64,000 bases of DNA from positions 32,253-96,252 of the forward strand of contig JAFTWA010000005.1 in assembly GCA_017465565.1 (NCBI GenBank). Reading direction: 5' to 3'. The translations under genes were made by a program, and so were the position numbers. Under the pieces are notes generated by a model that worked only from the letters and a program-made list of their open reading frames with translations, did not search any database and was not told where the DNA came from. This document shows positions 1 through 64,000 of this stretch, in pieces (position 1 is the stretch's first letter; the number at the start of each line of letters is the position of its first letter). Origin of the DNA: Tyzzerella sp. GTDB lineage: Bacteria > Bacillota > Clostridia > Lachnospirales > Lachnospiraceae.

Positions 1-57
1 CAGTCCAAATGCCTCATCTATGGAACCGCCGCTAATAATCAATCCTCTTTTATTCAT
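1..57 (-). CDS. thiN: Thiamine diphosphokinase, N-terminal fragment cut by window edge
   Basis: The minus strand opens with ATG at 57 and reads MNKRGLIISGGSIDEAFGL up to the window edge. The early ISGG-x-ID motif and the position directly after rpe, overlapping its stop codon by a few bases, match thiamine diphosphokinase (thiamine to thiamine diphosphate), which commonly follows rsgA-rpe in Firmicutes. Only 19 codons are visible, so the call rests on that motif plus gene order. Confidence 0.6.
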   Translation of the reverse strand, partial: MNKRGLIISGGSIDEAFGL

Positions 58-709
58 ACTTTTTCAAAATCTCTAACATGTCCTTTGTATTTCGGGCAGC
101 ATCTCCCTTAAATACAGCGGAACCTGCTACGATGATATTTGCTCCTGCCTTTATAACCTCTTCTACGTTATGAGTATAGATTCCACCGTCTACCTGAATA
201 TCTACAGAAAGTCCCTTTTTGTCAATCATCGATTTCACTGCTGCAATTTTTTCCAGGGACTCCGGAATAAACTTCTGTCCGCCAAACCCTGGGTGAACCG
301 ACATGACTAATACCATATCTACTTTATCCAGCAAATCTTCCAAAACCGAAACCGGGGTTTCTGGGCAAATAGAAACACCCACTTTACAGCCACACGCTTT
401 TATCTTGTCAATAGTAGCATGAACATCTTCACAGGCTTCCACATGCACCGTAATCAAGTCAGCACCTGCCTGCGCATATACTTCCACATAACGAATCGGT
501 TCTGTAATCATCAAATGAGCGTCACAAAATAACTTTGTGGCCGGACGAATGGATTTTAATACTGGTTCACCAAACGAAATACTTGGCACAAAAACCCCGT
601 CCATAACATCAAAGTGCAAATACTCGGCTCCATTTTCTTCAATCGTCTGGATTGCCTTTCCTAATTCTTTAAAATCTGCTGCTAGTATAGATGGTGCTAA
701 AATCATCAT
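50..709 (-). CDS. rpe: Ribulose-phosphate 3-epimerase
   Basis: This enzyme interconverts ribulose 5-phosphate and xylulose 5-phosphate in the non-oxidative pentose phosphate pathway. The 219-residue TIM-barrel protein has the family's usual length. Visible signatures are LAPSILAADF at the start, HFDVMDGVFVP, HLMITEP, the MSVHPGFGGQKF phosphate-binding segment and VDGGI near the C-terminus, covering the metal ligands and catalytic aspartates. The start lies 2 bp after the rsgA stop, with GAGGAG upstream; either of two adjacent ATGs could be used. It is part of the housekeeping operon running from murE towards thiN. Confidence 0.96.
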   Translation of the reverse strand: MMILAPSILAADFKELGKAIQTIEENGAEYLHFDVMDGVFVPSISFGEPVLKSIRPATKLFCDAHLMITEPIRYVEVYAQAGADLITVHVEACEDVHATIDKIKACGCKVGVSICPETPVSVLEDLLDKVDMVLVMSVHPGFGGQKFIPESLEKIAAVKSMIDKKGLSVDIQVDGGIYTHNVEEVIKAGANIIVAGSAVFKGDAARNTKDMLEILKKYE

Positions 710-711
710 AG

Positions 712-1590
712 CTAGTATCTCCTCTTCTCTTTCAATTCCTTGTACATTTCCAAATAATTTTCATAGCGGACCGGATGAATTTTTCCTTCCTCTAAAGCTT
801 CTTTCACCGCACATCCAGGCTCGTGTACATGATCACAGCCCTGAAACCTGCATGTTCCTTCATACGGTTCAAACTCTGTAAAATAGTATTTCAGTTCTTC
901 TTTCTCAAACTCGTTTGTGTAAAGCGAACTAAATCCCGGCGTGTCCATAATATACGTATCCTCTTCAATCCAGATTAATTCTGAATGTCTCGTCGTATGC
1001 TTTCCACGCTCAATCTTCTCACTGATACTTCCCGTCTCCATCTGTGCATCTGGCTGGAAAATGTTAATGAGGGAAGATTTACCCACACCAGAAGGGCCCG
1101 CAATCGCTGTCGTTTTTCCCTCCAGCAACACTTTCAACACTTCTACATTCTCATGCCCGAGTGCACTCGTGAAAACGATTTTATAGCCACAACCTTCATA
1201 AATATCTTTCAACTCCTGTATTTCCGGCTCTGTCGCAATATCTTTCTTGTTAAAACAGAGAACAACTGGAATTCCTTTGCTCTCCATCATAATGAGGAAC
1301 CGGTCAAGCAGATTGAAATGCGGCTTTGGCTTTGTCACCGCAAATACCACAAGTGCCTGATCAATATTGGCTACCGCCGGACGGACAAGCTCATTCTTTC
1401 GCTCCAGTATTTCTATAATATTTCCTTTTTTTTCAGTTTCATCTAAGACATCAATCTCTACCATATCACCAACAAGTGGTTTAATCTTATCTTTTCGAAA
1501 AATGCCCTTAGCCTTACATTCATAAAGACCGGATCCTACTACGTGTACGTAGTAGAATCCGGCAATTCCTTTTATAATCTTTCCTTGCAT
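712..1590 (-). CDS. rsgA: Ribosome small-subunit-dependent GTPase A
   Basis: RsgA is a late 30S-subunit maturation GTPase that checks the decoding site. The 292-residue protein has an N-terminal OB-fold (about 1-65), a circularly permuted GTPase domain with NKKD (about 113) preceding the P-loop GPSGVGKSS (about 164) and DTPGF, and a C-terminal zinc knuckle with C-x4-C-x-H-x5-C spacing in CRFQGCDHVHEPGC (about 247-260). The G4-before-G1 order is diagnostic of this family. It lies between prkC (17 bp away) and rpe (2 bp), the usual Firmicutes order. Confidence 0.96.
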   Translation of the reverse strand: MQGKIIKGIAGFYYVHVVGSGLYECKAKGIFRKDKIKPLVGDMVEIDVLDETEKKGNIIEILERKNELVRPAVANIDQALVVFAVTKPKPHFNLLDRFLIMMESKGIPVVLCFNKKDIATEPEIQELKDIYEGCGYKIVFTSALGHENVEVLKVLLEGKTTAIAGPSGVGKSSLINIFQPDAQMETGSISEKIERGKHTTRHSELIWIEEDTYIMDTPGFSSLYTNEFEKEELKYYFTEFEPYEGTCRFQGCDHVHEPGCAVKEALEEGKIHPVRYENYLEMYKELKEKRRY

Positions 1591-1607
1591 AGATTAGTCC
1601 TTTAATA

Positions 1608-3644
1608 CTATTCCGTTTCTGTACCTGCTTCTGGCTCCTCTTCTGTTCCTGCTGGAGTCCAATCACTTACATATACTTTTATACTAGCACCCTTTTCGAC
1701 TTCTTTGCCTGCATTTTCAACCTCTGCAACAGTTCCCGACTCATAACCAGGGTATGTTGCAAATCGTACATCTGCTTTAAGACCCACTTTATCTAATTCT
1801 TTTTGAACCTCACTTATTTTCTTGCCAATAAGCTTATCAGCAGATGGAACTTTAACCATTTCCTTTGGTTCTTCCCCTTTACTTACTACATATTCAACAG
1901 TAGAACCTGCCTCCACTTCATCTCCAGCATCTGTCTTCTGGCTGATAACCTTTCCAGCTTCTACAGTCGCATCATATTCCTCAGTAGCACTTCCAACTAA
2001 ACCAGCATCTGTCAATGCTTTTTCTGCTTCGTCTTTTGTCTTGCCAGCAAGATTTGGCACCTCAACCATCTCAATACCTGTACTTACATAGACTGTAACT
2101 ACCGTACTTTTCGTCTTCCATTCTCCTGCTGCCGGCTCTGTTCTAATTACTTTGTCTTCTTCAATATCCTTATGTGGTTCTTCCACCATTTTGATATTAT
2201 CCTTATCAAATCCAAGTTCAATCAAAATATCTCTTGCATCGATATAATTCTTTTTACCAAGCTCTGGAATCTCAAGCAATTTTCCAGTACTTACTACAAC
2301 CTGCACGATTGCACCCTCTGGCATTTCTGTACCAGCCTGTGTCTTCTGGCTGTCAATCAAGCCCTCTTCATGCTTTTTCGACTCTTTACGAGATACGACT
2401 TTCATCTGTAAGCCCGCTTTTTCACACGCCTCTTGTGCCTCTTCTTCTGTCTTTCCTTCCAATTCTGGCACTTTAATCTTATCCTCTTCTGAACCTTCTG
2501 TAATGTCAGGCCCGAATTTGATTAATCCAGTCGCACTGCTGATTGCAAAAATCAGAATAAAGACAAAAATTACCGCTACGACAATCGTCATAATCTTCAT
2601 AATCTTCGCCATCTTAGGGTCAATTTCTGATTTTTTAGATGAACTGCTGCGTTTTCTTGGACGACGCTCTTCGTCATATTCATCATCATAATTGTCATCG
2701 TAATTATCATCATCATAATCCACGTTGTAATTTGATTTTCCCTGAATTACCTGCAATTCTTCCGGTGTAATCATCACAGTGTCTGCTGCACTTACAAATG
2801 GTGCAATTTTTACAAAATCACCATCTGGTTCTGCAAGAGAACGTTTCAAATCACGAATCAATGGTCCAACTTCTGCATAACGTCTGTCCGGACTCTTTTG
2901 TGTACATTTTAAAATAATGTTTTCTAAGCTGTATGGAATATCTGGTACGTATTCAGATGGAAGTACCATATCTTCCTGCAAATGCTTCAGCGCAATTGCA
3001 ACTGTTGAGTCTCCATCAAATGGAAGACGTCCTGTAATCATTTCATACATTGTGATACCAAGTGAGTAAATATCACTCTTTGCATCACTAAATCCACCTC
3101 TCGCCTGTTCTGGAGATGTATAGTGTACAGAACCCATAGCATTTGTACTGATTGTATTAGAAGAGGTTGCCTTTGCAATACCAAAATCAGTTACTTTCAC
3201 TTTGCCTTCTTTTGAGATAATAATATTCTGTGGTTTGATATCACGATGAACAATGTTATGGCTGTGTGCCATATCGATTGCAGAACATACCTGTACTGTA
3301 ATTCCAACAACCTCTTTTGGAGAAAGCTGACCTTTCTTCTGAATATAGTCTTTCAGTGTAATTCCTTCTACCAATTCCATAACTATGTAGTAAAGCCCAC
3401 GGTCTTCAGCTACATCGTATACGTTAACAATATTTGGATGTAAGAGTCCTGCCGCAGCCTGTGCTTCAGAGCGGAACTTCTTCACAAAGTTCTCGTCTTC
3501 ACGAAATTCTCTTTTTAATACTTTGACAGCAACATAGCGGTTCAATACCGTATCAACTGCTTTATAAACATCAGCCATTCCGCCCATGCCTATTCTGCCC
3601 ATGATCTCATATCTTCCGCCAATCATAACGCCTTCTTTTATCAT
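1608..3644 (-). CDS. prkC: PASTA-domain Ser/Thr protein kinase (PrkC/PknB/Stk type)
   Basis: This is a membrane kinase that senses muropeptides or lipid II and controls growth and cell-wall metabolism. The kinase domain (about 12-270) has glycine-rich GRIGMGGMADVY, the AVKV lysine, HRDIKPQN and DFGIA. A juxtamembrane segment rich in Asp/Tyr then Arg/Ser (about 305-345) precedes one transmembrane helix (about 350-372). Four extracellular PASTA repeats follow (about 390-660), each with a V-P-x-L or similar start, and a short acidic tail. Its ATG overlaps the stp stop by 4 bp, so kinase and phosphatase are translationally coupled. The 678-residue length is normal. Confidence 0.96.
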   Translation of the reverse strand: MIKEGVMIGGRYEIMGRIGMGGMADVYKAVDTVLNRYVAVKVLKREFREDENFVKKFRSEAQAAAGLLHPNIVNVYDVAEDRGLYYIVMELVEGITLKDYIQKKGQLSPKEVVGITVQVCSAIDMAHSHNIVHRDIKPQNIIISKEGKVKVTDFGIAKATSSNTISTNAMGSVHYTSPEQARGGFSDAKSDIYSLGITMYEMITGRLPFDGDSTVAIALKHLQEDMVLPSEYVPDIPYSLENIILKCTQKSPDRRYAEVGPLIRDLKRSLAEPDGDFVKIAPFVSAADTVMITPEELQVIQGKSNYNVDYDDDNYDDNYDDEYDEERRPRKRSSSSKKSEIDPKMAKIMKIMTIVVAVIFVFILIFAISSATGLIKFGPDITEGSEEDKIKVPELEGKTEEEAQEACEKAGLQMKVVSRKESKKHEEGLIDSQKTQAGTEMPEGAIVQVVVSTGKLLEIPELGKKNYIDARDILIELGFDKDNIKMVEEPHKDIEEDKVIRTEPAAGEWKTKSTVVTVYVSTGIEMVEVPNLAGKTKDEAEKALTDAGLVGSATEEYDATVEAGKVISQKTDAGDEVEAGSTVEYVVSKGEEPKEMVKVPSADKLIGKKISEVQKELDKVGLKADVRFATYPGYESGTVAEVENAGKEVEKGASIKVYVSDWTPAGTEEEPEAGTETE

Positions 3645-4381
3645 AAATTCACCTCATCTGCGAACGGTTTTGCAACAACAACTCCAATGTTATCACGTCC
3701 ACCATTATAATTCGCTCTTTCAATTAATTGTTCTACTGCTTCTACAACATCTCTGGAACTCTTTACGATACGAAGTATCTCATCATCCTCAACCATGTTG
3801 CTAAGTCCGTCTGTACACATCAAAATTATGTCACCCTTTTTCAGGCGATACTCGAAAAAGTCTATTTCTATCTTTTCTTTGGCACCAACTGCCCGTGTAA
3901 TGATATTCTTGTCTGGATGATATTTCGCTTCTTCTGCTTTTATTCCTCCAAGACGCACCATTTCCTGTACAAACGAATGATCCTTTGATAATTGCTTGAT
4001 TTCATCATTCAAGAGATACAGCCGACTATCACCAATATTGGCAAAATAGAGAGTATTCTCTATGACAGTTGCTGCCACTAAGGTAGTTCCAGTACCCTGA
4101 AGCCGTATATCCTGTCTGGCTCTCTCAATCAATTTTCGATTTGCAGCTACAATTGCTGTTCTAATCATTGCTTCTGGTCCGTCTTCTGTACTTTGAAGCA
4201 GTTCCTCTTTCAAGGTCTCTACTACAAACTTCGAAGCGAAATCGCCGGCCTTATGACCGCCCATGCCGTCTGCAACGACCAATAGATTCGGAATATTGCC
4301 AACTGGCTGCTCAGACGTGAACACATAATCCTGATTCACCTCACGCACTACTCCGACATCTGTCTTTGAAAACGTCTTCAT
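3641..4381 (-). CDS. stp: PP2C-family Ser/Thr phosphatase, partner of PrkC
   Basis: This PPM/PP2C metal-dependent phosphatase removes phosphates placed by the adjacent PASTA kinase. The 246-residue protein carries the canonical metal-binding motifs: VADGMGGH with GDFAS, NIGDSRLYLL, the CTDGLSN aspartate motif and GGRDNIGVV near the C-terminus. It has no membrane segment, so it is cytosolic. It starts 12 bp after rlmN and overlaps prkC by 4 bp. Names in use for this family include Stp, PrpC and PhpP. Confidence 0.95.
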   Translation of the reverse strand: MKTFSKTDVGVVREVNQDYVFTSEQPVGNIPNLLVVADGMGGHKAGDFASKFVVETLKEELLQSTEDGPEAMIRTAIVAANRKLIERARQDIRLQGTGTTLVAATVIENTLYFANIGDSRLYLLNDEIKQLSKDHSFVQEMVRLGGIKAEEAKYHPDKNIITRAVGAKEKIEIDFFEYRLKKGDIILMCTDGLSNMVEDDEILRIVKSSRDVVEAVEQLIERANYNGGRDNIGVVVAKPFADEVNL

Positions 4382-4393
4382 ATAGTTCTCCTT

Positions 4394-5431
4394 TTATTTA
4401 GTTTCTACATAACGTCGCCTTAGTTGCCCACAGGCTCCGTCAATATCAGAGCCCATTTCTCTTCTAATAGTAACATTTATTCCGCTTTTTTCAAGTTTAT
4501 TTTTGAAATTCTCAGCACTTTTACGGCTTGGCTTCTCAAAATTACGCTCTTTAATCGGATTTACCGGGATTAAATTCAAATGACAGTTCCGTGGTTTCAG
4601 TATCCCAATCAATTCATTTGCATCTTCATCCCTGTCATTTACCCCATGTACGAGGCTGTATTCGAACGTGATTCTTCTTCCGGTTTTTTCAAAATAATAG
4701 TCGCAGGCTTCCAGAACTTCCGAAAGCTCATATTTATTCGCAACTGGCATCAGCGTCTTTCGCTTTTCCTGTGTGGAGCCATGTAGCGACAGTGCAAGTG
4801 TAATCTGAAGTTTTTCCTCCGCAAGCCTTTTCATATTTGGCACAATACCGCAGGTAGAAACCGTTACATTCCGCTGACTTATATTCAATCCGTTTTCATC
4901 TGTCAAAAGACGAATAAACCGAACAAAATTATCGTAGTTGTCCAATGGTTCACCTGTTCCCATAATGACGATATTTGAAACACGTTCCCCCGATATTTTC
5001 TGAATCTGATAGATTTCTCCAAGCATCTCCGATGGAAGCAGATTTCTCTCCAAACCACCAATTGTAGATGCACAGAACTTGCATCCCATACGGCAGCCAA
5101 CCTGGGAGGAAATACAAACAGAATTCCCATGTTTGTATCGCATCAGCACACTTTCCACCACATGTCCATCTTCTAATTGGAACAGGAACTTGTTTGTTCC
5201 ATCTATTTTTGAAATCTGTCGTTCCAGCATACTTACACTTGGAATGCGGTATACAGCCTCCATTCTTTCTCGTAACCCTTTGGAGAGATTCGTCATTTCC
5301 TCAAAGGAATCCACAAGTTTCACATGAAGCCACTCATAAATCTGTTTTGCCCGAAAGGACTTCTCACCAATGCCTTCCATCTCTATTTTCAATTCATCAA
5401 ACGTAAAAGATTTGATATCTTTTTTATTCAT
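4394..5431 (-). CDS. rlmN: Dual-specificity 23S rRNA/tRNA adenine C2-methyltransferase
   Basis: RlmN is a radical-SAM enzyme that methylates C2 of A2503 in 23S rRNA and A37 in some tRNAs. The 345-residue protein has the CxxxCxxC iron-sulfur motif in GCRMGCKFCAS (about 107-117), the MGTGEPLDN SAM-binding segment, and the conserved C-terminal cysteine in DIDGACGQL (about 335) that forms the methyl-transfer adduct. Arg/Tyr-rich C-terminal residues are usual. Its ATG overlaps the 3' end of rsmB by 8 bp and uses an AAGAAGG ribosome site inside rsmB. Confidence 0.96.
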   Translation of the reverse strand: MNKKDIKSFTFDELKIEMEGIGEKSFRAKQIYEWLHVKLVDSFEEMTNLSKGLRERMEAVYRIPSVSMLERQISKIDGTNKFLFQLEDGHVVESVLMRYKHGNSVCISSQVGCRMGCKFCASTIGGLERNLLPSEMLGEIYQIQKISGERVSNIVIMGTGEPLDNYDNFVRFIRLLTDENGLNISQRNVTVSTCGIVPNMKRLAEEKLQITLALSLHGSTQEKRKTLMPVANKYELSEVLEACDYYFEKTGRRITFEYSLVHGVNDRDEDANELIGILKPRNCHLNLIPVNPIKERNFEKPSRKSAENFKNKLEKSGINVTIRREMGSDIDGACGQLRRRYVETK

Positions 5432-6719
5432 GATTCACCTTCTTAAATTTTGCAATGAAAAACCCGTCACTTTCGTGAACGCCTGGTAGGAGTTGCTGGC
5501 TGAAAACCAGTTCAAACTCTACATTTTCTGCGAGGAACCATTTTACATTTCCCATATTCTCTGCTTCGTTAATGGTACAGGTACTATAGATAAGTGTACC
5601 GCCCGGTTTTACATAGGCTTTCACTATGGACAAAATGTCTCGCTGCAGTTTTACAAGTTCTCCTTGCGTCTTTTCTGTCATTTTGTACTTCAGGTCCGTC
5701 TTCTTTCCAAGAACCCCGAGCCCAGAGCACGGTAAATCTGCCACAACAATGTCTGCTGTCTCTATCGATGCTTCATCTAAAATCGTTGCATCTTTTCTCA
5801 CTGCCTCAATATTTTTCATACCAGAGCGCATAATATTGTCCCAAATCAGATTCACCTTATAATCGGTCAAATCCCTTGCTTCCACATGGCCTGTTCCGTG
5901 AAGCATTTCCGCCATGTGAAGAGATTTTCCTCCTGGTGCTGCGCACACATCAATCACCCTATCGCCCTCTTTCGGCTGTGCAATCTGTGACACCAGCATA
6001 GAACTGATATCCTGTACATGGAAATCTCCGTTTTGGAAGGTCTCCAAATCGCCCAGGTAATTGTAGGAAGATATCCACAATGCATATGGCAGATACGGAT
6101 GTTTTTCCACATGCACTCCCTCTTTTTCCAGCTTTTCCACAAGTTCGTCCACCGCCACCTGATTTAGATTACAACGAATGGTGGTCGGTTTTTCCTTTAG
6201 AAAATCCTGCAGCATTATTTCTACGGTTTCGCGGCTGTACACTTCCATCCACTGCTTCAAAATCCACGCTGGCATCGAGTATTTTACAGATAGATAAGTC
6301 ACCAAATCCGACTCATCTGGATATGTAATGGCGTCCAGATTCCGCTCAATATTGCGGAGCACACCATTTACAAAACCTTTCAAATTCGCAAACCCTTTCT
6401 TTGTTGCCAGCTTGACAGCCTCATTGCAGACTGCCGAATTGGGAATGCTGTCCATATATTTCAGCTGATAGACAGCACTTCTAAGGATGTTTCGAATCAC
6501 TGGTTTCATTTTATTTACTTTTACTTTTGAAAATTGATTAATAATATAATCAATCTCAATCATACGCTCTAAAGTACCTTCGGTTACTCTGGTAATAAAA
6601 GCGCGTTCTTTTTTATCTAAATATTGATATTTGCTTAACACGTTGCGAAGTGCGATGTGGCTGTACTCCCCATCTCGTGTCACTTCTAATAAAATACCAA
6701 GTACCAGTTCTCTAGTCAT
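5424..6719 (-). CDS. rsmB: 16S rRNA (cytosine-967-C5)-methyltransferase
   Basis: RsmB methylates C967 of 16S rRNA. The 431-residue protein has an N-terminal NusB-like RNA-binding domain (about 1-140, with NSAVCNEAVKLA) and a C-terminal SAM-dependent methyltransferase domain with VCAAPGGKSLHMAE, catalytic DLPCSGLGV and the second cysteine motif STCTINEAEN. It overlaps both neighbours by 8 bp (rlmN downstream, the zinc peptidase upstream), supporting a single transcript. Confidence 0.95.
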   Translation of the reverse strand: MTRELVLGILLEVTRDGEYSHIALRNVLSKYQYLDKKERAFITRVTEGTLERMIEIDYIINQFSKVKVNKMKPVIRNILRSAVYQLKYMDSIPNSAVCNEAVKLATKKGFANLKGFVNGVLRNIERNLDAITYPDESDLVTYLSVKYSMPAWILKQWMEVYSRETVEIMLQDFLKEKPTTIRCNLNQVAVDELVEKLEKEGVHVEKHPYLPYALWISSYNYLGDLETFQNGDFHVQDISSMLVSQIAQPKEGDRVIDVCAAPGGKSLHMAEMLHGTGHVEARDLTDYKVNLIWDNIMRSGMKNIEAVRKDATILDEASIETADIVVADLPCSGLGVLGKKTDLKYKMTEKTQGELVKLQRDILSIVKAYVKPGGTLIYSTCTINEAENMGNVKWFLAENVEFELVFSQQLLPGVHESDGFFIAKFKKVNHE

Positions 6720-7419
6720 TCCGTCTTCTTCCTCCTGTTAAGAGAATGATTCGAAGGAGCTGCAGCACTGCTGTTGCCGCACCTGCTACATAGGTAAGTG
6801 CAGCCGCACTTAATACCTTTTTCGCTTCTCTGATTTCTTCTCCCTGCATAAGACCAGTTTCTGCAATCATGCGGATGGCACGGTTTGATGCATTGTACTC
6901 TACCGGCAATGTTACAACCTGGAAGAGCACTGCAAATAAAAATGCGATAATTCCAAGATTGATTAATAGAGAAGAGGTCTCACTTGTGAAGAAAAGACCG
7001 AAGATTATAAGTGGCCATGCAATTTTCGCCCCAAAATTTGCTACAGGTACGATAGCACTTCTGATTTTAAGCGGTGCATATCCCTTCGCATGCTGAATGG
7101 CGTGTCCACATTCATGAGCCGCAACGCCTACTGCTGCCACAGAGTTTTGCCCATAGACAGAATCAGACAAACGTAATACCTTGCTTCTTGGGTCATAGTG
7201 GTCAGTCAGGTTTCCTGATACATGCTCGATGCGTACGTCATAGATTCCGGCACCATGCAAAATGCGCTCTGCGGTCTCTGCTCCCGTGATTCCTCTTGCA
7301 TTTCTTCTCTGCGAATACCTTGCGAAGGTGCTCTTTACTTTTCCCTGCGCAAGCATGCTTAAAACCACTCCAATTAATACTAAAAAATAAGTTGGGTCAT
7401 AAAACATTGGAAAAAACAT
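6712..7419 (-). CDS. Membrane zinc metallopeptidase, YugP family
   Basis: The 235-residue protein begins with a transmembrane segment and carries the zinc-protease motif HECGHAIQHAKGY (HExxH, about 106-118), followed by three or so hydrophobic helices and a basic C-terminal tail. This matches the YugP-type family of Firmicutes membrane peptidases, commonly found between fmt and rsmB. The physiological substrate is not established. It overlaps rsmB by 8 bp and sits 17 bp after fmt. Confidence 0.9.
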   Translation of the reverse strand: MFFPMFYDPTYFLVLIGVVLSMLAQGKVKSTFARYSQRRNARGITGAETAERILHGAGIYDVRIEHVSGNLTDHYDPRSKVLRLSDSVYGQNSVAAVGVAAHECGHAIQHAKGYAPLKIRSAIVPVANFGAKIAWPLIIFGLFFTSETSSLLINLGIIAFLFAVLFQVVTLPVEYNASNRAIRMIAETGLMQGEEIREAKKVLSAAALTYVAGAATAVLQLLRIILLTGGRRRND

Positions 7420-7436
7420 CCAACTTCCTCCTTATA

Positions 7437-8372
7437 CTAAATTCTTTCTAATACTTCCCCTGCTTTCACCTGATAGCCACGAAGAAATGCTCCTGCATCC
7501 ATTCGTTTCTTTCCTGGAATCTGAAGCTCACACACCTTTAAAAGACCTTCTCCGGTCTGCACATAAAATGCATCCTTTTCCACTTTCACAATGGTTCCAG
7601 GTTCTTTGTCTCCCGGGCCATCTACTGCTTCTGCATCCCAGATTTTCATAATCTTCCCATTCCATCCGGTGTATGCACTTGGCCAAGGAGCGAGTCCCCG
7701 AATTAATCTTTCGATTGCGATACCACTCTGATTCCAATCAATATTTCCAAGCTGTTTGTCTAACATTTTCGCATAGGCAGTTGTTGTCTCGCCCTGCGGA
7801 ACTGGTGTGATTGATTTTTCTTCCAATCCCTTTAACGTTTCCACACAGAGCTTCGCCCCTGCTTCTGCCAGCTTATCATGAAGGCTTCCGCCTGTCTCTT
7901 TTGCGTCCATTGGAATTACGGTCTTGAGAAGCATATCGCCTGTATCAAGGCCCTCGTCCATCTGCATGGTTGTAACACCGGTCACCTCTTCGCCATCAAT
8001 AATAGACCATTGAATTGGCGCTGCACCCCGGTATTTTGGAAGTAAAGAAGCATGCACATTTACACACCCATAAGGAGTCATTTCCAAAATTTCTTTTGGA
8101 AGAAGCTGTCCAAATGCAACGACTACCATGATGTCTGCTTCATACTTGCGAAGCTCTGCGATGCATTCTGGTTCGCGGACTCTCTTTGGCTGATAAACTG
8201 GAATGTTGTATTTCACGGCACACTCTTTTACTGGTGTGAACTGCATTTCCTTTCCTCTTCCCTTTGGCTTATCCGGCTGCGTCACAGCAAGAACCACTTC
8301 GTGCCCCGCTTCCACAAGTGCTTCCAAGGTTCCCACCGAGAAATCAGGAGTTCCCATAAAAATTACTTTCAT
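7437..8372 (-). CDS. fmt: Methionyl-tRNA formyltransferase
   Basis: Fmt formylates initiator Met-tRNA with 10-formyl-tetrahydrofolate. The 311-residue protein has FMGTPDFSV at the start, the catalytic segment HASLLPKYRGAAPIQW (about 109-124, with the conserved histidine), GVTTMQMDEGLDTGDML, and a C-terminal tRNA-binding OB-fold from about 205. The start is preceded by GGAGGAG. It lies 12 bp after def, the classic def-fmt pair. Confidence 0.97.
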   Translation of the reverse strand: MKVIFMGTPDFSVGTLEALVEAGHEVVLAVTQPDKPKGRGKEMQFTPVKECAVKYNIPVYQPKRVREPECIAELRKYEADIMVVVAFGQLLPKEILEMTPYGCVNVHASLLPKYRGAAPIQWSIIDGEEVTGVTTMQMDEGLDTGDMLLKTVIPMDAKETGGSLHDKLAEAGAKLCVETLKGLEEKSITPVPQGETTTAYAKMLDKQLGNIDWNQSGIAIERLIRGLAPWPSAYTGWNGKIMKIWDAEAVDGPGDKEPGTIVKVEKDAFYVQTGEGLLKVCELQIPGKKRMDAGAFLRGYQVKAGEVLERI

Positions 8373-8384
8373 TTTCTCTCCTCC

Positions 8385-8870
8385 TTATTCTTCCTCAAAT
8401 TCTTCTTCCTCATACGCCACATCGTGAAGTTCGCCTTCCACTTTTTCTACATATAAATGTCCGTCCAAATGGTCGATTTCATGGCAGAATGCCCTTGCAA
8501 GAAGACCTTCGCCTTCGTAAATCACTTCTTCCATATTTTCATCCAAAGCTTTTACTTTCACATAATTTGGGCGTGTTACCTGACCAGCTTTTCCTGGAAC
8601 ACTAAGACAGCCTTCATCTCCTACCTGCTCACCAGAAGTTTCCAAAATCACTGGGTTGATTAACACGATTGGACCTTCTCCAATATCGATTACCACAAGA
8701 CGTTTTAAGATACCTACCTGTGGTGCTGCAAGTCCAACGCCATTTGCTTCATACATGGTTTCAATCATATCTTCGATTAAAATCGCTGTACGTGGTGTCA
8801 TTGCCTTTACTTCTTTACATTTTTTTGCGAGCACTTCGTCTCCTTGCACTCTAATCTCTCTAACTGCCAT
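8385..8870 (-). CDS. def: Peptide deformylase
   Basis: Def removes the N-formyl group from nascent proteins using a catalytic metal. All three family motifs are present: GVGLAAPQVG (about 44-53), EGCLSVPG (about 87-94) and HEIDHLDG (about 130-137) with the HExxH metal ligands. The 161-residue length is standard, with an acidic C-terminal tail. It lies between priA (17 bp) and fmt (12 bp). Confidence 0.97.
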   Translation of the reverse strand: MAVREIRVQGDEVLAKKCKEVKAMTPRTAILIEDMIETMYEANGVGLAAPQVGILKRLVVIDIGEGPIVLINPVILETSGEQVGDEGCLSVPGKAGQVTRPNYVKVKALDENMEEVIYEGEGLLARAFCHEIDHLDGHLYVEKVEGELHDVAYEEEEFEEE

Positions 8871-8887
8871 TTTTCTTATCTCCTTAT

Positions 8888-11113
8888 TTAAAATATATTC
8901 ATTGGGTTAAAATCGAATTGAATCCGCAGCTTCGCAAATCCTGGATTCACTTCAATGTATTGCTCGAGTTTATCTTTCATACCAGTCAGGGCATTGTAAT
9001 CTTTGTGCTTCAAATAAATTACCCGACGGTAAACATCGTTCACCTTTCCAACATATGGACTGGTCGGTCCTATGATTCGAATCTGCAGCTTATTTACCCG
9101 CTCTGCATAGGTTTTCAAATACCCACATGCCTTTTCCAACAACTCTTCATCTTCGCCTGCAGCCAAAATTGCCATGAGCTGCTCTACTGGTGGATATCCC
9201 ATAAGTCTGCGGTATGCGGCTTCTTCCTGATAAAAACTTTCATAATCCTGTCCTGCTGCCGTCTCAATTGCGTAATGTTCTGGGCTGTAGGTCTGGATTA
9301 CCACCTCGCCTTTGGCTTTTCCCCTTCCAGCGCGGCCTGCTGCCTGTGTAAGGAGTTGGAAGGTTCTCTCTCCTGCGCGGTAGTCATCTGCATACAAGGA
9401 CAAGTCCGCCGCAAGGATTCCAACCAGCGTCACATTTGGGAAATCATGCCCTTTGACAATCATCTGGGTTCCAATTAAAATATCGGCTTCCTCATTTGCA
9501 AAGGTCTCTAATATTTTCTCGTGACCATCCTTTTCCTTGGTGGTATCCATATCCATGCGAAGCACTCTGGCTTCTGGAAATTCTTTTTTTACCAGTTCCT
9601 CAATCTGCTGGGTTCCTGCGCGGAAGCCTCCGATATGCTTGGAGCCACATTCTGGACAAGTCTGGTATTCCGGCATCTCATATCCACAGTAATGACAAAC
9701 CAGTTTGCCGCCTCTGTGAGACGTAAGAGACACGTCACAGTGGGGACATTTCGCCACATAGCCACAAGAGCGGCAAGAAATAAACCCTGCATAGCCTCTG
9801 CGGTTGATAAAAAGTATAATCTGCTGTTTCTTATCTAAACGGTCCTGAATTAATTCATGCAGCTGACGGCTGATAATCGAACGGTTGCCTGATTTTAATT
9901 CTTCCCTCAAATCTACTGTGTAAACCGATGGAAGTTCCTGTTTCTGCGAACGATTTCGCAGCGTCAGGAGTTTGTACTCGCCTGTTCCTGCTCTGTAAAA
10001 AGCTTCTAACGACGGAGTCGCCGAACCAAGTACTACGCTTGCGCCTTCTAACTCTGCTCTTGCAATCGCCGTCTCTCTTGCGTGGTAGCGCGGAATCTGC
10101 TCGCTCTTGTAAGTCGGCTCATGCTCCTCATCAATTACGATGAGTCCCAAATTTGGAAATGGAGTAAACAACGCCGAACGGGGGCCAATCATCACATCGA
10201 TAGCGCCCTCTTTGGCGCGCATCATCTGGTCGTAGCGTTCCCCGTTTGACATCCTTGAATTCAAAATCGAAATGCGGTCGCCAAATCTTTTATAAAACCG
10301 CATTACGGTCTGATAGGTCAGGGCAATTTCTGGAATCAGGACAATCGCCTGCTTGCCGTCTCGGACGACGCGGGCAATCATTTCCATATAGACTTCCGTC
10401 TTCCCGCTTCCAGTCACTCCATATAATAAATACGTTTTATGAAGACCTTGCAGATAATCTTCTCTAAATATGTCAATTGCATTCTGCTGCTCTCCTGTGT
10501 AAGCTATCGGCTGCCAGTTCTGTTCCCGATTCTTAATCGGATTTCGAAAAACCTGTTCCGACTCGATTCTGGCTACACCCTGTTCTTCCAACGCACGCAG
10601 AACCGTTCTTGTCACATTTAACTTGTGAATGACAAACTCATACTCTAATACATTGTTATCCAAAAGTGCTGCAAGAACACGAACTCTGGCTTTCTGGTTC
10701 TTTTTTAAATACTCTTCTAACTTTTCTTTCCCTTCTTTCTCAGAAAGAAGAAGTCTTACGTATCGTTTAACCTTCATCCGCTCTTCTTTTTTTATAGGAA
10801 GAACCGTCTTCAATGCCTGAATCATGGTGCCGCCATAGTGCTCCTTCATCCAGGCTGCAAGTTCTATGAGTTTTATCTCTATAGAATTTCTTTTTTCTGC
10901 TGGTCTAAGAATCGCTTTTATTTTATTCGCTTCATATTCGCAATTTTCACAAATATCAACAATATAACCACTTATTTCACGATTGCCGAGACCAAAAGGC
11001 GCAATCACTTCCATGCCGACTTTCAGCGCTCCCTCTAATTCAGCAGGAATGCGATACTCAAATACTCTATCCAGTTTTTCATGTGTAATGTCAACAATGA
11101 CCTTTGCGTACAT
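8888..11113 (-). CDS. priA: Primosomal replication restart helicase PriA
   Basis: PriA is the 3'-5' DNA helicase that reloads the replisome at stalled forks. The 741-residue protein has an N-terminal DNA-binding region, Walker A GVTGSGKTEVY (about 232), the DEAH-type box IDEEHE, and a zinc-binding insertion with four CxxC-type pairs (CRSCGYVAKCPHC and CHYCGYEMPEYQTCPEC, about 440-490), then helicase motifs including GTQMIVKGHDFPNV and QAAGRAGR. The start has AAAGGAG upstream. It lies between murE and def. Confidence 0.97.
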   Translation of the reverse strand: MYAKVIVDITHEKLDRVFEYRIPAELEGALKVGMEVIAPFGLGNREISGYIVDICENCEYEANKIKAILRPAEKRNSIEIKLIELAAWMKEHYGGTMIQALKTVLPIKKEERMKVKRYVRLLLSEKEGKEKLEEYLKKNQKARVRVLAALLDNNVLEYEFVIHKLNVTRTVLRALEEQGVARIESEQVFRNPIKNREQNWQPIAYTGEQQNAIDIFREDYLQGLHKTYLLYGVTGSGKTEVYMEMIARVVRDGKQAIVLIPEIALTYQTVMRFYKRFGDRISILNSRMSNGERYDQMMRAKEGAIDVMIGPRSALFTPFPNLGLIVIDEEHEPTYKSEQIPRYHARETAIARAELEGASVVLGSATPSLEAFYRAGTGEYKLLTLRNRSQKQELPSVYTVDLREELKSGNRSIISRQLHELIQDRLDKKQQIILFINRRGYAGFISCRSCGYVAKCPHCDVSLTSHRGGKLVCHYCGYEMPEYQTCPECGSKHIGGFRAGTQQIEELVKKEFPEARVLRMDMDTTKEKDGHEKILETFANEEADILIGTQMIVKGHDFPNVTLVGILAADLSLYADDYRAGERTFQLLTQAAGRAGRGKAKGEVVIQTYSPEHYAIETAAGQDYESFYQEEAAYRRLMGYPPVEQLMAILAAGEDEELLEKACGYLKTYAERVNKLQIRIIGPTSPYVGKVNDVYRRVIYLKHKDYNALTGMKDKLEQYIEVNPGFAKLRIQFDFNPMNIF

Positions 11114-11150
11114 GGGTAACTGCTCCTTTTATTTCTTCATCTATATCTAA

Positions 11151-12629
11151 CTAGCGAATCAGATTCGCCCTCTTACTTTCTTTTACAACCTCGGCGATTA
11201 ATACACGTTCATCCATATCGTATTTCACGCCCTTAATTTCCTGATAATCCTCATGACCTTTTCCAGCGAGCACAATAACATCGCCAACCTCTGCCTCGTC
11301 AATCGCATAGCGGATAGCTTCCTTACGGTCAATGATTTCTACATATTCGCCATCTGTCTTACCAATACCAATCTTGATATCATCAATGATATCCTGCGGT
11401 TCTTCAAAACGTGGATTATCTGATGTGATAATTGTAAGGTCAGCAAGGTTTCCTGACACCTCACCCATCTCATAGCGTCTTGATTTTGCACGGTTTCCAC
11501 CGCATCCAAAGAGACAAACCAGACGTTTTGGGTTGTATTCCTTGAGTGTAGAGAGTAAACTTTCCAGACTCATTGCATTATGCGCATAGTCAATCATAAG
11601 CGTAAAATCATTTGACACTTTTACCATTTCAATTCTGCCTTTGACTTTTGCAACTCTAAGTGCTTCGATAATCTTTTCAGCAGGCACATTGAAATGGCTA
11701 CAAACAGCAATGGCTGTCAAAGAATTGTATACGCTAAATTTCCCTGGAATATCAATTTCCACATCAAAGTTTGCAAGCCCGCTTACTTTATAGGAAATAC
11801 CAAGATGTCCTGGGCTTGAAACCAACTCTGTATCGTTGGCACGGAAGTCCGCTTTTTCTGAGAAACCAAAGGTTTCAATCTTGCAGGTTGCTTCCTTGAA
11901 CACATCTTCAAAATGTTCATCATCTACATTTGCAATACCAAGCTTACATTGCTTGAATAACAAACCTTTGCAGCGTTTATAATCCTCAAAATCCTTGTGT
12001 TCATTTGGTCCGATGTGGTCTTCGCCTAAGTTCGTGAAGATGCCGATTTCAAATGGAATTCCTGCTGTTCTGTGAAGCATAAGTCCCTGCGAAGAAACCT
12101 CCATAACAACTGCGTCACAGCCTGCATCTACCATCTTTCTAAAATACTGGTGAATCGTGAAAGATTCTGGAGTTGTGTTCTTCGCTGGAATCACTTCATC
12201 GCCGATAATGGCTTCAATAGTACCGATAAGTCCAACCTTGTGACCCACACCCTCTAAAATAGATTTTACCATGTAAGTTGTTGTTGTCTTCCCTTTAGTA
12301 CCTGTGATACCGATGACTTTAAGTTCATCCGCTGGGTAGCCAAAATATGCCGCCGAAGTAAGGGCCAAAGCATATCTTGTATCCTCAACTTTAATCACAG
12401 TCATATGCTCTGGTGCTTCCACTTCTTTTTCCACGATTACGGCTACAGCACCTTTTTCAGCCACATCATTTATAAAGTTGTGTCCATCGACAACTGCACC
12501 ACTGATACAAACGAACACGCTGCCTTCACAGACCTTTCTTGAGTCGTTAACTAATTCTGTAATTTCTATATCATCATTTCCCTGTAAAATTTCGTAATTC
12601 AGACGTTCTAAAAGCTTCGTTAATTTCAT
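11151..12629 (-). CDS. murE: UDP-MurNAc-tripeptide synthetase (meso-Dap type)
   Basis: MurE adds the third amino acid to UDP-MurNAc-L-Ala-D-Glu in peptidoglycan synthesis. The 492-residue Mur ligase has the ATP loop GITGTKGKTTTTYM (about 106-119), central-domain motifs and the C-terminal substrate motif DNPR in SDNPRFEEP. DNPR is the signature of meso-diaminopimelate-specific enzymes rather than lysine-adding ones, an inference about wall chemistry. The promoter at 12669-12697 makes it the likely first gene of the housekeeping run. Confidence 0.96.
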   Translation of the reverse strand: MKLTKLLERLNYEILQGNDDIEITELVNDSRKVCEGSVFVCISGAVVDGHNFINDVAEKGAVAVIVEKEVEAPEHMTVIKVEDTRYALALTSAAYFGYPADELKVIGITGTKGKTTTTYMVKSILEGVGHKVGLIGTIEAIIGDEVIPAKNTTPESFTIHQYFRKMVDAGCDAVVMEVSSQGLMLHRTAGIPFEIGIFTNLGEDHIGPNEHKDFEDYKRCKGLLFKQCKLGIANVDDEHFEDVFKEATCKIETFGFSEKADFRANDTELVSSPGHLGISYKVSGLANFDVEIDIPGKFSVYNSLTAIAVCSHFNVPAEKIIEALRVAKVKGRIEMVKVSNDFTLMIDYAHNAMSLESLLSTLKEYNPKRLVCLFGCGGNRAKSRRYEMGEVSGNLADLTIITSDNPRFEEPQDIIDDIKIGIGKTDGEYVEIIDRKEAIRYAIDEAEVGDVIVLAGKGHEDYQEIKGVKYDMDERVLIAEVVKESKRANLIR

Positions 12630-12668
12630 TATTTATACATCCTCCTATTTGTTCACATAGATAATATG

Positions 12669-12697
12669 AGTATACCACAGTTTATGCAAGAATGCAA
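12669..12697 (-). promoter_or_regulatory. Probable sigma-A promoter of murE operon
   Basis: On the minus strand TTGCAT (12692-12697) is followed after 17 bp by TATACT (12669-12674), about 40 bp upstream of the murE start. The -35 box overlaps the T-tract of the terminator of the preceding flavin reductase gene. Confidence 0.65.
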
Positions 12698-12724
12698 AAA
12701 AGAGGGCATCGCTTTGCGATACCC
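12696..12724 (-). terminator. Intrinsic terminator after flavin reductase-rubredoxin gene
   Basis: The minus strand shows GGGTATCGC-AAA-GCGATGCCC, a 9-bp stem with one G-U pair and a 3-nt loop, followed by TCTTTTTTG. It lies just downstream of the stop codon at 12738. Confidence 0.85.
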
Positions 12725-12737
12725 TTAGTTCACTATT

Positions 12738-13373
12738 CTATTTCTTTACAAACCTATCTTTTGGTTGTTTGCAAATCGGACAACAATAATCTTCTGGCAA
12801 TTCCTCAAAAGGAATCTCTCCATTATATTCATAGGTGCAGATACTACACACCCATTTCGCTTCTTCCACATTTTCTTCTGGAAGATATGTTGGTGCATTC
12901 TTTGGACTCTTGCCCTTCACCACTTTATGATAGTATGCATATGTCATTGGCTCTTCGTTCTTTAAGACGTCTGCATCAATCACTTCACCTAAAAATACAG
13001 TATGTGTTGAAGTCTCCATTTTATCAATCACTTTACAGACAATATAGCCGCAAGCATCTGGAATCACTGAAATTCCTTCTTTTTCTAACGATTCAATCCC
13101 GTCAAATTTATTGACATCCTTTCCTGACTGGAAACCAAATCTTCCAATAAGCCCTGGATCTGATTCTTCAGACAAAATAGAAACTGCAAACTTTCCAGAC
13201 TTTGCAATACATGAATTTGTATAGTTATCGTGATTCATGCTGACTGCAATGGTCGCTGGTTCAGAAGTAATCTGCATCACACTATTTGCCACACATCCAG
13301 TTGGTCTTTCCCCGTCCAATGTTGAAATAATATAAACTCCATAAGATAAACCACGAAATGCATTTTTATTCAT
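12738..13373 (-). CDS. Flavin reductase-like protein fused to C-terminal rubredoxin
   Basis: Residues about 1-155 form a flavin reductase/DIM6-NTAB type FMN-binding domain (GVYIISTLDGERPTGCVANS, VSMNHDNYT, RFGFQSGKDVNK). Residues about 170-211 form a rubredoxin-type iron site, WVCSICTYEY and CCPICKQPKD, with two CxxC pairs. Such fusions belong to the high-molecular-weight rubredoxin group that passes electrons from NAD(P)H to rubredoxin partners, for example in oxygen or peroxide detoxification in anaerobes. The exact partner is unknown. AGGAGG precedes the start, and a terminator follows. Confidence 0.88.
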   Translation of the reverse strand: MNKNAFRGLSYGVYIISTLDGERPTGCVANSVMQITSEPATIAVSMNHDNYTNSCIAKSGKFAVSILSEESDPGLIGRFGFQSGKDVNKFDGIESLEKEGISVIPDACGYIVCKVIDKMETSTHTVFLGEVIDADVLKNEEPMTYAYYHKVVKGKSPKNAPTYLPEENVEEAKWVCSICTYEYNGEIPFEELPEDYCCPICKQPKDRFVKK

Positions 13374-13459
13374 AAAGAAACCTCCTGCTCGATTATTTTT
13401 TTATATTGTACCACATATTTCCATATATTTCAATAATAATAATTATTATCAATTTATCT

Positions 13460-14404
13460 TTATATAAACATCAAACTCTTTAAGATATACAGCCATCCTG
13501 TCAATGTAAATGCACTAAACATAGTTGTCAACATTACAACACTTGATGAAAGAACTCCTTCGTGTCCCATATTTTTCGCCATAACGAAACAAGTCACGGT
13601 TGATGCAGAACCAAGCATCACCAGAATTGCCACGAGTTCCGAATCGCGGAAACCAAGCTTTATTGCAATTGGCAAGAAAATTGCACATAATCCAACGAGT
13701 TTAAAAAATGTGGCCGTTAATGACGGCTTTATTTTTGCAAACGCTTTCTTGATATCAAATGTGGCTCCCATAGCCATCAGTCCCAATGGCGTTGCCACAG
13801 ATGCAACGTTGGAAACTGTTTTTTCCAAAATCTTTGGCATCGGAATACGAAATGCCGACCACAAAAGGCCTGCTGCGATACCGATTATAATCGGATTCGT
13901 GACAATTCCTTTCAACGTCTTAACCAATAATTTCTTATCAATTCCTTTTTGCTCCCCACCAAAGAAAGACAGTACAGCAACTGCCATAATGTTGTAAAGC
14001 GGTACACTTCCAATAATCATCATCGGTGCCATGCCGGAATTCCCATAAATATTCTGGATAAACGCAATTCCGAGGAGTGCTGCACTGCTTCGGTAAGAGG
14101 CTTGAATAAATTCACCTCGAATTCCCCTGTCTTTCCATACGCACGAAAAAGCTGCCGCAATTGTGATACTAAGTACCGTTACCACAAAACAAAATAAAAC
14201 AAACTTGGCATCCCATGCTTCTTCAAAATCTACAGTTGCCAAATCCTGAAACACCTTGACTGGCAACGGAACGAGAAATACAAATTTGTTCATCTTTGAA
14301 GCAAATTCTTCGTCAAGCCAGCCAAGATTTCGAAACAAAAGTCCCAAAAGCATCAGCAAAAATACCGGAACTGTTGCATTCAGACTAAAAATTAAATTCT
14401 CCAT
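13460..14404 (-). CDS. AEC-family transporter (auxin efflux carrier fold)
   Basis: The 314-residue protein is almost entirely hydrophobic with about ten predicted membrane helices in two five-helix halves, and has AEC signatures such as NPIIIGIAAGLLW (about 172-184) and LMAMGATF. Family members export or exchange organic acids such as malate or other carboxylates; the substrate cannot be read from the sequence. It is a single gene between the rubredoxin fusion and dinB, with its own ribosome site (GAGAGGTG). Confidence 0.87.
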   Translation of the reverse strand: MENLIFSLNATVPVFLLMLLGLLFRNLGWLDEEFASKMNKFVFLVPLPVKVFQDLATVDFEEAWDAKFVLFCFVVTVLSITIAAAFSCVWKDRGIRGEFIQASYRSSAALLGIAFIQNIYGNSGMAPMMIIGSVPLYNIMAVAVLSFFGGEQKGIDKKLLVKTLKGIVTNPIIIGIAAGLLWSAFRIPMPKILEKTVSNVASVATPLGLMAMGATFDIKKAFAKIKPSLTATFFKLVGLCAIFLPIAIKLGFRDSELVAILVMLGSASTVTCFVMAKNMGHEGVLSSSVVMLTTMFSAFTLTGWLYILKSLMFI

Positions 14405-14429
14405 ATTCGATTACACCTCTCACTACCAC

Positions 14430-15635
14430 CTATTTCAGGCTTCCTCTTATGATTGCATCTTTACCGTATTTCTTCCGAATCTGGTCAAGCGCCTTATCTA
14501 ATTTCTCGTGTTTTTCATCTTTTGCAGTCTTCTGCTCTATATTATTTTGAAAATCAAAGATACTCATCTGTTCCGGTTCAGTCTCGTCCACCAGCTTTGA
14601 TGTCCGAATTCCCAATAAACGAATCGGCTCTCCATTCCACAATTCTCTAAAAAGCTCACACGCTGTCTCATAAATTGTTTTATCAGCATTCGTAGCTCTA
14701 ATAAGCTGCTTTTGGTGGGATACGGACTGAAACGTACTGTATTTGATTTCCACACTGACCATTTTGGCTTTCACGTTTTCTTTGCGAAGTCTTCCACCTA
14801 CCGTTTCTGCAAGCCACAAGAATACCTTTTTGGCACCATCTTCCGTCTCCACATCCTTTGGAAGCGTCGTAGAATTTCCAATCCCTTTACTTTCCACACG
14901 CTCTCTAATGACCTTATCGCCAGCTTTTCCATTGGCAAATTCCCACAAGGTTCTGCCGTGGCTCTTCAAGTGCAATTCCAGCAAATTCGGGTCTGCCTGC
15001 GCCAACTCCCCAATCGTACGTATTTCCAATTTATTCAGAACCTCTACACTAGAGCGTCCTGCCATATATAGTTCAGAAACTGGTAATGGCCACATTTTCA
15101 CAGGAATCTCCTCTGGAAATAATGTATGTACTTTATTTGGCTTTTCAAAATCCGACGCCATCTTCGCCAAAAGGTGATTGACGGAAATACCAATATTCAC
15201 CGTAAATCCGAACTTTTCGCAAACTGCATCTTTGATTTCAAAGGCTGCCGCCACAGGCGAGTGGTACTTATGGGCGATTCCTGTAAAATCCATATAACAC
15301 TCGTCCACACTCACCTGCTCGATATCTGGAGTGTAATCTAGTAAAAAGGCCATAAGTCTTCGGCTATACTCGTTGTACATCTTATGATTTGGAGGTGCCA
15401 TCACAAGATTCGGGCATTTGCGAAGCGCGTTTGCCACAGGTTCTCCTGTCACGATGCCATACTTTTTGGCAGGAACCGATTTTGCCAGCACAACTCCGTG
15501 ACGAGATTCCTGGTTGCCACCGATAATCGAAGGAATCTCGCGAAGATCTACTTCTGCGCCATTTTTCAGTTGTTCCACTGCGGTCCAGCTAAGGAAAGCA
15601 GAATTCACATCAATGTGAAAAATAATCCGTTTCAT
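14430..15635 (-). CDS. dinB: DNA polymerase IV (Y family)
   Basis: This is an error-prone translesion polymerase. Y-family motifs are FHIDVNSAFLSW (catalytic Asp, about 6-17) and VSVDECYMDFT (catalytic Asp-Glu, about 104-114), followed by helix-hairpin-helix and little-finger domains. The C-terminus has QMSIFDF, resembling a beta-clamp-binding peptide. The ATG at 15635 is chosen because GGAG lies 6 bp upstream; the ATG two codons earlier would abut the Shine-Dalgarno. It is divergent from the DUF3842 gene, with about 58 bp between them. Confidence 0.93.
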   Translation of the reverse strand: MKRIIFHIDVNSAFLSWTAVEQLKNGAEVDLREIPSIIGGNQESRHGVVLAKSVPAKKYGIVTGEPVANALRKCPNLVMAPPNHKMYNEYSRRLMAFLLDYTPDIEQVSVDECYMDFTGIAHKYHSPVAAAFEIKDAVCEKFGFTVNIGISVNHLLAKMASDFEKPNKVHTLFPEEIPVKMWPLPVSELYMAGRSSVEVLNKLEIRTIGELAQADPNLLELHLKSHGRTLWEFANGKAGDKVIRERVESKGIGNSTTLPKDVETEDGAKKVFLWLAETVGGRLRKENVKAKMVSVEIKYSTFQSVSHQKQLIRATNADKTIYETACELFRELWNGEPIRLLGIRTSKLVDETEPEQMSIFDFQNNIEQKTAKDEKHEKLDKALDQIRKKYGKDAIIRGSLK

Positions 15636-15693
15636 GTGCATCTCCTGTTACTTTCTGTTATAATAATACATCATACCACAAAAGGAGCTCTTT

Positions 15694-16098
15694 ATGAAGA
15701 TTACAATTATAGACGGGCAGGGTGGAAAAATCGGTAAAACCCTGGTAGAACAATTAAAGAAAAAACACCCAGAGCAGGAAATCTACGCTATTGGCACAAA
15801 TAGCATCGCAACATCAGCCATGTTAAAGGCAGGTGCCGATTATGGCGCAACAGGTGAAAACCCATGCATCGTAAATGCACAGGATTCTGATATCATTATC
15901 GGTCCAGTTGGCATTGTATTTGCAAATGCTCTCTTAGGAGAAATTACTCCTGCAATCGCTACCGCTGTAGGGGCAAGCAAGGCATATAAAATTTTGATTC
16001 CGATGAATCGCTGCAATCATTATATTGTGGGCTGTGAAGAGGCTGGTATAAGTGAATATATCCGCATAGCATGCGAAAAAGTGGACTCATTACTGTAG
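15694..16098 (+). CDS. DUF3842 family protein
   Basis: The 134-residue cytosolic protein starts KITIIDGQGGKIGKTLVEQL, a dinucleotide-binding-like glycine-rich start, and contains a GPVGIVFANALLGEITPAIA segment typical of DUF3842, a small Clostridia family of unknown function. AAAGGAG precedes the ATG. Its 3' end overlaps the convergent kinase-like gene by 9 bp and forms one arm of a shared terminator. I know of no experimental function. Confidence 0.8.
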   Translation: MKITIIDGQGGKIGKTLVEQLKKKHPEQEIYAIGTNSIATSAMLKAGADYGATGENPCIVNAQDSDIIIGPVGIVFANALLGEITPAIATAVGASKAYKILIPMNRCNHYIVGCEEAGISEYIRIACEKVDSLL

Positions 16099-16109
16099 TC
16101 CACTTTTTT
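16076..16109. terminator. Bidirectional terminator made by convergent gene ends
   Basis: The hairpin AAAAAGTGGACT / AGTCCACTTTTTT has a run of A on one side and T on the other, so it can terminate in both directions. It overlaps the last codons and stop (16096-16098) of the DUF3842 gene and the stop of the opposing kinase-like gene. Confidence 0.85.
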
Positions 16110-17130
16110 CTTTAGTCTTATATGTTTCAAAATATTTATTCTCCATCGGTATCCATTCATTTTGGAAACGTTTTAACATTTCGGCACCATTGCGTTTTAA
16201 GATGCGTGCCTCTTGCTCCTCTTTTTCGATCTCACAGAAAATACGAAGGTCATAGACGTCTCCAAAATATGGATGATGACTGTATGCTCCCTCTATAATT
16301 GCCAATGGACTCCATGGGACAAAAATTTCTTCTCCCAGTTTTTGATTTCCACAGTTGTATGAGCGGTATTTTAAACCGTCCTTATCCGAAAGATGGTCAA
16401 TAATTTCTGACTTAAATCTTTCATAATCCACATTTCCGCCTACTTCAGCAAGCCTTTCATCTGTCCTCTGGTGCGGCTGCAAAAAGAAATCATCCATATG
16501 AAAAAGATTGGATTCTGGATAATTCTCATGCAAAAGATTACCCATCGTCGTTTTACCGCTGGCACTCATCCCATCAATTGCAACAACCAAAGGCCGCGTT
16601 GCTTTCTCTATCATTTGAGTCACTTCATAGGTTTTCACATAAGTTTCTTCAATCACGCGATATGCTGGGTGGTAGCTCTCTCTGTAAATATCACTATGGC
16701 TCATAGCTGGATATCCTTGCTTTTTCCAATTTTCAAAAAAAGTTTCTGCTTCCTTCGCTTCATATGCAAAAATGCCATTTCTACATGCTTCCAAAAATGT
16801 TTCTATCTTCTTCTCCAGACCTTCCACTGTCCCGGTCCTGTGATTTGCACACTGAACAAACATCTCATTTAAGACTTCCGCCTTCATTCCGTTTGAAAGA
16901 CATGTCAAATAGATTCTGCACATGCCATCGCCAATCGGCTCTACTTCCGACATACATACTACATCTTCCAAATTCAATTTCTCATATTCTTCTTGAATAC
17001 GTTTTAGACTCTTTCCAGAATCCGCTATCATGTGTCCTCCGCCAAATTCGCTCTGAAATAGCAGCTTTGCCACATCCTGAACCTGCATTTTCGGATAACA
17101 CATTATATGTTTTTGTATCATATTAATCAT
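16090..17130 (-). CDS. Uridine kinase-like protein with unusual N-terminal domain
   Basis: The C-terminal half (about 180-346) is a P-loop kinase of the uridine kinase/phosphoribulokinase type: VVAIDGMSASGKTT, then HMDDFF, and a late EGAYSHHP. The N-terminal ~175 residues are a separate domain I do not recognise, with CYPKMQVQDVAKLLFQ and GGGHM motifs. The ribosome site is inside the ECF S-component gene, which it overlaps by 8 bp, so the kinase may phosphorylate the vitamin or nucleoside imported by that transporter. Substrate is inference only. Confidence 0.75.
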   Translation of the reverse strand: MINMIQKHIMCYPKMQVQDVAKLLFQSEFGGGHMIADSGKSLKRIQEEYEKLNLEDVVCMSEVEPIGDGMCRIYLTCLSNGMKAEVLNEMFVQCANHRTGTVEGLEKKIETFLEACRNGIFAYEAKEAETFFENWKKQGYPAMSHSDIYRESYHPAYRVIEETYVKTYEVTQMIEKATRPLVVAIDGMSASGKTTMGNLLHENYPESNLFHMDDFFLQPHQRTDERLAEVGGNVDYERFKSEIIDHLSDKDGLKYRSYNCGNQKLGEEIFVPWSPLAIIEGAYSHHPYFGDVYDLRIFCEIEKEEQEARILKRNGAEMLKRFQNEWIPMENKYFETYKTKEKSGLQ

Positions 17131-17650
17131 TAAGCTTCATTACTCCTGTTCTCTCCAGTGCCATCACGAGAATTGGAATCAGCACTATTTGCAGTATAAT
17201 ACCTGGAACCGCATTTAGCAATGCCCCACCGATAAACATCTGCCATGAAAATACATTTCCGCCAATTCCGTAAATCACAATACTTACGATTCCCCAAACG
17301 ATGCGACCCACTATCATCGCAGCGAGCAGACTTATGTAAATTCTAGCTTTAGATTTTGGAAGTTTTTGATAGAGTATGCCAGTAATTGCTCCATATGTTG
17401 CAAGTTCAAATGCCATACCAATCGCAGTCATCATCGGTGGCATAGTGAATAAGAAACTTCGGAGTAAAGGTACAATAAACCCAACTACTAATCCGTATTT
17501 CCAACCACACACAAACCCACAAATGAGAACCGGGATGTGCATAGGCAATAACATACTTCCGATTTCTGGAATCTGCCCTGTCAAAAATGGCATTACAAGT
17601 CCTAATGCTAGAAACAACGCCGCCAAAACCATTCTTTTTATACTTTTCAT
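17123..17650 (-). CDS. ECF transporter substrate-binding (S) component
   Basis: The protein of about 175 residues has six hydrophobic helices and begins MKSIKRMVLAALFLALG, typical of energy-coupling-factor S components that bind vitamins or precursors. The IGSMLLPMHIPVLICGF segment resembles the ECF_trnsprt family (pantothenate, folate and other specificities). The second of two adjacent ATGs (17650) is best spaced from AAGG. No EcfA or EcfT gene is nearby, as expected for group II systems sharing a module. It is preceded by a structured leader and followed by an overlapping kinase gene. Confidence 0.82.
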   Translation of the reverse strand: MKSIKRMVLAALFLALGLVMPFLTGQIPEIGSMLLPMHIPVLICGFVCGWKYGLVVGFIVPLLRSFLFTMPPMMTAIGMAFELATYGAITGILYQKLPKSKARIYISLLAAMIVGRIVWGIVSIVIYGIGGNVFSWQMFIGGALLNAVPGIILQIVLIPILVMALERTGVMKLND

Positions 17651-17684
17651 CATTAACCTTCTTTCTACTAAAGATATAAAAAAG

Positions 17685-17831
17685 ACCAACAAAATGAAAC
17701 GTCACTTCTGTGACACTTACACCTTCCTGGTCTTATATTATCTTTATTAAATTCAAATTTGATTTTATAAAATTATATTGGCTTCAACCAATGGTTGTAT
17801 TAAGTGTATAAAAACAACTCAGTTTTGTCAA
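17685..17831 (-). promoter_or_regulatory. Promoter and structured leader of ECF S-component operon
   Basis: On the minus strand TTGACA (17826-17831) and TACACT (17803-17808) are separated by 17 bp. The leader of about 145 nt then has the AT-rich palindrome ATTGG-CCAAT and ends in a closed structure: AAGACCA (17728-17734) pairs with TGGTCTT (17692-17698), enclosing a GTCAC/GTGAC hairpin, followed by TTTTTTA. This looks like an intrinsic terminator ahead of the start codon, so a riboswitch or attenuator is plausible. I do not recognise a known aptamer. Confidence 0.55.
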
Positions 17832-17844
17832 CAAAAAAGTGCCC

Positions 17845-18273
17845 TTAATATTTCTTAGTTACTCCTAATGTACTGATAAGTGCTTCCTGCAAAACCTTTG
17901 ATACATTGACTTGTGCTTTTTCAGCCTCAGCATTCAACCAATTTGGAAGCGTTACATTTCTTCGTACTGCTTTATTATCTACTTTTCGACGATATTCTGT
18001 AAAGTTGACATCTACTAATGTTAATATACCTGTAGAATAATCAAAAATTTCTGCATCTTCTTTTGCTTTCGCGATAGCTGCCTCTCGTGTTGATGGAATT
18101 GGAAATTCTTTTCCGTCATCTTCAAAGTCAATCCCCTTCAAACCAATTGCATCTCGCGCCATTTCAATCGCATCAGCCATTGTTTTTCCTTCTGTATAGA
18201 TGTCCATATCTGGAACATAAACCAAATAGTCATTTTCATGTTCTGCAATAAATACTGGATATACTTGTTTCAT
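17845..18273 (-). CDS. hicB: HicB-type antitoxin
   Basis: The 142-residue protein has the HicB partial RNase H-like fold: YPVFIAEHENDYLVYVPDMDIYTEGKT with ADAIEMARDAIGL (about 1-45), and a C-terminal ribbon-helix-helix DNA-binding segment (RNVTLPNWLNAEAEKAQ, about 109-125). It neutralises HicA and represses the pair's promoter. It starts 3 bp after the hicA stop. The reading order toxin then antitoxin is usual for hicAB. Confidence 0.92.
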   Translation of the reverse strand: MKQVYPVFIAEHENDYLVYVPDMDIYTEGKTMADAIEMARDAIGLKGIDFEDDGKEFPIPSTREAAIAKAKEDAEIFDYSTGILTLVDVNFTEYRRKVDNKAVRRNVTLPNWLNAEAEKAQVNVSKVLQEALISTLGVTKKY

Positions 18274-18276
18274 GGA

Positions 18277-18450
18277 TTATTTCAACCCCCATTTTTTTAA
18301 AATCTTTTTTGCTGTTATTTCGTTAATTTCATTATGTCTCGGAACTTGTTCTGTATCTTTACCTCTTTTATACGTATCATGATTTCCACCATGTTCCTTA
18401 AACCTAAACCCTGCTTTTTCTAACTTCTTTATCAGGTCTCTCCTTTTCAT
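18277..18450 (-). CDS. hicA: HicA-type mRNA interferase toxin
   Basis: A 57-codon gene on the minus strand, ATG at 18450 with AGGAGG 6 bp upstream, encodes a small basic protein starting MKRRDLIKKLEKAGF. The motif GGNHDTYKRG carries the catalytic histidine of the HicA double-stranded-RNA-binding-like fold, and VPRH follows. HicA cleaves mRNA and tmRNA to arrest growth. Length is typical. It is directly upstream of hicB and behind the palindromic operator. Confidence 0.93.
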   Translation of the reverse strand: MKRRDLIKKLEKAGFRFKEHGGNHDTYKRGKDTEQVPRHNEINEITAKKILKKWGLK

Positions 18451-18465
18451 TTGTTCCTCCTATCA

Positions 18466-18495
18466 TGTATTATACACAAAAATGTGTATAATACA
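18466..18495 (-). promoter_or_regulatory. Palindromic operator/promoter of hicAB
   Basis: Two perfect 13-bp arms, TGTATTATACACA and TGTGTATAATACA, are separated by four A's. Each arm contains TATAAT, so the palindrome overlaps the -10 region, 15 bp upstream of hicA. A ribbon-helix-helix repressor such as HicB would be expected to bind here. Confidence 0.8.
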
Positions 18496-18704
18496 ATATT
18501 TTGTGCACGCAAAAAACACTTTCCAAAACCGAAAGATTTTTATCTTGCATTATTTTCTTTTACTATGGATTTATATGGCAGATTTGCCAGATATAATAAA
18601 AAGCAATTGCTTGTATGTAAGATGGATTATAGCATCTTCTTCTTTTAACCTCAATATTATTTTGTTATAATAAATCATAATAATTTATTAAGGAAGTGAC
18701 TATT

Positions 18705-19325
18705 ATGAAAGTTATTTTAGTAAATGGAAGTCCACACAAGCACGGCTGTACATATACAGCTCTCTCAGAAATCGCCAATGTCCTTCAAACAGAAGGCATC
18801 GAAACGGAAATCTTCTGGGTTGGAAACAAACCAATTTCAGGTTGTCTCGCCTGTGGTGCGTGCCGCAAAACTGGAAAATGTTTTATCGAAGATACCGTAA
18901 ATGAGTTTGTGGAAAAGGCAAAGGAAGCAGATGGATTTGTATTCGGCTCACCAGTACACTACGCCGGTGCAAGTGGAATGATTACCTCATTCTTAGACCG
19001 CGCATTTTATGGCAAAGGAAAATTCTTCAAAGGAAAACCTGGCGCTGCAATTGCAAGTTGCAGACGTGGCGGAGCTTCTGCTACCTTCGATCAATTAAAC
19101 AAATATTTTACTATCTGCTCTATGCCAGTTGTTTCTTCTCAATATTGGAACATGGTACACGGAAACACACCAGAGGAAGTAAAACAGGATTTAGAGGGTC
19201 TTCAGACTATGCGTACGCTCGGACGCAATATGGCATGGCTCCTGAAATGTATTGAACTTGGCAAACAAAACGGAATCGATTTCCCTAAACACGAACCAGG
19301 TATTGCAACCAATTTCATAAGATAA
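18705..19325 (+). CDS. Flavodoxin-like NAD(P)H-dependent FMN reductase
   Basis: The 206-residue protein begins MKVILVNGSPHKHGCTYTAL, the FMN-phosphate-binding start of the NADPH-dependent FMN reductase/iron-sulfur flavoprotein family. GCLACGACRKTGKC gives clustered cysteines as in iron-sulfur flavoproteins of anaerobes, and FGSPVHYAGASGMITSFLDR is the flavin-contacting region. Substrate is unknown. The ATG at 18705 is chosen for AAGGAAG upstream. An extended -10 box (TGTTATAAT, 18663-18671) may serve as promoter. Confidence 0.87.
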   Translation: MKVILVNGSPHKHGCTYTALSEIANVLQTEGIETEIFWVGNKPISGCLACGACRKTGKCFIEDTVNEFVEKAKEADGFVFGSPVHYAGASGMITSFLDRAFYGKGKFFKGKPGAAIASCRRGGASATFDQLNKYFTICSMPVVSSQYWNMVHGNTPEEVKQDLEGLQTMRTLGRNMAWLLKCIELGKQNGIDFPKHEPGIATNFIR

Positions 19326-19389
19326 CGATTTAAAATAGCAAAAGCCCGTTTTTCGCATAAATTGTAATAAAAAAGAAATCAGGAATATT

Positions 19390-20286
19390 ATGAATGTTAA
19401 AATACTTTTCGCATCATTAATCATTCTACTTTTTCTTATTCTTTTTATCATATTACATTTTCGAAAACGGGCTATTATTTTGAAAATAAATGAATTGAAT
19501 GTGAATGAAAAAGATGAGATTTTAGACAGACTTGGAGAGCCTTTCGGCTATGCATATGAACCCAATCAGGATATCTTTGTCTCGCGGCGGGATGCACCGC
19601 AAAAACTATTCGGTTACACCACTGCATACGACCTGTCTGCCCCATACTTCAATATGATTTTCGACTATGAGACCATTTATTTCGACTACAATAACAGAAC
19701 CTGGCTTGTAGAAATGTGGAAAGGGCAATATGGCATCAACTCCGGCTGCGAACTCGGCATCTACTATGCCGACGAAATCATCTCTCCTGAGGAATATGAC
19801 ACCACACTGTTTAAGGCAGTGGAGAGCAATGACATGCTCCTAATCTCCTTAAAACTAAACCGTCACTTATCACAGAAAAAATCAGGCTATGCACGACTAG
19901 GACAAATACAAAAGCGCCATTGGTGGCCGACTATCTTTAAAATGGGAACATTTTCAAAACCAGAACAACTCTTTGTAAATACTTCCATCCGCTTTAAAGA
20001 CCGCACCATGCTGCACAGTTTCATGGAAAGTTTTGCGGAAACACTACCTTCTACTTTCTATAAAATCAATGGACTTACCGTGTATTTTACATTTTCTAAA
20101 AGTTTACGCAGCTACTCAGCTTTTAAAAAGATGGTGCGCCGCATTGCGCTGGCGTCCTGCCATATGCTTTGTAACTGGTTCAATTATTTGACCAGACCAT
20201 TTTCTAATAGTGGCGATAAACTGCTCTATCTCTACTACTACCTGCCGTTTCTAATTCGGTTCCTGTTCCGACGCATTTCTAAATAA
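19390..20286 (+). CDS. Membrane-anchored DUF4474 protein
   Basis: The 298-residue protein starts with a strong transmembrane helix (about 4-25) then a basic stop-transfer, RKRAII. The segment from about 50 to 160, with FGYAYEPNQDIFVSRRDA, IYFDYNNRTWLVEMWKGQYG and GCELGIYY, matches my recollection of the DUF4474 family. Function is unknown. The C-terminus is basic and hydrophobic. It lies 64 bp after the flavodoxin gene and 24 bp before a metallophosphoesterase gene. Confidence 0.65.
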   Translation: MNVKILFASLIILLFLILFIILHFRKRAIILKINELNVNEKDEILDRLGEPFGYAYEPNQDIFVSRRDAPQKLFGYTTAYDLSAPYFNMIFDYETIYFDYNNRTWLVEMWKGQYGINSGCELGIYYADEIISPEEYDTTLFKAVESNDMLLISLKLNRHLSQKKSGYARLGQIQKRHWWPTIFKMGTFSKPEQLFVNTSIRFKDRTMLHSFMESFAETLPSTFYKINGLTVYFTFSKSLRSYSAFKKMVRRIALASCHMLCNWFNYLTRPFSNSGDKLLYLYYYLPFLIRFLFRRISK

Positions 20287-20310
20287 ATAGAATTTGTTTG
20301 GAGGTTCGCT

Positions 20311-21150
20311 ATGAGTTATGTAAAACGCCTTGACCATGCTTTTGAAAAAGCTCCCCTGCTGCCAGTCACCAATAACACAAAATACGTGTTCTTTAGCGAT
20401 TGTCACCGAGGAGCCGGAACCAACAATGATAATTTCCTAAAAAACGAAAGCTGCTATCTGGCGGCATTACACTACTATTACCAGAACGATTTTTGCTATA
20501 TTGAAGTGGGTGATGGGGATGAACTCTGGGAGAACAGAAACTTAAGTCAGATTATGGAAATCCACAACAAGGCATTTTCGATGCTATCCTGTTTTCAAGA
20601 CTCCGGGCGTTTATACATGCTCTACGGTAACCACGACATGGTTAAGAAATACAGCGAAAGCATCTATGAGAGCCTTATTTTTCAATCAAAAAATCCACCT
20701 GTTGACTTGTACGTAACGCACGGTCATCAGGCAGACTTTATGAACTCTGTTCTTTGGAAGCTTGCCCGCTTTCTTGTTCGTCATCTCTGGACACCACTTG
20801 AACACTTCGGTGTGCTGGACCCAACAAGCGCTGCAAAAAACAACAAGAAACGGAACAAGGTCGAAAAAAGACTAATTGATTATGCTAAAAATAGGGACTG
20901 TCTGATTCTATGCGGCCACACTCACAAACCAGTGCTTGGAAATACTGCTTCACCGTATTTCAACTGCGGCAGCTGTGTCCATCCCCAAGGCATAACCTGT
21001 ATTGAACTGTATGGTTTTCACATAAGGCTTGTAAAATGGCATATCAGCGTAGATCCTTGCAGTCATTTTGGTAATATTTACAATCAAAATCCAGTCTATC
21101 CTCTTTACGTAAAACGAGAAGTACTGGAAGAAAAATCACTTTTATCCTAA
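20311..21150 (+). CDS. Calcineurin-like metallophosphoesterase
   Basis: The 279-residue protein has the dimetal phosphoesterase motifs in order: FFSDCHRGAGTNND (about 28-41), VGDGDELWEN, YGNHDMV, HGHQADF and CGHTHKP. The arrangement resembles LpxH-like or diadenosine-phosphatase-like members, but Gram-positive context argues against a lipid A role; substrate is unknown. It is preceded by GGAGG, is likely cotranscribed with the DUF4474 gene, and converges with the M42 peptidase gene with a 4-bp overlap. Confidence 0.87.
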   Translation: MSYVKRLDHAFEKAPLLPVTNNTKYVFFSDCHRGAGTNNDNFLKNESCYLAALHYYYQNDFCYIEVGDGDELWENRNLSQIMEIHNKAFSMLSCFQDSGRLYMLYGNHDMVKKYSESIYESLIFQSKNPPVDLYVTHGHQADFMNSVLWKLARFLVRHLWTPLEHFGVLDPTSAAKNNKKRNKVEKRLIDYAKNRDCLILCGHTHKPVLGNTASPYFNCGSCVHPQGITCIELYGFHIRLVKWHISVDPCSHFGNIYNQNPVYPLYVKREVLEEKSLLS

Positions 21151-22178
21151 TCTTCCAAATAATAACGAATTAATTTCAACGTATTTTCTACGCCATCTCT
21201 ATGGCTTCTCTCGTACCCGTGGCTCGCATATACGCCAGGTCCAATAAGTCCATGACGAATGTCATTTCCGGCTCGGAGTGTGGCCTCCACATCCGAACCA
21301 TAATATGGATAAATATCTACCGCATATTTAATATCATGGGCATCTGCCACCTCAATCATGCGTGCCACCACATCATAATTGTAAGGGCCTCCGCTGTCCT
21401 TTGCACAGATAGAAACCTCATGTTCTGTACATTCAAGTCCTTCTCCAACACAGCCCATGTCTACTGACCATGCCTCTGTCACGCCTTCTGGACACGAAGC
21501 GCAGCCACCATGTCCAACCTCTTCATAGATTGTAAAGTGTGCATACACTTTTCTCTTTGGAGAAATTCCATTATCCTTCAGATATTTTGCATATCCAAGC
21601 AAAATTGCAGCCGAAAGCTTGTCATCCAAATAACGGCTCTTGATATATCCGCTTTCCGTAATACGAGTGCGTGCTTCGAAACAAACATAGTCTCCATTTC
21701 GGATGCCTAATTCTTTCACATCATCTTTTGAAGCAACCTTCTCATCGATTACGACTTCTACGCTATCCCAGGTTCTTTCTGTCTTGTAATCGCCATTTAC
21801 ATGAACTGATGCGTTGACAAGCTGGCAAGTTCCTTCATAAATCTTTCCACCTTTTGTGATAATACGGCAATTTTCTGCTTCTGCATTTTCCGCGCGCATA
21901 CCGCCAACTGGTGTGAGTTTTAATCTTCCATCGCCCTTAATCATATGAACCATGGCACCAAGTGTATCGCAGTGTGCCTCTAAAAGTATGGCGTCGTTCA
22001 CGTCTTCTCCGCCAAGTTCCGCAATCACACCGCCTTTTACCGTCAATTCTGCTTTTACGCCAATACTTGCAAGTTCTTCCATAAGATATTCCATCACATA
22101 TTTTCCATAACCTGATGGACTATCGATATTCAGAAGTTTCACTGCCTGCTCCATGATATAATCTGTATATTGTTTCAT
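21147..22178 (-). CDS. M42-family aminopeptidase (FrvX/glutamyl aminopeptidase type)
   Basis: The 343-residue M42 metallopeptidase has co-catalytic zinc motifs LLEAHCDTLGAM (about 62-73), SRYLDDKLSAAI (about 180-191) and the catalytic YEEVGHGG. These cytosolic enzymes form tetrahedral dodecamers that trim peptides. The ATG at 22178 is chosen because GGAGG is 7 bp upstream; the ATG two codons earlier is too close. A palindrome sits in its promoter spacer. Confidence 0.9.
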   Translation of the reverse strand: MKQYTDYIMEQAVKLLNIDSPSGYGKYVMEYLMEELASIGVKAELTVKGGVIAELGGEDVNDAILLEAHCDTLGAMVHMIKGDGRLKLTPVGGMRAENAEAENCRIITKGGKIYEGTCQLVNASVHVNGDYKTERTWDSVEVVIDEKVASKDDVKELGIRNGDYVCFEARTRITESGYIKSRYLDDKLSAAILLGYAKYLKDNGISPKRKVYAHFTIYEEVGHGGCASCPEGVTEAWSVDMGCVGEGLECTEHEVSICAKDSGGPYNYDVVARMIEVADAHDIKYAVDIYPYYGSDVEATLRAGNDIRHGLIGPGVYASHGYERSHRDGVENTLKLIRYYLED

Positions 22179-22226
22179 AACCATTCCTCCGAATTTAATT
22201 ACTAATATTATTATATCTATTTTCTT

Positions 22227-22255
22227 ATTATAGGGGATATATCCCCTACTATCAA
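22227..22255 (-). promoter_or_regulatory. Promoter with palindromic operator for M42 peptidase gene
   Basis: On the minus strand TTGATA (22250-22255) and TATAAT (22227-22232) are 17 bp apart. An 18-bp perfect palindrome, TAGGGGATATATCCCCTA (22231-22248), fills the spacer and overlaps the -10 box, which is where a repressor dimer would block RNA polymerase. Confidence 0.7.
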
Positions 22256-22752
22256 TGTAAAATTACACACTTTCAGAAATTGAATTCCTTTCTGTATTCT
22301 TTTATCAATTAATTGAATATCTGGCTGAACCGCCTTGAAAATTATTTTGATACATCTACCAGACGCGTCATGAGTGCACTTTGAATATCCTAAGTAGAAT
22401 CGCTCTCACTGTTGATGTATGGAAAAGTATAACTGTGAGACTTTAACCATCACATTTCGTGGTGATTTTTTGTGCAACCACACGGAATTCTGTTATGATT
22501 TTCCATATGCAAAAAAACTTGCTTCCGGCACTAACACTTTTGGCAAAATCGTTAGCAGAATGCTGACATTATTTCTCATAAAGAAAAATTTGTTCAAAGA
22601 ACGACAAAAATTAGTAAAAAACAAGAATTTTTCATCTGCGGAACATCAAAAATCTTGTATATGGAAAATACTCTCAAAATTTATGCAGTTGCACAAAAAA
22701 CTATCTGCACTTATAGGATGAATTGCTTTATTTGCTTTGTCTTTCTTAATGA
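22256..22752. other. About 500-bp stretch with no supportable gene
   Basis: No reading frame here has a ribosome site together with protein-like composition. A 100-codon plus-strand frame at 22419-22721 lacks a Shine-Dalgarno sequence and resembles no family. A weak hairpin with T-run is visible at about 22449-22470 (ATCAC...GTGAT TTTTTT). The stretch may hold decayed sequence. Confidence 0.5.
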
Positions 22753-22792
22753 AAATGGCGGTGGTTCAGAATTGTCTCTACCACCGCCATTT
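22753..22792 (-). terminator. Strong hairpin after immunity-like gene
   Basis: AATGGCGGTGG and CCACCGCCATT form an 11-bp GC-rich stem. It lies downstream of the minus-strand gene ending at 22809, with TTTTCATT following on that strand. Confidence 0.7.
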
Positions 22793-22808
22793 ATACTTAT
22801 CCTTTTAT

Positions 22809-23099
22809 TTAACTAGGACGTCTTACTTCCAAAAATTCTATTTGTCCGTCCTGCATATCTACATTGCAACTAGCCGAATATGGCCAATCTTCCCCAGAGG
22901 TTAGAATTAAGCAATCTACTTTAGAAATGTCGCACTCTGGCGCAGGTTCATCACTAACTCCAACAAAACAATATACACTTCCTTCTTCCACACCATATCC
23001 TGAAGTACTGTTATCTGCATGCTTCTTACAAAATTCATATCCAATGGCATCAATACATGCCCTAATTCCTATTTTCTTTGCTTCTTTTACCGTTAACAT
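22809..23099 (-). CDS. Small hypothetical protein, possible immunity protein
   Basis: A 96-residue acidic cytosolic protein starts MLTVKEAKKIGIRACIDAIG, with AGGAGG 7-8 bp upstream of the ATG at 23099. The segment EEGSVYCFVGVSDEPAP is followed by a beta-rich C-terminus. I do not recognise a named family with certainty. Its place 16 bp after a gene with a JAB-like HTHP motif suggests an immunity or accessory protein of a toxin module; this is inference. Confidence 0.5.
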   Translation of the reverse strand: MLTVKEAKKIGIRACIDAIGYEFCKKHADNSTSGYGVEEGSVYCFVGVSDEPAPECDISKVDCLILTSGEDWPYSASCNVDMQDGQIEFLEVRRPS

Positions 23100-23115
23100 T
23101 TTTGTACCTCCTATT

Positions 23116-23574
23116 CTAAAATTCTTCAAATGAATTTGAACCAAATTCAAATTCGGCACCTGTAATGTAAGAAATAATAATACTAGATTTTTGGTCAATA
23201 TGCTTTAAAAACTCCCTATCTTCTGTCGATGGTTTTATTTTGCCATAATCTGGATGTGTGTGTGCAATCAACCTTAGTTTCTTTGTTTGTAGTAAATCTA
23301 AAAGTTCTTCATTAAAATAACAATGTCTTTCAACACCATGAACTATGATATCTCTTGTTTTTCCTCTCAATAGCGCAAATTCATGATGTGTAGCTGCTGA
23401 TAGATATGCTATATCCTTAATTGATATAGTGTCTTTTTCAAAAGTAGCCCAATCATTAGAACATGGGACTCTTGCCAGCATATTTTTTCGTTTTTCATTT
23501 AACCCTGCTTCACCATTACGTATCGCCTCAAGCGATGTTTTGGTTGAAGCAGTTGATGAGAGTGTTTTATCCAT
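23116..23574 (-). CDS. JAB/MPN-like (HTHP...PSTED) domain protein
   Basis: The 152-residue protein contains AHTHPDYGKIKPSTEDR (about 104-120), which resembles the JAMM zinc motif H-x-H-P...P-S-x-x-D. The upstream part HHEFALLRGKTRDIIVHG resembles the beta-hairpin lead-in seen in C-terminal domains of polymorphic toxins. It is short, with a weak ribosome site and an in-frame stop just upstream, so it may be a detached toxin domain. Catalytic function is unproven, and a glutamate ligand cannot be assigned. Confidence 0.55.
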   Translation of the reverse strand: MDKTLSSTASTKTSLEAIRNGEAGLNEKRKNMLARVPCSNDWATFEKDTISIKDIAYLSAATHHEFALLRGKTRDIIVHGVERHCYFNEELLDLLQTKKLRLIAHTHPDYGKIKPSTEDREFLKHIDQKSSIIISYITGAEFEFGSNSFEEF

Positions 23575-23676
23575 ACTTGTATTTGGGGACTCTCTTTATT
23601 TGGCATCACTTTCCTATCACGACTATATTATATATTAAATACGTCTCCTTTTCAACTTTTTCGTCCCAAATTTAAT

Positions 23677-23729
23677 AGAAATGAAACAAGCCCCTTCCAT
23701 CCATTTCTGGACAGTCGGGGCTCATTTCT
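23677..23729 (-). terminator. Probable terminator of the surface-protein operon
   Basis: An imperfect stem pairs AGAAATGA...GCCCC with GGGGC...TCATTTCT. It lies downstream of the SipW/TasA-type operon and the Cys-rich pseudogene. The T-rich tail is weak, so this is tentative. Confidence 0.45.
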
Positions 23730-23762
23730 AGATGTATTGTGTAAATCTAGGTAACGGCTAAT

Positions 23763-23986
23763 TTACTGTTCTGCTTCCTTTCGTGCAGCTACTGCATCTT
23801 TGAATATTTCTTGCAACCGCAATTTGTGGTGCGCCCGCGATTCAGATTACCCGTGGTGGCAATACAAGTATTCCCGCAGTCACAGCGACACAGCCAACGA
23901 CGCTGACCACTATCAGTGGAATCAACCTATTCTTCTACCACCAGTTTTCCAATACGCTGTCCAACTAAACTCTGCCACTCACGCAT
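23763..23986 (-). pseudogene. Decayed Cys-rich (CRCDCG...CGC) phage-type protein
   Basis: From ATG at 23986 the minus strand reads MREWQSLVGQRIGKLVVEE, an in-frame TAG at 23927-23929, then continues in the same frame with RRWLCRCDCGN, a basic linker and TTNCGCKK before a second stop at 23789. A shifted frame then gives DAVAARKEAEQ to 23763. The WxCxCDCG...L..G...CGC pattern is common in small phage and mobile-element proteins of unknown function. Two stops and a frameshift mark it as a remnant. Confidence 0.7.
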
Positions 23987-23991
23987 GTTAA

Positions 23992-24864
23992 TCACTCACC
24001 TTCCGGCACTTCAGGCTGTCCTTGAGATTCAGCATCTGTAACAGTTGGCGAAGCACTTTCTGTATCATCGGTAGTCGTATCTGTAGATTCAGTTGTTGTG
24101 TCTGTAGATTCGGATTCTTCTGTTGTATTTTCCTCTTCGGTTTCTGATTCTATCTCTCCCTCAGTCTCAGTTTCCGTTTCTGTTTTGGTCTCTGTGTCTG
24201 TCCCAATTCCCTCAGTACCACCTGCATTTGGTTGCACCTGTTCCGTATTTTCACTCTCGTCCTGCGGAGCATCATTATTCTTATCGTCGCCCGAGGTACT
24301 TGGAATATTTCCATCTGGCGTAGTTGAATGAACTATGGTGGTCTTATCACCCACACCATAAAGTTCTTCTTGATTAACAGCATAATTAGCAGACGTTCCC
24401 CACTGTGGAATAAATGTAATCACACATCCTTCAGCTGCCTGAATTGTTAAAGTGAGTTCTGTAAGGCGATCAGTATTTTCCCCAGCCTCTTTGAAAATTT
24501 GTGTAGTATAATAAATCTTCTTCTCTGTTCCATTAGAGATTTCGATTTTGCAGTAGCCAGTTTCTGCTGTGCCGTTAGGAGTAAATGTAAAGGTATGTAA
24601 ATCGTCTGTTACCTCTTTACAAGTATAGGCACCTGTCACGACTGCATCACTACTATCTTTTATCTCTAACGAATATTGAGCCGATTGAATTGTATTTAAA
24701 TCGGAGGAAACACTACAGGTAAAGTAGGCATAAGCCGTATAACTCATGGCTGTTAAACATAGCACCATGAAAATGACTGAAACAGCAATACGCGCTATCA
24801 TCACTTTTTCACGAATTTTGCCATCTTCTGAAATATAGAAGAATTCATTAAAAAGTGTCTTCAT
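23992..24864 (-). CDS. Surface protein with TasA-like N-terminus and Ser/Thr/Glu tail
   Basis: The 290-residue protein has an N-terminal cytosolic segment, a hydrophobic helix (about 24-46) and then AMSYTAYAYFTCSVSSDLNT, reminiscent of SipW-type signal peptides (A-Y-F-T in place of A-W-F-T-D). A beta-sandwich-like region (about 50-185) follows, then a low-complexity tail of T/E/S repeats (about 200-290) with no LPXTG or membrane anchor. The ATG at 24864 is chosen for AGGAGG upstream. It is the last intact gene of the SipW operon, 28 bp after its neighbour. Confidence 0.7.
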   Translation of the reverse strand: MKTLFNEFFYISEDGKIREKVMIARIAVSVIFMVLCLTAMSYTAYAYFTCSVSSDLNTIQSAQYSLEIKDSSDAVVTGAYTCKEVTDDLHTFTFTPNGTAETGYCKIEISNGTEKKIYYTTQIFKEAGENTDRLTELTLTIQAAEGCVITFIPQWGTSANYAVNQEELYGVGDKTTIVHSTTPDGNIPSTSGDDKNNDAPQDESENTEQVQPNAGGTEGIGTDTETKTETETETEGEIESETEEENTTEESESTDTTTESTDTTTDDTESASPTVTDAESQGQPEVPEGE

Positions 24865-24892
24865 GCAGTTGTCCTCCTTTCCAGTTAATCTT

Positions 24893-25540
24893 TTATTGCT
24901 TTCCTTGTTGCTCGGCACTTACAATCAATCCGAGTTCCACTCTCGGAATATCTGTGCCACGGTAATTCGCCACATTACCAACCTCTTCTGGCATGCGGAC
25001 GATAAGTGCCATATATATTTCATCCTTTGCTTCAAGAGATGCCGTCTCTGTTGAATAATTGTTGAGTGGCATAGCTGCGTTTTCTTTTGCTAGTTCTCTA
25101 TTCGCAAGTTTCTGTTCCAGTTCTTCCTCTGTATCCGCAACTACAAGACCAAATTTTAAATAATCTTGTAAATTGAAGGTCCGTCCAAACACGTTGGTTG
25201 CAATCGTGTAGTCGGTAACGCTGACCGCTGTTTTATAATCAAAAGGAACCGTTCCTCTATTTTCAACCTTCAAATACACAACCTGCACATACCCTGGTTC
25301 GTAGAGTGCTTTGTCGTCAAACACCTGTGTTTTTGCATCGATTTCTTTGTATGTACCATCATCTAGTCGGTGTGATACGACTAAATCAAACTCTGCTACG
25401 TGGAAGATATTTTTTACTTCAGACGAAGTATCTGTAAACCAGGCAATGGACGCCCCAGTCCCTAGGATTCCCCAAAGAATCAGCAGGCATACACTAAGGG
25501 CCAAAGCGATTTTTTTCAGTTGTTCTTTTTTCAGTTTCAC
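24893..25540 (-). CDS. SipW-dependent TasA/camelysin-like surface protein
   Basis: The 215-residue protein starts at GTG with GGAGGGA upstream. It has a basic N-terminus (KLKKEQLKK), a hydrophobic core (about 11-27) and the SipW-cognate motif GTGASIAWFTDTSSEVKN (about 27-44), the usual cleavage region of TasA-type fibre subunits. The rest is beta-rich with the VKVENRGTVPFDYK motif typical of TasA/camelysin domains. It probably forms or decorates an extracellular fibre or matrix. Confidence 0.82.
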   Translation of the reverse strand: MKLKKEQLKKIALALSVCLLILWGILGTGASIAWFTDTSSEVKNIFHVAEFDLVVSHRLDDGTYKEIDAKTQVFDDKALYEPGYVQVVYLKVENRGTVPFDYKTAVSVTDYTIATNVFGRTFNLQDYLKFGLVVADTEEELEQKLANRELAKENAAMPLNNYSTETASLEAKDEIYMALIVRMPEEVGNVANYRGTDIPRVELGLIVSAEQQGKQ

Positions 25541-25573
25541 GCTCCATCCCTCCTTGTTTAAAAATATCGTTCG

Positions 25574-26224
25574 TTATTTCTGCTTTTTTCTGCGCAAAAA
25601 TAATAAGATGAGAATTACGGCAGCTGCACAAACTGCCAGAGCAATCATGAATGCAGGATTTTCATCATCGCCAGTCTGTGGCGGCTTTGGGTCATCATCT
25701 TCTATTGGAAATTCTTCCACCATAAACTCCCAGTCCAGATAGCCAACTTGGCTGCTATATTCATTATCCAGTTCTACTGGCACATCTAAAGTCACGTTAA
25801 GATTAACCTCGCCACCTGAATAAAGTGTGCCAAGGCAAACCCAGTCCGTGAGTTGTGCTGTCTCATTAGCGGCGGCGTCAAACATATATGCCATACTGTT
25901 ATCTTCGGACTTTTCTACATGAAGCCCCAGTTGTGATAGGAATTCAACTGAATCCTCATGTGCTCCAAGGGAACGCATATAGATTTTGACCTTCACTTTT
26001 TTAGATGCCTCGTTTTTCACAGTAATTTTCTGTGTGAGACTGTCTCCAGGCATAATGTCCTTGAAATTGGGAAACAAATCTGTCAGAGAATACTCGCTTC
26101 CCGGTTGAAAAATAAAATCTCCTGCGTCGCCTTTATAGGTCACTTTTCCGTCTGCTGCACAAACCGTCAGAACAGTAGAAAAAGTCAAAATCAGTGTAAT
26201 CATTAAAGCTGTAATCTTCTTCAT
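25574..26224 (-). CDS. Sortase-anchored surface protein (PPQTG motif)
   Basis: Translation starts at ATG 26224 behind AGGAGG; a classical signal peptide ends near VCAADG (about 25). The middle is beta-rich with KNEASKKVKVKIYMRS, as in TasA-like ancillary proteins. The C-terminus is a textbook sorting signal: PPQTGDDENP, a hydrophobic helix, and RRKKQK. PPQTG is a variant of LPXTG. It is the only member of the cluster with visible covalent wall anchoring, so it may tether the fibre to the cell wall. This role is inferred from position and analogy. Confidence 0.8.
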   Translation of the reverse strand: MKKITALMITLILTFSTVLTVCAADGKVTYKGDAGDFIFQPGSEYSLTDLFPNFKDIMPGDSLTQKITVKNEASKKVKVKIYMRSLGAHEDSVEFLSQLGLHVEKSEDNSMAYMFDAAANETAQLTDWVCLGTLYSGGEVNLNVTLDVPVELDNEYSSQVGYLDWEFMVEEFPIEDDDPKPPQTGDDENPAFMIALAVCAAAVILILLFLRRKKQK

Positions 26225-26234
26225 ATGGCACCTC

Positions 26235-26798
26235 CTATTCCTTTGGCCAGCCAGAAGCTGTGAATGTATCTGTGCCATCAATCGGATTATTTTCACTCTG
26301 TACAGCATGGGCTACCACAGATAAAGTAAGTGTCTTACCCAGATAACTGTTATCCACTTTGGAACCTACAATTTCCACATGAGAGAACACATTCGGTGTA
26401 GTCTCTCCAGGCTCTACAGTGCCCTTGTAGTAATACCAGCCGTCGTGAAGTTCCCAATGTTCTTCATTGATATTTAGCTTGAAACAATCCTCTGCAGATA
26501 GTTCCTGCGAATCTACACCGTAAACGATTTTCACACGCAGATAAAACGGATGGTCGCAATCACTTTCAATGCTGACCTCCTTGCTGACAATATCACCTGG
26601 AACGATGTAAACGCCCTCTGCTGGAAATTCAGTTCCCTGGTCGGTTCTTTCATGAATGATGAATTGAATATTGCCGGAGGTCACAACATTGGTGGCTTTA
26701 CCGACAGTTGAATAATAGGCAAGGGTGCCTTGGGTAAAAAATGTGGCAACGATAGCAAATAATGCAATTGTCATAAATTTAAGTTTTATCTTTCCCAA
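26235..26798 (-). CDS. SipW-dependent TasA-like protein with TTG start
   Basis: The 187-residue protein begins at TTG (26798), with GGAGG 9 bp upstream; an ATG eight codons later is an alternative. The hydrophobic segment ends in TQGTLAYYSTVGKATNVVTSG (about 22-42), where AYYSTVGKATN matches the cleavage and post-cleavage region of SipW substrates. A beta-rich domain with VEPGETTPNVFSHVEIV follows. It is 10 bp upstream of the sorted protein gene and separated from the beta-helix gene by tandem hairpins. Confidence 0.78.
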   Translation of the reverse strand: MGKIKLKFMTIALFAIVATFFTQGTLAYYSTVGKATNVVTSGNIQFIIHERTDQGTEFPAEGVYIVPGDIVSKEVSIESDCDHPFYLRVKIVYGVDSQELSAEDCFKLNINEEHWELHDGWYYYKGTVEPGETTPNVFSHVEIVGSKVDNSYLGKTLTLSVVAHAVQSENNPIDGTDTFTASGWPKE

Positions 26799-26842
26799 TA
26801 CTGTTTTCCTCCTTCTTCTAAATTATTGTTCAACAATCAAAA

Positions 26843-26901
26843 GGCACAAAGAGTTTCCTTTATGCTCTTTGATTGCCGCCTATCCCCATAAGAGGGATAG
26901 G
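26843..26901 (-). terminator. Tandem hairpins inside the surface-protein operon
   Basis: Two adjacent stems are visible: GGCACAAAGAG with CTCTTTGATTGCC, and CCTATCCC with GGGATAGG. On the minus strand the second stem reached by polymerase is followed by TTTTGATTG. They separate the beta-helix protein gene from the rest of the operon and could be a partial terminator or an RNA-processing/stabilising site. Confidence 0.55.
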
Positions 26902-26929
26902 ACGGACATGACGCTTTTACGTACATTGT

Positions 26930-28120
26930 TTATTCAGAAACAACAACGATGTAATCATCACCATTTTCATTGAAAGCAACACCATCAAATGTGCCACCGT
27001 TAATAGTTATATTAGCACTACCTTCTTGCATAATATATTCTGGTTCATAGTTATCTTTTGTTTCTTTTTCTTTGATCAAATTACCATCATTGATAACGAC
27101 TGTCGGATCTTGTGCATCGGCATAATAATCATATGCATAAACACCTACAGAAGCAGTAATTGTACCGCCGTTCATAACAAAATTGCCGTTAAATAAGGTT
27201 ACACCATGGTCATAATCACCATTACCACGAACAATAATGTTACCACTATTCATTACAAAGGTTGCATTCTGTTTAACGTACACGCCATAGCAAGAAGAAA
27301 CAAGCTTACCAGTTTTGTCTGCACTGCTGTCTTCTAATGTGAAATGAGCATTATCACTCACATAAATAGCCATCCAGTGGCCTTGTCCACCATCATTAGA
27401 TGTAAGAGTATAACCATTCAGGTCAAGAAGAGTAGCAGTACTTGCAGGAATATCAAATCTCTCATTGTCTGCAGCTGTAATGTCAGCGGCGAGAACAATA
27501 TCCCCACCCTTAGCAAGAGCATCTCTCAATTCAGCTTCGGTAGAAACTTCTGTATAGCTTGCAAATTTATCGTACTGATTATCAATACTATCATATTCAG
27601 AAGCAAGCTGAGTAGCATTCACAGTTATAGATACACCTTCAAGACTCTTATTCATATAGTCGTTACCTGCATCTTCATCCATATGACCGGAAATGGTGAT
27701 AGCATTTGTCTTGGCACCTGCTTTAAGTGTACCCTTAGCACCATTTTCAATACCACTAAAAGTAAAATCAATAACATTAAGAAGATCAGTATCTCCGGTA
27801 AGCCCACTAATAACTACTTCATATTTCAAATCAAGATTACCGTTGTTCTTAATATAAAATTCCTGTGTCTTATATGTACACCCTGGCTCCCAAAGAATTG
27901 TTCCTTCTCCATTTGCTTTCACAAAACTAATAGTGGACAGGTCTTCGTCATTAGCATCTACGATAGCAATATCAAGATTACCAGCTGTTATTGTGTTCGT
28001 TGCGCTGGTTACAGAGTCAGTAAACCATGCGAATGTTGTTCCAATCAACATAGACATACACAATACAAGTGATAATAAGCTACTAATCAGTGCACGCTTA
28101 GTTGTTTTCTTATTATTCAT
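26930..28120 (-). CDS. SipW-dependent protein with C-terminal beta-helix-like region
   Basis: The 396-residue protein has a SipW-cognate signal, GTTFAWFTDSVTSATNTI (about 27-44), then a TasA/camelysin-like domain (about 45-185). Residues about 195-390 contain short repeated strands with asparagine and glycine turns (LDLNGYTLTSND, MNSGNIIVRGNG, MNGGTITASVGV), typical of right-handed beta-helix surface proteins. It may bind polysaccharide or contribute an adhesive module. The ATG follows TTGGAGG. Confidence 0.78.
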   Translation of the reverse strand: MNNKKTTKRALISSLLSLVLCMSMLIGTTFAWFTDSVTSATNTITAGNLDIAIVDANDEDLSTISFVKANGEGTILWEPGCTYKTQEFYIKNNGNLDLKYEVVISGLTGDTDLLNVIDFTFSGIENGAKGTLKAGAKTNAITISGHMDEDAGNDYMNKSLEGVSITVNATQLASEYDSIDNQYDKFASYTEVSTEAELRDALAKGGDIVLAADITAADNERFDIPASTATLLDLNGYTLTSNDGGQGHWMAIYVSDNAHFTLEDSSADKTGKLVSSCYGVYVKQNATFVMNSGNIIVRGNGDYDHGVTLFNGNFVMNGGTITASVGVYAYDYYADAQDPTVVINDGNLIKEKETKDNYEPEYIMQEGSANITINGGTFDGVAFNENGDDYIVVVSE

Positions 28121-28203
28121 GTCTTTTTTCCTCCAATTTTATTTGGCATAATAAATATCGCGTATAGGATATGCCATTTCCTATCGCATTAGGTTTGAAA
28201 CAA

Positions 28204-28902
28204 TTAGTCCTCGTCAACAAACGCTGCGCCATTACCCCAGTTAACATACGCAAATGCCTCAACTGCATTGTCCCCAGTATTATCTCTTTGCACTGCATCT
28301 GCTGATACAGTAATATTAAATTCATTATTAATTGCAGCCATTTCTAACTGAGTAAACTCTGTAGGAATGTTTACATTCGTAAATAGAACTTCATCACTAC
28401 CTGCTGGAAGTTCTCTATTGAGATAGAGATACCATGTAGCCTTGTCATCATTAACAGTAACTTTGTCTTCTACAAGAAGCCATTTACTTGTTGTGTCAGT
28501 GCCAACATTTGAAACCAAACCATAACTAGAACCCTCAAACAAATCTGTAAATGCGAGAGAACCGCCTGCTGTTTCCCAGCCGCCTGCCTTATCTAATGTT
28601 ACTGTCACGCGAATCCACTGTGTATAATCTCCAGTATTTGTGATTGTAGGATTCTTAGCAATATCATCACCCGGTATTACGTTATAGTATGTAACACCAT
28701 CTGTGGTCTCCTTACCTTCAAGGTCTGTTTCTGATACCTTCACTGAAAATTCAGGATTTGTATCATCTTCGCTATTAGCAACCTTGAATTTATTGGTAAT
28801 GCTCTTTGTGTCATTGAACCAAGCCAATGTTCCCAAAGAAAGAATAGCGATTAAACTAATTGCTAACGCTGAAACAAATACTTTCTTCTTCGTGAATTTC
28901 AT
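28204..28902 (-). CDS. TasA/CalY-family fibre-type protein
   Basis: The 232-residue protein starts at ATG 28902 behind AAAGGAGG. The signal is KFTKKKVFVSALAISL then LGTLAWFNDTKSITNKFK (about 23-40), a near-consensus SipW site. The mature part has TITNTGDYTQWIRVTV and ends VNWGNGAAFVDED, features of the CalY/TasA fold. It is the first substrate after the two signal peptidases, as tasA is in the tapA-sipW-tasA arrangement of Bacillus, so it is the best candidate major subunit. Confidence 0.83.
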   Translation of the reverse strand: MKFTKKKVFVSALAISLIAILSLGTLAWFNDTKSITNKFKVANSEDDTNPEFSVKVSETDLEGKETTDGVTYYNVIPGDDIAKNPTITNTGDYTQWIRVTVTLDKAGGWETAGGSLAFTDLFEGSSYGLVSNVGTDTTSKWLLVEDKVTVNDDKATWYLYLNRELPAGSDEVLFTNVNIPTEFTQLEMAAINNEFNITVSADAVQRDNTGDNAVEAFAYVNWGNGAAFVDED

Positions 28903-28985
28903 TTCGTTTTCCTCCTTTCCCGAAATATTTATTTCAAACTCGTGCTTATTGGAATTCCTTAACAAACACGAATCTAAAACCGTAG

Positions 28986-29495
28986 TTATTCATTTTCATC
29001 TTTCTTCTTTTTACCCACCATGTCTGGCAAAAATACTGCAATGATAAGTATCAATCCGACCCCTACCGTAATATAAGTGCCCGGCGGATTTTGAATGAAA
29101 TCGGATACATAACCAAGCATCGGAATACTAAACTTCGGCACTCCGATTACATTATTAAAATGTACTGGTGATGAATCTGCCGTTTCATTTGCATCCCCTT
29201 TGGTGTAGAAATGTTGATTTTCAGCGTCAATCTCTACCACCCGGTGAGTTGCAACAACTAGATCTTCATTTAGTACAAAAGTAATCGGGTCACCAACCTT
29301 GATGCTGTTTACATCCACTTCTTTTACATAAATAAGGTCGCCTACGCTGTACTCTGGTTCCATACTTCCAGAAATTACGTTGAATACGCGGAAGCCCATA
29401 AGTCTTGAGCCCATAAGGAAAACTGCACATAGAACAATCAGTACGACTAACACAGTAGAAACAATATTCCACACTTTTTTTAATGTTTTCTGCAT
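28986..29495 (-). CDS. sipW: SipW-like signal peptidase I (second copy)
   Basis: The protein of about 169 residues has an N-terminal membrane helix, the catalytic serine motif VISGSMEPEYSVGDLIYVKEV, and VVATHRVVEI with histidine rather than lysine, as in the archaeal/ER-type SipW branch that cleaves TasA-like precursors. A second membrane helix lies near the C-terminus (GTYITVGVGLILIIAVFL). The ATG at 29495 is chosen for AAGGGG upstream and because it starts 4 bp after the first sipW stop. Confidence 0.88.
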   Translation of the reverse strand: MQKTLKKVWNIVSTVLVVLIVLCAVFLMGSRLMGFRVFNVISGSMEPEYSVGDLIYVKEVDVNSIKVGDPITFVLNEDLVVATHRVVEIDAENQHFYTKGDANETADSSPVHFNNVIGVPKFSIPMLGYVSDFIQNPPGTYITVGVGLILIIAVFLPDMVGKKKKDENE

Positions 29496-29499
29496 ATGT

Positions 29500-30225
29500 T
29501 CACACCCCTTGCTGCTCCGCTTTTTCTGTTTCTGACACAGACTTATCTGCATCTACAGCAGCTTTATTTTCAAGCTGCGCCTTGAGGGCTTGCAATTCTG
29601 CCATCATCTTGGCACTTTCTGCTCTCTCAGCCTCAATCTTTGCCTTTTCAGCTTCCATTTCCTCCATCTGCTCTTTCTTATAGCGACGGAACAAGTGGAT
29701 ACAATTGATTCCCTGATAGAGAATCAAAAGCATAAACGGAACAAAGATACAAACGATGTACCCCTGCGGCGTCTTTAGGAAATTAAAGAATGTCCCAACT
29801 TTTGGAATGCTGTGCTCATATTTCCCTAAAATGTAAGGATATGTAACGACAGTTTCATCATCGGTATCAGTTGTTGTACCGTAAGTGATAAATCCTGGAT
29901 TACCCTCTGCATCGGTTGTCAGTCTTCTGATTTTATGGGTGATTGTCTCGCCAAAACTCTCCGTGTTCTGAGACATATATGTAATGATGTCGCCCTCTTT
30001 TAATGTAGAAGGGTCTACCTCTTTTACCAAAATAAGGTCGCCTGCGTTAAAGTCCGTCTTGCTCATGGAATCAGAGTTGACAATATAAACTCTGTAACCA
30101 AACAGGTTGCGGTCATTACGGTTAAATGTTGTAACCGAAATAATCGTAAATATCATCATAAATACGGCCAGTGCAACCACGAGCCACACAATTGTTGTTT
30201 TAATTATGTTTAGTGCCTTCTTCAC
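29500..30225 (-). CDS. sipW: SipW-like signal peptidase I with coiled-coil tail
   Basis: The 241-residue protein starts at GTG 30225 with GAGG upstream. It has a membrane helix (about 9-31), the serine motif VNSDSMSKTDFNAGDLILVKEV and GETITHKIRRL with the histidine of the SipW dyad. After the second helix (about 155-175) comes a long charged, alanine-rich coiled-coil extension (about 180-241, QMEEMEAEKAKIEAERAE), absent from ordinary SipW. It is the first gene of the surface-protein operon, about 58 bp downstream of the invertible segment. Confidence 0.85.
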   Translation of the reverse strand: MKKALNIIKTTIVWLVVALAVFMMIFTIISVTTFNRNDRNLFGYRVYIVNSDSMSKTDFNAGDLILVKEVDPSTLKEGDIITYMSQNTESFGETITHKIRRLTTDAEGNPGFITYGTTTDTDDETVVTYPYILGKYEHSIPKVGTFFNFLKTPQGYIVCIFVPFMLLILYQGINCIHLFRRYKKEQMEEMEAEKAKIEAERAESAKMMAELQALKAQLENKAAVDADKSVSETEKAEQQGV

Positions 30226-30283
30226 AGCGTTTCCTCACTTCTACTTACTTTTTGATTTGTCAAATCTGTCATTCCAATAACAA

Positions 30284-30551
30284 CAAAATGACTATTATGT
30301 TGTATAAATGTGCCAAAATGGAACAATTCGGCACTCTATATTCAGGTTCACTTTAGCACACTGATACTTAAAATGCAATTGATAAAAGAAAATTTATGAT
30401 AAAAATTTAACTGGAGGCATAACAATAGAGCCTTTTCAAAGGTGATTTTGAAAAGACTTTTATTGTTATGTCTTTTTTTGATGCTGCAATGCTTGCACTC
30501 TGGAAATATCAGATTCTTGTTAGTAGCACACACAACATAATAGTCATTATG
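30284..30551. repeat. Invertible segment: 20-bp inverted repeats next to recombinase
   Basis: CAAAATGACTATTATGTTGT at 30284-30303 and its reverse complement, differing at one base, at 30532-30551 bound a 228-bp interior. Sixteen central bases are a perfect match. The segment lies between a tyrosine recombinase gene (stop at 30588) and the first sipW (start 30225). This arrangement is that of site-specifically inverted phase-variation switches. I find no convincing -35/-10 pair pointing into the operon in either orientation; the interior does carry a directional terminator. Confidence 0.85.
30418..30479 (+). terminator. Intrinsic terminator inside the invertible segment
   Basis: A long stem pairs CATAACAATAGAGCCTTTTC on the left with TTGAAAAGACTTTTATTGTTATG on the right, followed by TCTTTTTTT on the plus strand only. 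In the orientation shown it acts away from the sipW operon; after inversion it would face the operon. Confidence 0.8.
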
Positions 30552-30587
30552 TGATAATCGACCTTTACCTCGTGTATTGGTCTATTT

Positions 30588-31427
30588 TTATATTATCAAT
30601 CTCATGCTTTCCAATCTTCTCCTATGTTCCGTACCAGTAGAGATAATATAAATCCTTGTGGTATTTATATTGCTATGCCCAAGGATATCCGCCAGCTTCG
30701 CAATGTCTTTCTCTATTCCATAAAATGTCCTTGCAAATAGATGCCGCAAATTATGTGGGAATACTTTATCTGGCGATACATCAGCCTGCTTACAAAGTGC
30801 TTTCATTTCACGCCATATGTTACTACGATTAAGTGCTTTCCCCGTTTTCGTAATAAAAATCATCCCTGACTGAATCTTCTGCTTTCTTGCATATTTCAGT
30901 AACTTCTTTCGCAAAGCTGATACAATAAAAATTTCCCTTATCTTTCCCTTGCAACAAACCGTTGCTTCTCCCCTCTGCACTGCTTCTACTGTAATAAACT
31001 GCAATTCACTCACCCGAATTCCCGTTCCACAAATAGTTTGTATTACCAGGGACAGTCTTTCATTTTCTTTACTTTCTGCCGCCTTTATCAAACGTAAATA
31101 TTCCCCCTTAGACAATTCCTTTTCTTCTGGACAATATGTCTTTTTCTGTACCTTAAATTGTTTGACGCACAAATCACTCCACCCCACAAATCTCAAAAAA
31201 GAATTGAGCGATGCCAGCATGGAATTCGCACTAGTAACAGCATACCCCTTTTCTAACTCCGATTTATACGCAACTGTCAGTATCTTATCCACATAACGTT
31301 CCGATGCATACTCCCAAAAATGCTTAATATCCCTCATATATTTTTCAATCGTAGATTTACTTTTTTCATCTTGAATTAGATATTGTTCAAATGCTTCCAA
31401 CATTGAAAGTGTAATCGTTTTTTCCAT
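30588..31427 (-). CDS. Tyrosine recombinase (XerC/D-like invertase candidate)
   Basis: The 279-residue protein has an N-terminal SAM-like core-binding domain (about 1-95) and a catalytic domain with all hallmark residues: Arg in GTGIRVSEL, the beta-hairpin lysine near CCKGKIREI, HNLRH, LGHSNINTTRIY with His and nucleophilic Tyr. The ATG at 31427 follows GGAGG by 7 bp. Lack of phage or plasmid genes nearby and adjacency to inverted repeats suggest it flips the 30284-30551 segment. It could be cotranscribed with the sipW operon. Confidence 0.9.
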   Translation of the reverse strand: MEKTITLSMLEAFEQYLIQDEKSKSTIEKYMRDIKHFWEYASERYVDKILTVAYKSELEKGYAVTSANSMLASLNSFLRFVGWSDLCVKQFKVQKKTYCPEEKELSKGEYLRLIKAAESKENERLSLVIQTICGTGIRVSELQFITVEAVQRGEATVCCKGKIREIFIVSALRKKLLKYARKQKIQSGMIFITKTGKALNRSNIWREMKALCKQADVSPDKVFPHNLRHLFARTFYGIEKDIAKLADILGHSNINTTRIYIISTGTEHRRRLESMRLII

Positions 31428-31507
31428 TTTACTTACCTCCATATATTTCTACATTTTACAATATCCTTAATTTTTATACGGTTTATTGGTTTGTATTAAT
31501 CTGCGGG

Positions 31508-31539
31508 CAAAAAAACAGAGCGAGTTTTCCACCCGCTCT
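31508..31539 (-). terminator. Terminator of decayed HipA-like gene
   Basis: CAGAGCG and CGCTCTG form a stem followed on the minus strand by TTTTTTTG. It lies 10 bp downstream of the last remnant stop codon at 31549. Confidence 0.75.
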
Positions 31540-31548
31540 GCGTATTTT

Positions 31549-31842
31549 TCTATCTCTCTAGTAAATCCCTCGCTCTTGATTGTATCTGTCTCTCAATCAA
31601 CCTCAAGCGTTTCTCTTCCAGATTATAACGTGAATGTTTTTTGAACTTAAAGCTTAGTAAATGACGAATTGCCATGGTCAAACAATGGCGCTGGAGCTAC
31701 AATTTTATTTGTCACATTGTCAATCAAGAAACCAAAATTTCCAAAATGTCTGTCCGTATTACAAATGATAGCATCCAGCACGAACATGTCATGCAAAGCT
31801 TTTACATATTCACCGAATAAAAATGTACCTCTTATAGTATAT
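31549..31842 (-). pseudogene. C-terminal remnant of HipA-like kinase
   Basis: One frame reads LDAIICNTDRHFGNFGFLIDN followed by IVAPAPLFDHGNSSFTKL and a stop. NTDRHFGNFG and the DHGN metal motif are signatures of the HipA/CtkA kinase C-terminal domain. After the stop, another frame continues KKHSRYNLEEKRLRLIERQ to the terminator, so a frameshift broke the gene. The N-terminal part is absent, truncated at the aldo/keto reductase gene end. Confidence 0.75.
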
Positions 31843-31850
31843 CACATTTT

Positions 31851-32864
31851 TTAGTAATCCATATCCTTCGCTACTTTTTCCAACATGTCACGGATTGGCA
31901 AGTCATATGGACATCTCGTCTCGCAAAGTCCACATTTCACGCAATCACTTGCATTTTTATCAAGTGTAGCATAACGGCTCTTTGCCCAGTCGGCCAAGCC
32001 GTATTTTCTCTTATAGTTTACAAATAAGAAGTTCGATGGAATGTTGATTCCCTGCGGACATGGTGCACAGTACCCACATCTTCTACAGAATTGACTTCCC
32101 ACTTCTTTTACAATCTTTTTGCACTCTTCTTCATCTTCTGCAGTAAGTGGCTGGAACACTTCCTCACAAGTATTCTGTCTTACTTCTTCTGCATTTCCCA
32201 TACCAGGAATTACAATTGTACAGTCAGGGTTATTGACAATATATTTCAGTGCTAAAACAGTATTGTCAATATTTCCGCCTGCGATTGGTTTCATAACGAT
32301 GAATCCAATATTCTTCTCAGCACATTCATGAATCAATTCAGCGCCTTGATTTTCTACGATGCTATATGGGAACATCATTGTCTCAATCTTATCCTCATAC
32401 TCTCGAATCAGTTTAGCAAACGCCTCAAGGCTGTGCGCTGTTGCACCGATGTGTCCGATTTTCCCTGCTTCTTTGGCTTCCACTAATGCTTTGTAAGCTC
32501 CGTTTTCACCGAAGCACTTTTCAATTTCCTCATCTGTCTTGATATTATGAATCTGATACAAATCAATGTAGTCTGTCTGCAGATTGTGAAGACTTATTTC
32601 AATGTCCTTTTTCATGCCTTCATAGTCTCTTGACATAGACTTTGTTGCAAGAATCCATTTATCACGGCAGTCTTTTAAGGCTTCGCCAAAAAATTCTTCT
32701 GATACTGTGTACCCTCTCGCTGTATCAAGATAATTGATACCCTGTTTCATACATTCTTCTACAATTTCTCTGGCTTCCTTTACATCTGTTCTCTGAACTG
32801 GAATTCCGCCAAGACCAACCACAGAAACCTGCAAGCCTGTTTTTCCTAATGTTGTATATTTCAT
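31851..32864 (-). CDS. Aldo/keto reductase with C-terminal 4Fe-4S domain
   Basis: The 337-residue protein has an aldo/keto reductase barrel (about 1-265: GLGGIPVQR, NYLDTARGY, DLYQIHNI, GATAHS) and a ferredoxin-like tail (about 266-337) with CRRCGYCAPCPQG and CVKCGLCETRCPYD, two four-cysteine clusters. Such fusions occur in anaerobes and may couple NAD(P)H to iron-sulfur electron transfer. Substrate is unknown. AGGATGGAG precedes the ATG. Confidence 0.9.
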   Translation of the reverse strand: MKYTTLGKTGLQVSVVGLGGIPVQRTDVKEAREIVEECMKQGINYLDTARGYTVSEEFFGEALKDCRDKWILATKSMSRDYEGMKKDIEISLHNLQTDYIDLYQIHNIKTDEEIEKCFGENGAYKALVEAKEAGKIGHIGATAHSLEAFAKLIREYEDKIETMMFPYSIVENQGAELIHECAEKNIGFIVMKPIAGGNIDNTVLALKYIVNNPDCTIVIPGMGNAEEVRQNTCEEVFQPLTAEDEEECKKIVKEVGSQFCRRCGYCAPCPQGINIPSNFLFVNYKRKYGLADWAKSRYATLDKNASDCVKCGLCETRCPYDLPIRDMLEKVAKDMDY

Positions 32865-32912
32865 ATCTCTCCATCCTCTCCTGAAATCCGTTTCCTATTT
32901 TTCTATTATAGC

Positions 32913-32943
32913 AAAAAAAGAGCCATACACCAAGTGTACAGCC
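32913..32943 (-). terminator. Terminator after beta-helix lipoprotein gene
   Basis: GGGCTGTACAC pairs with GTGTATGGCTC through all 11 positions (including G-U pairs), followed by TTTTTTTG on the minus strand. It ends the VTC-DUF4956-lipoprotein operon. Confidence 0.85.
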
Positions 32944-32955
32944 CCAATTTATATA

Positions 32956-34800
32956 TTAATTTGCTTCAAAGGTTCCTGGATCATAATCTCCAACTGTAAT
33001 TGTATAGGATTCTCCAGACACTATCTCAGGAGTACTGAGAATTACAACTGAAAAGTCTAATTCTGGTGTATAAGAAATTATTTCCTTTCCATCCGCATCT
33101 TCTAATAGAATTTTTGTTCCTGCAGAGCAATTTCCGCAAGATACTGCAAACACACCCTGTTCGTTGTCACTAAATGTCTGTGCCATACCAGAAGCTCCCG
33201 TTCCGATAAATGTGCCACCTGTAATCGTAGCACTTTGATCATAATCCAATGTGGCAGTATCTCCTTGAGTCGGACCGCAAACCACTGTGTAGCCACCCGA
33301 AATCTCCAGCGTACCATTTGCATCAATGCCATCACCCGAAGCGTTGATGTAGATATTTCCACCAGAAATCTTAATCGTTCCGTTTGAGGAAGAGCTCATC
33401 CCTGGACCTTGGCCCATGCCGCCCATCTGGTCGCGGCCGCCCATTCCACTTGAGTCGTTACCGCCTGCCGCGTTAAATCCATCATCTGATGCAGCCAGTT
33501 TAATATCTCCACCTGTAACAGCAATGTGAAGACCTTCCAAACCTTCATAGCTTTCTGTAATGTTAATCGTTCCAGCAGAAACGGTTACCGTATCCTCTGC
33601 ATGGATGCCATCATCCCCAGAAGCAATTTCAAGATTTCCGCCATTGATTGTAACAGAATTATTGGAATGAACTGCGTCATCTGCAGAGTTAATCACAAAA
33701 CTTCCGCCATTAACAAGCAAATCATTATCCGATTTCAAACCTTTCATACTAGTACTGTCTTCGCTTGAATCCGTGGATTCGTTCGAGGAAGAATCCATAG
33801 ACATTCTAGACGAACCAGGCATCTGACCGCCAGGTCTACCCATTCCGCCACGGCCACCACCGCCAAAGTTCCCCCAGGAATCAGAGGATGACTTCGTACC
33901 ATTTTCACTTCCGCCGCCAGTCACAATATCAAAGCTTCCATCATCTATCTGCATATAAGTTCCGGCACTAAGTCCATCCCCCTCTGCAGTAATATTCCAA
34001 TCACCATTTGCAACATAGACGAATCCAAGACTTGTATCGTCGGAATTTTCCACATGCACACCATCTTTGCCAGACGCAATTGTAATGGCTGCAGTCGTAT
34101 ATCTTACACTATCATTTGCATCAATTCCATGAGCAGATGAGGTGACACTGTAGGTTCCACCTGTGAATACCAAATCGTCCTTACAGACGATTCCATGACC
34201 TACTGGCGACTCAACCGTAAGACTGCCTGAACCATTGAATGTCAAATCTTGTTTTGAGAAAACAGCACCGTCGATATTATTATCATCAATCGCTTCAAAT
34301 GCTCCCCCATTAGACAATGTATTTTCCGTGCCCTCTGCTAAAGTAACAAATACCTTATCAGCCTCTAAAATATAGAGTGGCGCTGAAGTTTCACTTGTGA
34401 TTGAAGCGCCATCAAGCACTAATTGAGGTTTGTCGGCATCCTCAGCATTTACAATAATCATACCGTCATCCAGCGTACCTCTCAGAATATAGGTTCCTTC
34501 GTCTGTAATCGTGACTGTACTTCCGTCAATTTTCACTGCATCGGAATCGCAAGACGCTGATTTCCCATTTAATTCGATAACTGCACTCTTGCTTTCATCG
34601 TAATCCGTTTCATAGTCGCGGTCGCTAAACATATCAGCCACATCTACTATCGTAATCTCTCCCGATGTAGAATTTTCTGTATCTGATTGTTCCGTTTCAT
34701 TTGTACTGCCACCAGAATCCTTCTTGTCATCCTGATTTCCACATCCTGACACAGCCAATGCAAGTGCCAACATTAGCACGAGTAAAGATTTTCTCTTCAT
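32956..34800 (-). CDS. Carbohydrate-binding beta-helix lipoprotein (Cthe_2159-like)
   Basis: The 614-residue protein has a lipoprotein signal (MKRKSLLVLMLALALAVSGC, lipobox cysteine about 20). The mature region has many short beta-helix repeats such as GAVFSKQDLTFNGSGSLTV and INGGNLEIASGDDGIHAEDT, matching the Cthe_2159/DUF4353 family of polysaccharide-binding proteins. Two Gly/Met/Ser-rich linkers (about 335-365 and 495-515) interrupt the helix. ATG 34800 is chosen for the GGGGGAG ribosome site. It lies downstream of DUF4956 and VTC genes. Confidence 0.85.
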   Translation of the reverse strand: MKRKSLLVLMLALALAVSGCGNQDDKKDSGGSTNETEQSDTENSTSGEITIVDVADMFSDRDYETDYDESKSAVIELNGKSASCDSDAVKIDGSTVTITDEGTYILRGTLDDGMIIVNAEDADKPQLVLDGASITSETSAPLYILEADKVFVTLAEGTENTLSNGGAFEAIDDNNIDGAVFSKQDLTFNGSGSLTVESPVGHGIVCKDDLVFTGGTYSVTSSAHGIDANDSVRYTTAAITIASGKDGVHVENSDDTSLGFVYVANGDWNITAEGDGLSAGTYMQIDDGSFDIVTGGGSENGTKSSSDSWGNFGGGGRGGMGRPGGQMPGSSRMSMDSSSNESTDSSEDSTSMKGLKSDNDLLVNGGSFVINSADDAVHSNNSVTINGGNLEIASGDDGIHAEDTVTVSAGTINITESYEGLEGLHIAVTGGDIKLAASDDGFNAAGGNDSSGMGGRDQMGGMGQGPGMSSSSNGTIKISGGNIYINASGDGIDANGTLEISGGYTVVCGPTQGDTATLDYDQSATITGGTFIGTGASGMAQTFSDNEQGVFAVSCGNCSAGTKILLEDADGKEIISYTPELDFSVVILSTPEIVSGESYTITVGDYDPGTFEAN

Positions 34801-34816
34801 GCCCAGCTCCCCCTTC

Positions 34817-35512
34817 TTATAATTCCACAGCCGTTGTTTCCTGTCTTGAAACCGTGATTTCCAAATTACCGTTTCTACAGCGTAATCTATCAATCATTTC
34901 CTTTTCTTTAGTTATATCCTTCAAAGTAAGGTTGTATGTAAGTCGGAACATACTTCCCATATTCGTTGTTTTTACCCGGATTAATTCACACGAGCTTGCG
35001 TATTCTCCTAAAATTTCCTCAAATACTCCTGTGTAATCCAAATCCTCTGGAATTGTAATGTTAAGTGTCTTGTACATCGCATTATTCTTCTTTGAACCAA
35101 AATCCAAATGATTGTAAATAACACTAAACAAACACATTACCAATGTAAATACAAAGGCAAATCCAAGGTATCCCATACCTGCAATAAGACCTGCTCCCAT
35201 TGCAAGAAAGAGCATGGTAATCTCCTTCGCCGTTCCTGGAACAGAACGGAAACGAACCAAACTAAATGCACCGGCAACTGCCACACCAGCACCCACATTT
35301 CCATTTACCATCATAATTACAACACAGACAACTGCTGGAAGCAGCGCCAGGGTCACAACAAAACTCTTTGTATAGCGCGAGCGGTACATATGGCCGATTG
35401 CCAGAATCAGTCCAATCACAAGTGACGCTCCCATACAAAGCAAAAAATCAGTGATAGAGATAACACTCGTCATATCTGTATCAAATAAGCCGCGAAATAA
35501 TGTATCAAGCAT
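34817..35512 (-). CDS. DUF4956 membrane protein
   Basis: The 231-residue protein has about four membrane helices (about 25-135, including LCMGASLVIGLILAIGHMY and AMGAGLIAGMGYLGFAFVFT), an intervening GAFSLVRFRSVPGTAKEI loop typical of DUF4956, and a cytosolic ferredoxin-like C-terminus. Function is unknown, but the family is repeatedly linked to VTC-domain proteins. It overlaps the VTC gene by 8 bp and has a strong AGGAGGAGG site. Confidence 0.85.
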   Translation of the reverse strand: MLDTLFRGLFDTDMTSVISITDFLLCMGASLVIGLILAIGHMYRSRYTKSFVVTLALLPAVVCVVIMMVNGNVGAGVAVAGAFSLVRFRSVPGTAKEITMLFLAMGAGLIAGMGYLGFAFVFTLVMCLFSVIYNHLDFGSKKNNAMYKTLNITIPEDLDYTGVFEEILGEYASSCELIRVKTTNMGSMFRLTYNLTLKDITKEKEMIDRLRCRNGNLEITVSRQETTAVEL

Positions 35513-36224
35513 AAGTAGCCTCCTCCTTCAATTTAGGGAAAATAAAATTTTGATAATAAGTTCCATATTTGGAAAATGATGTTTTGTAAATTTTTTCTTT
35601 TGACAGAAATTCTGTCATCCACAAAGGAATGCCGCCAGAACACTTAATTTCCATCAAAACCTTTCCATCTTCTAAAATTGGGGTCCCGTAAACCTCCGCT
35701 TCCAGCGATAATTCCTCTTGTCTGGCAAGAATATTGTCATCGAAGGTCACGCGAAAATCATCGCCACAGAGAGAATAATAAGCCTCTCTTTCATAAGAAA
35801 GAAATACCCTTGGCCGCAGCGTTTCATAATATTCGAGAAAATAGTCAATCTCATTCGAGATTTGCGTTCCCTTTTCATTATGATGCCCTTCGTCCATCCA
35901 TCTCATTGCCTCTTCCTCTGGCATCACAAGACGTCGTTTATAAACAACAGATTCGTATTTCTTTTTCAGTTCCACAAAAACCGCATTTTCTGGTCCCACA
36001 CGTCTATAACTGCGAATACGAAGTTTTTCTTTATATGCAGGTTTCTCAATAGAATGTCGAATCAAACGATAATTATCTGTATCAAAATAAATATTACGAA
36101 TGGTCGTCCGTCCATATTGGTCCAGTGCCATATATGGTTCCATCGCTTTCAGAACTTTCTCTTTCTGCTCTGACGTAAGCATAAATTTCAGTTCATAGCG
36201 CTCAAAAACTGCCTGGTATGCCAT
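35505..36224 (-). CDS. VTC-domain (polyphosphate polymerase-like) protein
   Basis: The 239-residue protein folds as a CYTH/VTC tunnel: FERYELKFMLT at the N-terminus, TIRNIYFDTDNYRLIRHSIE, KEKLRIRSYR, FVELKKKYESVVYKRR, and SYEREAY with basic residues lining the tunnel. In yeast VTC4 makes polyphosphate; bacterial stand-alone members are mostly uncharacterised. With DUF4956 and a surface beta-helix lipoprotein it forms a recurring cluster, suggesting a cell-surface role. Confidence 0.85.
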   Translation of the reverse strand: MAYQAVFERYELKFMLTSEQKEKVLKAMEPYMALDQYGRTTIRNIYFDTDNYRLIRHSIEKPAYKEKLRIRSYRRVGPENAVFVELKKKYESVVYKRRLVMPEEEAMRWMDEGHHNEKGTQISNEIDYFLEYYETLRPRVFLSYEREAYYSLCGDDFRVTFDDNILARQEELSLEAEVYGTPILEDGKVLMEIKCSGGIPLWMTEFLSKEKIYKTSFSKYGTYYQNFIFPKLKEEATYA

Positions 36225-36312
36225 CGTTTTCCCTCCTTGTCGAATGTAGTATACATGAAGATTTCCAAATTTTGTGGTTTTTCACAAAAAGTTCAAACTT
36301 AATTTCCCATAC

Positions 36313-36339
36313 AAAAAGCGAAGGTTTTTGCACCTCCGC
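36313..36339 (-). terminator. Terminator after metal-exporter-like gene
   Basis: GCGGAGGT pairs with ACCTTCGC (one G-U), loop GCAAAA, then TTTTTG on the minus strand, nine bases below the gene's stop. Confidence 0.8.
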
Positions 36340-36347
36340 CTGATTCT

Positions 36348-37208
36348 TTATACTATAAATTCCACCAGGATTCCACTTAATACGCTAATTGCATAAATTC
36401 CGCCCGTGATAATCACATTCTTTTTCCATGGTCTGTTCATTTTGAAAAGAACTACAATTCCAACTCCTGCACATGCCAAAAGTCCTGCAAACATACTACC
36501 AAAAGATAATACTCCTTCTAAATAAAATGTAGTAATGGCAACTGATACAGCGCAGTTTGGAATTAATCCAATAAGTCCCACCAGGAAAATGCTTAAAACA
36601 GGAGAACTTCCTGCCATTCCCACCAGCTGTTCCATGCCCACGACTTCTGCCACAAAATCAATTGCAGCCAGAATCATATAAATAAATATTGTAATATGTG
36701 CCGTATGAATAATCGCCGATTTAAAAATGCTTCCTTCACAGCAATGGCATCGCTCTCTTTCGCAGATATCATGAATATGAAGTCCTTTTTGTCCGCCATT
36801 GTGGGTTTTTCGAATCGCATAATCCACAAACAGTCCAGCAACAACTCCCACAAGAACCTTTGCTCCTAAAATAAATAAAACCTCTTTTATATCTGCCCTG
36901 CCGGAAATTAGGATTGGGAGCATCTCATCCGAAGTTGATAAGAATACTGCAACCATGGTTCCTACCGTAATAACACCTCCGGCATAAAGACTTGCTGACG
37001 CTGCAGAAAATCCACATTGCGGAATCACGCCTAGCAGCCCTCCTATAATGGGGCCCTTCTTTCCTGTTCTCGATAAAAGTGTGATTGTCTTTTGTCCCGC
37101 CCTATTTTCTAAGTACTCCATTCCAAGATATGTTACAAAAAGGAACGGAACTAGCTTTATCGTATCTTCCAATGCATGTATCAGCACATGCTCTAATATA
37201 TGAAACAT
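36348..37208 (-). CDS. Putative metal exporter, ArsP_2/manganese transporter-like family
   Basis: The 286-residue protein has about eight to ten membrane helices. Repeated motifs VIPQCGFSAASASLYAGG and LIPNCAVSVAITTFYLEG (an internal duplication of P-x-C) are typical of PF11449-type heavy-metal permeases. A cytosolic loop HIHDICERERCHCCEG has clustered His and Cys that could bind metal. Reported names include putative manganese transporter and arsenic efflux protein; substrate cannot be told here. Confidence 0.78.
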   Translation of the reverse strand: MFHILEHVLIHALEDTIKLVPFLFVTYLGMEYLENRAGQKTITLLSRTGKKGPIIGGLLGVIPQCGFSAASASLYAGGVITVGTMVAVFLSTSDEMLPILISGRADIKEVLFILGAKVLVGVVAGLFVDYAIRKTHNGGQKGLHIHDICERERCHCCEGSIFKSAIIHTAHITIFIYMILAAIDFVAEVVGMEQLVGMAGSSPVLSIFLVGLIGLIPNCAVSVAITTFYLEGVLSFGSMFAGLLACAGVGIVVLFKMNRPWKKNVIITGGIYAISVLSGILVEFIV

Positions 37209-37261
37209 ATTTTTAACTCTCTTTCTTTTCGCAGTTAGTCCATTCTAACTTATATTTATGT

Positions 37262-37296
37262 AAAAAGTCAATCCCCTTATTACTAAGGAGATTGAC
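37262..37296 (-). terminator. Terminator of clpB
   Basis: GTCAATCTCCTTA pairs with TAAGGGGATTGAC around a GTAA loop, followed by TTTTTAC on the minus strand, 13 bp after the clpB stop. Confidence 0.88.
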
Positions 37297-37309
37297 TTTT
37301 GATTTAATT

Positions 37310-39907
37310 TTATACAATTAATTGTTCCTTCACTCTTGCTGTCAATTGATTATCTGCTACATCAATCACAATCACATCGCATCTTCCCACATTTCCTTCG
37401 AGAATGAGTCTCGCTGCCAAAGTCTCCACATGCTTTTGTAAATATCTCTTGAGTGGTCTTGCACCATACATTGGCTCATAACCGCCTTCCACTACGAAAT
37501 CCTTCGCGGCATCCGTCAGTTCGATTGCAACTTCGCGTTCTACCAGACGCTTATTCACATCCTTAATTAGCAGATCAATAATCTGTCCAACATCATGCTT
37601 AGAAAGAGGCTTGAACATAATAATTTCATCCAAACGATTCAAGAATTCTGGTCTGAAATGTGCACGAAGCTCATTCATCACCATCTTTTCATTTTCTGGC
37701 TGAATCTCACCATTTTTATCAATTCCGTCTAACAAATAAGCAGATCCGATGTTTGATGTCATAATCAAAATGGTATTTTTAAAGTCAACGGTTCGACCCT
37801 GTGAATCTGTAATACGTCCGTCATCCAGTACCTGCAGCAACACGTTGAACACATCTGGATGTGCCTTTTCCACTTCGTCGAAAAGAACTACTGAATAAGG
37901 TTTTCTGCGAACTGCCTCTGTAAGCTGTCCGCCCTCATCATAACCTACATATCCCGGAGGTGCCCCAATTAAGCGTGATACAGAATATTTCTCCATATAC
38001 TCACTCATATCGATACGCACCATATTGCTTTCATCGTCAAATAAACTTTCCGCAAGTGCTTTTGCAAGCTCTGTCTTACCTACACCAGTTGGTCCAAGGA
38101 ACAAGAAAGAGCCGATTGGCTTGCTTGGATCCTTGATGCCTGCTTTGGAACGGATAATCGCTTCCGTTACCTTCGTAACCCCTTCATCCTGGCCAATGAC
38201 ACGTTTGTGCAACTCTTCGTCCAGGTGCAAGGTTTTATTTCTCTCACTTTCGTTTAATTTGGAAACCGGAATTCCTGTCCAGCGGGAAACAATCTTCGCA
38301 ATCTCTTCATCTGTCACACTTTCGTGTACCAACGACATCTCACGCTCTTTTACCTTGTCTTCCTCTTCTTCCAATTGCTTTGTTAACTCTGGGAGTTTTC
38401 CGTATTGCAGCTCTGCAGCACGCTCCAAGTTGTAAGCCTGCTTTGCTTTCTGGATTTCCTGGTTCACCTGCTCGATTTCCTCACGGATTTTCTGCAGACG
38501 CTCTACCGAAGATTTTTCATTATCCCACTGGGCCTTCTGACCTGCAAAGGTTTCCCGAAGTTCTGCCAGCTCCTGCTGCAAATGTTCCAGACGCTCTTTG
38601 CTGAGTCTGTCATCTTCTTTCTTAAGTGCCGCTTCTTCGATTTCCAGCTGCATGATACGTCTCTGGAGTTCATCTAGTTCTGTCGGCATGGAATCCAGCT
38701 CTGTTTTAATCAGTGCACAGGCTTCATCTACCAAGTCAATTGCCTTATCTGGAAGAAAACGGTCTGTGATATAACGATTTGACAAAGCTGCTGCTGCAAC
38801 TAAAGCACTGTCTGTAATCTTTACGCCATGAAATACTTCGTAGCGTTCTTTTAAACCACGCAAAATTGAAATCGCATCCTCCACCGTCGGCTCATCTACC
38901 ATGACCGGTTGGAAACGTCTTTCTAACGCCGCATCCTTCTCGATATACTGACGGTATTCGTCTAAAGTAGTGGCGCCGATACAGTGAAGTTCGCCGCGGG
39001 CAAGCATCGGCTTTAACATATTGCCCGCATCCATGGCGCCGTCTGTCTTGCCTGCGCCTACGATGGTATGAAGTTCATCGATGAAAAGAATAATATTTCC
39101 ATCGCTGTTTTTCACTTCTTCCAGAACTGCTTTCAGACGCTCCTCGAATTCACCACGATATTTGGCACCTGCCACAAGTGCTCCCATATCCAGTGCAAAT
39201 ATTTTCTTGTCTTTCAATGCTTCAGGCACGTCACCGCGCACGATTCTCTGTGCTAAGCCCTCGACTGCTGCTGTCTTACCAACACCAGGCTCCCCGATTA
39301 AAACCGGATTGTTCTTCGTCTTTCTGGAAAGAATACGGATCACATTTCGAATCTCAGCATCACGCCCGATTACAGGGTCCAACTTCTGTTCCCTCGCACG
39401 CTCTACCAAATCCTGACCATATTTGTTCAAAGTATCATAGGTTGCTTCCGGATTATCGCTTGTCACCCGCTGATTGCCCCTTACGGTTGCTAATACCTTT
39501 AGGAAGCTGTCCCGTGTAATTCCAAATTCCTTGAAAATTGCTTTCACTTCGCGGTTCGCATATTTCATAAGTGCAAGGAAAAGATGTTCTACCGATACAT
39601 ACTCATCGCCCATCTGCTTCGCTTCATCTTCTGCATGAATCAAAGCTTTATTGAGGTCCTGCCCAATAAATACCTGACCTCCCTGTACTTTCGGGCGCTT
39701 CCCCAGTGCTTCTTCTACTCGGTTTATAAAAATTTCCTTCTGAATATTCATCTTTTCTAACAATTTCAGAATCAAACTGTCATCCTGTGTCAATAATGCA
39801 TATAGCAGATGTTCCTGCTCAATCTCCTGATTGCCATACTCGTAGGCAACCTTCTCACAGCCTTGGACTGCCTGTAATGAATTCTGTGTAAATTTCTGAA
39901 TGTTCAT
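37310..39907 (-). CDS. clpB: ATP-dependent disaggregase ClpB
   Basis: ClpB/Hsp100 threads and solubilises aggregated proteins with DnaK. The 865-residue protein has two N-terminal Clp repeats (about 1-145), AAA1 with GEPGVGKTA (about 202-210), a long coiled-coil middle domain (about 405-525), AAA2 with GPTGVGKTE (about 603-611) and a C-terminal D2-small domain. The middle domain distinguishes it from ClpC. AGGAGG precedes the ATG. The promoter overlaps a CIRCE element, and a terminator follows: a monocistronic heat-shock gene. Confidence 0.97.
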
Positions 39908-39942
39908 GTAGTTACCTCCTGAATTTTATTTGTTCTAGGATA

Positions 39943-39985
39943 GATATAACACATGTTGTTAGCACTGTCAAGAGGTGAGTGCTAA
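39943..39985 (-). promoter_or_regulatory. clpB promoter overlapped by CIRCE (HrcA operator)
   Basis: TTAGCACTG-N9-GAGTGCTAA (39959-39985) differs at one base from the CIRCE consensus. On the minus strand TTGACA (39966-39971) lies inside it, with TATATC (39943-39948) 17 bp further on, so HrcA bound here would block the promoter. Confidence 0.9.
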
Positions 39986-39996
39986 TTTATTTTTAT

Positions 39997-40872
39997 TTAA
40001 TTTTTTATGCTGACTCTCGCATTACAAGGAATCGATGACGTTATAAATGCATTCGCTCCAATGACCGAATCATGACCTATTACGGTCTCTCCACCTAAAA
40101 TGGAGGCCCCTGCATATATAGTTACATTATCTTCTATCGTAGGATGCCTCTTCTTGCCGTGCAGTTTCTGTCCTTCTCTCGTCGATAAAGCCCCTATGGT
40201 TACTCCCTGATAGATTTTTACATTATTTCCAATCTCGGCTGTCTCGCCCACAACGATTCCCGTTCCATGGTCAATGAAAAAATATTCTCCAATTGTTGCG
40301 CCCGGATGAATATCGATTCCTGTCTTCGTATGCGCGTATTCTGTCATAATTCTCGGTATAATAGGCACACCAAGCAAGTGTAATTCATGTGCAATTCTAT
40401 TTACCATAATTGCAAACAGCCCTGGGTATGAAAATATAATTTCTGGTTTGTTAAACGCTGCCGGGTCGCCATCATATGCGGCCTGTAAATCTGTTTGAAT
40501 CAATTCTCGTATATCAGTTAACTTTTCCAAAAATTGTAAAGAACGCTTTTCCCCTTCAAGCAATAACACTTTCTCGCATTTCTTTTCATACTCAGGCAAA
40601 AATTTGAGCACAATGGCAATCTGCTCGCTAAGGTTGTATAACACATCCTCCAGCTGCATTGACAGATTGTTTCTCACTGTGTAAATACGGTAATTCTCAT
40701 TTTCAAAATATCCCGGGAAAATAATATTTCGTATTTGCATGATTATCTTAATGATAACATCCTTATTAGGGTGTATATAATTTTCTACTACATCAATATC
40801 TCTTCCCCGCTTATAATCATCCATTATTTTTTCAACAAGGTAACTAACATCTTTTTCAAGTCTATGTGCCAT
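39997..40872 (-). CDS. cysE: Serine O-acetyltransferase (EpsC/CysE type)
   Basis: SAT makes O-acetylserine from serine and acetyl-CoA, the first step of cysteine synthesis. The 291-residue protein has an alpha-helical N-terminal half and a C-terminal left-handed beta-helix with hexapeptide repeats: GIDIHPGATIGEYFFIDHGTG, VVGETAEIGNNVKIYQG and GGETVIGHDSVIGANAF. It resembles the EpsC branch common in anaerobes. ATG 40872 is chosen for GAAGGAGAG; it is preceded by an attenuator with a Cys-rich leader peptide. cysK, 7 kb away, has the same leader. Confidence 0.92.
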   Translation of the reverse strand: MAHRLEKDVSYLVEKIMDDYKRGRDIDVVENYIHPNKDVIIKIIMQIRNIIFPGYFENENYRIYTVRNNLSMQLEDVLYNLSEQIAIVLKFLPEYEKKCEKVLLLEGEKRSLQFLEKLTDIRELIQTDLQAAYDGDPAAFNKPEIIFSYPGLFAIMVNRIAHELHLLGVPIIPRIMTEYAHTKTGIDIHPGATIGEYFFIDHGTGIVVGETAEIGNNVKIYQGVTIGALSTREGQKLHGKKRHPTIEDNVTIYAGASILGGETVIGHDSVIGANAFITSSIPCNARVSIKN

Positions 40873-40897
40873 TCTTTTTCTCTCCTTCCTCACAAAC

Positions 40898-40924
40898 AAA
40901 AAACAGATACCATCATGGTACCTG
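40898..40924 (-). terminator. Attenuator terminator upstream of cysE
   Basis: CAGGTACC and GGTATCTG form an 8-bp stem with one G-U, followed by TTTTTT on the minus strand. It ends 26 bp above the cysE start, so it must be read through for expression. Its left arm (GGTACCATGATG, 40911-40922) can instead pair with CATTGTGATACC (40953-40964). Confidence 0.88.
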
Positions 40925-40973
40925 CTTCTATTACAAATAAACTTCAAAATAAGGTATCACAATGCATAAGAAA

Positions 40974-41051
40974 TTAGGCTGTATTCATACATACAACCTG
41001 ACAACAACACATCATAACACTTACTAAATTATTAAGTTGCGCCTTTCTCAT
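40974..41051 (-). CDS. Cysteine-rich leader peptide of cysE
   Basis: A 25-codon gene on the minus strand starts at ATG 41051, with GAGAGGGG 8 bp upstream, and stops at TAA 40974. It begins MRKAQLNNLV and ends MMCCCQVVCMNTA. Three consecutive TGT codons (41001-41009) sit just after GTGTTATGATG, which can pair with the antiterminator arm. A stem GTTGTAT/ATACAGC (40978-40997) lies within the codons. The last 13 residues are identical to the cysK leader, a strong sign it is translated. Confidence 0.88.
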   Translation of the reverse strand: MRKAQLNNLVSVMMCCCQVVCMNTA

Positions 41052-41097
41052 GACATTTTCCCCTCTCACCCATTCATTAATAGGTCAAATTTGTTAT

Positions 41098-41126
41098 ATT
41101 ATATTCATTTTCAAAATAATTGTCAA
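41098..41126 (-). promoter_or_regulatory. Sigma-A promoter of cysE leader
   Basis: TTGACA (41121-41126) and TATAAT (41098-41103) are separated by 17 bp on the minus strand, placing transcription start near 41091, about 40 nt before the leader peptide ATG. Both boxes match consensus perfectly. Confidence 0.9.
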
Positions 41127-41173
41127 TAGAATCGTGAAATCTCTGATTTCTTTTAGTTTTTTCTATTTTTATA

Positions 41174-41202
41174 TTGACAATTATCGAGCATAAGCATATA
41201 AT
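41174..41202 (+). promoter_or_regulatory. Sigma-A promoter of the T-box/trpB-like gene
   Basis: TTGACA (41174-41179), a 17-bp spacer and TATAAT (41197-41202) give a consensus promoter, divergent from the cysE promoter. The two -35 boxes are 47 bp apart. Confidence 0.9.
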
Positions 41203-41208
41203 AACACA

Positions 41209-41500
41209 AAACCGATGAGAAAGAGTAAGTAAGTCTTATCAATTTTTCCCCAGAGAGCTGTAGATGGTGAGATTACAGTGAAAAACATAGGACCGAATGG
41301 ACTTTCGAGGGCAATCAGAACAGGAATGAACATTCCTCAGTATGTGCGACGGAGCATGACTCTCCGTGAACAAAGGTCTGCATATGATGGTATGCGTAAA
41401 GTGGGCGTATTATAGTGATACGTCAAGCCGGGTGGCACCGCAGGTTGATTTTTCATCCTGTCCCAGCAGTTTCTACTAACTGGGACAGGATTTTTTTGTT
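41209..41500 (+). ncRNA. T-box riboswitch, specifier UGG (tryptophan)
   Basis: The leader has the T-box layout: GAGAAAGAGTAAGTAAG at the start, AGAGAGCTGTAGATGGTGAGA in stem I, a specifier loop CGAATGGACT with TGG at 41298-41300, and the conserved GGGTGGCACCGC (41430-41442). The bulge TGGC would pair with a tRNA ending GCCA, consistent with tRNA-Trp. A strong terminator, ATCCTGTCCCAG/CTGGGACAGGAT (41455-41491) plus seven T's, completes it. Uncharged tRNA-Trp should allow read-through. Confidence 0.92.
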
Positions 41501-41620
41501 TCAATTCTGATATTTGACATATGGCGCTCTGCTAAAGCGAGAAGTAGCGAAGCGAATTCGAGCTTAATGGCTGAACTGAAACATTTCTTGTCCCACACAT
41601 TCAAAAAGGAGGCAAAAGTT

Positions 41621-42997
41621 ATGTCAGAAGAAAGAAAAATCCCTTACAAAATTTACTTAGAAGAAAGCGAGATGCCAAAGGCATGGTATAATCTCCGTGC
41701 TGATATGAAAAATAAACCAGCACCACTTCTTAATCCTGGCACATTAAAACCAATGACCGCAGATGAACTGAAACCTGTGTTCTGCGAAGAACTCATTAAG
41801 CAAGAGTTGGATGATACTACTGCTTATTTTGAAATTCCACAGGAGATTCAGGACTTTTACAAAATGTATCGTCCTGCACCTCTAGTAAGAGCATATTGTC
41901 TAGAGAAAAAGCTACAGACACCTGCAAAAATATATTACAAATTTGAAGGAAACAATACGAGTGGAAGCCATAAGCTCAATTCTGCAATCGCCCAGGCTTA
42001 TTACGCAAAGAAACAAGGTCTCAAGGGTGTAACTACCGAAACTGGAGCCGGCCAATGGGGAACTGCTTTATCTATGGCTTGTTCTTACTTTGACTTAGAC
42101 TGCAAAGTCTACATGGTAAAAATATCTTATGAGCAAAAACCATTCCGCCGCGAAGTGATGCGAACTTATGGTGCGTCAGTGACTCCGTCTCCTTCTATGG
42201 AAACAGAAATTGGTAAACAGATTCTTGCGAAACATCCAGGTACCACTGGAAGTCTTGGATGTGCGATTTCAGAAGCGGTAGAAGCTGCTACTACTTCCGA
42301 AGGCTACCGTTATGTATTAGGAAGTGTTCTGAATCAGGTACTTTTGCATCAATCCGTAATCGGTTTGGAAACCAAAGCGGCATTAGATAAATATGGTATC
42401 GAGCCTGACATTATTATTGGCTGCGCCGGCGGCGGCTCAAACCTCGGTGGACTCATTGCTCCATTTATGCGAGAAAAGCTGCGTGGGGAAAAAGGCTACC
42501 GCATCATCGCTGTGGAACCTGCTTCCTGCCCTAGCTTTACTCGTGGTAAATATGCGTATGATTTCTGCGATACTGGTATGGTTTGTCCTCTTGCAAAAAT
42601 GTATACTCTTGGAAGTGATTATATACCTGCTCCTAACCACGCAGGTGGTCTTCGTTATCACGGCATGAGTTCTACTCTTTCACAGTTATACGATGACGGT
42701 TTAATGGAAGCCGTTTCTGTAAAACAAACTGAAGTATTTAAGGCTGCTGAAGAATTCGCAAGAGTAGAAGGTATCTTACCTGCACCAGAAAGCTCACATG
42801 CAATCAAAGTTGCGATTGATGAAGCCCTCAAGTGTAAAGAAACCGGAGAAGAAAAGACAATCGTATTCGGTCTTACCGGAACAGGATATTTTGATATGAC
42901 AGCATACGAAAAATTCCACGATGGAAAAATGGATAATTATATTCCAACTGATGAAGAAATTGCAGAGAGTCTTTCTAAATTACCTGTCGTAGAATAA
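41621..42997 (+). CDS. trpB: TrpB-like PLP enzyme (TrpB2 type)
   Basis: The 458-residue protein belongs to the TrpB2 branch of tryptophan synthase beta chains: longer than TrpB1, with KFEGNNTSGSHKLNSA (PLP lysine), TETGAGQWGTA, and CAGGGSNLGG (phosphate loop). TrpB2 can make tryptophan from indole and serine and often stands alone without TrpA, as here. The start at 41621 follows AAAGGAGG; an ATG 18 codons earlier lacks a ribosome site. It is controlled by the upstream UGG T-box. Confidence 0.92.
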   Translation: MSEERKIPYKIYLEESEMPKAWYNLRADMKNKPAPLLNPGTLKPMTADELKPVFCEELIKQELDDTTAYFEIPQEIQDFYKMYRPAPLVRAYCLEKKLQTPAKIYYKFEGNNTSGSHKLNSAIAQAYYAKKQGLKGVTTETGAGQWGTALSMACSYFDLDCKVYMVKISYEQKPFRREVMRTYGASVTPSPSMETEIGKQILAKHPGTTGSLGCAISEAVEAATTSEGYRYVLGSVLNQVLLHQSVIGLETKAALDKYGIEPDIIIGCAGGGSNLGGLIAPFMREKLRGEKGYRIIAVEPASCPSFTRGKYAYDFCDTGMVCPLAKMYTLGSDYIPAPNHAGGLRYHGMSSTLSQLYDDGLMEAVSVKQTEVFKAAEEFARVEGILPAPESSHAIKVAIDEALKCKETGEEKTIVFGLTGTGYFDMTAYEKFHDGKMDNYIPTDEEIAESLSKLPVVE

Positions 42998-43017
42998 TAC
43001 AACATGGACATTATATA

Positions 43018-43060
43018 TAGAAAGAATCCCCGTATTTTACTAATACAGGGATTCTTTCTA
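43018..43060. terminator. Bidirectional hairpin between trpB-like and methyltransferase genes
   Basis: TAGAAAGAATCCC and GGGATTCTTTCTA form a 13-bp stem around a 17-nt loop. It lies just after the trpB-like stop on the plus strand and overlaps the stop of the converging gene. Confidence 0.75.
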
Positions 43061-44782
43061 TAATATTTTCTCTAACATACTTACTCTGTTAAATGGGAAT
43101 GAGAAATAATATCCATCTGCAAAATCTTCTGTCAATGCTATCATTTCTTTCGCAAGCTGAATACCTGCCTGCTCGCCTTCTTCCCTCGTCATATCTTCAC
43201 GGTAACGGGCCAGCACTTCTTCGCTTACATCAATGCCGGTCATTTCATTTTTCATGAACATAGCATTTTTCAAACTGACAAACGGCATGATGCCACACAA
43301 AATGCGTGCTCCCGTCTCCTGCTTAATTCGTCTGACACGTTCTACACTTTCCTTCGTAGAAATAGGCTGAGTCAGAAAGAAAGCAGCTCCTGCCTTCATT
43401 TTCTTCTTCACACGTTCTATTTCCACTTCCAGATTTCTACGTCCCTGATTGATGGCTCCTCCATAACAAATCGGAGTCTCCACAAACTGTTCCTCATTCA
43501 TATCATTCATAATATGCATAAGACCTACGGAATCGAAATTAAATACACTTTTTACACTACTGCGCATCACAGACGGAATCGGATCTCCAGTGATCACCAG
43601 AAAATTGTGGATATGATTAATATGTGCTCCCAACAACTGTGATCGTATAGCAATGGCATTCTTGTCACGGCAACAGATATGAGGCATTACGCACATACCT
43701 GTCTCTCTAGCCACCTTTTCTGCCATGAGAATGGAATCCGCCCTGGTTCGCCCAGAAGGAGAATCAGGAAAGGTCAACACGTCCACACCGCTCTTTAATA
43801 ACAAATGTGCCGCATCCATCAGTTTTTCATCATCGCTTCCGAGTGGTGGCGCTAACTCCACCGCAATTAGCTTCTTTTCTCCTTTTCCTGCAAAGAATGA
43901 ACTATCCTTCTTCGCAACCTTTTCTTCCTCCACACGAGTCACTGACGCTGTCTTTTTCGGTTGCACAAACGAGAGTTGTTCCCTCATCCTACGAATATAT
44001 TCAGGAGTTGTCCCACAACAGCCACCTACCATGTCCGCACCATCTGCTGCAATGTCACAAACTTTTTTTACAAAATAATCAATATTTTGATTATCGAAAA
44101 TCATGCGGTTACTAACAATCTGAGGATATCCTGCATTCGGCAATGCCGTCCGCATCTTTTTACCTGAAAACCGGATATTTCTGATAATCTGCTGCATATG
44201 TCCCGGTCCCACACCACAGTTGAACCCTACAGCATCTACCCATTCTATATTTTCGGCACACTGTATCAATTTGCGGGCACTTAAACCAGACTGGCTATAA
44301 CCGAATTGATTCACCGAAAATTGTACAATAACAAACGCTTTCTCTCCAATAAAATCAATTGCCTCGCGAATATCCTCCACATCGGAAAAAGTCTCAAACA
44401 CGAAACACTTTGCGCCTTCTTCTAAAAAAGTACGGCAGATTTCCACATACTCCTTGGAAATCCGTTCTCTATCCGCCTGATTTTCACAAGGAATCTGACC
44501 AATATCGGCAGCAATATATGTATTTTTCGGTTGTGCAGCCTCATGTGCCAGACGGTATCCCTGGCGAATATTATCCTGCACAGCCTCCCATGACATGTCC
44601 AACGAAATCGTGTTGCTGGCAAAAGTATTGGTACGGATAATCTGCGCTCCCGCCTCAATATATTCCTTATGAATTCTACGGACACGCTCCGGATACATTG
44701 TATTTGCAAGCTCCGGCAATTGCTTCGTATCATAAACTTGTGCGTAATACGTGCCAAATGCACCATCAAAAAGCAAAAGCAT
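43058..44782 (-). CDS. Homocysteine S-methyltransferase / 5,10-methylene-THF reductase fusion
   Basis: The 574-residue protein joins an N-terminal homocysteine methyltransferase domain (about 1-285) with zinc cysteines in GFNCGVGP and GGCCGTTPEYI to a C-terminal methylenetetrahydrofolate reductase domain (about 300-574; VELAPPLGS, PHICCRDKN, ITGDPIP, FFLTQPI). The family supports methionine synthesis from methylene-THF; no cobalamin domain is present here. GGAGG precedes the ATG. It is 30 bp after the Cys/Met PLP enzyme gene. Confidence 0.93.
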   Translation of the reverse strand: MLLLFDGAFGTYYAQVYDTKQLPELANTMYPERVRRIHKEYIEAGAQIIRTNTFASNTISLDMSWEAVQDNIRQGYRLAHEAAQPKNTYIAADIGQIPCENQADRERISKEYVEICRTFLEEGAKCFVFETFSDVEDIREAIDFIGEKAFVIVQFSVNQFGYSQSGLSARKLIQCAENIEWVDAVGFNCGVGPGHMQQIIRNIRFSGKKMRTALPNAGYPQIVSNRMIFDNQNIDYFVKKVCDIAADGADMVGGCCGTTPEYIRRMREQLSFVQPKKTASVTRVEEEKVAKKDSSFFAGKGEKKLIAVELAPPLGSDDEKLMDAAHLLLKSGVDVLTFPDSPSGRTRADSILMAEKVARETGMCVMPHICCRDKNAIAIRSQLLGAHINHIHNFLVITGDPIPSVMRSSVKSVFNFDSVGLMHIMNDMNEEQFVETPICYGGAINQGRRNLEVEIERVKKKMKAGAAFFLTQPISTKESVERVRRIKQETGARILCGIMPFVSLKNAMFMKNEMTGIDVSEEVLARYREDMTREEGEQAGIQLAKEMIALTEDFADGYYFSFPFNRVSMLEKIL

Positions 44783-44812
44783 TTGTTGACCTCCATATTC
44801 TTTATTGACCTA

Positions 44813-46000
44813 TCATACTACAGAATTAATATGCAAATCAACTGATAGTTCATTTGCTTCTTTAAATACTCTTTCGAATTCTGAAATCAAATCATTAGCT
44901 GATTCAATTCCGACAGACAGACGTAGTACCCGCTCATTAATTCCGTTTTTCTCTAATAATTCTTTTGGTACATCTGCGTGTGTTTGGGTAATAGGATAAG
45001 TAATAAGTGTTTCTACACCGCCTAAGCTCTCTGCAAATTGTATTAACCGAACATTTTTTAGGATATTTTGCGCAAATTCTTTGCTTGCAACTTCAAAGGT
45101 TACCATCGCACCGAAACCTCTGCTTTGCTTTTTCATAATTTCATATCCTGGATGTGTTTGCAGTCCTGGGTAAAGGACTCTTTTTACCTCTTTTTGTTGC
45201 TCAAGCCAATGGACAATTTTAAATGCATTTTCTTGAGCTTTTTCCATTCTAATTCCTAATGTTTTTATACCACGTAAGATTAACCAACTGTCGAACGGGG
45301 CAAGCCCGGCTCCTGTTGTTTTAATAATAAATCGCAGTTTTTCCGCAATATCGTCACGCGAAGTAACAAGAAATCCTGAAAGTGTATCATTGTGACCACC
45401 AAGATATTTCGTGCCGCTATGAACCACAATATCCGCTCCTAAATCCAATGGATTCTGAAAATATGGTGATAAGAACGTATTGTCTACAATTAGCAAAATC
45501 CCTCTTTTCTTTGCAATTTCACTCATCTTTTTGATATCAATCACGTTCATCATCGGATTGGTTGGGGTTTCGATATAAATTGCCCTTGTATTATCCCTTA
45601 TGTATTTCTTCACATTTTCAGCAGCACAATCAATTGTTGTAACCTCAATTCCATTTTTTTCACTAATATTATCAAATAGTCTGACTGTTCCTCCATACAA
45701 GTCCGCATCCACAATCAGATGGTCTCCCGGATGAAACAATTCCATCAAAGCAGATATCGCAGCCATTCCACTTGAAAATGCCAATGCATCTACTCCATTT
45801 TCCAAGGCAGCAACAATTTTTTCCAACTGCTCTCTTGTTGGATTCTGAAGTCGGCTATAATCATATCCTGTACTGTTTCCCACACCTGGATGTGCAAATG
45901 TCGCTGTCTGATAAATTGGGAAACTGATTGCTCCCGATTTATCGCAGGTAGTCTCTTTATTTTCCAAATGTATACATTTCGTTTCTATACCGTAAGCCAT
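44813..46000 (-). CDS. Trans-sulfuration PLP enzyme (cystathionine synthase/lyase family)
   Basis: The 395-residue Cys/Met-metabolism PLP enzyme has the family landmarks: SSGMAAISALMELF, YGGTVRLF, YIETPTNPMMNV, VDNTFLSPYFQNPLDLGAD with the PLP lysine in HSGTKYLGGH (about 208). The family includes cystathionine gamma-synthase, gamma-lyase and methionine gamma-lyase; these cannot be separated confidently here. CGGAGGGG precedes the ATG. The downstream methionine synthase fusion suggests methionine biosynthesis. Confidence 0.9.
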   Translation of the reverse strand: MAYGIETKCIHLENKETTCDKSGAISFPIYQTATFAHPGVGNSTGYDYSRLQNPTREQLEKIVAALENGVDALAFSSGMAAISALMELFHPGDHLIVDADLYGGTVRLFDNISEKNGIEVTTIDCAAENVKKYIRDNTRAIYIETPTNPMMNVIDIKKMSEIAKKRGILLIVDNTFLSPYFQNPLDLGADIVVHSGTKYLGGHNDTLSGFLVTSRDDIAEKLRFIIKTTGAGLAPFDSWLILRGIKTLGIRMEKAQENAFKIVHWLEQQKEVKRVLYPGLQTHPGYEIMKKQSRGFGAMVTFEVASKEFAQNILKNVRLIQFAESLGGVETLITYPITQTHADVPKELLEKNGINERVLRLSVGIESANDLISEFERVFKEANELSVDLHINSVV

Positions 46001-46038
46001 AATACCCCTCCGATTTTCCTTTGTTATTCTATGCTTTA

Positions 46039-46068
46039 ATTATATAAGCTTTTCTCATAAGGTGTTAA
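46039..46068 (-). promoter_or_regulatory. Probable promoter of trans-sulfuration/methionine operon
   Basis: TTAACA (46063-46068) and TATAAT (46039-46044) are 18 bp apart on the minus strand, directly after the lysR terminator. Confidence 0.7.
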
Positions 46069-46073
46069 TTCAC

Positions 46074-46114
46074 AAAAAAAATAGCTTGCTATAGTTTCAA
46101 ACTATAGCAAGCTA
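46074..46114 (-). terminator. Terminator of lysR-type gene
   Basis: TAGCTTGCTATAGTTT and its complement AAACTATAGCAAGCTA form a near-continuous 15-16-bp stem, followed by eight T's on the minus strand, directly below the gene's stop. Confidence 0.92.
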
Positions 46115-46115
46115 C

Positions 46116-47024
46116 TTATAATACTTTTTCTTTATACTTTTGTAATTCTTCAATGTACTTTTCGCCTAAAATGCTAAGTGGCATTTTCTTGTGTTTAATG
46201 TAACCTATCGTCATCGTCTCCTCAGTATTGAGAGGGATTGCCGCATATTCATCCCCATTTAATTCTGAACAGATAATACCAGAACACAGGGTATAACCAT
46301 TCAGTCCTACCATAAGATTAAGAAGCGTTGCTCTGTCATCCGCTTTTATAATCTGTCTGTAGTCATAGGTACTTAGTACTTCTTCGGCAAAATAAAAGGA
46401 ATTATTATCACCCTGTTCAAAGGATAAACACGGATACTGCTGTAAATCCTCAAAATCAATTACTTCTTTTCCTGCCAGTGGATTTCCCTTACTCAGATAT
46501 ACATAAATCCTGCAATCAAATAGTGGAATGAACTCCAACCCATTTTCTTTCAGTATTTTATCAATAAATTTACCATTGAACTCATTTTTATAGATAATTC
46601 CTATTTCACTTCTGTTTAGGCGGACATTCTCAATCACTTCGCTTGTTTTTGTTTCGTGCACTGCAAATTCATACTCATCCATACCAAAAGCTTTCGCCAT
46701 TTGAATAAATGCCTCTACTGCAAAGGTATAATGCTGCATAGATACACTAAACTTCTTTTTGCCCGCGGCATTTTCCACATACCGCTCTTCAATCAGACGA
46801 TAATGGTCCAGCATCTGCCTGGCATATCCTAAAAATTCCTCACCTTCAGGGGTAATGACAATCCCCCGATTGGAACGAACAAAAAGTTGTGTATGAATCT
46901 CCTCTTCCAAAGCTTTGATTGTATTAGAAAGACTTGGTTGAGTAACAAATAATTCTGCAGCTGCCTTATTCATGGATTTGTGTTCTGCAATTGCCACTGC
47001 ATATCGTAGTTGTTGTAATGTCAT
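46116..47024 (-). CDS. LysR-family transcriptional regulator
   Basis: The 302-residue protein has a winged helix-turn-helix (about 1-60: MTLQQLRYAVAIAEHKSMNKAAAELFVTQPSLSNTIKALE in two parts) and a periplasmic-binding-like effector domain. Its place between cysK and a trans-sulfuration gene suggests a CysB/CysL/MetR-like role sensing O-acetylserine, homocysteine or similar, but the effector is inference. A strong terminator follows, so it is transcribed separately from the downstream genes. Confidence 0.88.
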   Translation of the reverse strand: MTLQQLRYAVAIAEHKSMNKAAAELFVTQPSLSNTIKALEEEIHTQLFVRSNRGIVITPEGEEFLGYARQMLDHYRLIEERYVENAAGKKKFSVSMQHYTFAVEAFIQMAKAFGMDEYEFAVHETKTSEVIENVRLNRSEIGIIYKNEFNGKFIDKILKENGLEFIPLFDCRIYVYLSKGNPLAGKEVIDFEDLQQYPCLSFEQGDNNSFYFAEEVLSTYDYRQIIKADDRATLLNLMVGLNGYTLCSGIICSELNGDEYAAIPLNTEETMTIGYIKHKKMPLSILGEKYIEELQKYKEKVL

Positions 47025-47097
47025 ATCGCACCTTCTCTTCTATTTTACCTATACTATTTGGCAGAATCATTATACCACCCGCAAAATCCTTTTTCTA

Positions 47098-48039
47098 CTA
47101 CAATTCAGTATTAAATAATGGAGTAGATAAGTAACGGTCTCCTGAATCAGGTAACAATGCTACAATCGTTTTTCCTTTATTTTCTGGTCTGTTTGCAAGA
47201 ATTGCTGCAGCTTTTAATGCAGCTCCAGAAGAAATACCAACCAGAATGCCCTCGCTCACTGCAAATGCTTTTCCTTCTGCAAATGCTTCTTCATTTTCAA
47301 TCGTAATGACTTCATCATAAATCGTTGTATTGAGTACATCCGGAACGAATCCTGCTCCGATTCCCTGAATTTTATGTGGTCCCGGTGTTCCTTTTGAAAG
47401 CACTGGGCTTCCTGCTGGCTCTACTGCTACAATCTTGATATCCGGATTTTGTTCTTTTAAATATTCTCCAACACCAGTGATTGTTCCACCTGTACCAACT
47501 CCGGCAACAAAGATATCTACTTTACCTTCTGTCTGGTTCCAGATTTCTGGACCTGTTGTGGCTTTGTGAACAGCCGGATTTGCCGGGTTTATAAACTGAC
47601 CCAAGATAACAGAACCAGGGATGGATTCTTTCAATTCCTCTGCTTTCGCAATTGCTCCCTTCATTCCTCTTGAACCTTCTGTAAGTTCTAACTTCGCACC
47701 ATAAGCCTTTAAGAGATTTCTTCTCTCTACACTCATTGTGTCTGGCAAAGTGAAGATAGCCTGATATCCTTTTGCTGCTGCGACTGCGGCAAGACCAATT
47801 CCCGTGTTTCCAGATGTAGGTTCAATAATCGTTGCTCCTGGCTGTAAAATACCTTTCCTTTCTGCGTCTTCAACCATAGCTAACGCAATACGGTCCTTTA
47901 CCGAACCTGCCGGGTTAAGATATTCTAATTTTGTAAGTATGGTTGCCTCTGTTGCATTTGCTTTTGCCGCATAACGGCTAGCCTTTAATATTGGTGTTCC
48001 TCCAACTAATTCTACTGAACTTTCTACGATTTTACCCAT
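47098..48039 (-). CDS. cysK: Cysteine synthase A
   Basis: CysK combines O-acetylserine and sulfide to make cysteine. The 313-residue PLP enzyme has [11 protein letters not shown] with the Schiff-base lysine (about 42), [12 protein letters not shown], the [10 protein letters not shown] phosphate loop and GISSGAAL. The ATG at 48039 follows TTGGAGGG; the longer frame upstream runs through the attenuator hairpin. It shares its leader design with cysE. Confidence 0.95.
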
Positions 48040-48081
48040 AAATTTGCCCTCCAAACATTCATAATATTGTTCATTCGCAAC

Positions 48082-48111
48082 AAAAAAAGCAGATACCATT
48101 ATGGTACCTGC
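48082..48111 (-). terminator. Attenuator terminator upstream of cysK
   Basis: GCAGGTACC and GGTATCTGC form a 9-bp stem with one G-U, followed by seven T's on the minus strand, 43 bp above the cysK start. Its left arm GGTACCATAATG (48097-48108) can instead pair, 11 of 12, with CATTATGATACC (48138-48149). Confidence 0.9.
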
Positions 48112-48158
48112 AATTGTTACGTTCAAAATTGTCACAAGGTATCATAATGCATACGAAA

Positions 48159-48236
48159 CTAAGCTGTATTCATACATACAACCTGACAACAACACATCAT
48201 GATACACATTGAATTATTTGTGAGTCGTTTCTTCAT
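48159..48236 (-). CDS. Cysteine-rich leader peptide of cysK
   Basis: A 25-codon gene starts at ATG 48236, with AGAGGAG 9 bp upstream, and stops at TAG 48159. It begins MKKRLTNNSMCI and ends MMCCCQVVCMNTA. Three consecutive TGT codons lie at 48186-48194, directly after GTATCATGATG (48195-48205), which can pair with the antiterminator arm. The GTTGTAT/ATACAGC stem (48163-48182) is identical to that in the cysE leader. Five of its 25 residues are cysteine. Confidence 0.9.
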   Translation of the reverse strand: MKKRLTNNSMCIMMCCCQVVCMNTA

Positions 48237-48265
48237 AGCATTATGCTCCTCTCTTTTTTTACTCT

Positions 48266-48294
48266 ATTGTATTCACACAATAAAAAAATGTCAA
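48266..48294 (-). promoter_or_regulatory. Sigma-A promoter of cysK leader
   Basis: TTGACA (48289-48294), a 17-bp spacer and TACAAT (48266-48271) on the minus strand, about 30 bp above the leader peptide start. Confidence 0.85.
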
Positions 48295-48351
48295 TGACAT
48301 AAACATTATAGCCCGCTATAACTTTCGTCTATATCTCAGTCCTTTTAACTC

Positions 48352-49101
48352 CTATTCTGTAAAATCAATTTCAATTTCACCGATACCACATTCCACATCC
48401 ACGAATCGATTTGCTCCCGGATTGGTAATTTTCTTTTCTGTACCAAGTCCACCGTAGGAACTATTGCCCATTTGAATTGCCCCAATTCCACACTCCAGAC
48501 TATAGCTATAATCACTTTCTTTGCCGATGAGTTCGACTGACAGTTTACCTACACCTGTCTCTGCATTCAGATTCTTCACATCTAAGCTTGATATATCTGC
48601 TTCTCCAGCACCAACCTCTACATTCATCGTGTCTGCTTTTAGACCCACAATATCTGCTTTGCTGGCTCCCAGTTCGAAATCAACTTCCTCAAACATCATA
48701 TTCTTTGGAAGTATCACTTCTAGTGTCGCATCCGAATTGCTATTCGCGCCTTTTCCCCCTTCAATGTAAAGCGTCTCATCTTCCACATGACTTTCGAATC
48801 TCGTTACATTCTTCTGCTTAATCTGAATCTGCTCTACATCATCATAATAAATCTTCAGCACACCTGCACCGTACTCAATATCCAGATTCTCACATTTTTC
48901 ATCTATCTCCGCAGAACTCTTACTTTCTTCTGTACGGATGATGCTAGAATTAATAAATTTAAATCCCAGTTTACCATTCTCCACCATATCATTAAAAACA
49001 TCTATGCTTAGTCCCAGAGCACTTGAAACAAGCAGACTAATCACGCCGATTCCTGCCATAACAGCTGCAACAATCAGTGCTATCTTTGTAAATTTTTTCA
49101 T
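48352..49101 (-). CDS. DUF4097 beta-strand-repeat membrane protein
   Basis: The 249-residue protein has an N-terminal membrane helix (about 6-28) followed by a repetitive beta-rich domain with regularly spaced short strands (LEVILPKNMMFEEVDFELGAS, TMNVEVGAGEADISSL), typical of DUF4097/LiaX-like adhesin-fold proteins linked to envelope stress. It overlaps the DUF1700 gene by 4 bp (ATGA). The same three-gene set with PadR recurs in Firmicutes. Confidence 0.83.
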   Translation of the reverse strand: MKKFTKIALIVAAVMAGIGVISLLVSSALGLSIDVFNDMVENGKLGFKFINSSIIRTEESKSSAEIDEKCENLDIEYGAGVLKIYYDDVEQIQIKQKNVTRFESHVEDETLYIEGGKGANSNSDATLEVILPKNMMFEEVDFELGASKADIVGLKADTMNVEVGAGEADISSLDVKNLNAETGVGKLSVELIGKESDYSYSLECGIGAIQMGNSSYGGLGTEKKITNPGANRFVDVECGIGEIEIDFTE

Positions 49102-49784
49102 GCTGCATTCCCCCTTTCACCTATGTGAAAGATCCTCTGACAAAAGTTCACACAAACTTTAAACAATGCCGGAATCCATTTAAATACAATCCACACAAAC
49201 AACAGAACAAGAAGAATTCCCAGTGCGCCAAGTATTCCTCCGCCTCCCATACATACAAGTCCTTCAAGTGGATTAACAAAAATATAATATATGCCTACTG
49301 CCAAACATACCACACCACCTATAGTAAACCCTATACCACATGCTGCAATTGCAATAATAATTCCAAAAAATCCAGCTATAAGTCCTATAAGGCCACCAAG
49401 TAATCCGCCGCCAACACCAAGCAAAATTGGAGATGCAAATATAATAAGGATAATCAAAATTGGCCATGGAATATCTCTTTTTTGTTTTTTATTCTGAGCA
49501 CTCATGTCTTGTCTCTCAGGCACATTCTTACTTGTATAGTCATATCCTGTATAACAGCCCTGCTCCGTATATTCCGTCTGTTCGCTTTCTGCCATATTCG
49601 AATTCGCCTTAATAGTCGCAGCAACCTTCTCTGGACTGCCCAGTTCCCGAATCACCTGCGCCTCATTTTCTATACCAGCTTCATCAAAATAGTCATTATA
49701 ATACGCAATGGCATCCAGTCTGTCATTTTCCGGGATATCCCAGAGCAAACGTTCCAACTGCTTCATAAATTCTTCTCGATTCAT
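49098..49784 (-). CDS. DUF1700/HAAS-domain membrane protein
   Basis: The 228-residue protein begins MNREEFMKQLERLLWDIPEN and contains ELGSPEKVAATIKAN, the HAAS (DUF1700) signature, in its first 80 residues. Several glycine-rich membrane helices follow (about 120-215). Translation starts at ATG 49784 behind AAGGGGG, just after the PadR stop. HAAS proteins pair with PadR regulators, probably in envelope stress sensing. Confidence 0.85.
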   Translation of the reverse strand: MNREEFMKQLERLLWDIPENDRLDAIAYYNDYFDEAGIENEAQVIRELGSPEKVAATIKANSNMAESEQTEYTEQGCYTGYDYTSKNVPERQDMSAQNKKQKRDIPWPILIILIIFASPILLGVGGGLLGGLIGLIAGFFGIIIAIAACGIGFTIGGVVCLAVGIYYIFVNPLEGLVCMGGGGILGALGILLVLLFVWIVFKWIPALFKVCVNFCQRIFHIGERGNAA

Positions 49785-49785
49785 A

Positions 49786-50103
49786 CTATATTCCCCCTTC
49801 GAACAGTTTGCTGATTTTTGATGTGTAATTTTTCCATTCAATCTGATACAGATTAAGCTGCGCCGCGCCTTTTTCCGTCAATTTGTAATATCTGCGGTTT
49901 CGTCCTGCAAATTCCATATCGTACACTTCTAAACATTCATCCTTCTGAAGCCTTCGAAGTACCGGATATAATGTGGACTCAGACACATCTAATACCTGCC
50001 TCACATCCTGTGTGATTTTATAACCATATGTTCCCTGCTCTTCCTTTGACACAACCGCCAGGACGATAGCATCTAGGAGAGCTGCACCTGTGTTAAATAC
50101 CAT
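49786..50103 (-). CDS. PadR-family transcriptional regulator
   Basis: The 105-residue protein is a winged-helix PadR-type regulator: LDAIVLAVVSKEEQGTYGYKI, SESTLYPVLRRLQKDECLEV and GRNRRYYKLTEKGAAQLNLY. It heads a three-gene operon with DUF1700 and DUF4097 genes and sits downstream of two perfect palindromes at its own promoter, suggesting autoregulation. Confidence 0.92.
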   Translation of the reverse strand: MVFNTGAALLDAIVLAVVSKEEQGTYGYKITQDVRQVLDVSESTLYPVLRRLQKDECLEVYDMEFAGRNRRYYKLTEKGAAQLNLYQIEWKNYTSKISKLFEGGI

Positions 50104-50163
50104 GTTTGCACTCCCTTTTCTTGGGTTATGTAATAATTCTAAAATGTTACATTATTTATCATT

Positions 50164-50227
50164 CAATATTATATGTTGTATAATATTGTATATCTATACT
50201 ATATGCCATATAGTATCATTCTGTCAA
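50164..50227 (-). promoter_or_regulatory. PadR operon promoter with two palindromic operators
   Basis: TTGACA (50222-50227) and TATAGT (50198-50203) flank an 18-bp spacer on the minus strand. ATACTATATG-C-CATATAGTAT (50196-50216) is a perfect 10-1-10 palindrome over the spacer and -10 box; CAATATTATA-TGTTG-TATAATATTG (50164-50188) is a second 10-5-10 palindrome downstream. These fit a repressor that blocks its own promoter. Confidence 0.78.
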
Positions 50228-50505
50228 TAGATTTACATAGAAAAAGATTGCGCACAAAATTCCCATAATCCACATCGGTTTGATCTTTGATAAATTCATC
50301 AAAATTAGTGAAAAATCCATGCTACCGGCAATTTCTTTTAGTGCAAAAGCGCTCGCCATAATGATTGCAAATACAATAACCATTACAATGCGTCCTTTTT
50401 CTGGACCGAATTTACATATTTTTCTAACGCATATAATTTTCTAGTAATTGGCAGGGTAAATAAAAACGCATACCCATTGTCAAAAGAATCATAACTAAGT
50501 GTAGT
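50216..50505 (-). pseudogene. Decayed ABC-2 type permease
   Basis: One minus-strand frame reads YDSFDNGYAFLFTLPITRK, the well-known start region of small ABC-2 permeases. A second frame gives FGPEKGRIVMVIVFAI and a hydrophobic stretch ending FFYVNLLTE and a stop at 50216. The two pieces are joined by a frameshift with the middle and ends missing. The end of the remnant now carries the -35 box of the PadR promoter. Confidence 0.7.
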
Positions 50506-50530
50506 TCAGATACTGAGATAGTCCTTTCAA

Positions 50531-50561
50531 CAAAATAGAGCTGCCATCGCTGACAACTCTA
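50531..50561 (-). terminator. Terminator of glycogen phosphorylase operon
   Basis: TAGAGTTGTCA and TGGCAGCTCTA pair around a GCGA loop (with G-U pairs), followed by TTTTG on the minus strand, 13 bp below the glgP stop. Confidence 0.8.
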
Positions 50562-50573
50562 TACTTCTAAATT

Positions 50574-52808
50574 TTACAATTTCCAAATATCTCTATTATA
50601 CTCTTCAATCGTACGGTCAGAAGAAAAATATCCCGCTTTGCTAATATTAATAAGCATCTTCTTAGCCCAGCTCTTTCTATTCTCATAATCCTTAAATACT
50701 TCTTCCTTTTTCTTTACATAGGACTTGAAATCCGGAAGTGTCATAAACCAGTCTTTTGAAATCAATTCATTTTTAAGTCTCTCAAGACGTTCTTTATTTC
50801 CCACTTTCATAATAATATCACTTGTAATAAAATCAATTGCCGATTTAATATCTTCATCAGTGTCGTAATAGTATTTTGCTGAATAATCGCCACGTTTATA
50901 ACGTTCGATTACTTCTGCACTGCTATCACCAAATACATAAATATTCTTGTCACCTACAAGCTGATGAATTTCTACATTTGCACCATCTTCTGTTCCTAAT
51001 GTCACAGCACCATTTAACATAAACTTCATATTCCCTGTTCCACTTGCTTCTTTTGAAGCAAGAGAAATCTGTTCTGAAACATCACATGCCGGAATTAACT
51101 TTTCTGCATTCGTCACATTATAGTTTTCTACCATAAAAATATTTAAGTATGGACTCACTTCAGGATCTTTATTTACAATCTCCTGCATGCAAAGAATCAA
51201 ATGAATAATATCCTGCGCAATGGTGTAAGCAGGCGCTGCCTTTGCGCCAAAAATAGCAGTGATTGGAGTGCTTGGTTTCTTTCCTGCCTTGATTTCTAAA
51301 TATTTATGAATCAGGTAAAGCACGTTCATTTGCTGACGTTTGTATTCGTGCAGACGTTTAATCTGAATATCGAAAATGGAATTCTCATTTATTTCCATGT
51401 TCTGTGTATTTTTCAAATACTCTTTCAGTGCTTTTTTCTTCTCTGCCTTGATTTCCAGTATTTTTTCAAGCACAGTATCATCCTCTGCAAATGCACAAAG
51501 TTTCTCCAATTCTCTAGCGTCCTTCTTGTAGCCTTCTCCTATCAATGAGCTAATATATGCTGCCAGCTCTGGATTGCTGTAGAGCAACCAGCGGCGGAAC
51601 GTAATTCCATTCGTTTTATTATTGAATTTCTCTGGATAAAGCTGATAAAAATGATTCAATTCATTTTCTTTCAAAATATCCGTATGCAGTGCTGCCACAC
51701 CATTTACACTGAATCCATAATGAATATCTATGTGTGCCATATGCACGCGTTCCTGCTCATCAATAATATTTACAGCTTCGTTTCTGTATTTTCTTCTAAT
51801 TTTATTGTCCAAAACTTCAATGATCGGAATCAACTGCGGTACTACCTTTTTCAAATAATGCATTGGCCATTTTTCAAGAGCCTCTGACAGAATCGTATGA
51901 TTTGTGTATGCACATGTACGAGTCACAATATCAATCGCATCATCCATTTCAATACCACGTTCCACAAGCAAACGAATAAGTTCTGGTATTACCATGGTTG
52001 GATGGGTATCATTAATCTGAATCACCGCATACTCTGGCAAGTCATAGAGATTGCATCCTTTTGCTTCGCATTCATCTAAGATAAGTCTCGCACCATTACT
52101 TACCATGAAGTACTGCTGATAGATACGAAGCAGGCGACCTGCCTCGTCTCCATCATCAGGGTATAAGAACAATGTCAGGTTTTTGGTAATGTCCTCTTTA
52201 TTAAAACTGATACCTTCTTCTACAATTGATTCATCTACACTTTCCACATCAAATAAATGAAGTTTGTTCGTTTTATTTTGATATCCTGTTACGTCAATAT
52301 CGTATAATCTAGATGTAACCGTAAAATCTTTAAATTTCACTTCATAGGATTTATCTGTTTTCTTAAGCCATCCATGCTCCTCAATCCATGCATTTGGTTC
52401 TTCTGTCTGCATATTATTTTTGAAAACTTGTTTAAAAAGTCCATAGTGATAATTGAGTCCAATGCCATCGCCATTTAATCTTAAGGTAGCAATTGAATCT
52501 AAAAAACAAGCTGCGAGGCGTCCAAGACCACCATTTCCAAGAGATGGCTCTGGTTCTAACTCTTCAATTTCGCTGAGATTTTTTCCATTTGCAGCTAAAT
52601 ATTCTTTTACTTCGTCATATATCCCAAGATTTATTAAATTGTTAGATAATAATTTCCCAATTAGAAATTCAGCAGAAATATAATATAATTTCTTTTTGCT
52701 ATTATTCACTTCTTTCTTTTCAGCCATTTCCTGCACCATTTCAAGTAGGGCATAATAGATTTCCTCATTGGTGCAATTATTTATATCCTTCAAATATTTA
52801 TTTAACAT
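50574..52808 (-). CDS. glgP: Alpha-glucan (maltodextrin/glycogen) phosphorylase
   Basis: The enzyme releases glucose 1-phosphate from alpha-1,4-glucans. The 744-residue protein has the GT35 landmarks [23 protein letters not shown]-like QINDTHPTM and the PLP lysine region [17 protein letters not shown] 52808 (or the adjacent 52811) follows AAGGAG and overlaps the malQ stop, giving translational coupling. Length is slightly under E. coli GlgP/MalP. It is the last gene of the maltose operon. Confidence 0.94.
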
Positions 52809-54327
52809 CATCCAACTCCTTATTCCATTGCCAACAAAGTCGACCATATGTCTTCGTTATACTTCTAATTTGTTTTTGCAATTTTCTAGAAAGTTCTTTT
52901 TTCGTAATTCTCCATCTCCAGTTTGTTCCAACTGTAGACGGCTGGTTGATTCTGCAAGAATTATCGTATCCAAGATAATCTTGAATTGGAATAATACACA
53001 TATGTGCATTTGTCCGCATCGCTGTACCAATTAAACTAATGTGTAGTTCCTCAGTTGGAGTATACTTATCACATAAATATTCTCTTACCATTTTTCTTTC
53101 TTCTGGTTTGATATTTTTAATCCAGCCTTGCAATGTTTCATTGTCATGCGTTCCTGTATAAGCCACACAGTTTTCAATATAGTTATGTGGCAAATAATCA
53201 TTTGCACTGCCAGAATCTCTTGAATCGAAAGCGAATTCAAGAACCTTCATACCTGGAAAACCTGTTTCCTTTACAAGCTGTCTCACGCTGTCTGTCACAT
53301 ATCCCAAGTCTTCGGCAATTACCTTTTGGAAGCCTAAAACCTCCCACATTTTCCAGAACAGTTCAATACCAGGACCTTTCACCCATGTTCCATTTAAAGC
53401 CGTTGTCTCGCCATATGGAATCGAATAATACTCATCAAATCCACGAAAATGGTCAATTCGAAGTACATCATAAAATTTGAAACAATATCCAAGACGCTTC
53501 ATCCACCATTCATAGCCTGTTGCTCTATGATATTCCCAGCGATAAAGCGGGTTCCCCCAAAGCTGACCTGTTGCTGAAAACCCATCTGGCGGGCAGCCTG
53601 CAACAGCGACCGGAAGATTGTTTTCATCCAATTGGAACAGTTCTGGATTTGCCCATACATCCGCACTGTCCATTGCAACATAAATTGGAATATCTCCAAT
53701 AATTTGCACGCCCTTTTCATTTGCATAGCGTTTCAAATCTAACCATTGCATCTGGTACAAATATTGCATGTATTTCTGAAACTCGATTTCAAAATATAAT
53801 TCTTTATAATAATACTCCATAGAATATCCATATCTCAGACGAATATCTTCTGGCCATTCTGTCCATGGCTTTCCATCAAAATTATTCTTTAATGCCATAA
53901 ATAAAGCATAATCATTTAACCACCATGCATTTTCTCCTACATACCATTTGAAGTCATTATCTTCAGCAACATTTGCCCGTTCGTAAGCTTTTCTCAAAAG
54001 CATATAACGTCCATTGTACATTTTCTCATAATCAATATCGGAAGAATCTGCTCCAAAATCAATGCTGTCACATTCTTTTTTTGTAAGCAATCCCTCTGCA
54101 ATCAGTCTTTCTAAATCTATAAAATAAGGATTTCCCGCATATGTTGAGAAAGACTGGTAAGGCGAGTCACCGTAGCTTGTCGGTACAAGCGGAAGAATCT
54201 GCCAGTAGCATTGTCCCGCCTCTTTCAGCCAGTCCACAAAATCATATGCACTTTTCGAAAAACAGCCGATTCCATATTTTGATGGAAGACTGAAAATCGG
54301 CATTAAAATACCTGCTGTTCTATCCAT
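52798..54327 (-). CDS. malQ: 4-alpha-glucanotransferase (amylomaltase)
   Basis: MalQ disproportionates maltose and maltodextrins. The 509-residue GH77 protein has [37 protein letters not shown], the nucleophile region [13 protein letters not shown], and [10 protein letters not shown] followed by [20 protein letters not shown]-type ribosome site AAAGGAG precedes the ATG, 1 bp from the preceding stop. It overlaps glgP, matching the classical malQ-glgP pair. Confidence 0.94.
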
Positions 54328-54328
54328 T

Positions 54329-55174
54329 CTAGTTCTCCTTTTTTATTTCAACTTCTATTTCCACTCCATAGTGATCTGATACTACCGGGTAGTTCTTTCC
54401 ATTAAATACAACCATAGAATTTTGTACAGGAATTTTTCTATTGACCCAAATATAATCAATACGTATCCCTCGCTTTATGCCTTCTTTCCAACCATCTATC
54501 TGTTTTTCCACTGTGTAGCCATTGTCTTTTTCTTTTGCAAGATGCCATGTGTCCACCCAGCCTGAAGAAGCCACATAGGTATAGCCTTCGCCCTTTACAT
54601 CAGATGGAGCGTTAAAATCACCCATGATAAAACTAAGTTCATCTATACTTTCTGGTCTTCCAAGCTTCGCAACAATTTCGTCCCACTGTTTTTCAAATGG
54701 TTCTTCTTCATCGTCCCACCAACCCATGTGTACCGAATAAAACCAACTTCCCTCTACTTTAATTCCAAGAATTTTTCGCGTCTTCCAATTGTTCATCGTT
54801 TTACAATTACTAATAAAAAATTCTTTGGTTTCTTCAATCGGCTTCAGACTGAAAAGAGCAATTCCTTCTTCATATTTTTTGTATCCTACTTTTAGTGGAA
54901 TCCAGGTCCACACATATGGCAGACCTGCTTCCCTTAACATCTGTGCAGCTCGAAGTGCATGATTATCGCAGAACAAGGTTGCTCTGCTCCCTTTGCAAGG
55001 TAAGAACCCCGTCTCCTGCACCTCTTTTACGATAGGTTTCCCCAGCGTCTGATTCACTTCCTGTAGTGCAAAGACATCCGGCTTCTCCTCCACAATCATT
55101 TCTACAAATGCTTTTAATTTATTTTCATAATTTTCTTCAATAATGCTATGTGTATTTAATGTAAGTAATTTCAT
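54329..55174 (-). CDS. mapP: EEP-family phosphatase, probable maltose-6'-phosphate phosphatase
   Basis: The 281-residue endonuclease/exonuclease/phosphatase-fold protein has MKLLTLNTHS, FALQEVNQ (metal Glu), the ISNCKT strand, GDFNAPSD and VSDHYGVEIEV (catalytic Asp-His). MapP, the maltose-6'-phosphate phosphatase of lactic acid bacteria, belongs to this fold and is encoded beside the maltose PTS. Here it sits between a glucose/maltose-type PTS and malQ-glgP, making that role likely. A plain nuclease role is the alternative. ATG 55174 follows GGTGAG. Confidence 0.72.
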   Translation of the reverse strand: MKLLTLNTHSIIEENYENKLKAFVEMIVEEKPDVFALQEVNQTLGKPIVKEVQETGFLPCKGSRATLFCDNHALRAAQMLREAGLPYVWTWIPLKVGYKKYEEGIALFSLKPIEETKEFFISNCKTMNNWKTRKILGIKVEGSWFYSVHMGWWDDEEEPFEKQWDEIVAKLGRPESIDELSFIMGDFNAPSDVKGEGYTYVASSGWVDTWHLAKEKDNGYTVEKQIDGWKEGIKRGIRIDYIWVNRKIPVQNSMVVFNGKNYPVVSDHYGVEIEVEIKKEN

Positions 55175-55194
55175 ATTTATCATCTCACCCTTAA

Positions 55195-57348
55195 TTAAAG
55201 AATGTCATTGATGTCTGATTTCAAAACATCTGCTTTCGGACCATATACTGCCTGAACACCGTCGCCTTTCTTAATAAGTCCAAGAGCACCTTCTGCTTTC
55301 CATGCTGCAATTTCTGCCACTTTTTCCACATCTTTTACCGTCACACGAAGGCGAGTCATACATGCATCTACTAAAACGATATTTTCGCGTCCGCCCAAAA
55401 GCGCAATAATGCGTTCTGCCTGACTTCCGTTTCCTGCTTCCGCTTTCACTACCGTTCCTTCTGCATCTTCACTGCCTTCTTCATCTGTGTAATTTCCAAG
55501 ACGTCCAGGTGTAGCAAATTTAAGTTTGCCAATCATGAAGTATGCTGCCGCATAACCAATTACAAAGAATGCAACAACACAGATAACAAAGTTAATAAGG
55601 TCTCCTGTAAGTCCTGCCTTTACTGACATTGGAATTCTTGTTAAAAATTCAAGATTTCCAAATGAATGCAATCTCAAATCAATGATTCCTGCCATGGCAA
55701 ATGCACACCCTTGAAGAACTGCATATAAAATGTAAAGTGGGAGTGCGCAGAACATAAACATAAATTCAAGCGGCTCTGTGACACCTGTTAAAAATACTGC
55801 TAAAACGGTTGAAACAAACATGGATCTATATTGCTTTTTCTTATCTGGCTCAACTCTCTTATACATTGCAAGCGCAATGCCAAGTAAAAGACCTGTAGCA
55901 CCAATCATTTGACCAACCTTGAATCTGGCTGGTGTAACTGTTGTTATCAAATCCGTATAAGCTGTCATATCCCCAGCTTCTTTGAAATTAATAAGGTCTG
56001 TCACCCATGCAAGCCAAAGCGGGTCTTGACCAAATACTTCTGTGCCTGCATTGATACCCGTTTGAATTAAATATGTTCCACCAAATGAAGTGTAATTCAT
56101 TGGAATTGTGAGCATATGGTGTAAGCCAAATGGTAAAAGTAAACGCTCTAACGTTCCATAAACAAACGGCGCAAGTACTGGAGCAGTATCCGCTGAGTTA
56201 GCAATCCAAATACCAAATGCATTAATTCCAGTCTGTACAACTGGCCATACTACACAAAGAATCAGCGAAACTACAACAGACCATGCGATAACAACCATTG
56301 GCACAAAACGTTTTCCATTAAAGAATGCCAGCGCATCTGGCAATTTTCTGAAATTGTAGTATTTGTTATAAGCTGTAGCTCCAACAAATCCAGATATAAT
56401 ACCAACGAACACACCCATGTTTAACGCTGGCGCACCAAGAACAGATGTGAAATAGCCATCCACCAAAATTTCCTGACCAAATAAAGTATGGGTAACTGCT
56501 GTTGCATCATTTAACATATCCGATGTCACACCGAAAACAGCACCCGTAATACAGTTAATCAAAACAAATGCAATGACTGCTGCAAATGCACCACCAGCTC
56601 TCTCTTTTGCCCAAGAACCGCCAATTGCAACTGCAAATAAAATATGTAAATTGTTGATGATTGCCCATCCGATGTTTTCCATCGTGCTTCCTGCCATAAG
56701 AATCAGGTTCAAATCAGCACCTGCCATTTGTACTACTTTTCCCAAACTAATCATAAGTCCGGCTGCCGGCATAACTGCAATAACTGCCATCAATACTTTT
56801 CCCAGCTTCTGGAGCATATCAAAATTGATTTTAATTTTCTTCTTTTCCTTTTTCGTTTCTTCTACTGTTTCTGCTACCTCTGCATTTTCTACTAATTTGC
56901 AGATTTTAGTTTTGTTTGCTTTCACGTCACCCTCATAACATTTTAGGCTTTTGCCTTCCAAATCAGCACAGATAATAATTGGTGTAATTGGATTAATTTC
57001 TTTTTCTTTCAAAAGTTCCAAATCAACCTCTACAATCAGGTCACCTTTTTTCACCTTATCCCCTGCTTTCACATGAACGGTAAATCCTTCTCCATTCAGC
57101 TTTACTGTATCAAGTCCAATATGCATTAAGACTTCCAATCCTTCTTCAGTAGTAAAACCGATTGCATGCAATGTCTCTGCCACAGATGCAATTTCTCCAT
57201 CAACTGGACTTAGAAACTTTCCATCTGCTGGAATCACTGCTGTACCATCTCCCAGAACCTTGTCAGCAAAAACTGGATCTGGCACCTGTTCTAATGACAC
57301 TGCTCTGCCATTCACAGGTGAAATAATTGTCACTTCACTTGGCTTCAT
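55195..57348 (-). CDS. PTS permease EIIA-EIIC-EIIB, glucose/maltose family
   Basis: The 717-residue protein has a glucose-type EIIA domain (about 1-150) with the phosphorylated histidine in LMHIGLDTVKLNG, an EIIC domain of about ten helices (about 190-600; GLHHMLTIPMNYTSFGG), and an EIIB domain (about 645-717) with the phosphocysteine in LVDACMTRLRV. ATG 57348 follows AAGGAGG. Neighbouring mapP-like, malQ and glgP genes point to maltose, imported as maltose 6'-phosphate. Other alpha-glucosides are possible. Confidence 0.88.
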   Translation of the reverse strand: MKPSEVTIISPVNGRAVSLEQVPDPVFADKVLGDGTAVIPADGKFLSPVDGEIASVAETLHAIGFTTEEGLEVLMHIGLDTVKLNGEGFTVHVKAGDKVKKGDLIVEVDLELLKEKEINPITPIIICADLEGKSLKCYEGDVKANKTKICKLVENAEVAETVEETKKEKKKIKINFDMLQKLGKVLMAVIAVMPAAGLMISLGKVVQMAGADLNLILMAGSTMENIGWAIINNLHILFAVAIGGSWAKERAGGAFAAVIAFVLINCITGAVFGVTSDMLNDATAVTHTLFGQEILVDGYFTSVLGAPALNMGVFVGIISGFVGATAYNKYYNFRKLPDALAFFNGKRFVPMVVIAWSVVVSLILCVVWPVVQTGINAFGIWIANSADTAPVLAPFVYGTLERLLLPFGLHHMLTIPMNYTSFGGTYLIQTGINAGTEVFGQDPLWLAWVTDLINFKEAGDMTAYTDLITTVTPARFKVGQMIGATGLLLGIALAMYKRVEPDKKKQYRSMFVSTVLAVFLTGVTEPLEFMFMFCALPLYILYAVLQGCAFAMAGIIDLRLHSFGNLEFLTRIPMSVKAGLTGDLINFVICVVAFFVIGYAAAYFMIGKLKFATPGRLGNYTDEEGSEDAEGTVVKAEAGNGSQAERIIALLGGRENIVLVDACMTRLRVTVKDVEKVAEIAAWKAEGALGLIKKGDGVQAVYGPKADVLKSDINDIL

Positions 57349-57387
57349 TTTGCCATCCTCCTTCATTCCACTTTTAATCTTTTGTAT

Positions 57388-57657
57388 CGTTTGCGCAAAA
57401 CCGTGCAACTTAATTGCAACTCCATGCAATAATTATATGCATTGTTGCATGAAATTTGCAAGATTTTTCATACCCCTTTTTACGATTTCTACCTTTTTAA
57501 CAATTTTCCCATATATTTTTTGTTTGTTTTTACCATTACTTTTCATATCAAGCAATAATTCTTGCAAGCTATTTGCATTTATTTTGCATTATTATTGCAT
57601 TGATATGACATTTATTTTGCATTATTATTTGACTTTCTTGCATACATCAAATATAAT
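57388..57657. promoter_or_regulatory. Divergent promoter region with phased TTGCAT repeats
   Basis: The plus-strand promoter is TTGACT (57629-57634)-17-TATAAT (57652-57657). On the minus strand TTGCAA (57456-57461)-18-TATAAT (57432-57437) serves the PTS operon. Hexamers TTGCAT or TTGCAA start at 57562, 57573, 57584, 57595, 57617 and 57638, at 11-, 22- and 21-bp steps; related hexamers lie at 57414, 57424, 57437, 57445 and 57456. A LacI-type palindrome GTTTGCGCAAAAC lies at about 57389-57401, inside the PTS 5' leader. Confidence 0.7.
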
Positions 57658-57691
57658 TTATTTATCAATCTATTTTTCAGGAGGATTTATT

Positions 57692-58708
57692 ATGGCTGTT
57701 ACTCTTAAAGATGTTGCCCTTCTTGCAGGAGTTTCTCCTTCAACTGTTTCAAGAACCTGCAATGACCATCCATCTATCAGCGATGAAACCAAAGAAAAAG
57801 TTCGTCGTGCTATGGCAGAATTAGGTTATGAACCAAACATTAATTCAAATACAACTACATATAACATACGAACAATTGGGATTATCCTCCCTCCTTCTCC
57901 AAAAGAAGCCTATGAAAATGCCTTTTATTTAGAAGCAATCCGTGGTATCAGTTCGTTTTGCAATCAAAAACAGTATGCCAATACCATCATTACTGGCAAT
58001 AGCGAAGAAGAACTTCTTTCTGTCATTCAATCCATGTCAAAATCAGGACAAGTTGATGCCTTTATTATACTATATTCTCGTCTAGATGACTCAATTGTTA
58101 ACTATCTTTATAGCGAAGGATTATTGTATGTAGTTATCGGAAAAGCAAATCAATTTGCAAATCAAACCATCTATGTTGACAACGACAACCTGCTCGCTGG
58201 ACAAGAAGCTACAGAATACTTGATTAAAAAAGGGCACAAAAAAATAGCCTATATTGGGAAAGATTTCAACTTAACTTTCTCCGCTGACAGAAAAGCTGGC
58301 TATCAACTTGCTCTAATCGCAAACCAGATTGCATGGAATCCCGATTACTGTTTAGAGCTTCCTATAAAGACCAAAACACATTTTGAAAAAATACGTGCAC
58401 TTTTAGATCAAGATAATAGACCTACTGCCGTCGTAGTAAGTGATGACATCATGGCATTCACCCTAAAACATGTATGTATGGAATTAGGTCTTTCCATTCC
58501 TGGTGATTTATCAATTGTTTCATTTAACAACTCCATGATTGCGAGACTGTCTCACCCACAACTTACCTCAGTTGATATCAATTCTTTCCAACTAGGAATT
58601 GAGGCAGCTTCTCAAATGATTAACCACATTGAGGACCCAAACCTCATGGCAACGAAAATCATTGTTCCACATCAACTTATCGAACGTGACAGTTGTAAGT
58701 CAGTATAA
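57692..58708 (+). CDS. LacI-family repressor of the maltose PTS operon
   Basis: The 338-residue protein has the LacI helix-turn-helix (VTLKDVALLAGVSPSTVSRT, about 3-22) with hinge helix region, then a periplasmic-binding-like effector domain (about 60-335; IVSFNNSMIARLSHPQLTSVD). It resembles MalR-type regulators. The ATG at 57692 follows GGAGG by 7 bp; a longer upstream frame runs through the promoter. It is divergent from the PTS operon, which it presumably controls with itself. Confidence 0.9.
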   Translation: MAVTLKDVALLAGVSPSTVSRTCNDHPSISDETKEKVRRAMAELGYEPNINSNTTTYNIRTIGIILPPSPKEAYENAFYLEAIRGISSFCNQKQYANTIITGNSEEELLSVIQSMSKSGQVDAFIILYSRLDDSIVNYLYSEGLLYVVIGKANQFANQTIYVDNDNLLAGQEATEYLIKKGHKKIAYIGKDFNLTFSADRKAGYQLALIANQIAWNPDYCLELPIKTKTHFEKIRALLDQDNRPTAVVVSDDIMAFTLKHVCMELGLSIPGDLSIVSFNNSMIARLSHPQLTSVDINSFQLGIEAASQMINHIEDPNLMATKIIVPHQLIERDSCKSV

Positions 58709-58716
58709 GACAAACA

Positions 58717-58757
58717 GAAGGCATCTCCGCTAACTTCGAAGATGCCTTCCTTTATTT
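58717..58757. terminator. Terminator after lacI-type gene
   Basis: GAAGGCATCT and AGATGCCTTC form a 10-bp stem around a 12-13-nt loop followed by CTTTATTT on the plus strand. It also lies beyond the small membrane protein gene on the minus strand. Confidence 0.75.
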
Positions 58758-58797
58758 ATGTAATAAAATGTAATAAAATATTTTACCTTTGAATATT

Positions 58798-59043
58798 CTA
58801 CGAACCGAATCTTCCAACTAATCCTATTGCAAAAATAATTCCTCCCACTGTACGCATAAGAAATCTTTCGATTTTCCCCATAGGCAGGCCTTCCGGAACT
58901 ACCGGGTGTATAAGGAATAACAAACCATAAATTACACAGCCAATATTGCAGTATGCTCCACGTCTGGTAATCATGCCTAAAACGAATCCTAATACTACTG
59001 CAGCCACACCTATACACATTTGTCTTTTAAATGTCATTTTCAC
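58798..59043 (-). CDS. Small membrane protein
   Basis: The 81-residue protein has three hydrophobic segments (CIGVAAVVLGFVLGMI, CVIYGLLFLIHPVV and TVGGIIFAIGLVGRFG) and a basic cytosolic N-terminus. A GTG start at 59043 is preferred because GGAGG is 8 bp upstream; an ATG two codons later is possible but 14 bp away. No family is recognised. It lies alone on the minus strand between lacI and the GPH symporter gene. Confidence 0.6.
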   Translation of the reverse strand: MKMTFKRQMCIGVAAVVLGFVLGMITRRGAYCNIGCVIYGLLFLIHPVVPEGLPMGKIERFLMRTVGGIIFAIGLVGRFGS

Positions 59044-59248
59044 GTTCAATACCTCCAAACACATTACTTCTTACTTACATTCTATTGTATCTCTTTCTCC
59101 CTCTTAACTCAAGATTTTGTTAAAAATTGGAAGAAATACCACAGATATACTCCTTGATAAATTTTAGTCATATGCTAAACTGAGCCTATCATTTTCTTGT
59201 AAATACAATTTACAGGTTTTGATAAAACAAACACTAGGAGGAATTTAT

Positions 59249-60655
59249 ATGTCGCAAAAAACGAATTCGACATATGTGCGTCCATTTGGATTGCGCGATA
59301 AGCTTGGATATCTGTTTGGTGATTTCGCGAACGATTTCACATTTCTTTTATCTTCAAGCTGGCTATTAAAATTCTATACTGACGTTATGGGACTTGATGC
59401 TTACGTTGTGGGTATTGTAATGGCAGTGGCACGTATCATAGATGCATTTACAGATGTTACTATGGGGCGTATCTGCGATAAGTCAAAAACGACTCCAGCT
59501 GGTAAATTCAAACCATGGCTTCGCCGTATGTGCGGACCAGTTGCAATCTCGTCATTCTTAATTTATCAAAGTGCGTTTGCTGATTGGTCAGAACCAGCAA
59601 AAATTGCCTGGTTGACAGTGACCTACATTTTATGGGGTTCCATCTTTTATACGTCTGTCAACATCCCTTATGGTTCAATGGCATCTGCTATCTCACCAGA
59701 AGCTGGCGACCGTCAATCCTTATCTACATTCAGGTCAATTGGTGGTGTGTTAGCGGGAGTTATCGTTGGAGCAGGTATTCCATTATTTGCCTTTACAAAT
59801 GATGCCGCTGGCAATCCTATTTTAGATGGTGGAAAATTCACTATTGTTGCTGGTATCTTTTCTATCGGTGCAGTAATCTGCTACTTATTATGCTACTACC
59901 TAACAACGGAACGAGTAAAAACTGACCCAGTTGTAAGAGAGGATGGAAAGAAAGACACTTTCATCGATTTATTCAAGCGTGCATTTAAAAACCGCTCATT
60001 GATTTCCATTATTGCTGCTTCTATCGTTATGCTATTAGCGCAATTAACAATGCAGCAAATGGCTAATTATGTTTACCCCAACTTCTACAGAAACACAACT
60101 GCTCAGTCTGCCTCTACCATATTTATGATGGGCGGCATGTTCATTGCTGGTGCTTTTGCAAAACCGTTAGCAGCTAAATTTGGCAAGGCAGAAGTGGCCG
60201 TATTCTCCAACATTTTAGCAGTTGTCGTTAACATTATATTATTTATCATTCGTCCTGCTAATGCTTGGGTATACGCTGGATTCCAGTTTATTTCTTGGTT
60301 AGGCCTTGGAATGTTTACAATGGTCTCTTGGGCGCTTATTACTGATGTTATCGACGACATGGAAGTTAAGAACGGCATTCGCGAGGACGGAAGTGTTTAT
60401 GCATTATATTCATGGGCCCGTAAATTAGGTCAAGCCGCAAGTTCTAGTTTAACTGGTGTTTTATTATCAATCATCGGATATACAGAAGCAACTGCATTTG
60501 AACCAGTCGTTACGGAAGGTATCTTCAATATCTCTGTAATTGTCCCAGCTATCGGATTCGCTCTATTAGCTCTTATCCTTTGGTTCTGGTATCCATTACA
60601 CAAAAAGACTGTTGATGCTAACATCGCTTTCTTAAAAGAAAAACACAGTGAATAA
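59249..60655 (+). CDS. GPH-family sugar:cation symporter
   Basis: The 468-residue MFS protein has about twelve helices and glycoside-pentoside-hexuronide features: RDKLGYLFGDFANDF near the N-terminus, TDVTMGRICDKSKTTPAGKFKPWL (about 78-101, MFS-A-like loop) and VSWALITDVIDDMEVKNG. It imports a glycoside, possibly a maltoside or other sugar; substrate is not shown. TAGGAGG precedes the ATG at 59249. Confidence 0.88.
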   Translation: MSQKTNSTYVRPFGLRDKLGYLFGDFANDFTFLLSSSWLLKFYTDVMGLDAYVVGIVMAVARIIDAFTDVTMGRICDKSKTTPAGKFKPWLRRMCGPVAISSFLIYQSAFADWSEPAKIAWLTVTYILWGSIFYTSVNIPYGSMASAISPEAGDRQSLSTFRSIGGVLAGVIVGAGIPLFAFTNDAAGNPILDGGKFTIVAGIFSIGAVICYLLCYYLTTERVKTDPVVREDGKKDTFIDLFKRAFKNRSLISIIAASIVMLLAQLTMQQMANYVYPNFYRNTTAQSASTIFMMGGMFIAGAFAKPLAAKFGKAEVAVFSNILAVVVNIILFIIRPANAWVYAGFQFISWLGLGMFTMVSWALITDVIDDMEVKNGIREDGSVYALYSWARKLGQAASSSLTGVLLSIIGYTEATAFEPVVTEGIFNISVIVPAIGFALLALILWFWYPLHKKTVDANIAFLKEKHSE

Positions 60656-60672
60656 TTATATTTTACAAAATC

Positions 60673-60706
60673 AAAATCCGTATGGAACTCTCTCCATACG
60701 GATTTT
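60673..60706. terminator. Bidirectional terminator between symporter and lspA-like genes
   Basis: AAAATCCGTATGG and CCATACGGATTTT form a 13-bp stem with an 8-nt loop; A- and T-runs on either side suit both converging genes. Confidence 0.88.
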
Positions 60707-60711
60707 CTAGT

Positions 60712-61182
60712 TTAATTTTCTTTTCTAAATATTTCTGCAAGCAGACAGAAAATTGCTCCCACAAAAATAAACACGTCTGCAAGATTAAAAGTAATCTTGT
60801 TAAACTTCTCAGACTTTGTCTTAAATCCAAAGTAATCCACCACATAACCACGTTTAAAACGGTCATAGGTGTTACTGATTGCGCCTGCGAGTGCCAGAAC
60901 CGTTCCAGCTTTTTTCAGTTTTGAACTATCTTTCACCCACACAACCAAAGAATATAACGCAATGATTCCACATACGATTCCCGATAAAATTTTTACAATC
61001 TCTGGTTTGTTATCACCAAGATTCATTGCAAATCCTTTATTATGAACCTTTCGGACTACAACTTTCTTTTTGCAGATTTTCTTTTCTTCGCCCTTACGTA
61101 TGTTATCCTCAACCCATGATTTACACCACAAATCGATTCCACTAAGAAGAGCGCTTAAGCCGCCTAGTATGATACTCTGCAT
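60712..61182 (-). CDS. LspA-like (signal peptidase II family) protein
   Basis: The 156-residue protein has four hydrophobic helices. GAISNTYDRFKRGYVVDYFGF and FNLADVFIFVG carry the two catalytic aspartates of signal peptidase II, which cleaves lipoprotein signals; KVHNKGFAMNLGD matches the preceding conserved motif. A Lys/Arg-rich loop (KKICKKKVVVRK) interrupts the first extracellular loop. It may be a paralogue, not the main LspA. It starts directly at the stop of the zinc-ribbon gene. Confidence 0.8.
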   Translation of the reverse strand: MQSIILGGLSALLSGIDLWCKSWVEDNIRKGEEKKICKKKVVVRKVHNKGFAMNLGDNKPEIVKILSGIVCGIIALYSLVVWVKDSSKLKKAGTVLALAGAISNTYDRFKRGYVVDYFGFKTKSEKFNKITFNLADVFIFVGAIFCLLAEIFRKEN

Positions 61183-61653
61183 CTATTCTTCCTCGAATCC
61201 TACTTCTTCTGCAACTTCTTCTGCTTCTACTACAACTTCATCTTCTTCGAAAATACTGTCCGCAACTTTCGCACCACATTTTGAACAGAAAGCGGCTCCA
61301 GCATCTACATGAGCCTTACACTCCGGGCAAACCTCTTTACCTTTGAGCTCAGCTATTTCTTCATTCATTTCTACAATTGAAGTTTCTCTTTCTTTGATTG
61401 CTTCGCAAAGCTCTTTAAATCTTTCATCAACCTCTTCACCTTTTTTGAAGCTTTCATAAATCATCTTACCCATGTCAGTAAGATCTCTTTCATTATTCTT
61501 TTCCATAGTACGGATTTGGTTCTTAATCTTTTGCACTTCTACAGTTTGTTCTGTTTTCTTTGCTACAACATCAACTGCCTCCTCCGTTTTCTTTGCTACA
61601 ATCTCTGCTTTCTCTGAAATAATATTTTTTAAATTTCCAAAAAAGTCTGCCAT
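61183..61653 (-). CDS. Coiled-coil zinc-ribbon protein
   Basis: The 156-residue cytosolic protein has an N-terminal long coiled coil with repeated AKKTEEAVDVVAKKTEQ (about 15-45), a second helical segment (about 50-105), a zinc ribbon CPECKAHVDAGAAFCSKCG (about 110-128) and an acidic tail (about 130-156, V/E-rich). No catalytic motif is seen. It is directly upstream of the LspA-like gene and 22 bp downstream of the protease gene. Confidence 0.75.
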   Translation of the reverse strand: MADFFGNLKNIISEKAEIVAKKTEEAVDVVAKKTEQTVEVQKIKNQIRTMEKNNERDLTDMGKMIYESFKKGEEVDERFKELCEAIKERETSIVEMNEEIAELKGKEVCPECKAHVDAGAAFCSKCGAKVADSIFEEDEVVVEAEEVAEEVGFEEE

Positions 61654-61675
61654 AATATGTTTCTCCTTTCTTCTG

Positions 61676-63379
61676 TCAAATTCGCCTTATTGTCTCAAAT
61701 GTATTGTACACGTTTAAACGACCATACCCCCATTCCCGGTTCGGATAATCTATATTCGGTGTTTTTTCGGTTCCTAGAACCAGTAGATTTCGAACCTGTG
61801 AGGAATCAATGGTTTTCTGTTGTAAACGATACACGACCCACTCCATAATAAGAGCTGCTGCTCCAGCCGTAATCCCTGCTGCAATGCTGGAACCTGTTCT
61901 CGCAACAAACTGCCCCCGCGCCGCAAGCCCAGTTACATTCACGCCTGGTGCTGCAAAATCCGGCTTAATTCTTTCACTTCTAGTATAGCCTCTTCCCGAC
62001 TGAATGGCAATAGAATTGTTATTTCCATCGTAAAATCCGACTGTCATTCCCGATAAAGTACTGCCTGGTTCTGTAATCGTATAATCAGGGTTTGATTGCA
62101 GAAAATAGACCTCTCCCTCCAGAAATTCGGTAACTGGAAGCCACATGTGAAACTGCCCTTCCTCAACTTGTACTGGCTCCACAATCACCTTCCAGATTCC
62201 TGCTGTTGGATTCTGAACCCGGAAAAAAACAAGTTCCGCATTCAGTCTTTCTACAAACACCTTATAATCAATGGAAATCGTAGTCCGCTCCAACACAAAA
62301 GTGTAACTATCTGTTTCTTCACTGCGAATTGGAAAGCGATACGTTCGCTCTCCACTCGGCGATTGAACTGATACTGCCAGTAGATTAAGCGGGTCAGACC
62401 AGAGTTCCATGCAAAATCCCGAAACTCCCTCGGACACTCTGATTTCCACTTCTTTTACGTCATTTACATTTTCAGCAATGCCAAGATAATGGTGTCTCTG
62501 GTTCGCTTCGTTTCCCCCGCCAATTACTACTGCCCGATTTGCAATATTTGCATAAATATCAAGCTGACCCGCAAGTGGTGAATTTGCCGCATGGCTCCCC
62601 ATGTTGGTTCCTAGTGCTATGCAGATAATAAGAGGTAATCCAAGTCTATCTGCCAATTGGTTTAAATAAGTAATTCCAAGCATAATATCATTTTCCTGAT
62701 AACAGGGAGCATCTGTGCGAATCAAATAAAAATCTTTCAGATACTGCTTTGCGGGTTTTAATTTCACAACTGCAATCTGTGAATCTGGAGCAGCCCCCAG
62801 AAACTGGTTTTCCTCATTCGCGCCGCCTGCTGCTATACTTGTTAAAAATGTTCCATGTCCATTTTCATCCCTGCTTGGCACAACTTCCAAGGGTGTCTCG
62901 CTTCGAAGTGCTTCGTCAATCTGCGCACTACTATACTCGGTTCCATAAAACATACCTTCTGGAGGCGTTCCTTCCTGAATTGTCTGGTCCCAGAGTCCTG
63001 CAATACGGGTACTTCCATCCAAGTTACGGAAAATCTGATTCTGATAGTCGATTCCCGTGTCTACAAATCCAATTAGCACACCAGTTCCCTGTAGTTCCAG
63101 CGTCGGATAATTCTGTACTTGGAGAATTCCTGCCTGCTGCAGTGCCTCCATATCCAAAAGTGTAAAACATTTTGGGACAGAATTATAGGGGTATCTGTCA
63201 AATTGAATCGGATCCGCCTGTTCTCGCTCCACATAAATACTTTTGTAAAACTCCCCCATCTCCTGGTCGCAGGTCTCACCTGGAAATCTTTCTGCAAAGG
63301 TATCCTCCTGCAGCTCACTCACAATAAAATCACGGTAGTCTTCTGATAAAATTCGTTCACGACATACATCTATTGGCAT
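61676..63379 (-). CDS. Csp-like S8 subtilase
   Basis: The 567-residue subtilisin-fold protein has the catalytic triad motifs FVDTGID (Asp, about 104), ENGHGTFLTS (His, about 172) and RTGSSIAAGITAG (Ser, about 503), with a large inserted beta-domain (about 300-445). The start MPIDVCRERILSEDYRDFIV and this insertion resemble CspB-type germination proteases of Clostridia. There is no signal peptide. All triad residues are present, so it should be active; a role in spore germination is inferred from the family. Confidence 0.85.
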   Translation of the reverse strand: MPIDVCRERILSEDYRDFIVSELQEDTFAERFPGETCDQEMGEFYKSIYVEREQADPIQFDRYPYNSVPKCFTLLDMEALQQAGILQVQNYPTLELQGTGVLIGFVDTGIDYQNQIFRNLDGSTRIAGLWDQTIQEGTPPEGMFYGTEYSSAQIDEALRSETPLEVVPSRDENGHGTFLTSIAAGGANEENQFLGAAPDSQIAVVKLKPAKQYLKDFYLIRTDAPCYQENDIMLGITYLNQLADRLGLPLIICIALGTNMGSHAANSPLAGQLDIYANIANRAVVIGGGNEANQRHHYLGIAENVNDVKEVEIRVSEGVSGFCMELWSDPLNLLAVSVQSPSGERTYRFPIRSEETDSYTFVLERTTISIDYKVFVERLNAELVFFRVQNPTAGIWKVIVEPVQVEEGQFHMWLPVTEFLEGEVYFLQSNPDYTITEPGSTLSGMTVGFYDGNNNSIAIQSGRGYTRSERIKPDFAAPGVNVTGLAARGQFVARTGSSIAAGITAGAAALIMEWVVYRLQQKTIDSSQVRNLLVLGTEKTPNIDYPNREWGYGRLNVYNTFETIRRI

Positions 63380-63431
63380 AAAACTCTCTCTATCGTTTTA
63401 TTTATTATATATGCTATTCCACAATAAAAGT

Positions 63432-63469
63432 AAAGTGCATAAGTTACTTGTAACTTACACACTTTACAC
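63432..63469 (-). terminator. Probable terminator of Rpn-family gene
   Basis: GTAAAGTG...TAAGTTAC pairs with GTAACTTA...CACTTTAC around a short loop; CTTTTATT follows on the minus strand. Confidence 0.65.
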
Positions 63470-63486
63470 CTTCCAATTAATTATCT

Positions 63487-64000
63487 CTATTCCTTCTTGG
63501 TAGCCAAAGATTTCCAATACTCAATCTCTGCATCCTTCTCCTGGAGCTGTGCATCCTTTTCCTGAAGCTGCGTATCCTTCTCTTGAAGCTGTGCATCCTT
63601 CTCCTGAAGCTGTGTATCCTTCTCTTGAAGCTGCACATCCTTCTCCTGAAGCTGCACCTTCTGACTGTCAATTTCATCCTGCATCTCATCTATCATATAC
63701 TGTACAGTATTTTTATCCAATTGCTGCAATTCCTTTGAAAACATCTCCATCACCCTTTCGGTATTCAGGCACAGATTATACACATCCTCATACATCGCTC
63801 TAAACTCCGGATATTCTTCAATCAGCCACACAATCACTTCCGGGTCGTCCGATGACAAGAAAATAAACCATGCCTCCAACTTGTTTCTTATACCATAATT
63901 GTGATAAATTTTCCTCACATTGTCAAGTGGAATAAACAAAAACTCCTGCAGTAATTCCACCTCTACTCCGGTGTCTGTCTTCTGTTTGCTTCGATGGATA
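63487..64000 (-). CDS. Rpn-family nuclease/transposase-like protein, 3' part
   Basis: The open frame continues beyond the right window edge; upstream codons read HRSKQKTDTGVEVELLQEF, so the GTG at 63960 is internal. The visible 171 codons match the helical C-terminal half of Rpn/PD-(D/E)XK recombination-promoting nucleases: NKLEAWFIFLSSDDPEVI and YPEFRAMYEDVYNL. The nuclease core would lie outside the window. The final 50 residues are heptad repeats QLQEKD followed by a short helix, predicting a coiled coil. Confidence 0.8.
   Translation of the reverse strand, partial: IHRSKQKTDTGVEVELLQEFLFIPLDNVRKIYHNYGIRNKLEAWFIFLSSDDPEVIVWLIEEYPEFRAMYEDVYNLCLNTERVMEMFSKELQQLDKNTVQYMIDEMQDEIDSQKVQLQEKDVQLQEKDTQLQEKDAQLQEKDTQLQEKDAQLQEKDAEIEYWKSLATKKE
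63530..63658 (-). repeat. 21-bp tandem repeat encoding heptads
   Basis: Six 21-bp units, each encoding QLQEKD plus A, T or V, lie in tandem with only a few third-base and A/T/V changes. The near-identity at DNA level allows slippage in 21-bp steps, which keeps the frame and would lengthen or shorten the coiled coil. Confidence 0.85.

Follow-up and report, generated by a model that had tools for sequence, protein, structure and literature searches.

The window, by which we mean the whole stretch of 64,000 nucleotides of Tyzzerella sp. (Lachnospiraceae) analysed here, carries on its minus strand the genes for serine O-acetyltransferase (cysE) and cysteine synthase A (cysK), each preceded by a leader open reading frame (ORF) of 25 codons (Table 1). 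A preliminary description of this DNA had reported the two frames (41051-40974 before cysE and 48236-48159 before cysK) and credited them with good ribosome sites; both frames are indeed present, and the Shine-Dalgarno-like sequences GAGAGGGG and GAGAGGAG lie upstream of them. The cysE leader is also readable as a longer ORF from a GTG, and we took the ATG as its start because a Shine-Dalgarno sequence precedes it. The CysE protein scored above the cutoff of the NCBIfam EpsC serine acetyltransferase model (158 vs. 150) and below that of the NCBIfam model named cysE (165 vs. 211).

Table 1. Features of the cysE and cysK leader regions in the window.
Feature	Position	Strand	Basis
Promoter of cysE leader, TTGACA-17-TATAAT	41098..41126	-	12/12 matches to consensus
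Shine-Dalgarno-like GAGAGGGG of cysE leader ORF	41060..41067	-	read from sequence
cysE leader ORF MRKAQLNNLVSVMMCCCQVVCMNTA, 25 codons, ATG start	40974..41051	-	ORF reading
cysE leader strand 1b GTGTTATGATGTG, potential pairing with 40966-40954	41008..41020	-	sequence and folding
cysE leader hairpin AGGTTGTAT...ATACAGCCT, immediately 3' of Cys codons	40976..40999	-	folding, comparison
cysE leader strand 3 ATTGTGATACCT, putative antiterminator 5' strand	40952..40963	-	pairing test, alone p=0.09
Intrinsic terminator of cysE leader	40899..40929	-	sequence
cysE, serine O-acetyltransferase	39997..40872	-	NCBIfam
Promoter of cysK leader, TTGACA-17-TACAAT	48266..48294	-	11/12 matches to consensus
Shine-Dalgarno-like GAGAGGAG of cysK leader ORF	48246..48253	-	read from sequence
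cysK leader ORF MKKRLTNNSMCIMMCCCQVVCMNTA, 25 codons, ATG start	48159..48236	-	ORF reading
cysK leader strand 1b GTATCATGATGTG, potential pairing with 48151-48139	48193..48205	-	sequence and folding
cysK leader hairpin, immediately 3' of Cys codons	48161..48184	-	folding, comparison
cysK leader strand 3 ATTATGATACCT, putative antiterminator 5' strand	48137..48148	-	pairing test, alone p=0.022
Intrinsic terminator of cysK leader	48089..48111	-	sequence
cysK, cysteine synthase A	47098..48039	-	TIGR01139, 437.9 bits (cutoff 351)

Both transcripts have the same order of parts, i.e., promoter, Shine-Dalgarno sequence, leader ORF, hairpin, strand 3, intrinsic terminator and gene; the flanking promoters and terminators were absent from the preliminary description. 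The window leaders have what is expected of an attenuator, namely an ORF close to the promoter that has a Shine-Dalgarno sequence and consecutive codons for the end product, and an intrinsic terminator between this ORF and the gene. Strand 1b of the cysE leader consists of the codons preceding the first Cys codon and part of that codon. Both leader ORFs end in MMCCCQVVCMNTA, with 38 nt identical between the copies, and strand 3 and the terminator are also common to both with few changes. Specifically, a 32-nt part of the shared stretch occurs exactly twice in the window and was not found in 100 shuffles. An out-of-frame ATG lies 5 bases ahead of the leader start (AATGNNATG) in cysE, cysK, L001, L003, L036 and L060, and this shared region is complementary to part of strand 3. 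Elsewhere in the window, a T-box leader at 41206-41466 on the plus strand (79 bits; Rfam gathering score 93; E 2e-16) precedes a TrpB-like ORF (41567-42997) and is divergent from the cysE leader. The sole SAM riboswitch above the gathering score in this genome lies at C23:64723-64819.

We propose that each window leader very probably acts by ribosome-mediated transcription attenuation, with charged tRNA-Cys as the signal that is read. Leader-peptide attenuation for cysteine, as suggested in the preliminary description, is well supported by the anatomy of the leaders and by comparison with sulfur genes of other genera. From the parts that can be read in the sequence (ORFs, promoters, terminators, hairpin, cognate antiterminator complementarity and association with the genes) the following course can be envisaged, in which ribosome stalling, timing, release and the direction of the response are presumed. 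RNA polymerase would begin at the promoter, with a ribosome translating the 25-codon leader behind it. When Cys-tRNA is scarce, the ribosome would wait in the CCC run and mask both strand 1b and the hairpin's 5' arm; strand 3 (AUURUGAUACCU) could then pair with the 5' arm and loop of the terminator (AGGUACCAURRU), the terminator would come too late to form, and cysE or cysK would be transcribed. When Cys-tRNA is ample, the ribosome would complete the leader and depart, strand 1b or the start-codon region would capture strand 3, and the terminator would form and end transcription. About half of the leaders that we compared may use a more direct off state: their stop codon is placed inside strand 3, so that the finishing ribosome would mask this strand.

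In the cysE, cysK and metQ leaders, strand 3 matches the 5' arm and loop of its terminator (AUURUG-A-UACCU with AGGUA-C-CAURRU in the two window leaders), and the pairing is unbroken although letters of the loop differ among the three. When antiterminators were compared with their own shuffles, 12 of 30 leaders had p<0.05, including cysK (p=0.022), and 18 failed singly, including cysE (p=0.09); the combined p over the 30 leaders was 1e-11, a value inflated by their relatedness. The antiterminator is also present in leaders of unrelated sequence: L053 and L070, which are near duplicates, gave p of 0.012 and 0.008. Matching strand 3 with cognate or swapped terminators of 24 leaders (cysE, L003, L036, L010, L052 and L053 were omitted as near copies or members of the same type) yielded none as good in 20,000 permutations, with the cognate terminator ranked top for only 5 of the 24 and below tenth for 4. 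In these tests and in the ribosome-folding test below, terminator ends were placed by eye and four leaders in which no terminator was seen (L037, L043, L044, L104) were left out. As a set, the leaders thus have an antiterminator that engages the terminator 5' arm, and the two structures exclude each other.

To place the ribosome along the leaders, we used constrained folding of 16 leaders hand-picked from the 30. Averaged over these leaders, the antiterminator probability was 0.29 in free RNA, 0.26 when the ribosome occupied the stop codon and 0.57 when it occupied the start codon (window leaders, 0.00 and 0.04). A single ribosome stalled at the last Cys codon gave 0.49, and a stalled ribosome together with a queued one gave 0.79. 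With a stall at the last Cys codon, the value for cysE was 0.08 when 30 nt before the start codon were folded and 0.64 with 44 nt, and that for the metQ leader 0.62 and 0.10, respectively; the stalled state therefore depends on the length of 5' RNA folded. A queued ribosome raised the stalled-state values to 0.84 for cysE and 0.94 for metQ. The antiterminator of L036 and L170 was unresponsive to ribosome position in these folds, and that of L012 dropped with queueing. In full-length equilibrium folds of the cysE, cysK and metQ leaders the terminator always forms, and the switch must therefore be kinetic.

With regard to the off state, the leaders fall into different arrangements. Of the 30 leaders, 16 have the stop codon inside strand 3 as placed by RNAduplex, and 8 have a strand 3 that ends at the stop codon, often as ACC-UGA; a ribosome at the stop codon brought the antiterminator to 0.00 in 10 of the 16 folded leaders. 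In the cysE, cysK, metQ and L153 leaders the stop codon lies 12 nt ahead of strand 3, and the antiterminator remained at 0.88-0.95 (0.90 and 0.88 in the window's two) when the ribosome sat there, so that their off state needs release of the ribosome. When a ribosome was placed at the start codon, pairing of strand 1b with strand 3 reached 0.96 in cysE, 0.99 in cysK and 0.91 in metQ. These folds are consistent with an off state of the window leaders in which the released ribosome would let strand 1b or the start region take strand 3. A scheme in which a stalled ribosome favours the antiterminator and a finished one the terminator fits many relatives in folding, and the window copies only if the finishing ribosome leaves.

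The preliminary description had also noted that the two peptides share identical ends after diverged N-terminal halves, and had raised the possibility that the nascent peptide itself is sensed. The pattern holds (the 38 nt are exact), and a MMCCCQVVCMNTA end acting as an arrest peptide for cysteine, metal or redox state would account for it, as it would for the metQ leader of another genus, which has the same 13 C-terminal residues. Among 13 homologous leaders, however, the residues that follow CCC vary (QVVCMNTA, QTVYMNTV, QTVWNMV, KAVCNNMV, ITEWMNSV), several leaders replace the fourth Cys by Y, W or S, and unrelated leaders at the same gene have only the Cys run in common, so that the C-terminal conservation across relatives expected of an arrest peptide is lacking. 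What is kept is the encoded RNA hairpin 3' of the Cys codons, in which 97.2% of cells are paired in the 13 leaders compared with at most 48.9% when it is slid. We consider peptide sensing very unlikely and, because the residues vary while the hairpin is kept, the identical ends of the window copies are better explained by RNA structure and recent copying. Covariation in the hairpin alone is modest (2 pairs changed on both sides, in 4 cells; 7 of 500 shuffles were as high). Hairpin and terminator together are 91.3% paired and have 21 double-change cells, compared with a shuffle mean of 8.7 and none of 500 shuffles as high, all of these counts being made without regard to the relatedness of rows.

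Among 80 named cysK loci, 11 have a Cys-run ORF upstream of the gene, for which we required CCC, CCMCC or CYCC with an ATG and a Shine-Dalgarno sequence within 350 nt of the gene; the pattern was picked after upstream ORFs had been viewed, L043 was left uncounted, and 4 of the 80 loci offer only 206-261 nt of upstream sequence. Such ORFs were absent from the antisense strand (0/80) and from other windows of the same loci (0/1686), and 50 shuffles gave a mean of 0.0 (0.04 without the Shine-Dalgarno rule). The peptides before cysK are very dissimilar (MRHRKRMCCCSKGRC, MTMRCCCRCCSTYE, ...MCCMCCMCSTC...), and their common feature is the Cys run. CCTA..TAGG-like inverted repeats, which may resemble CymR boxes, occur near the leader promoters of L001, L003, L010, L036, L037, L043, L044 and L060.

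These comparisons bear on two other ways in which the leaders could operate. A conserved RNA that binds a metabolite or a protein, with the leader ORF incidental, would be in keeping with structured leaders that have alternative pairings; we give this scarcely any credence, since a Cys run occupies the corresponding place in leaders of unrelated sequence, both TGT and TGC serve as Cys codons (30 and 9, respectively, in the 13 homologous leaders, which were selected for the Cys run and so have 39/39 Cys codons by construction), and Rfam families (T-box, S-box and others) gave no match at either window leader. Alternatively, the leader could govern access to the ribosome site of the gene or to Rho, similar to what has been proposed for Actinobacteria. 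Four short Cys-rich ORFs before cysK (L037, L043, L044, L104) have no terminator visible by eye, which would suit such control, and M. smegmatis cysteine genes are reported to be under translation attenuation (PMC13236596). For the window leaders we regard translational or Rho-dependent control as highly improbable, given their clear intrinsic terminators ahead of the gene and their antiterminator strand. Attenuation by a ribosome that reads Cys codons is the reading we retain.

In a sample of 397 family genomes, Cys leaders were read in 20 other Lachnospiraceae genera; the genes behind them are cysK, metN/metQ, cystathionine lyase/synthase-like genes and others. With no more than 3 mismatches allowed, a pattern search gave hits in 4 of the 200 family genomes covered: our own (two copies), G161 before cysK, G074 before metQ, and G086, where the match sits in an apparent coding sequence and was rejected as chance. 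Model R1 matched 65 of 397 family genomes at E<=0.1, and most of the matched loci inspected had no Cys-run ORF. Model R2, built on 15 leaders (which match by construction) with no gene information, matched 28 of the 397 at E<=0.01 and, across our own genome, only the two window copies below E=3. By reading, 21 of the 28 genomes have a Cys leader ORF (10 seeds, G329 with the same peptide as a seed, and 10 new); 19 of them have CC or longer, G087 has CMC, and G045 has a Met-rich leader with two separate Cys. No Cys leader ORF was found at the other seven R2 matches (G148, G172, G182, G240, G283, G325, G347). The new leaders precede cysK (G286), metN (G045, G087, G110, G308), cystathionine lyase/synthase-like genes (G108, G300), an amidohydrolase (G162), an amino-acid ABC permease (G127) and a rhodanese/DsrE2-like gene (G298); these names are NCBIfam best matches, mostly under curated cutoffs (the amidohydrolase and the permease domain are above), and those for metN of G045 and G110 and cysK of G286 were assigned by eye. 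In a sample of the class, R2 matched 7 of 391 genomes, i.e., our own, G329, G108, G691 (from another family, with a Cys-run leader) and three without a Cys run. The G691 leader (R2 E 1.4e-4) has a weak terminator, and nifH, above its NCBIfam cutoff, begins ~510 nt past the leader stop. A second leader of G161 (L170) precedes a nifB-like gene, with an Rrf2-like ORF upstream on the opposite strand.

Non-start Met makes up 11.7% and Cys 14.9% of residues in 30 leaders. Leaders of methionine-related genes are richer in Met than those of cysK/cysE (16.5% vs. 9.9%; p=0.026 for 8 vs. 15 leaders, a value that ignores relatedness), and this higher share suggests that some leaders may read both Met and Cys charged tRNAs.

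Conservation of the frame in relatives, which the preliminary description had called for, was found in those 20 other genera but not within the genus: cysK and cysE matches are present in all 10 genus genomes (own included), and both a pattern search and an ORF scan around the two genes found no CCC-type leader in any of the 9 congeners. At L118, a CC pair is encoded by an ORF lying 260 nt upstream of a congener's cysK; this ORF falls inside another apparent gene and was discarded. The congener G202 has the nearest cysK and cysE, which are adjacent there and preceded by a promoter and terminator closely resembling those of the window, with no leader ORF. We infer that the leader was lost in G202 and that the window's two copies arose as cysE and cysK separated. 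An attenuator-like terminator with no Cys-run ORF left stands before cysK in both G202 (L117) and G347 (L167), and these are possibly decayed leaders. Our own genome has a second cysK (contig C31, L126), 85% identical, directly behind another gene and without a leader. On a cysK protein tree of 86 rows, the 12 leader rows (L043 not labelled as one) require 10 changes, at least 7 of them forced by well-supported branches, and 43 of 500 shuffles were as low as 10; leader presence is therefore patchy and hardly clustered.

Taken across the family, these observations raise the possibility, which we put forward tentatively and at somewhat less than even confidence, of a sulfur amino-acid regulon of leader-peptide attenuators in Lachnospiraceae. 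Cys leaders would serve cysE/cysK, and Met+Cys leaders, reading both charged tRNAs, would serve methionine uptake and transsulfuration genes; they would have been repeatedly gained and lost, and would come in two wirings, with the stop codon inside the antiterminator strand or earlier with a separate recapturing RNA strand.

Control of cysteine genes in Firmicutes is usually ascribed to CymR, S-boxes and T-boxes. Attenuators of the trp/his type in Proteobacteria have leader codons for the end product, hairpins, an antiterminator and a terminator, as here, and differ in lineage and amino acid. The uORFC-8-2 motif before cysS in Rhodobacterales, for which ribosome-mediated attenuation has been predicted, likewise combines tandem Cys codons in a short ORF with RNA stems and a terminal U-run that can be read as an intrinsic terminator (PMC8632094); the present leaders belong to another bacterial class, precede biosynthesis and uptake genes (cysE and cysK in the window) instead of cysS, and have Cys runs of up to five, the comparison of structures being a coarse one. 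Actinobacteria have Cys-codon leaders before cys genes or cbs without a conserved terminator (PMC1262725), and mycobacteria have Cys-rich uORFs (PMC4633059). Runs of Cys codons in short ORFs are common to these and our leaders, whereas Rho or translation attenuation has been suggested there and intrinsic terminators are found here (PMC1262725, PMC4633059, PMC13236596). In the Mycobacterium ilvB1 attenuator, a ribosome that has arrived at the stop codon hides the antiterminator and so lets the terminator form (PMC13236596). About half of our leaders are predicted to switch off by this logic; ilvB1 differs in its branched-chain amino-acid codons and belongs to another phylum. In bacilli, hisS*/hisZ stand behind a His leader peptide, which is likewise a classical Firmicutes leader peptide where a T-box might be expected, there for histidine (PMC2965389). 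Within the portions of open-licence PMC papers covered by our search, we found no Cys leader attenuators in Lachnospiraceae. The logic is thus that of the classical attenuator, and the lineage and gene set appear to be new as far as this search extends. In a common gut family, attenuators of this kind would provide a further cysteine sensor, one based on translation and recurring in many genera, and the two leader wirings offer a natural comparison.
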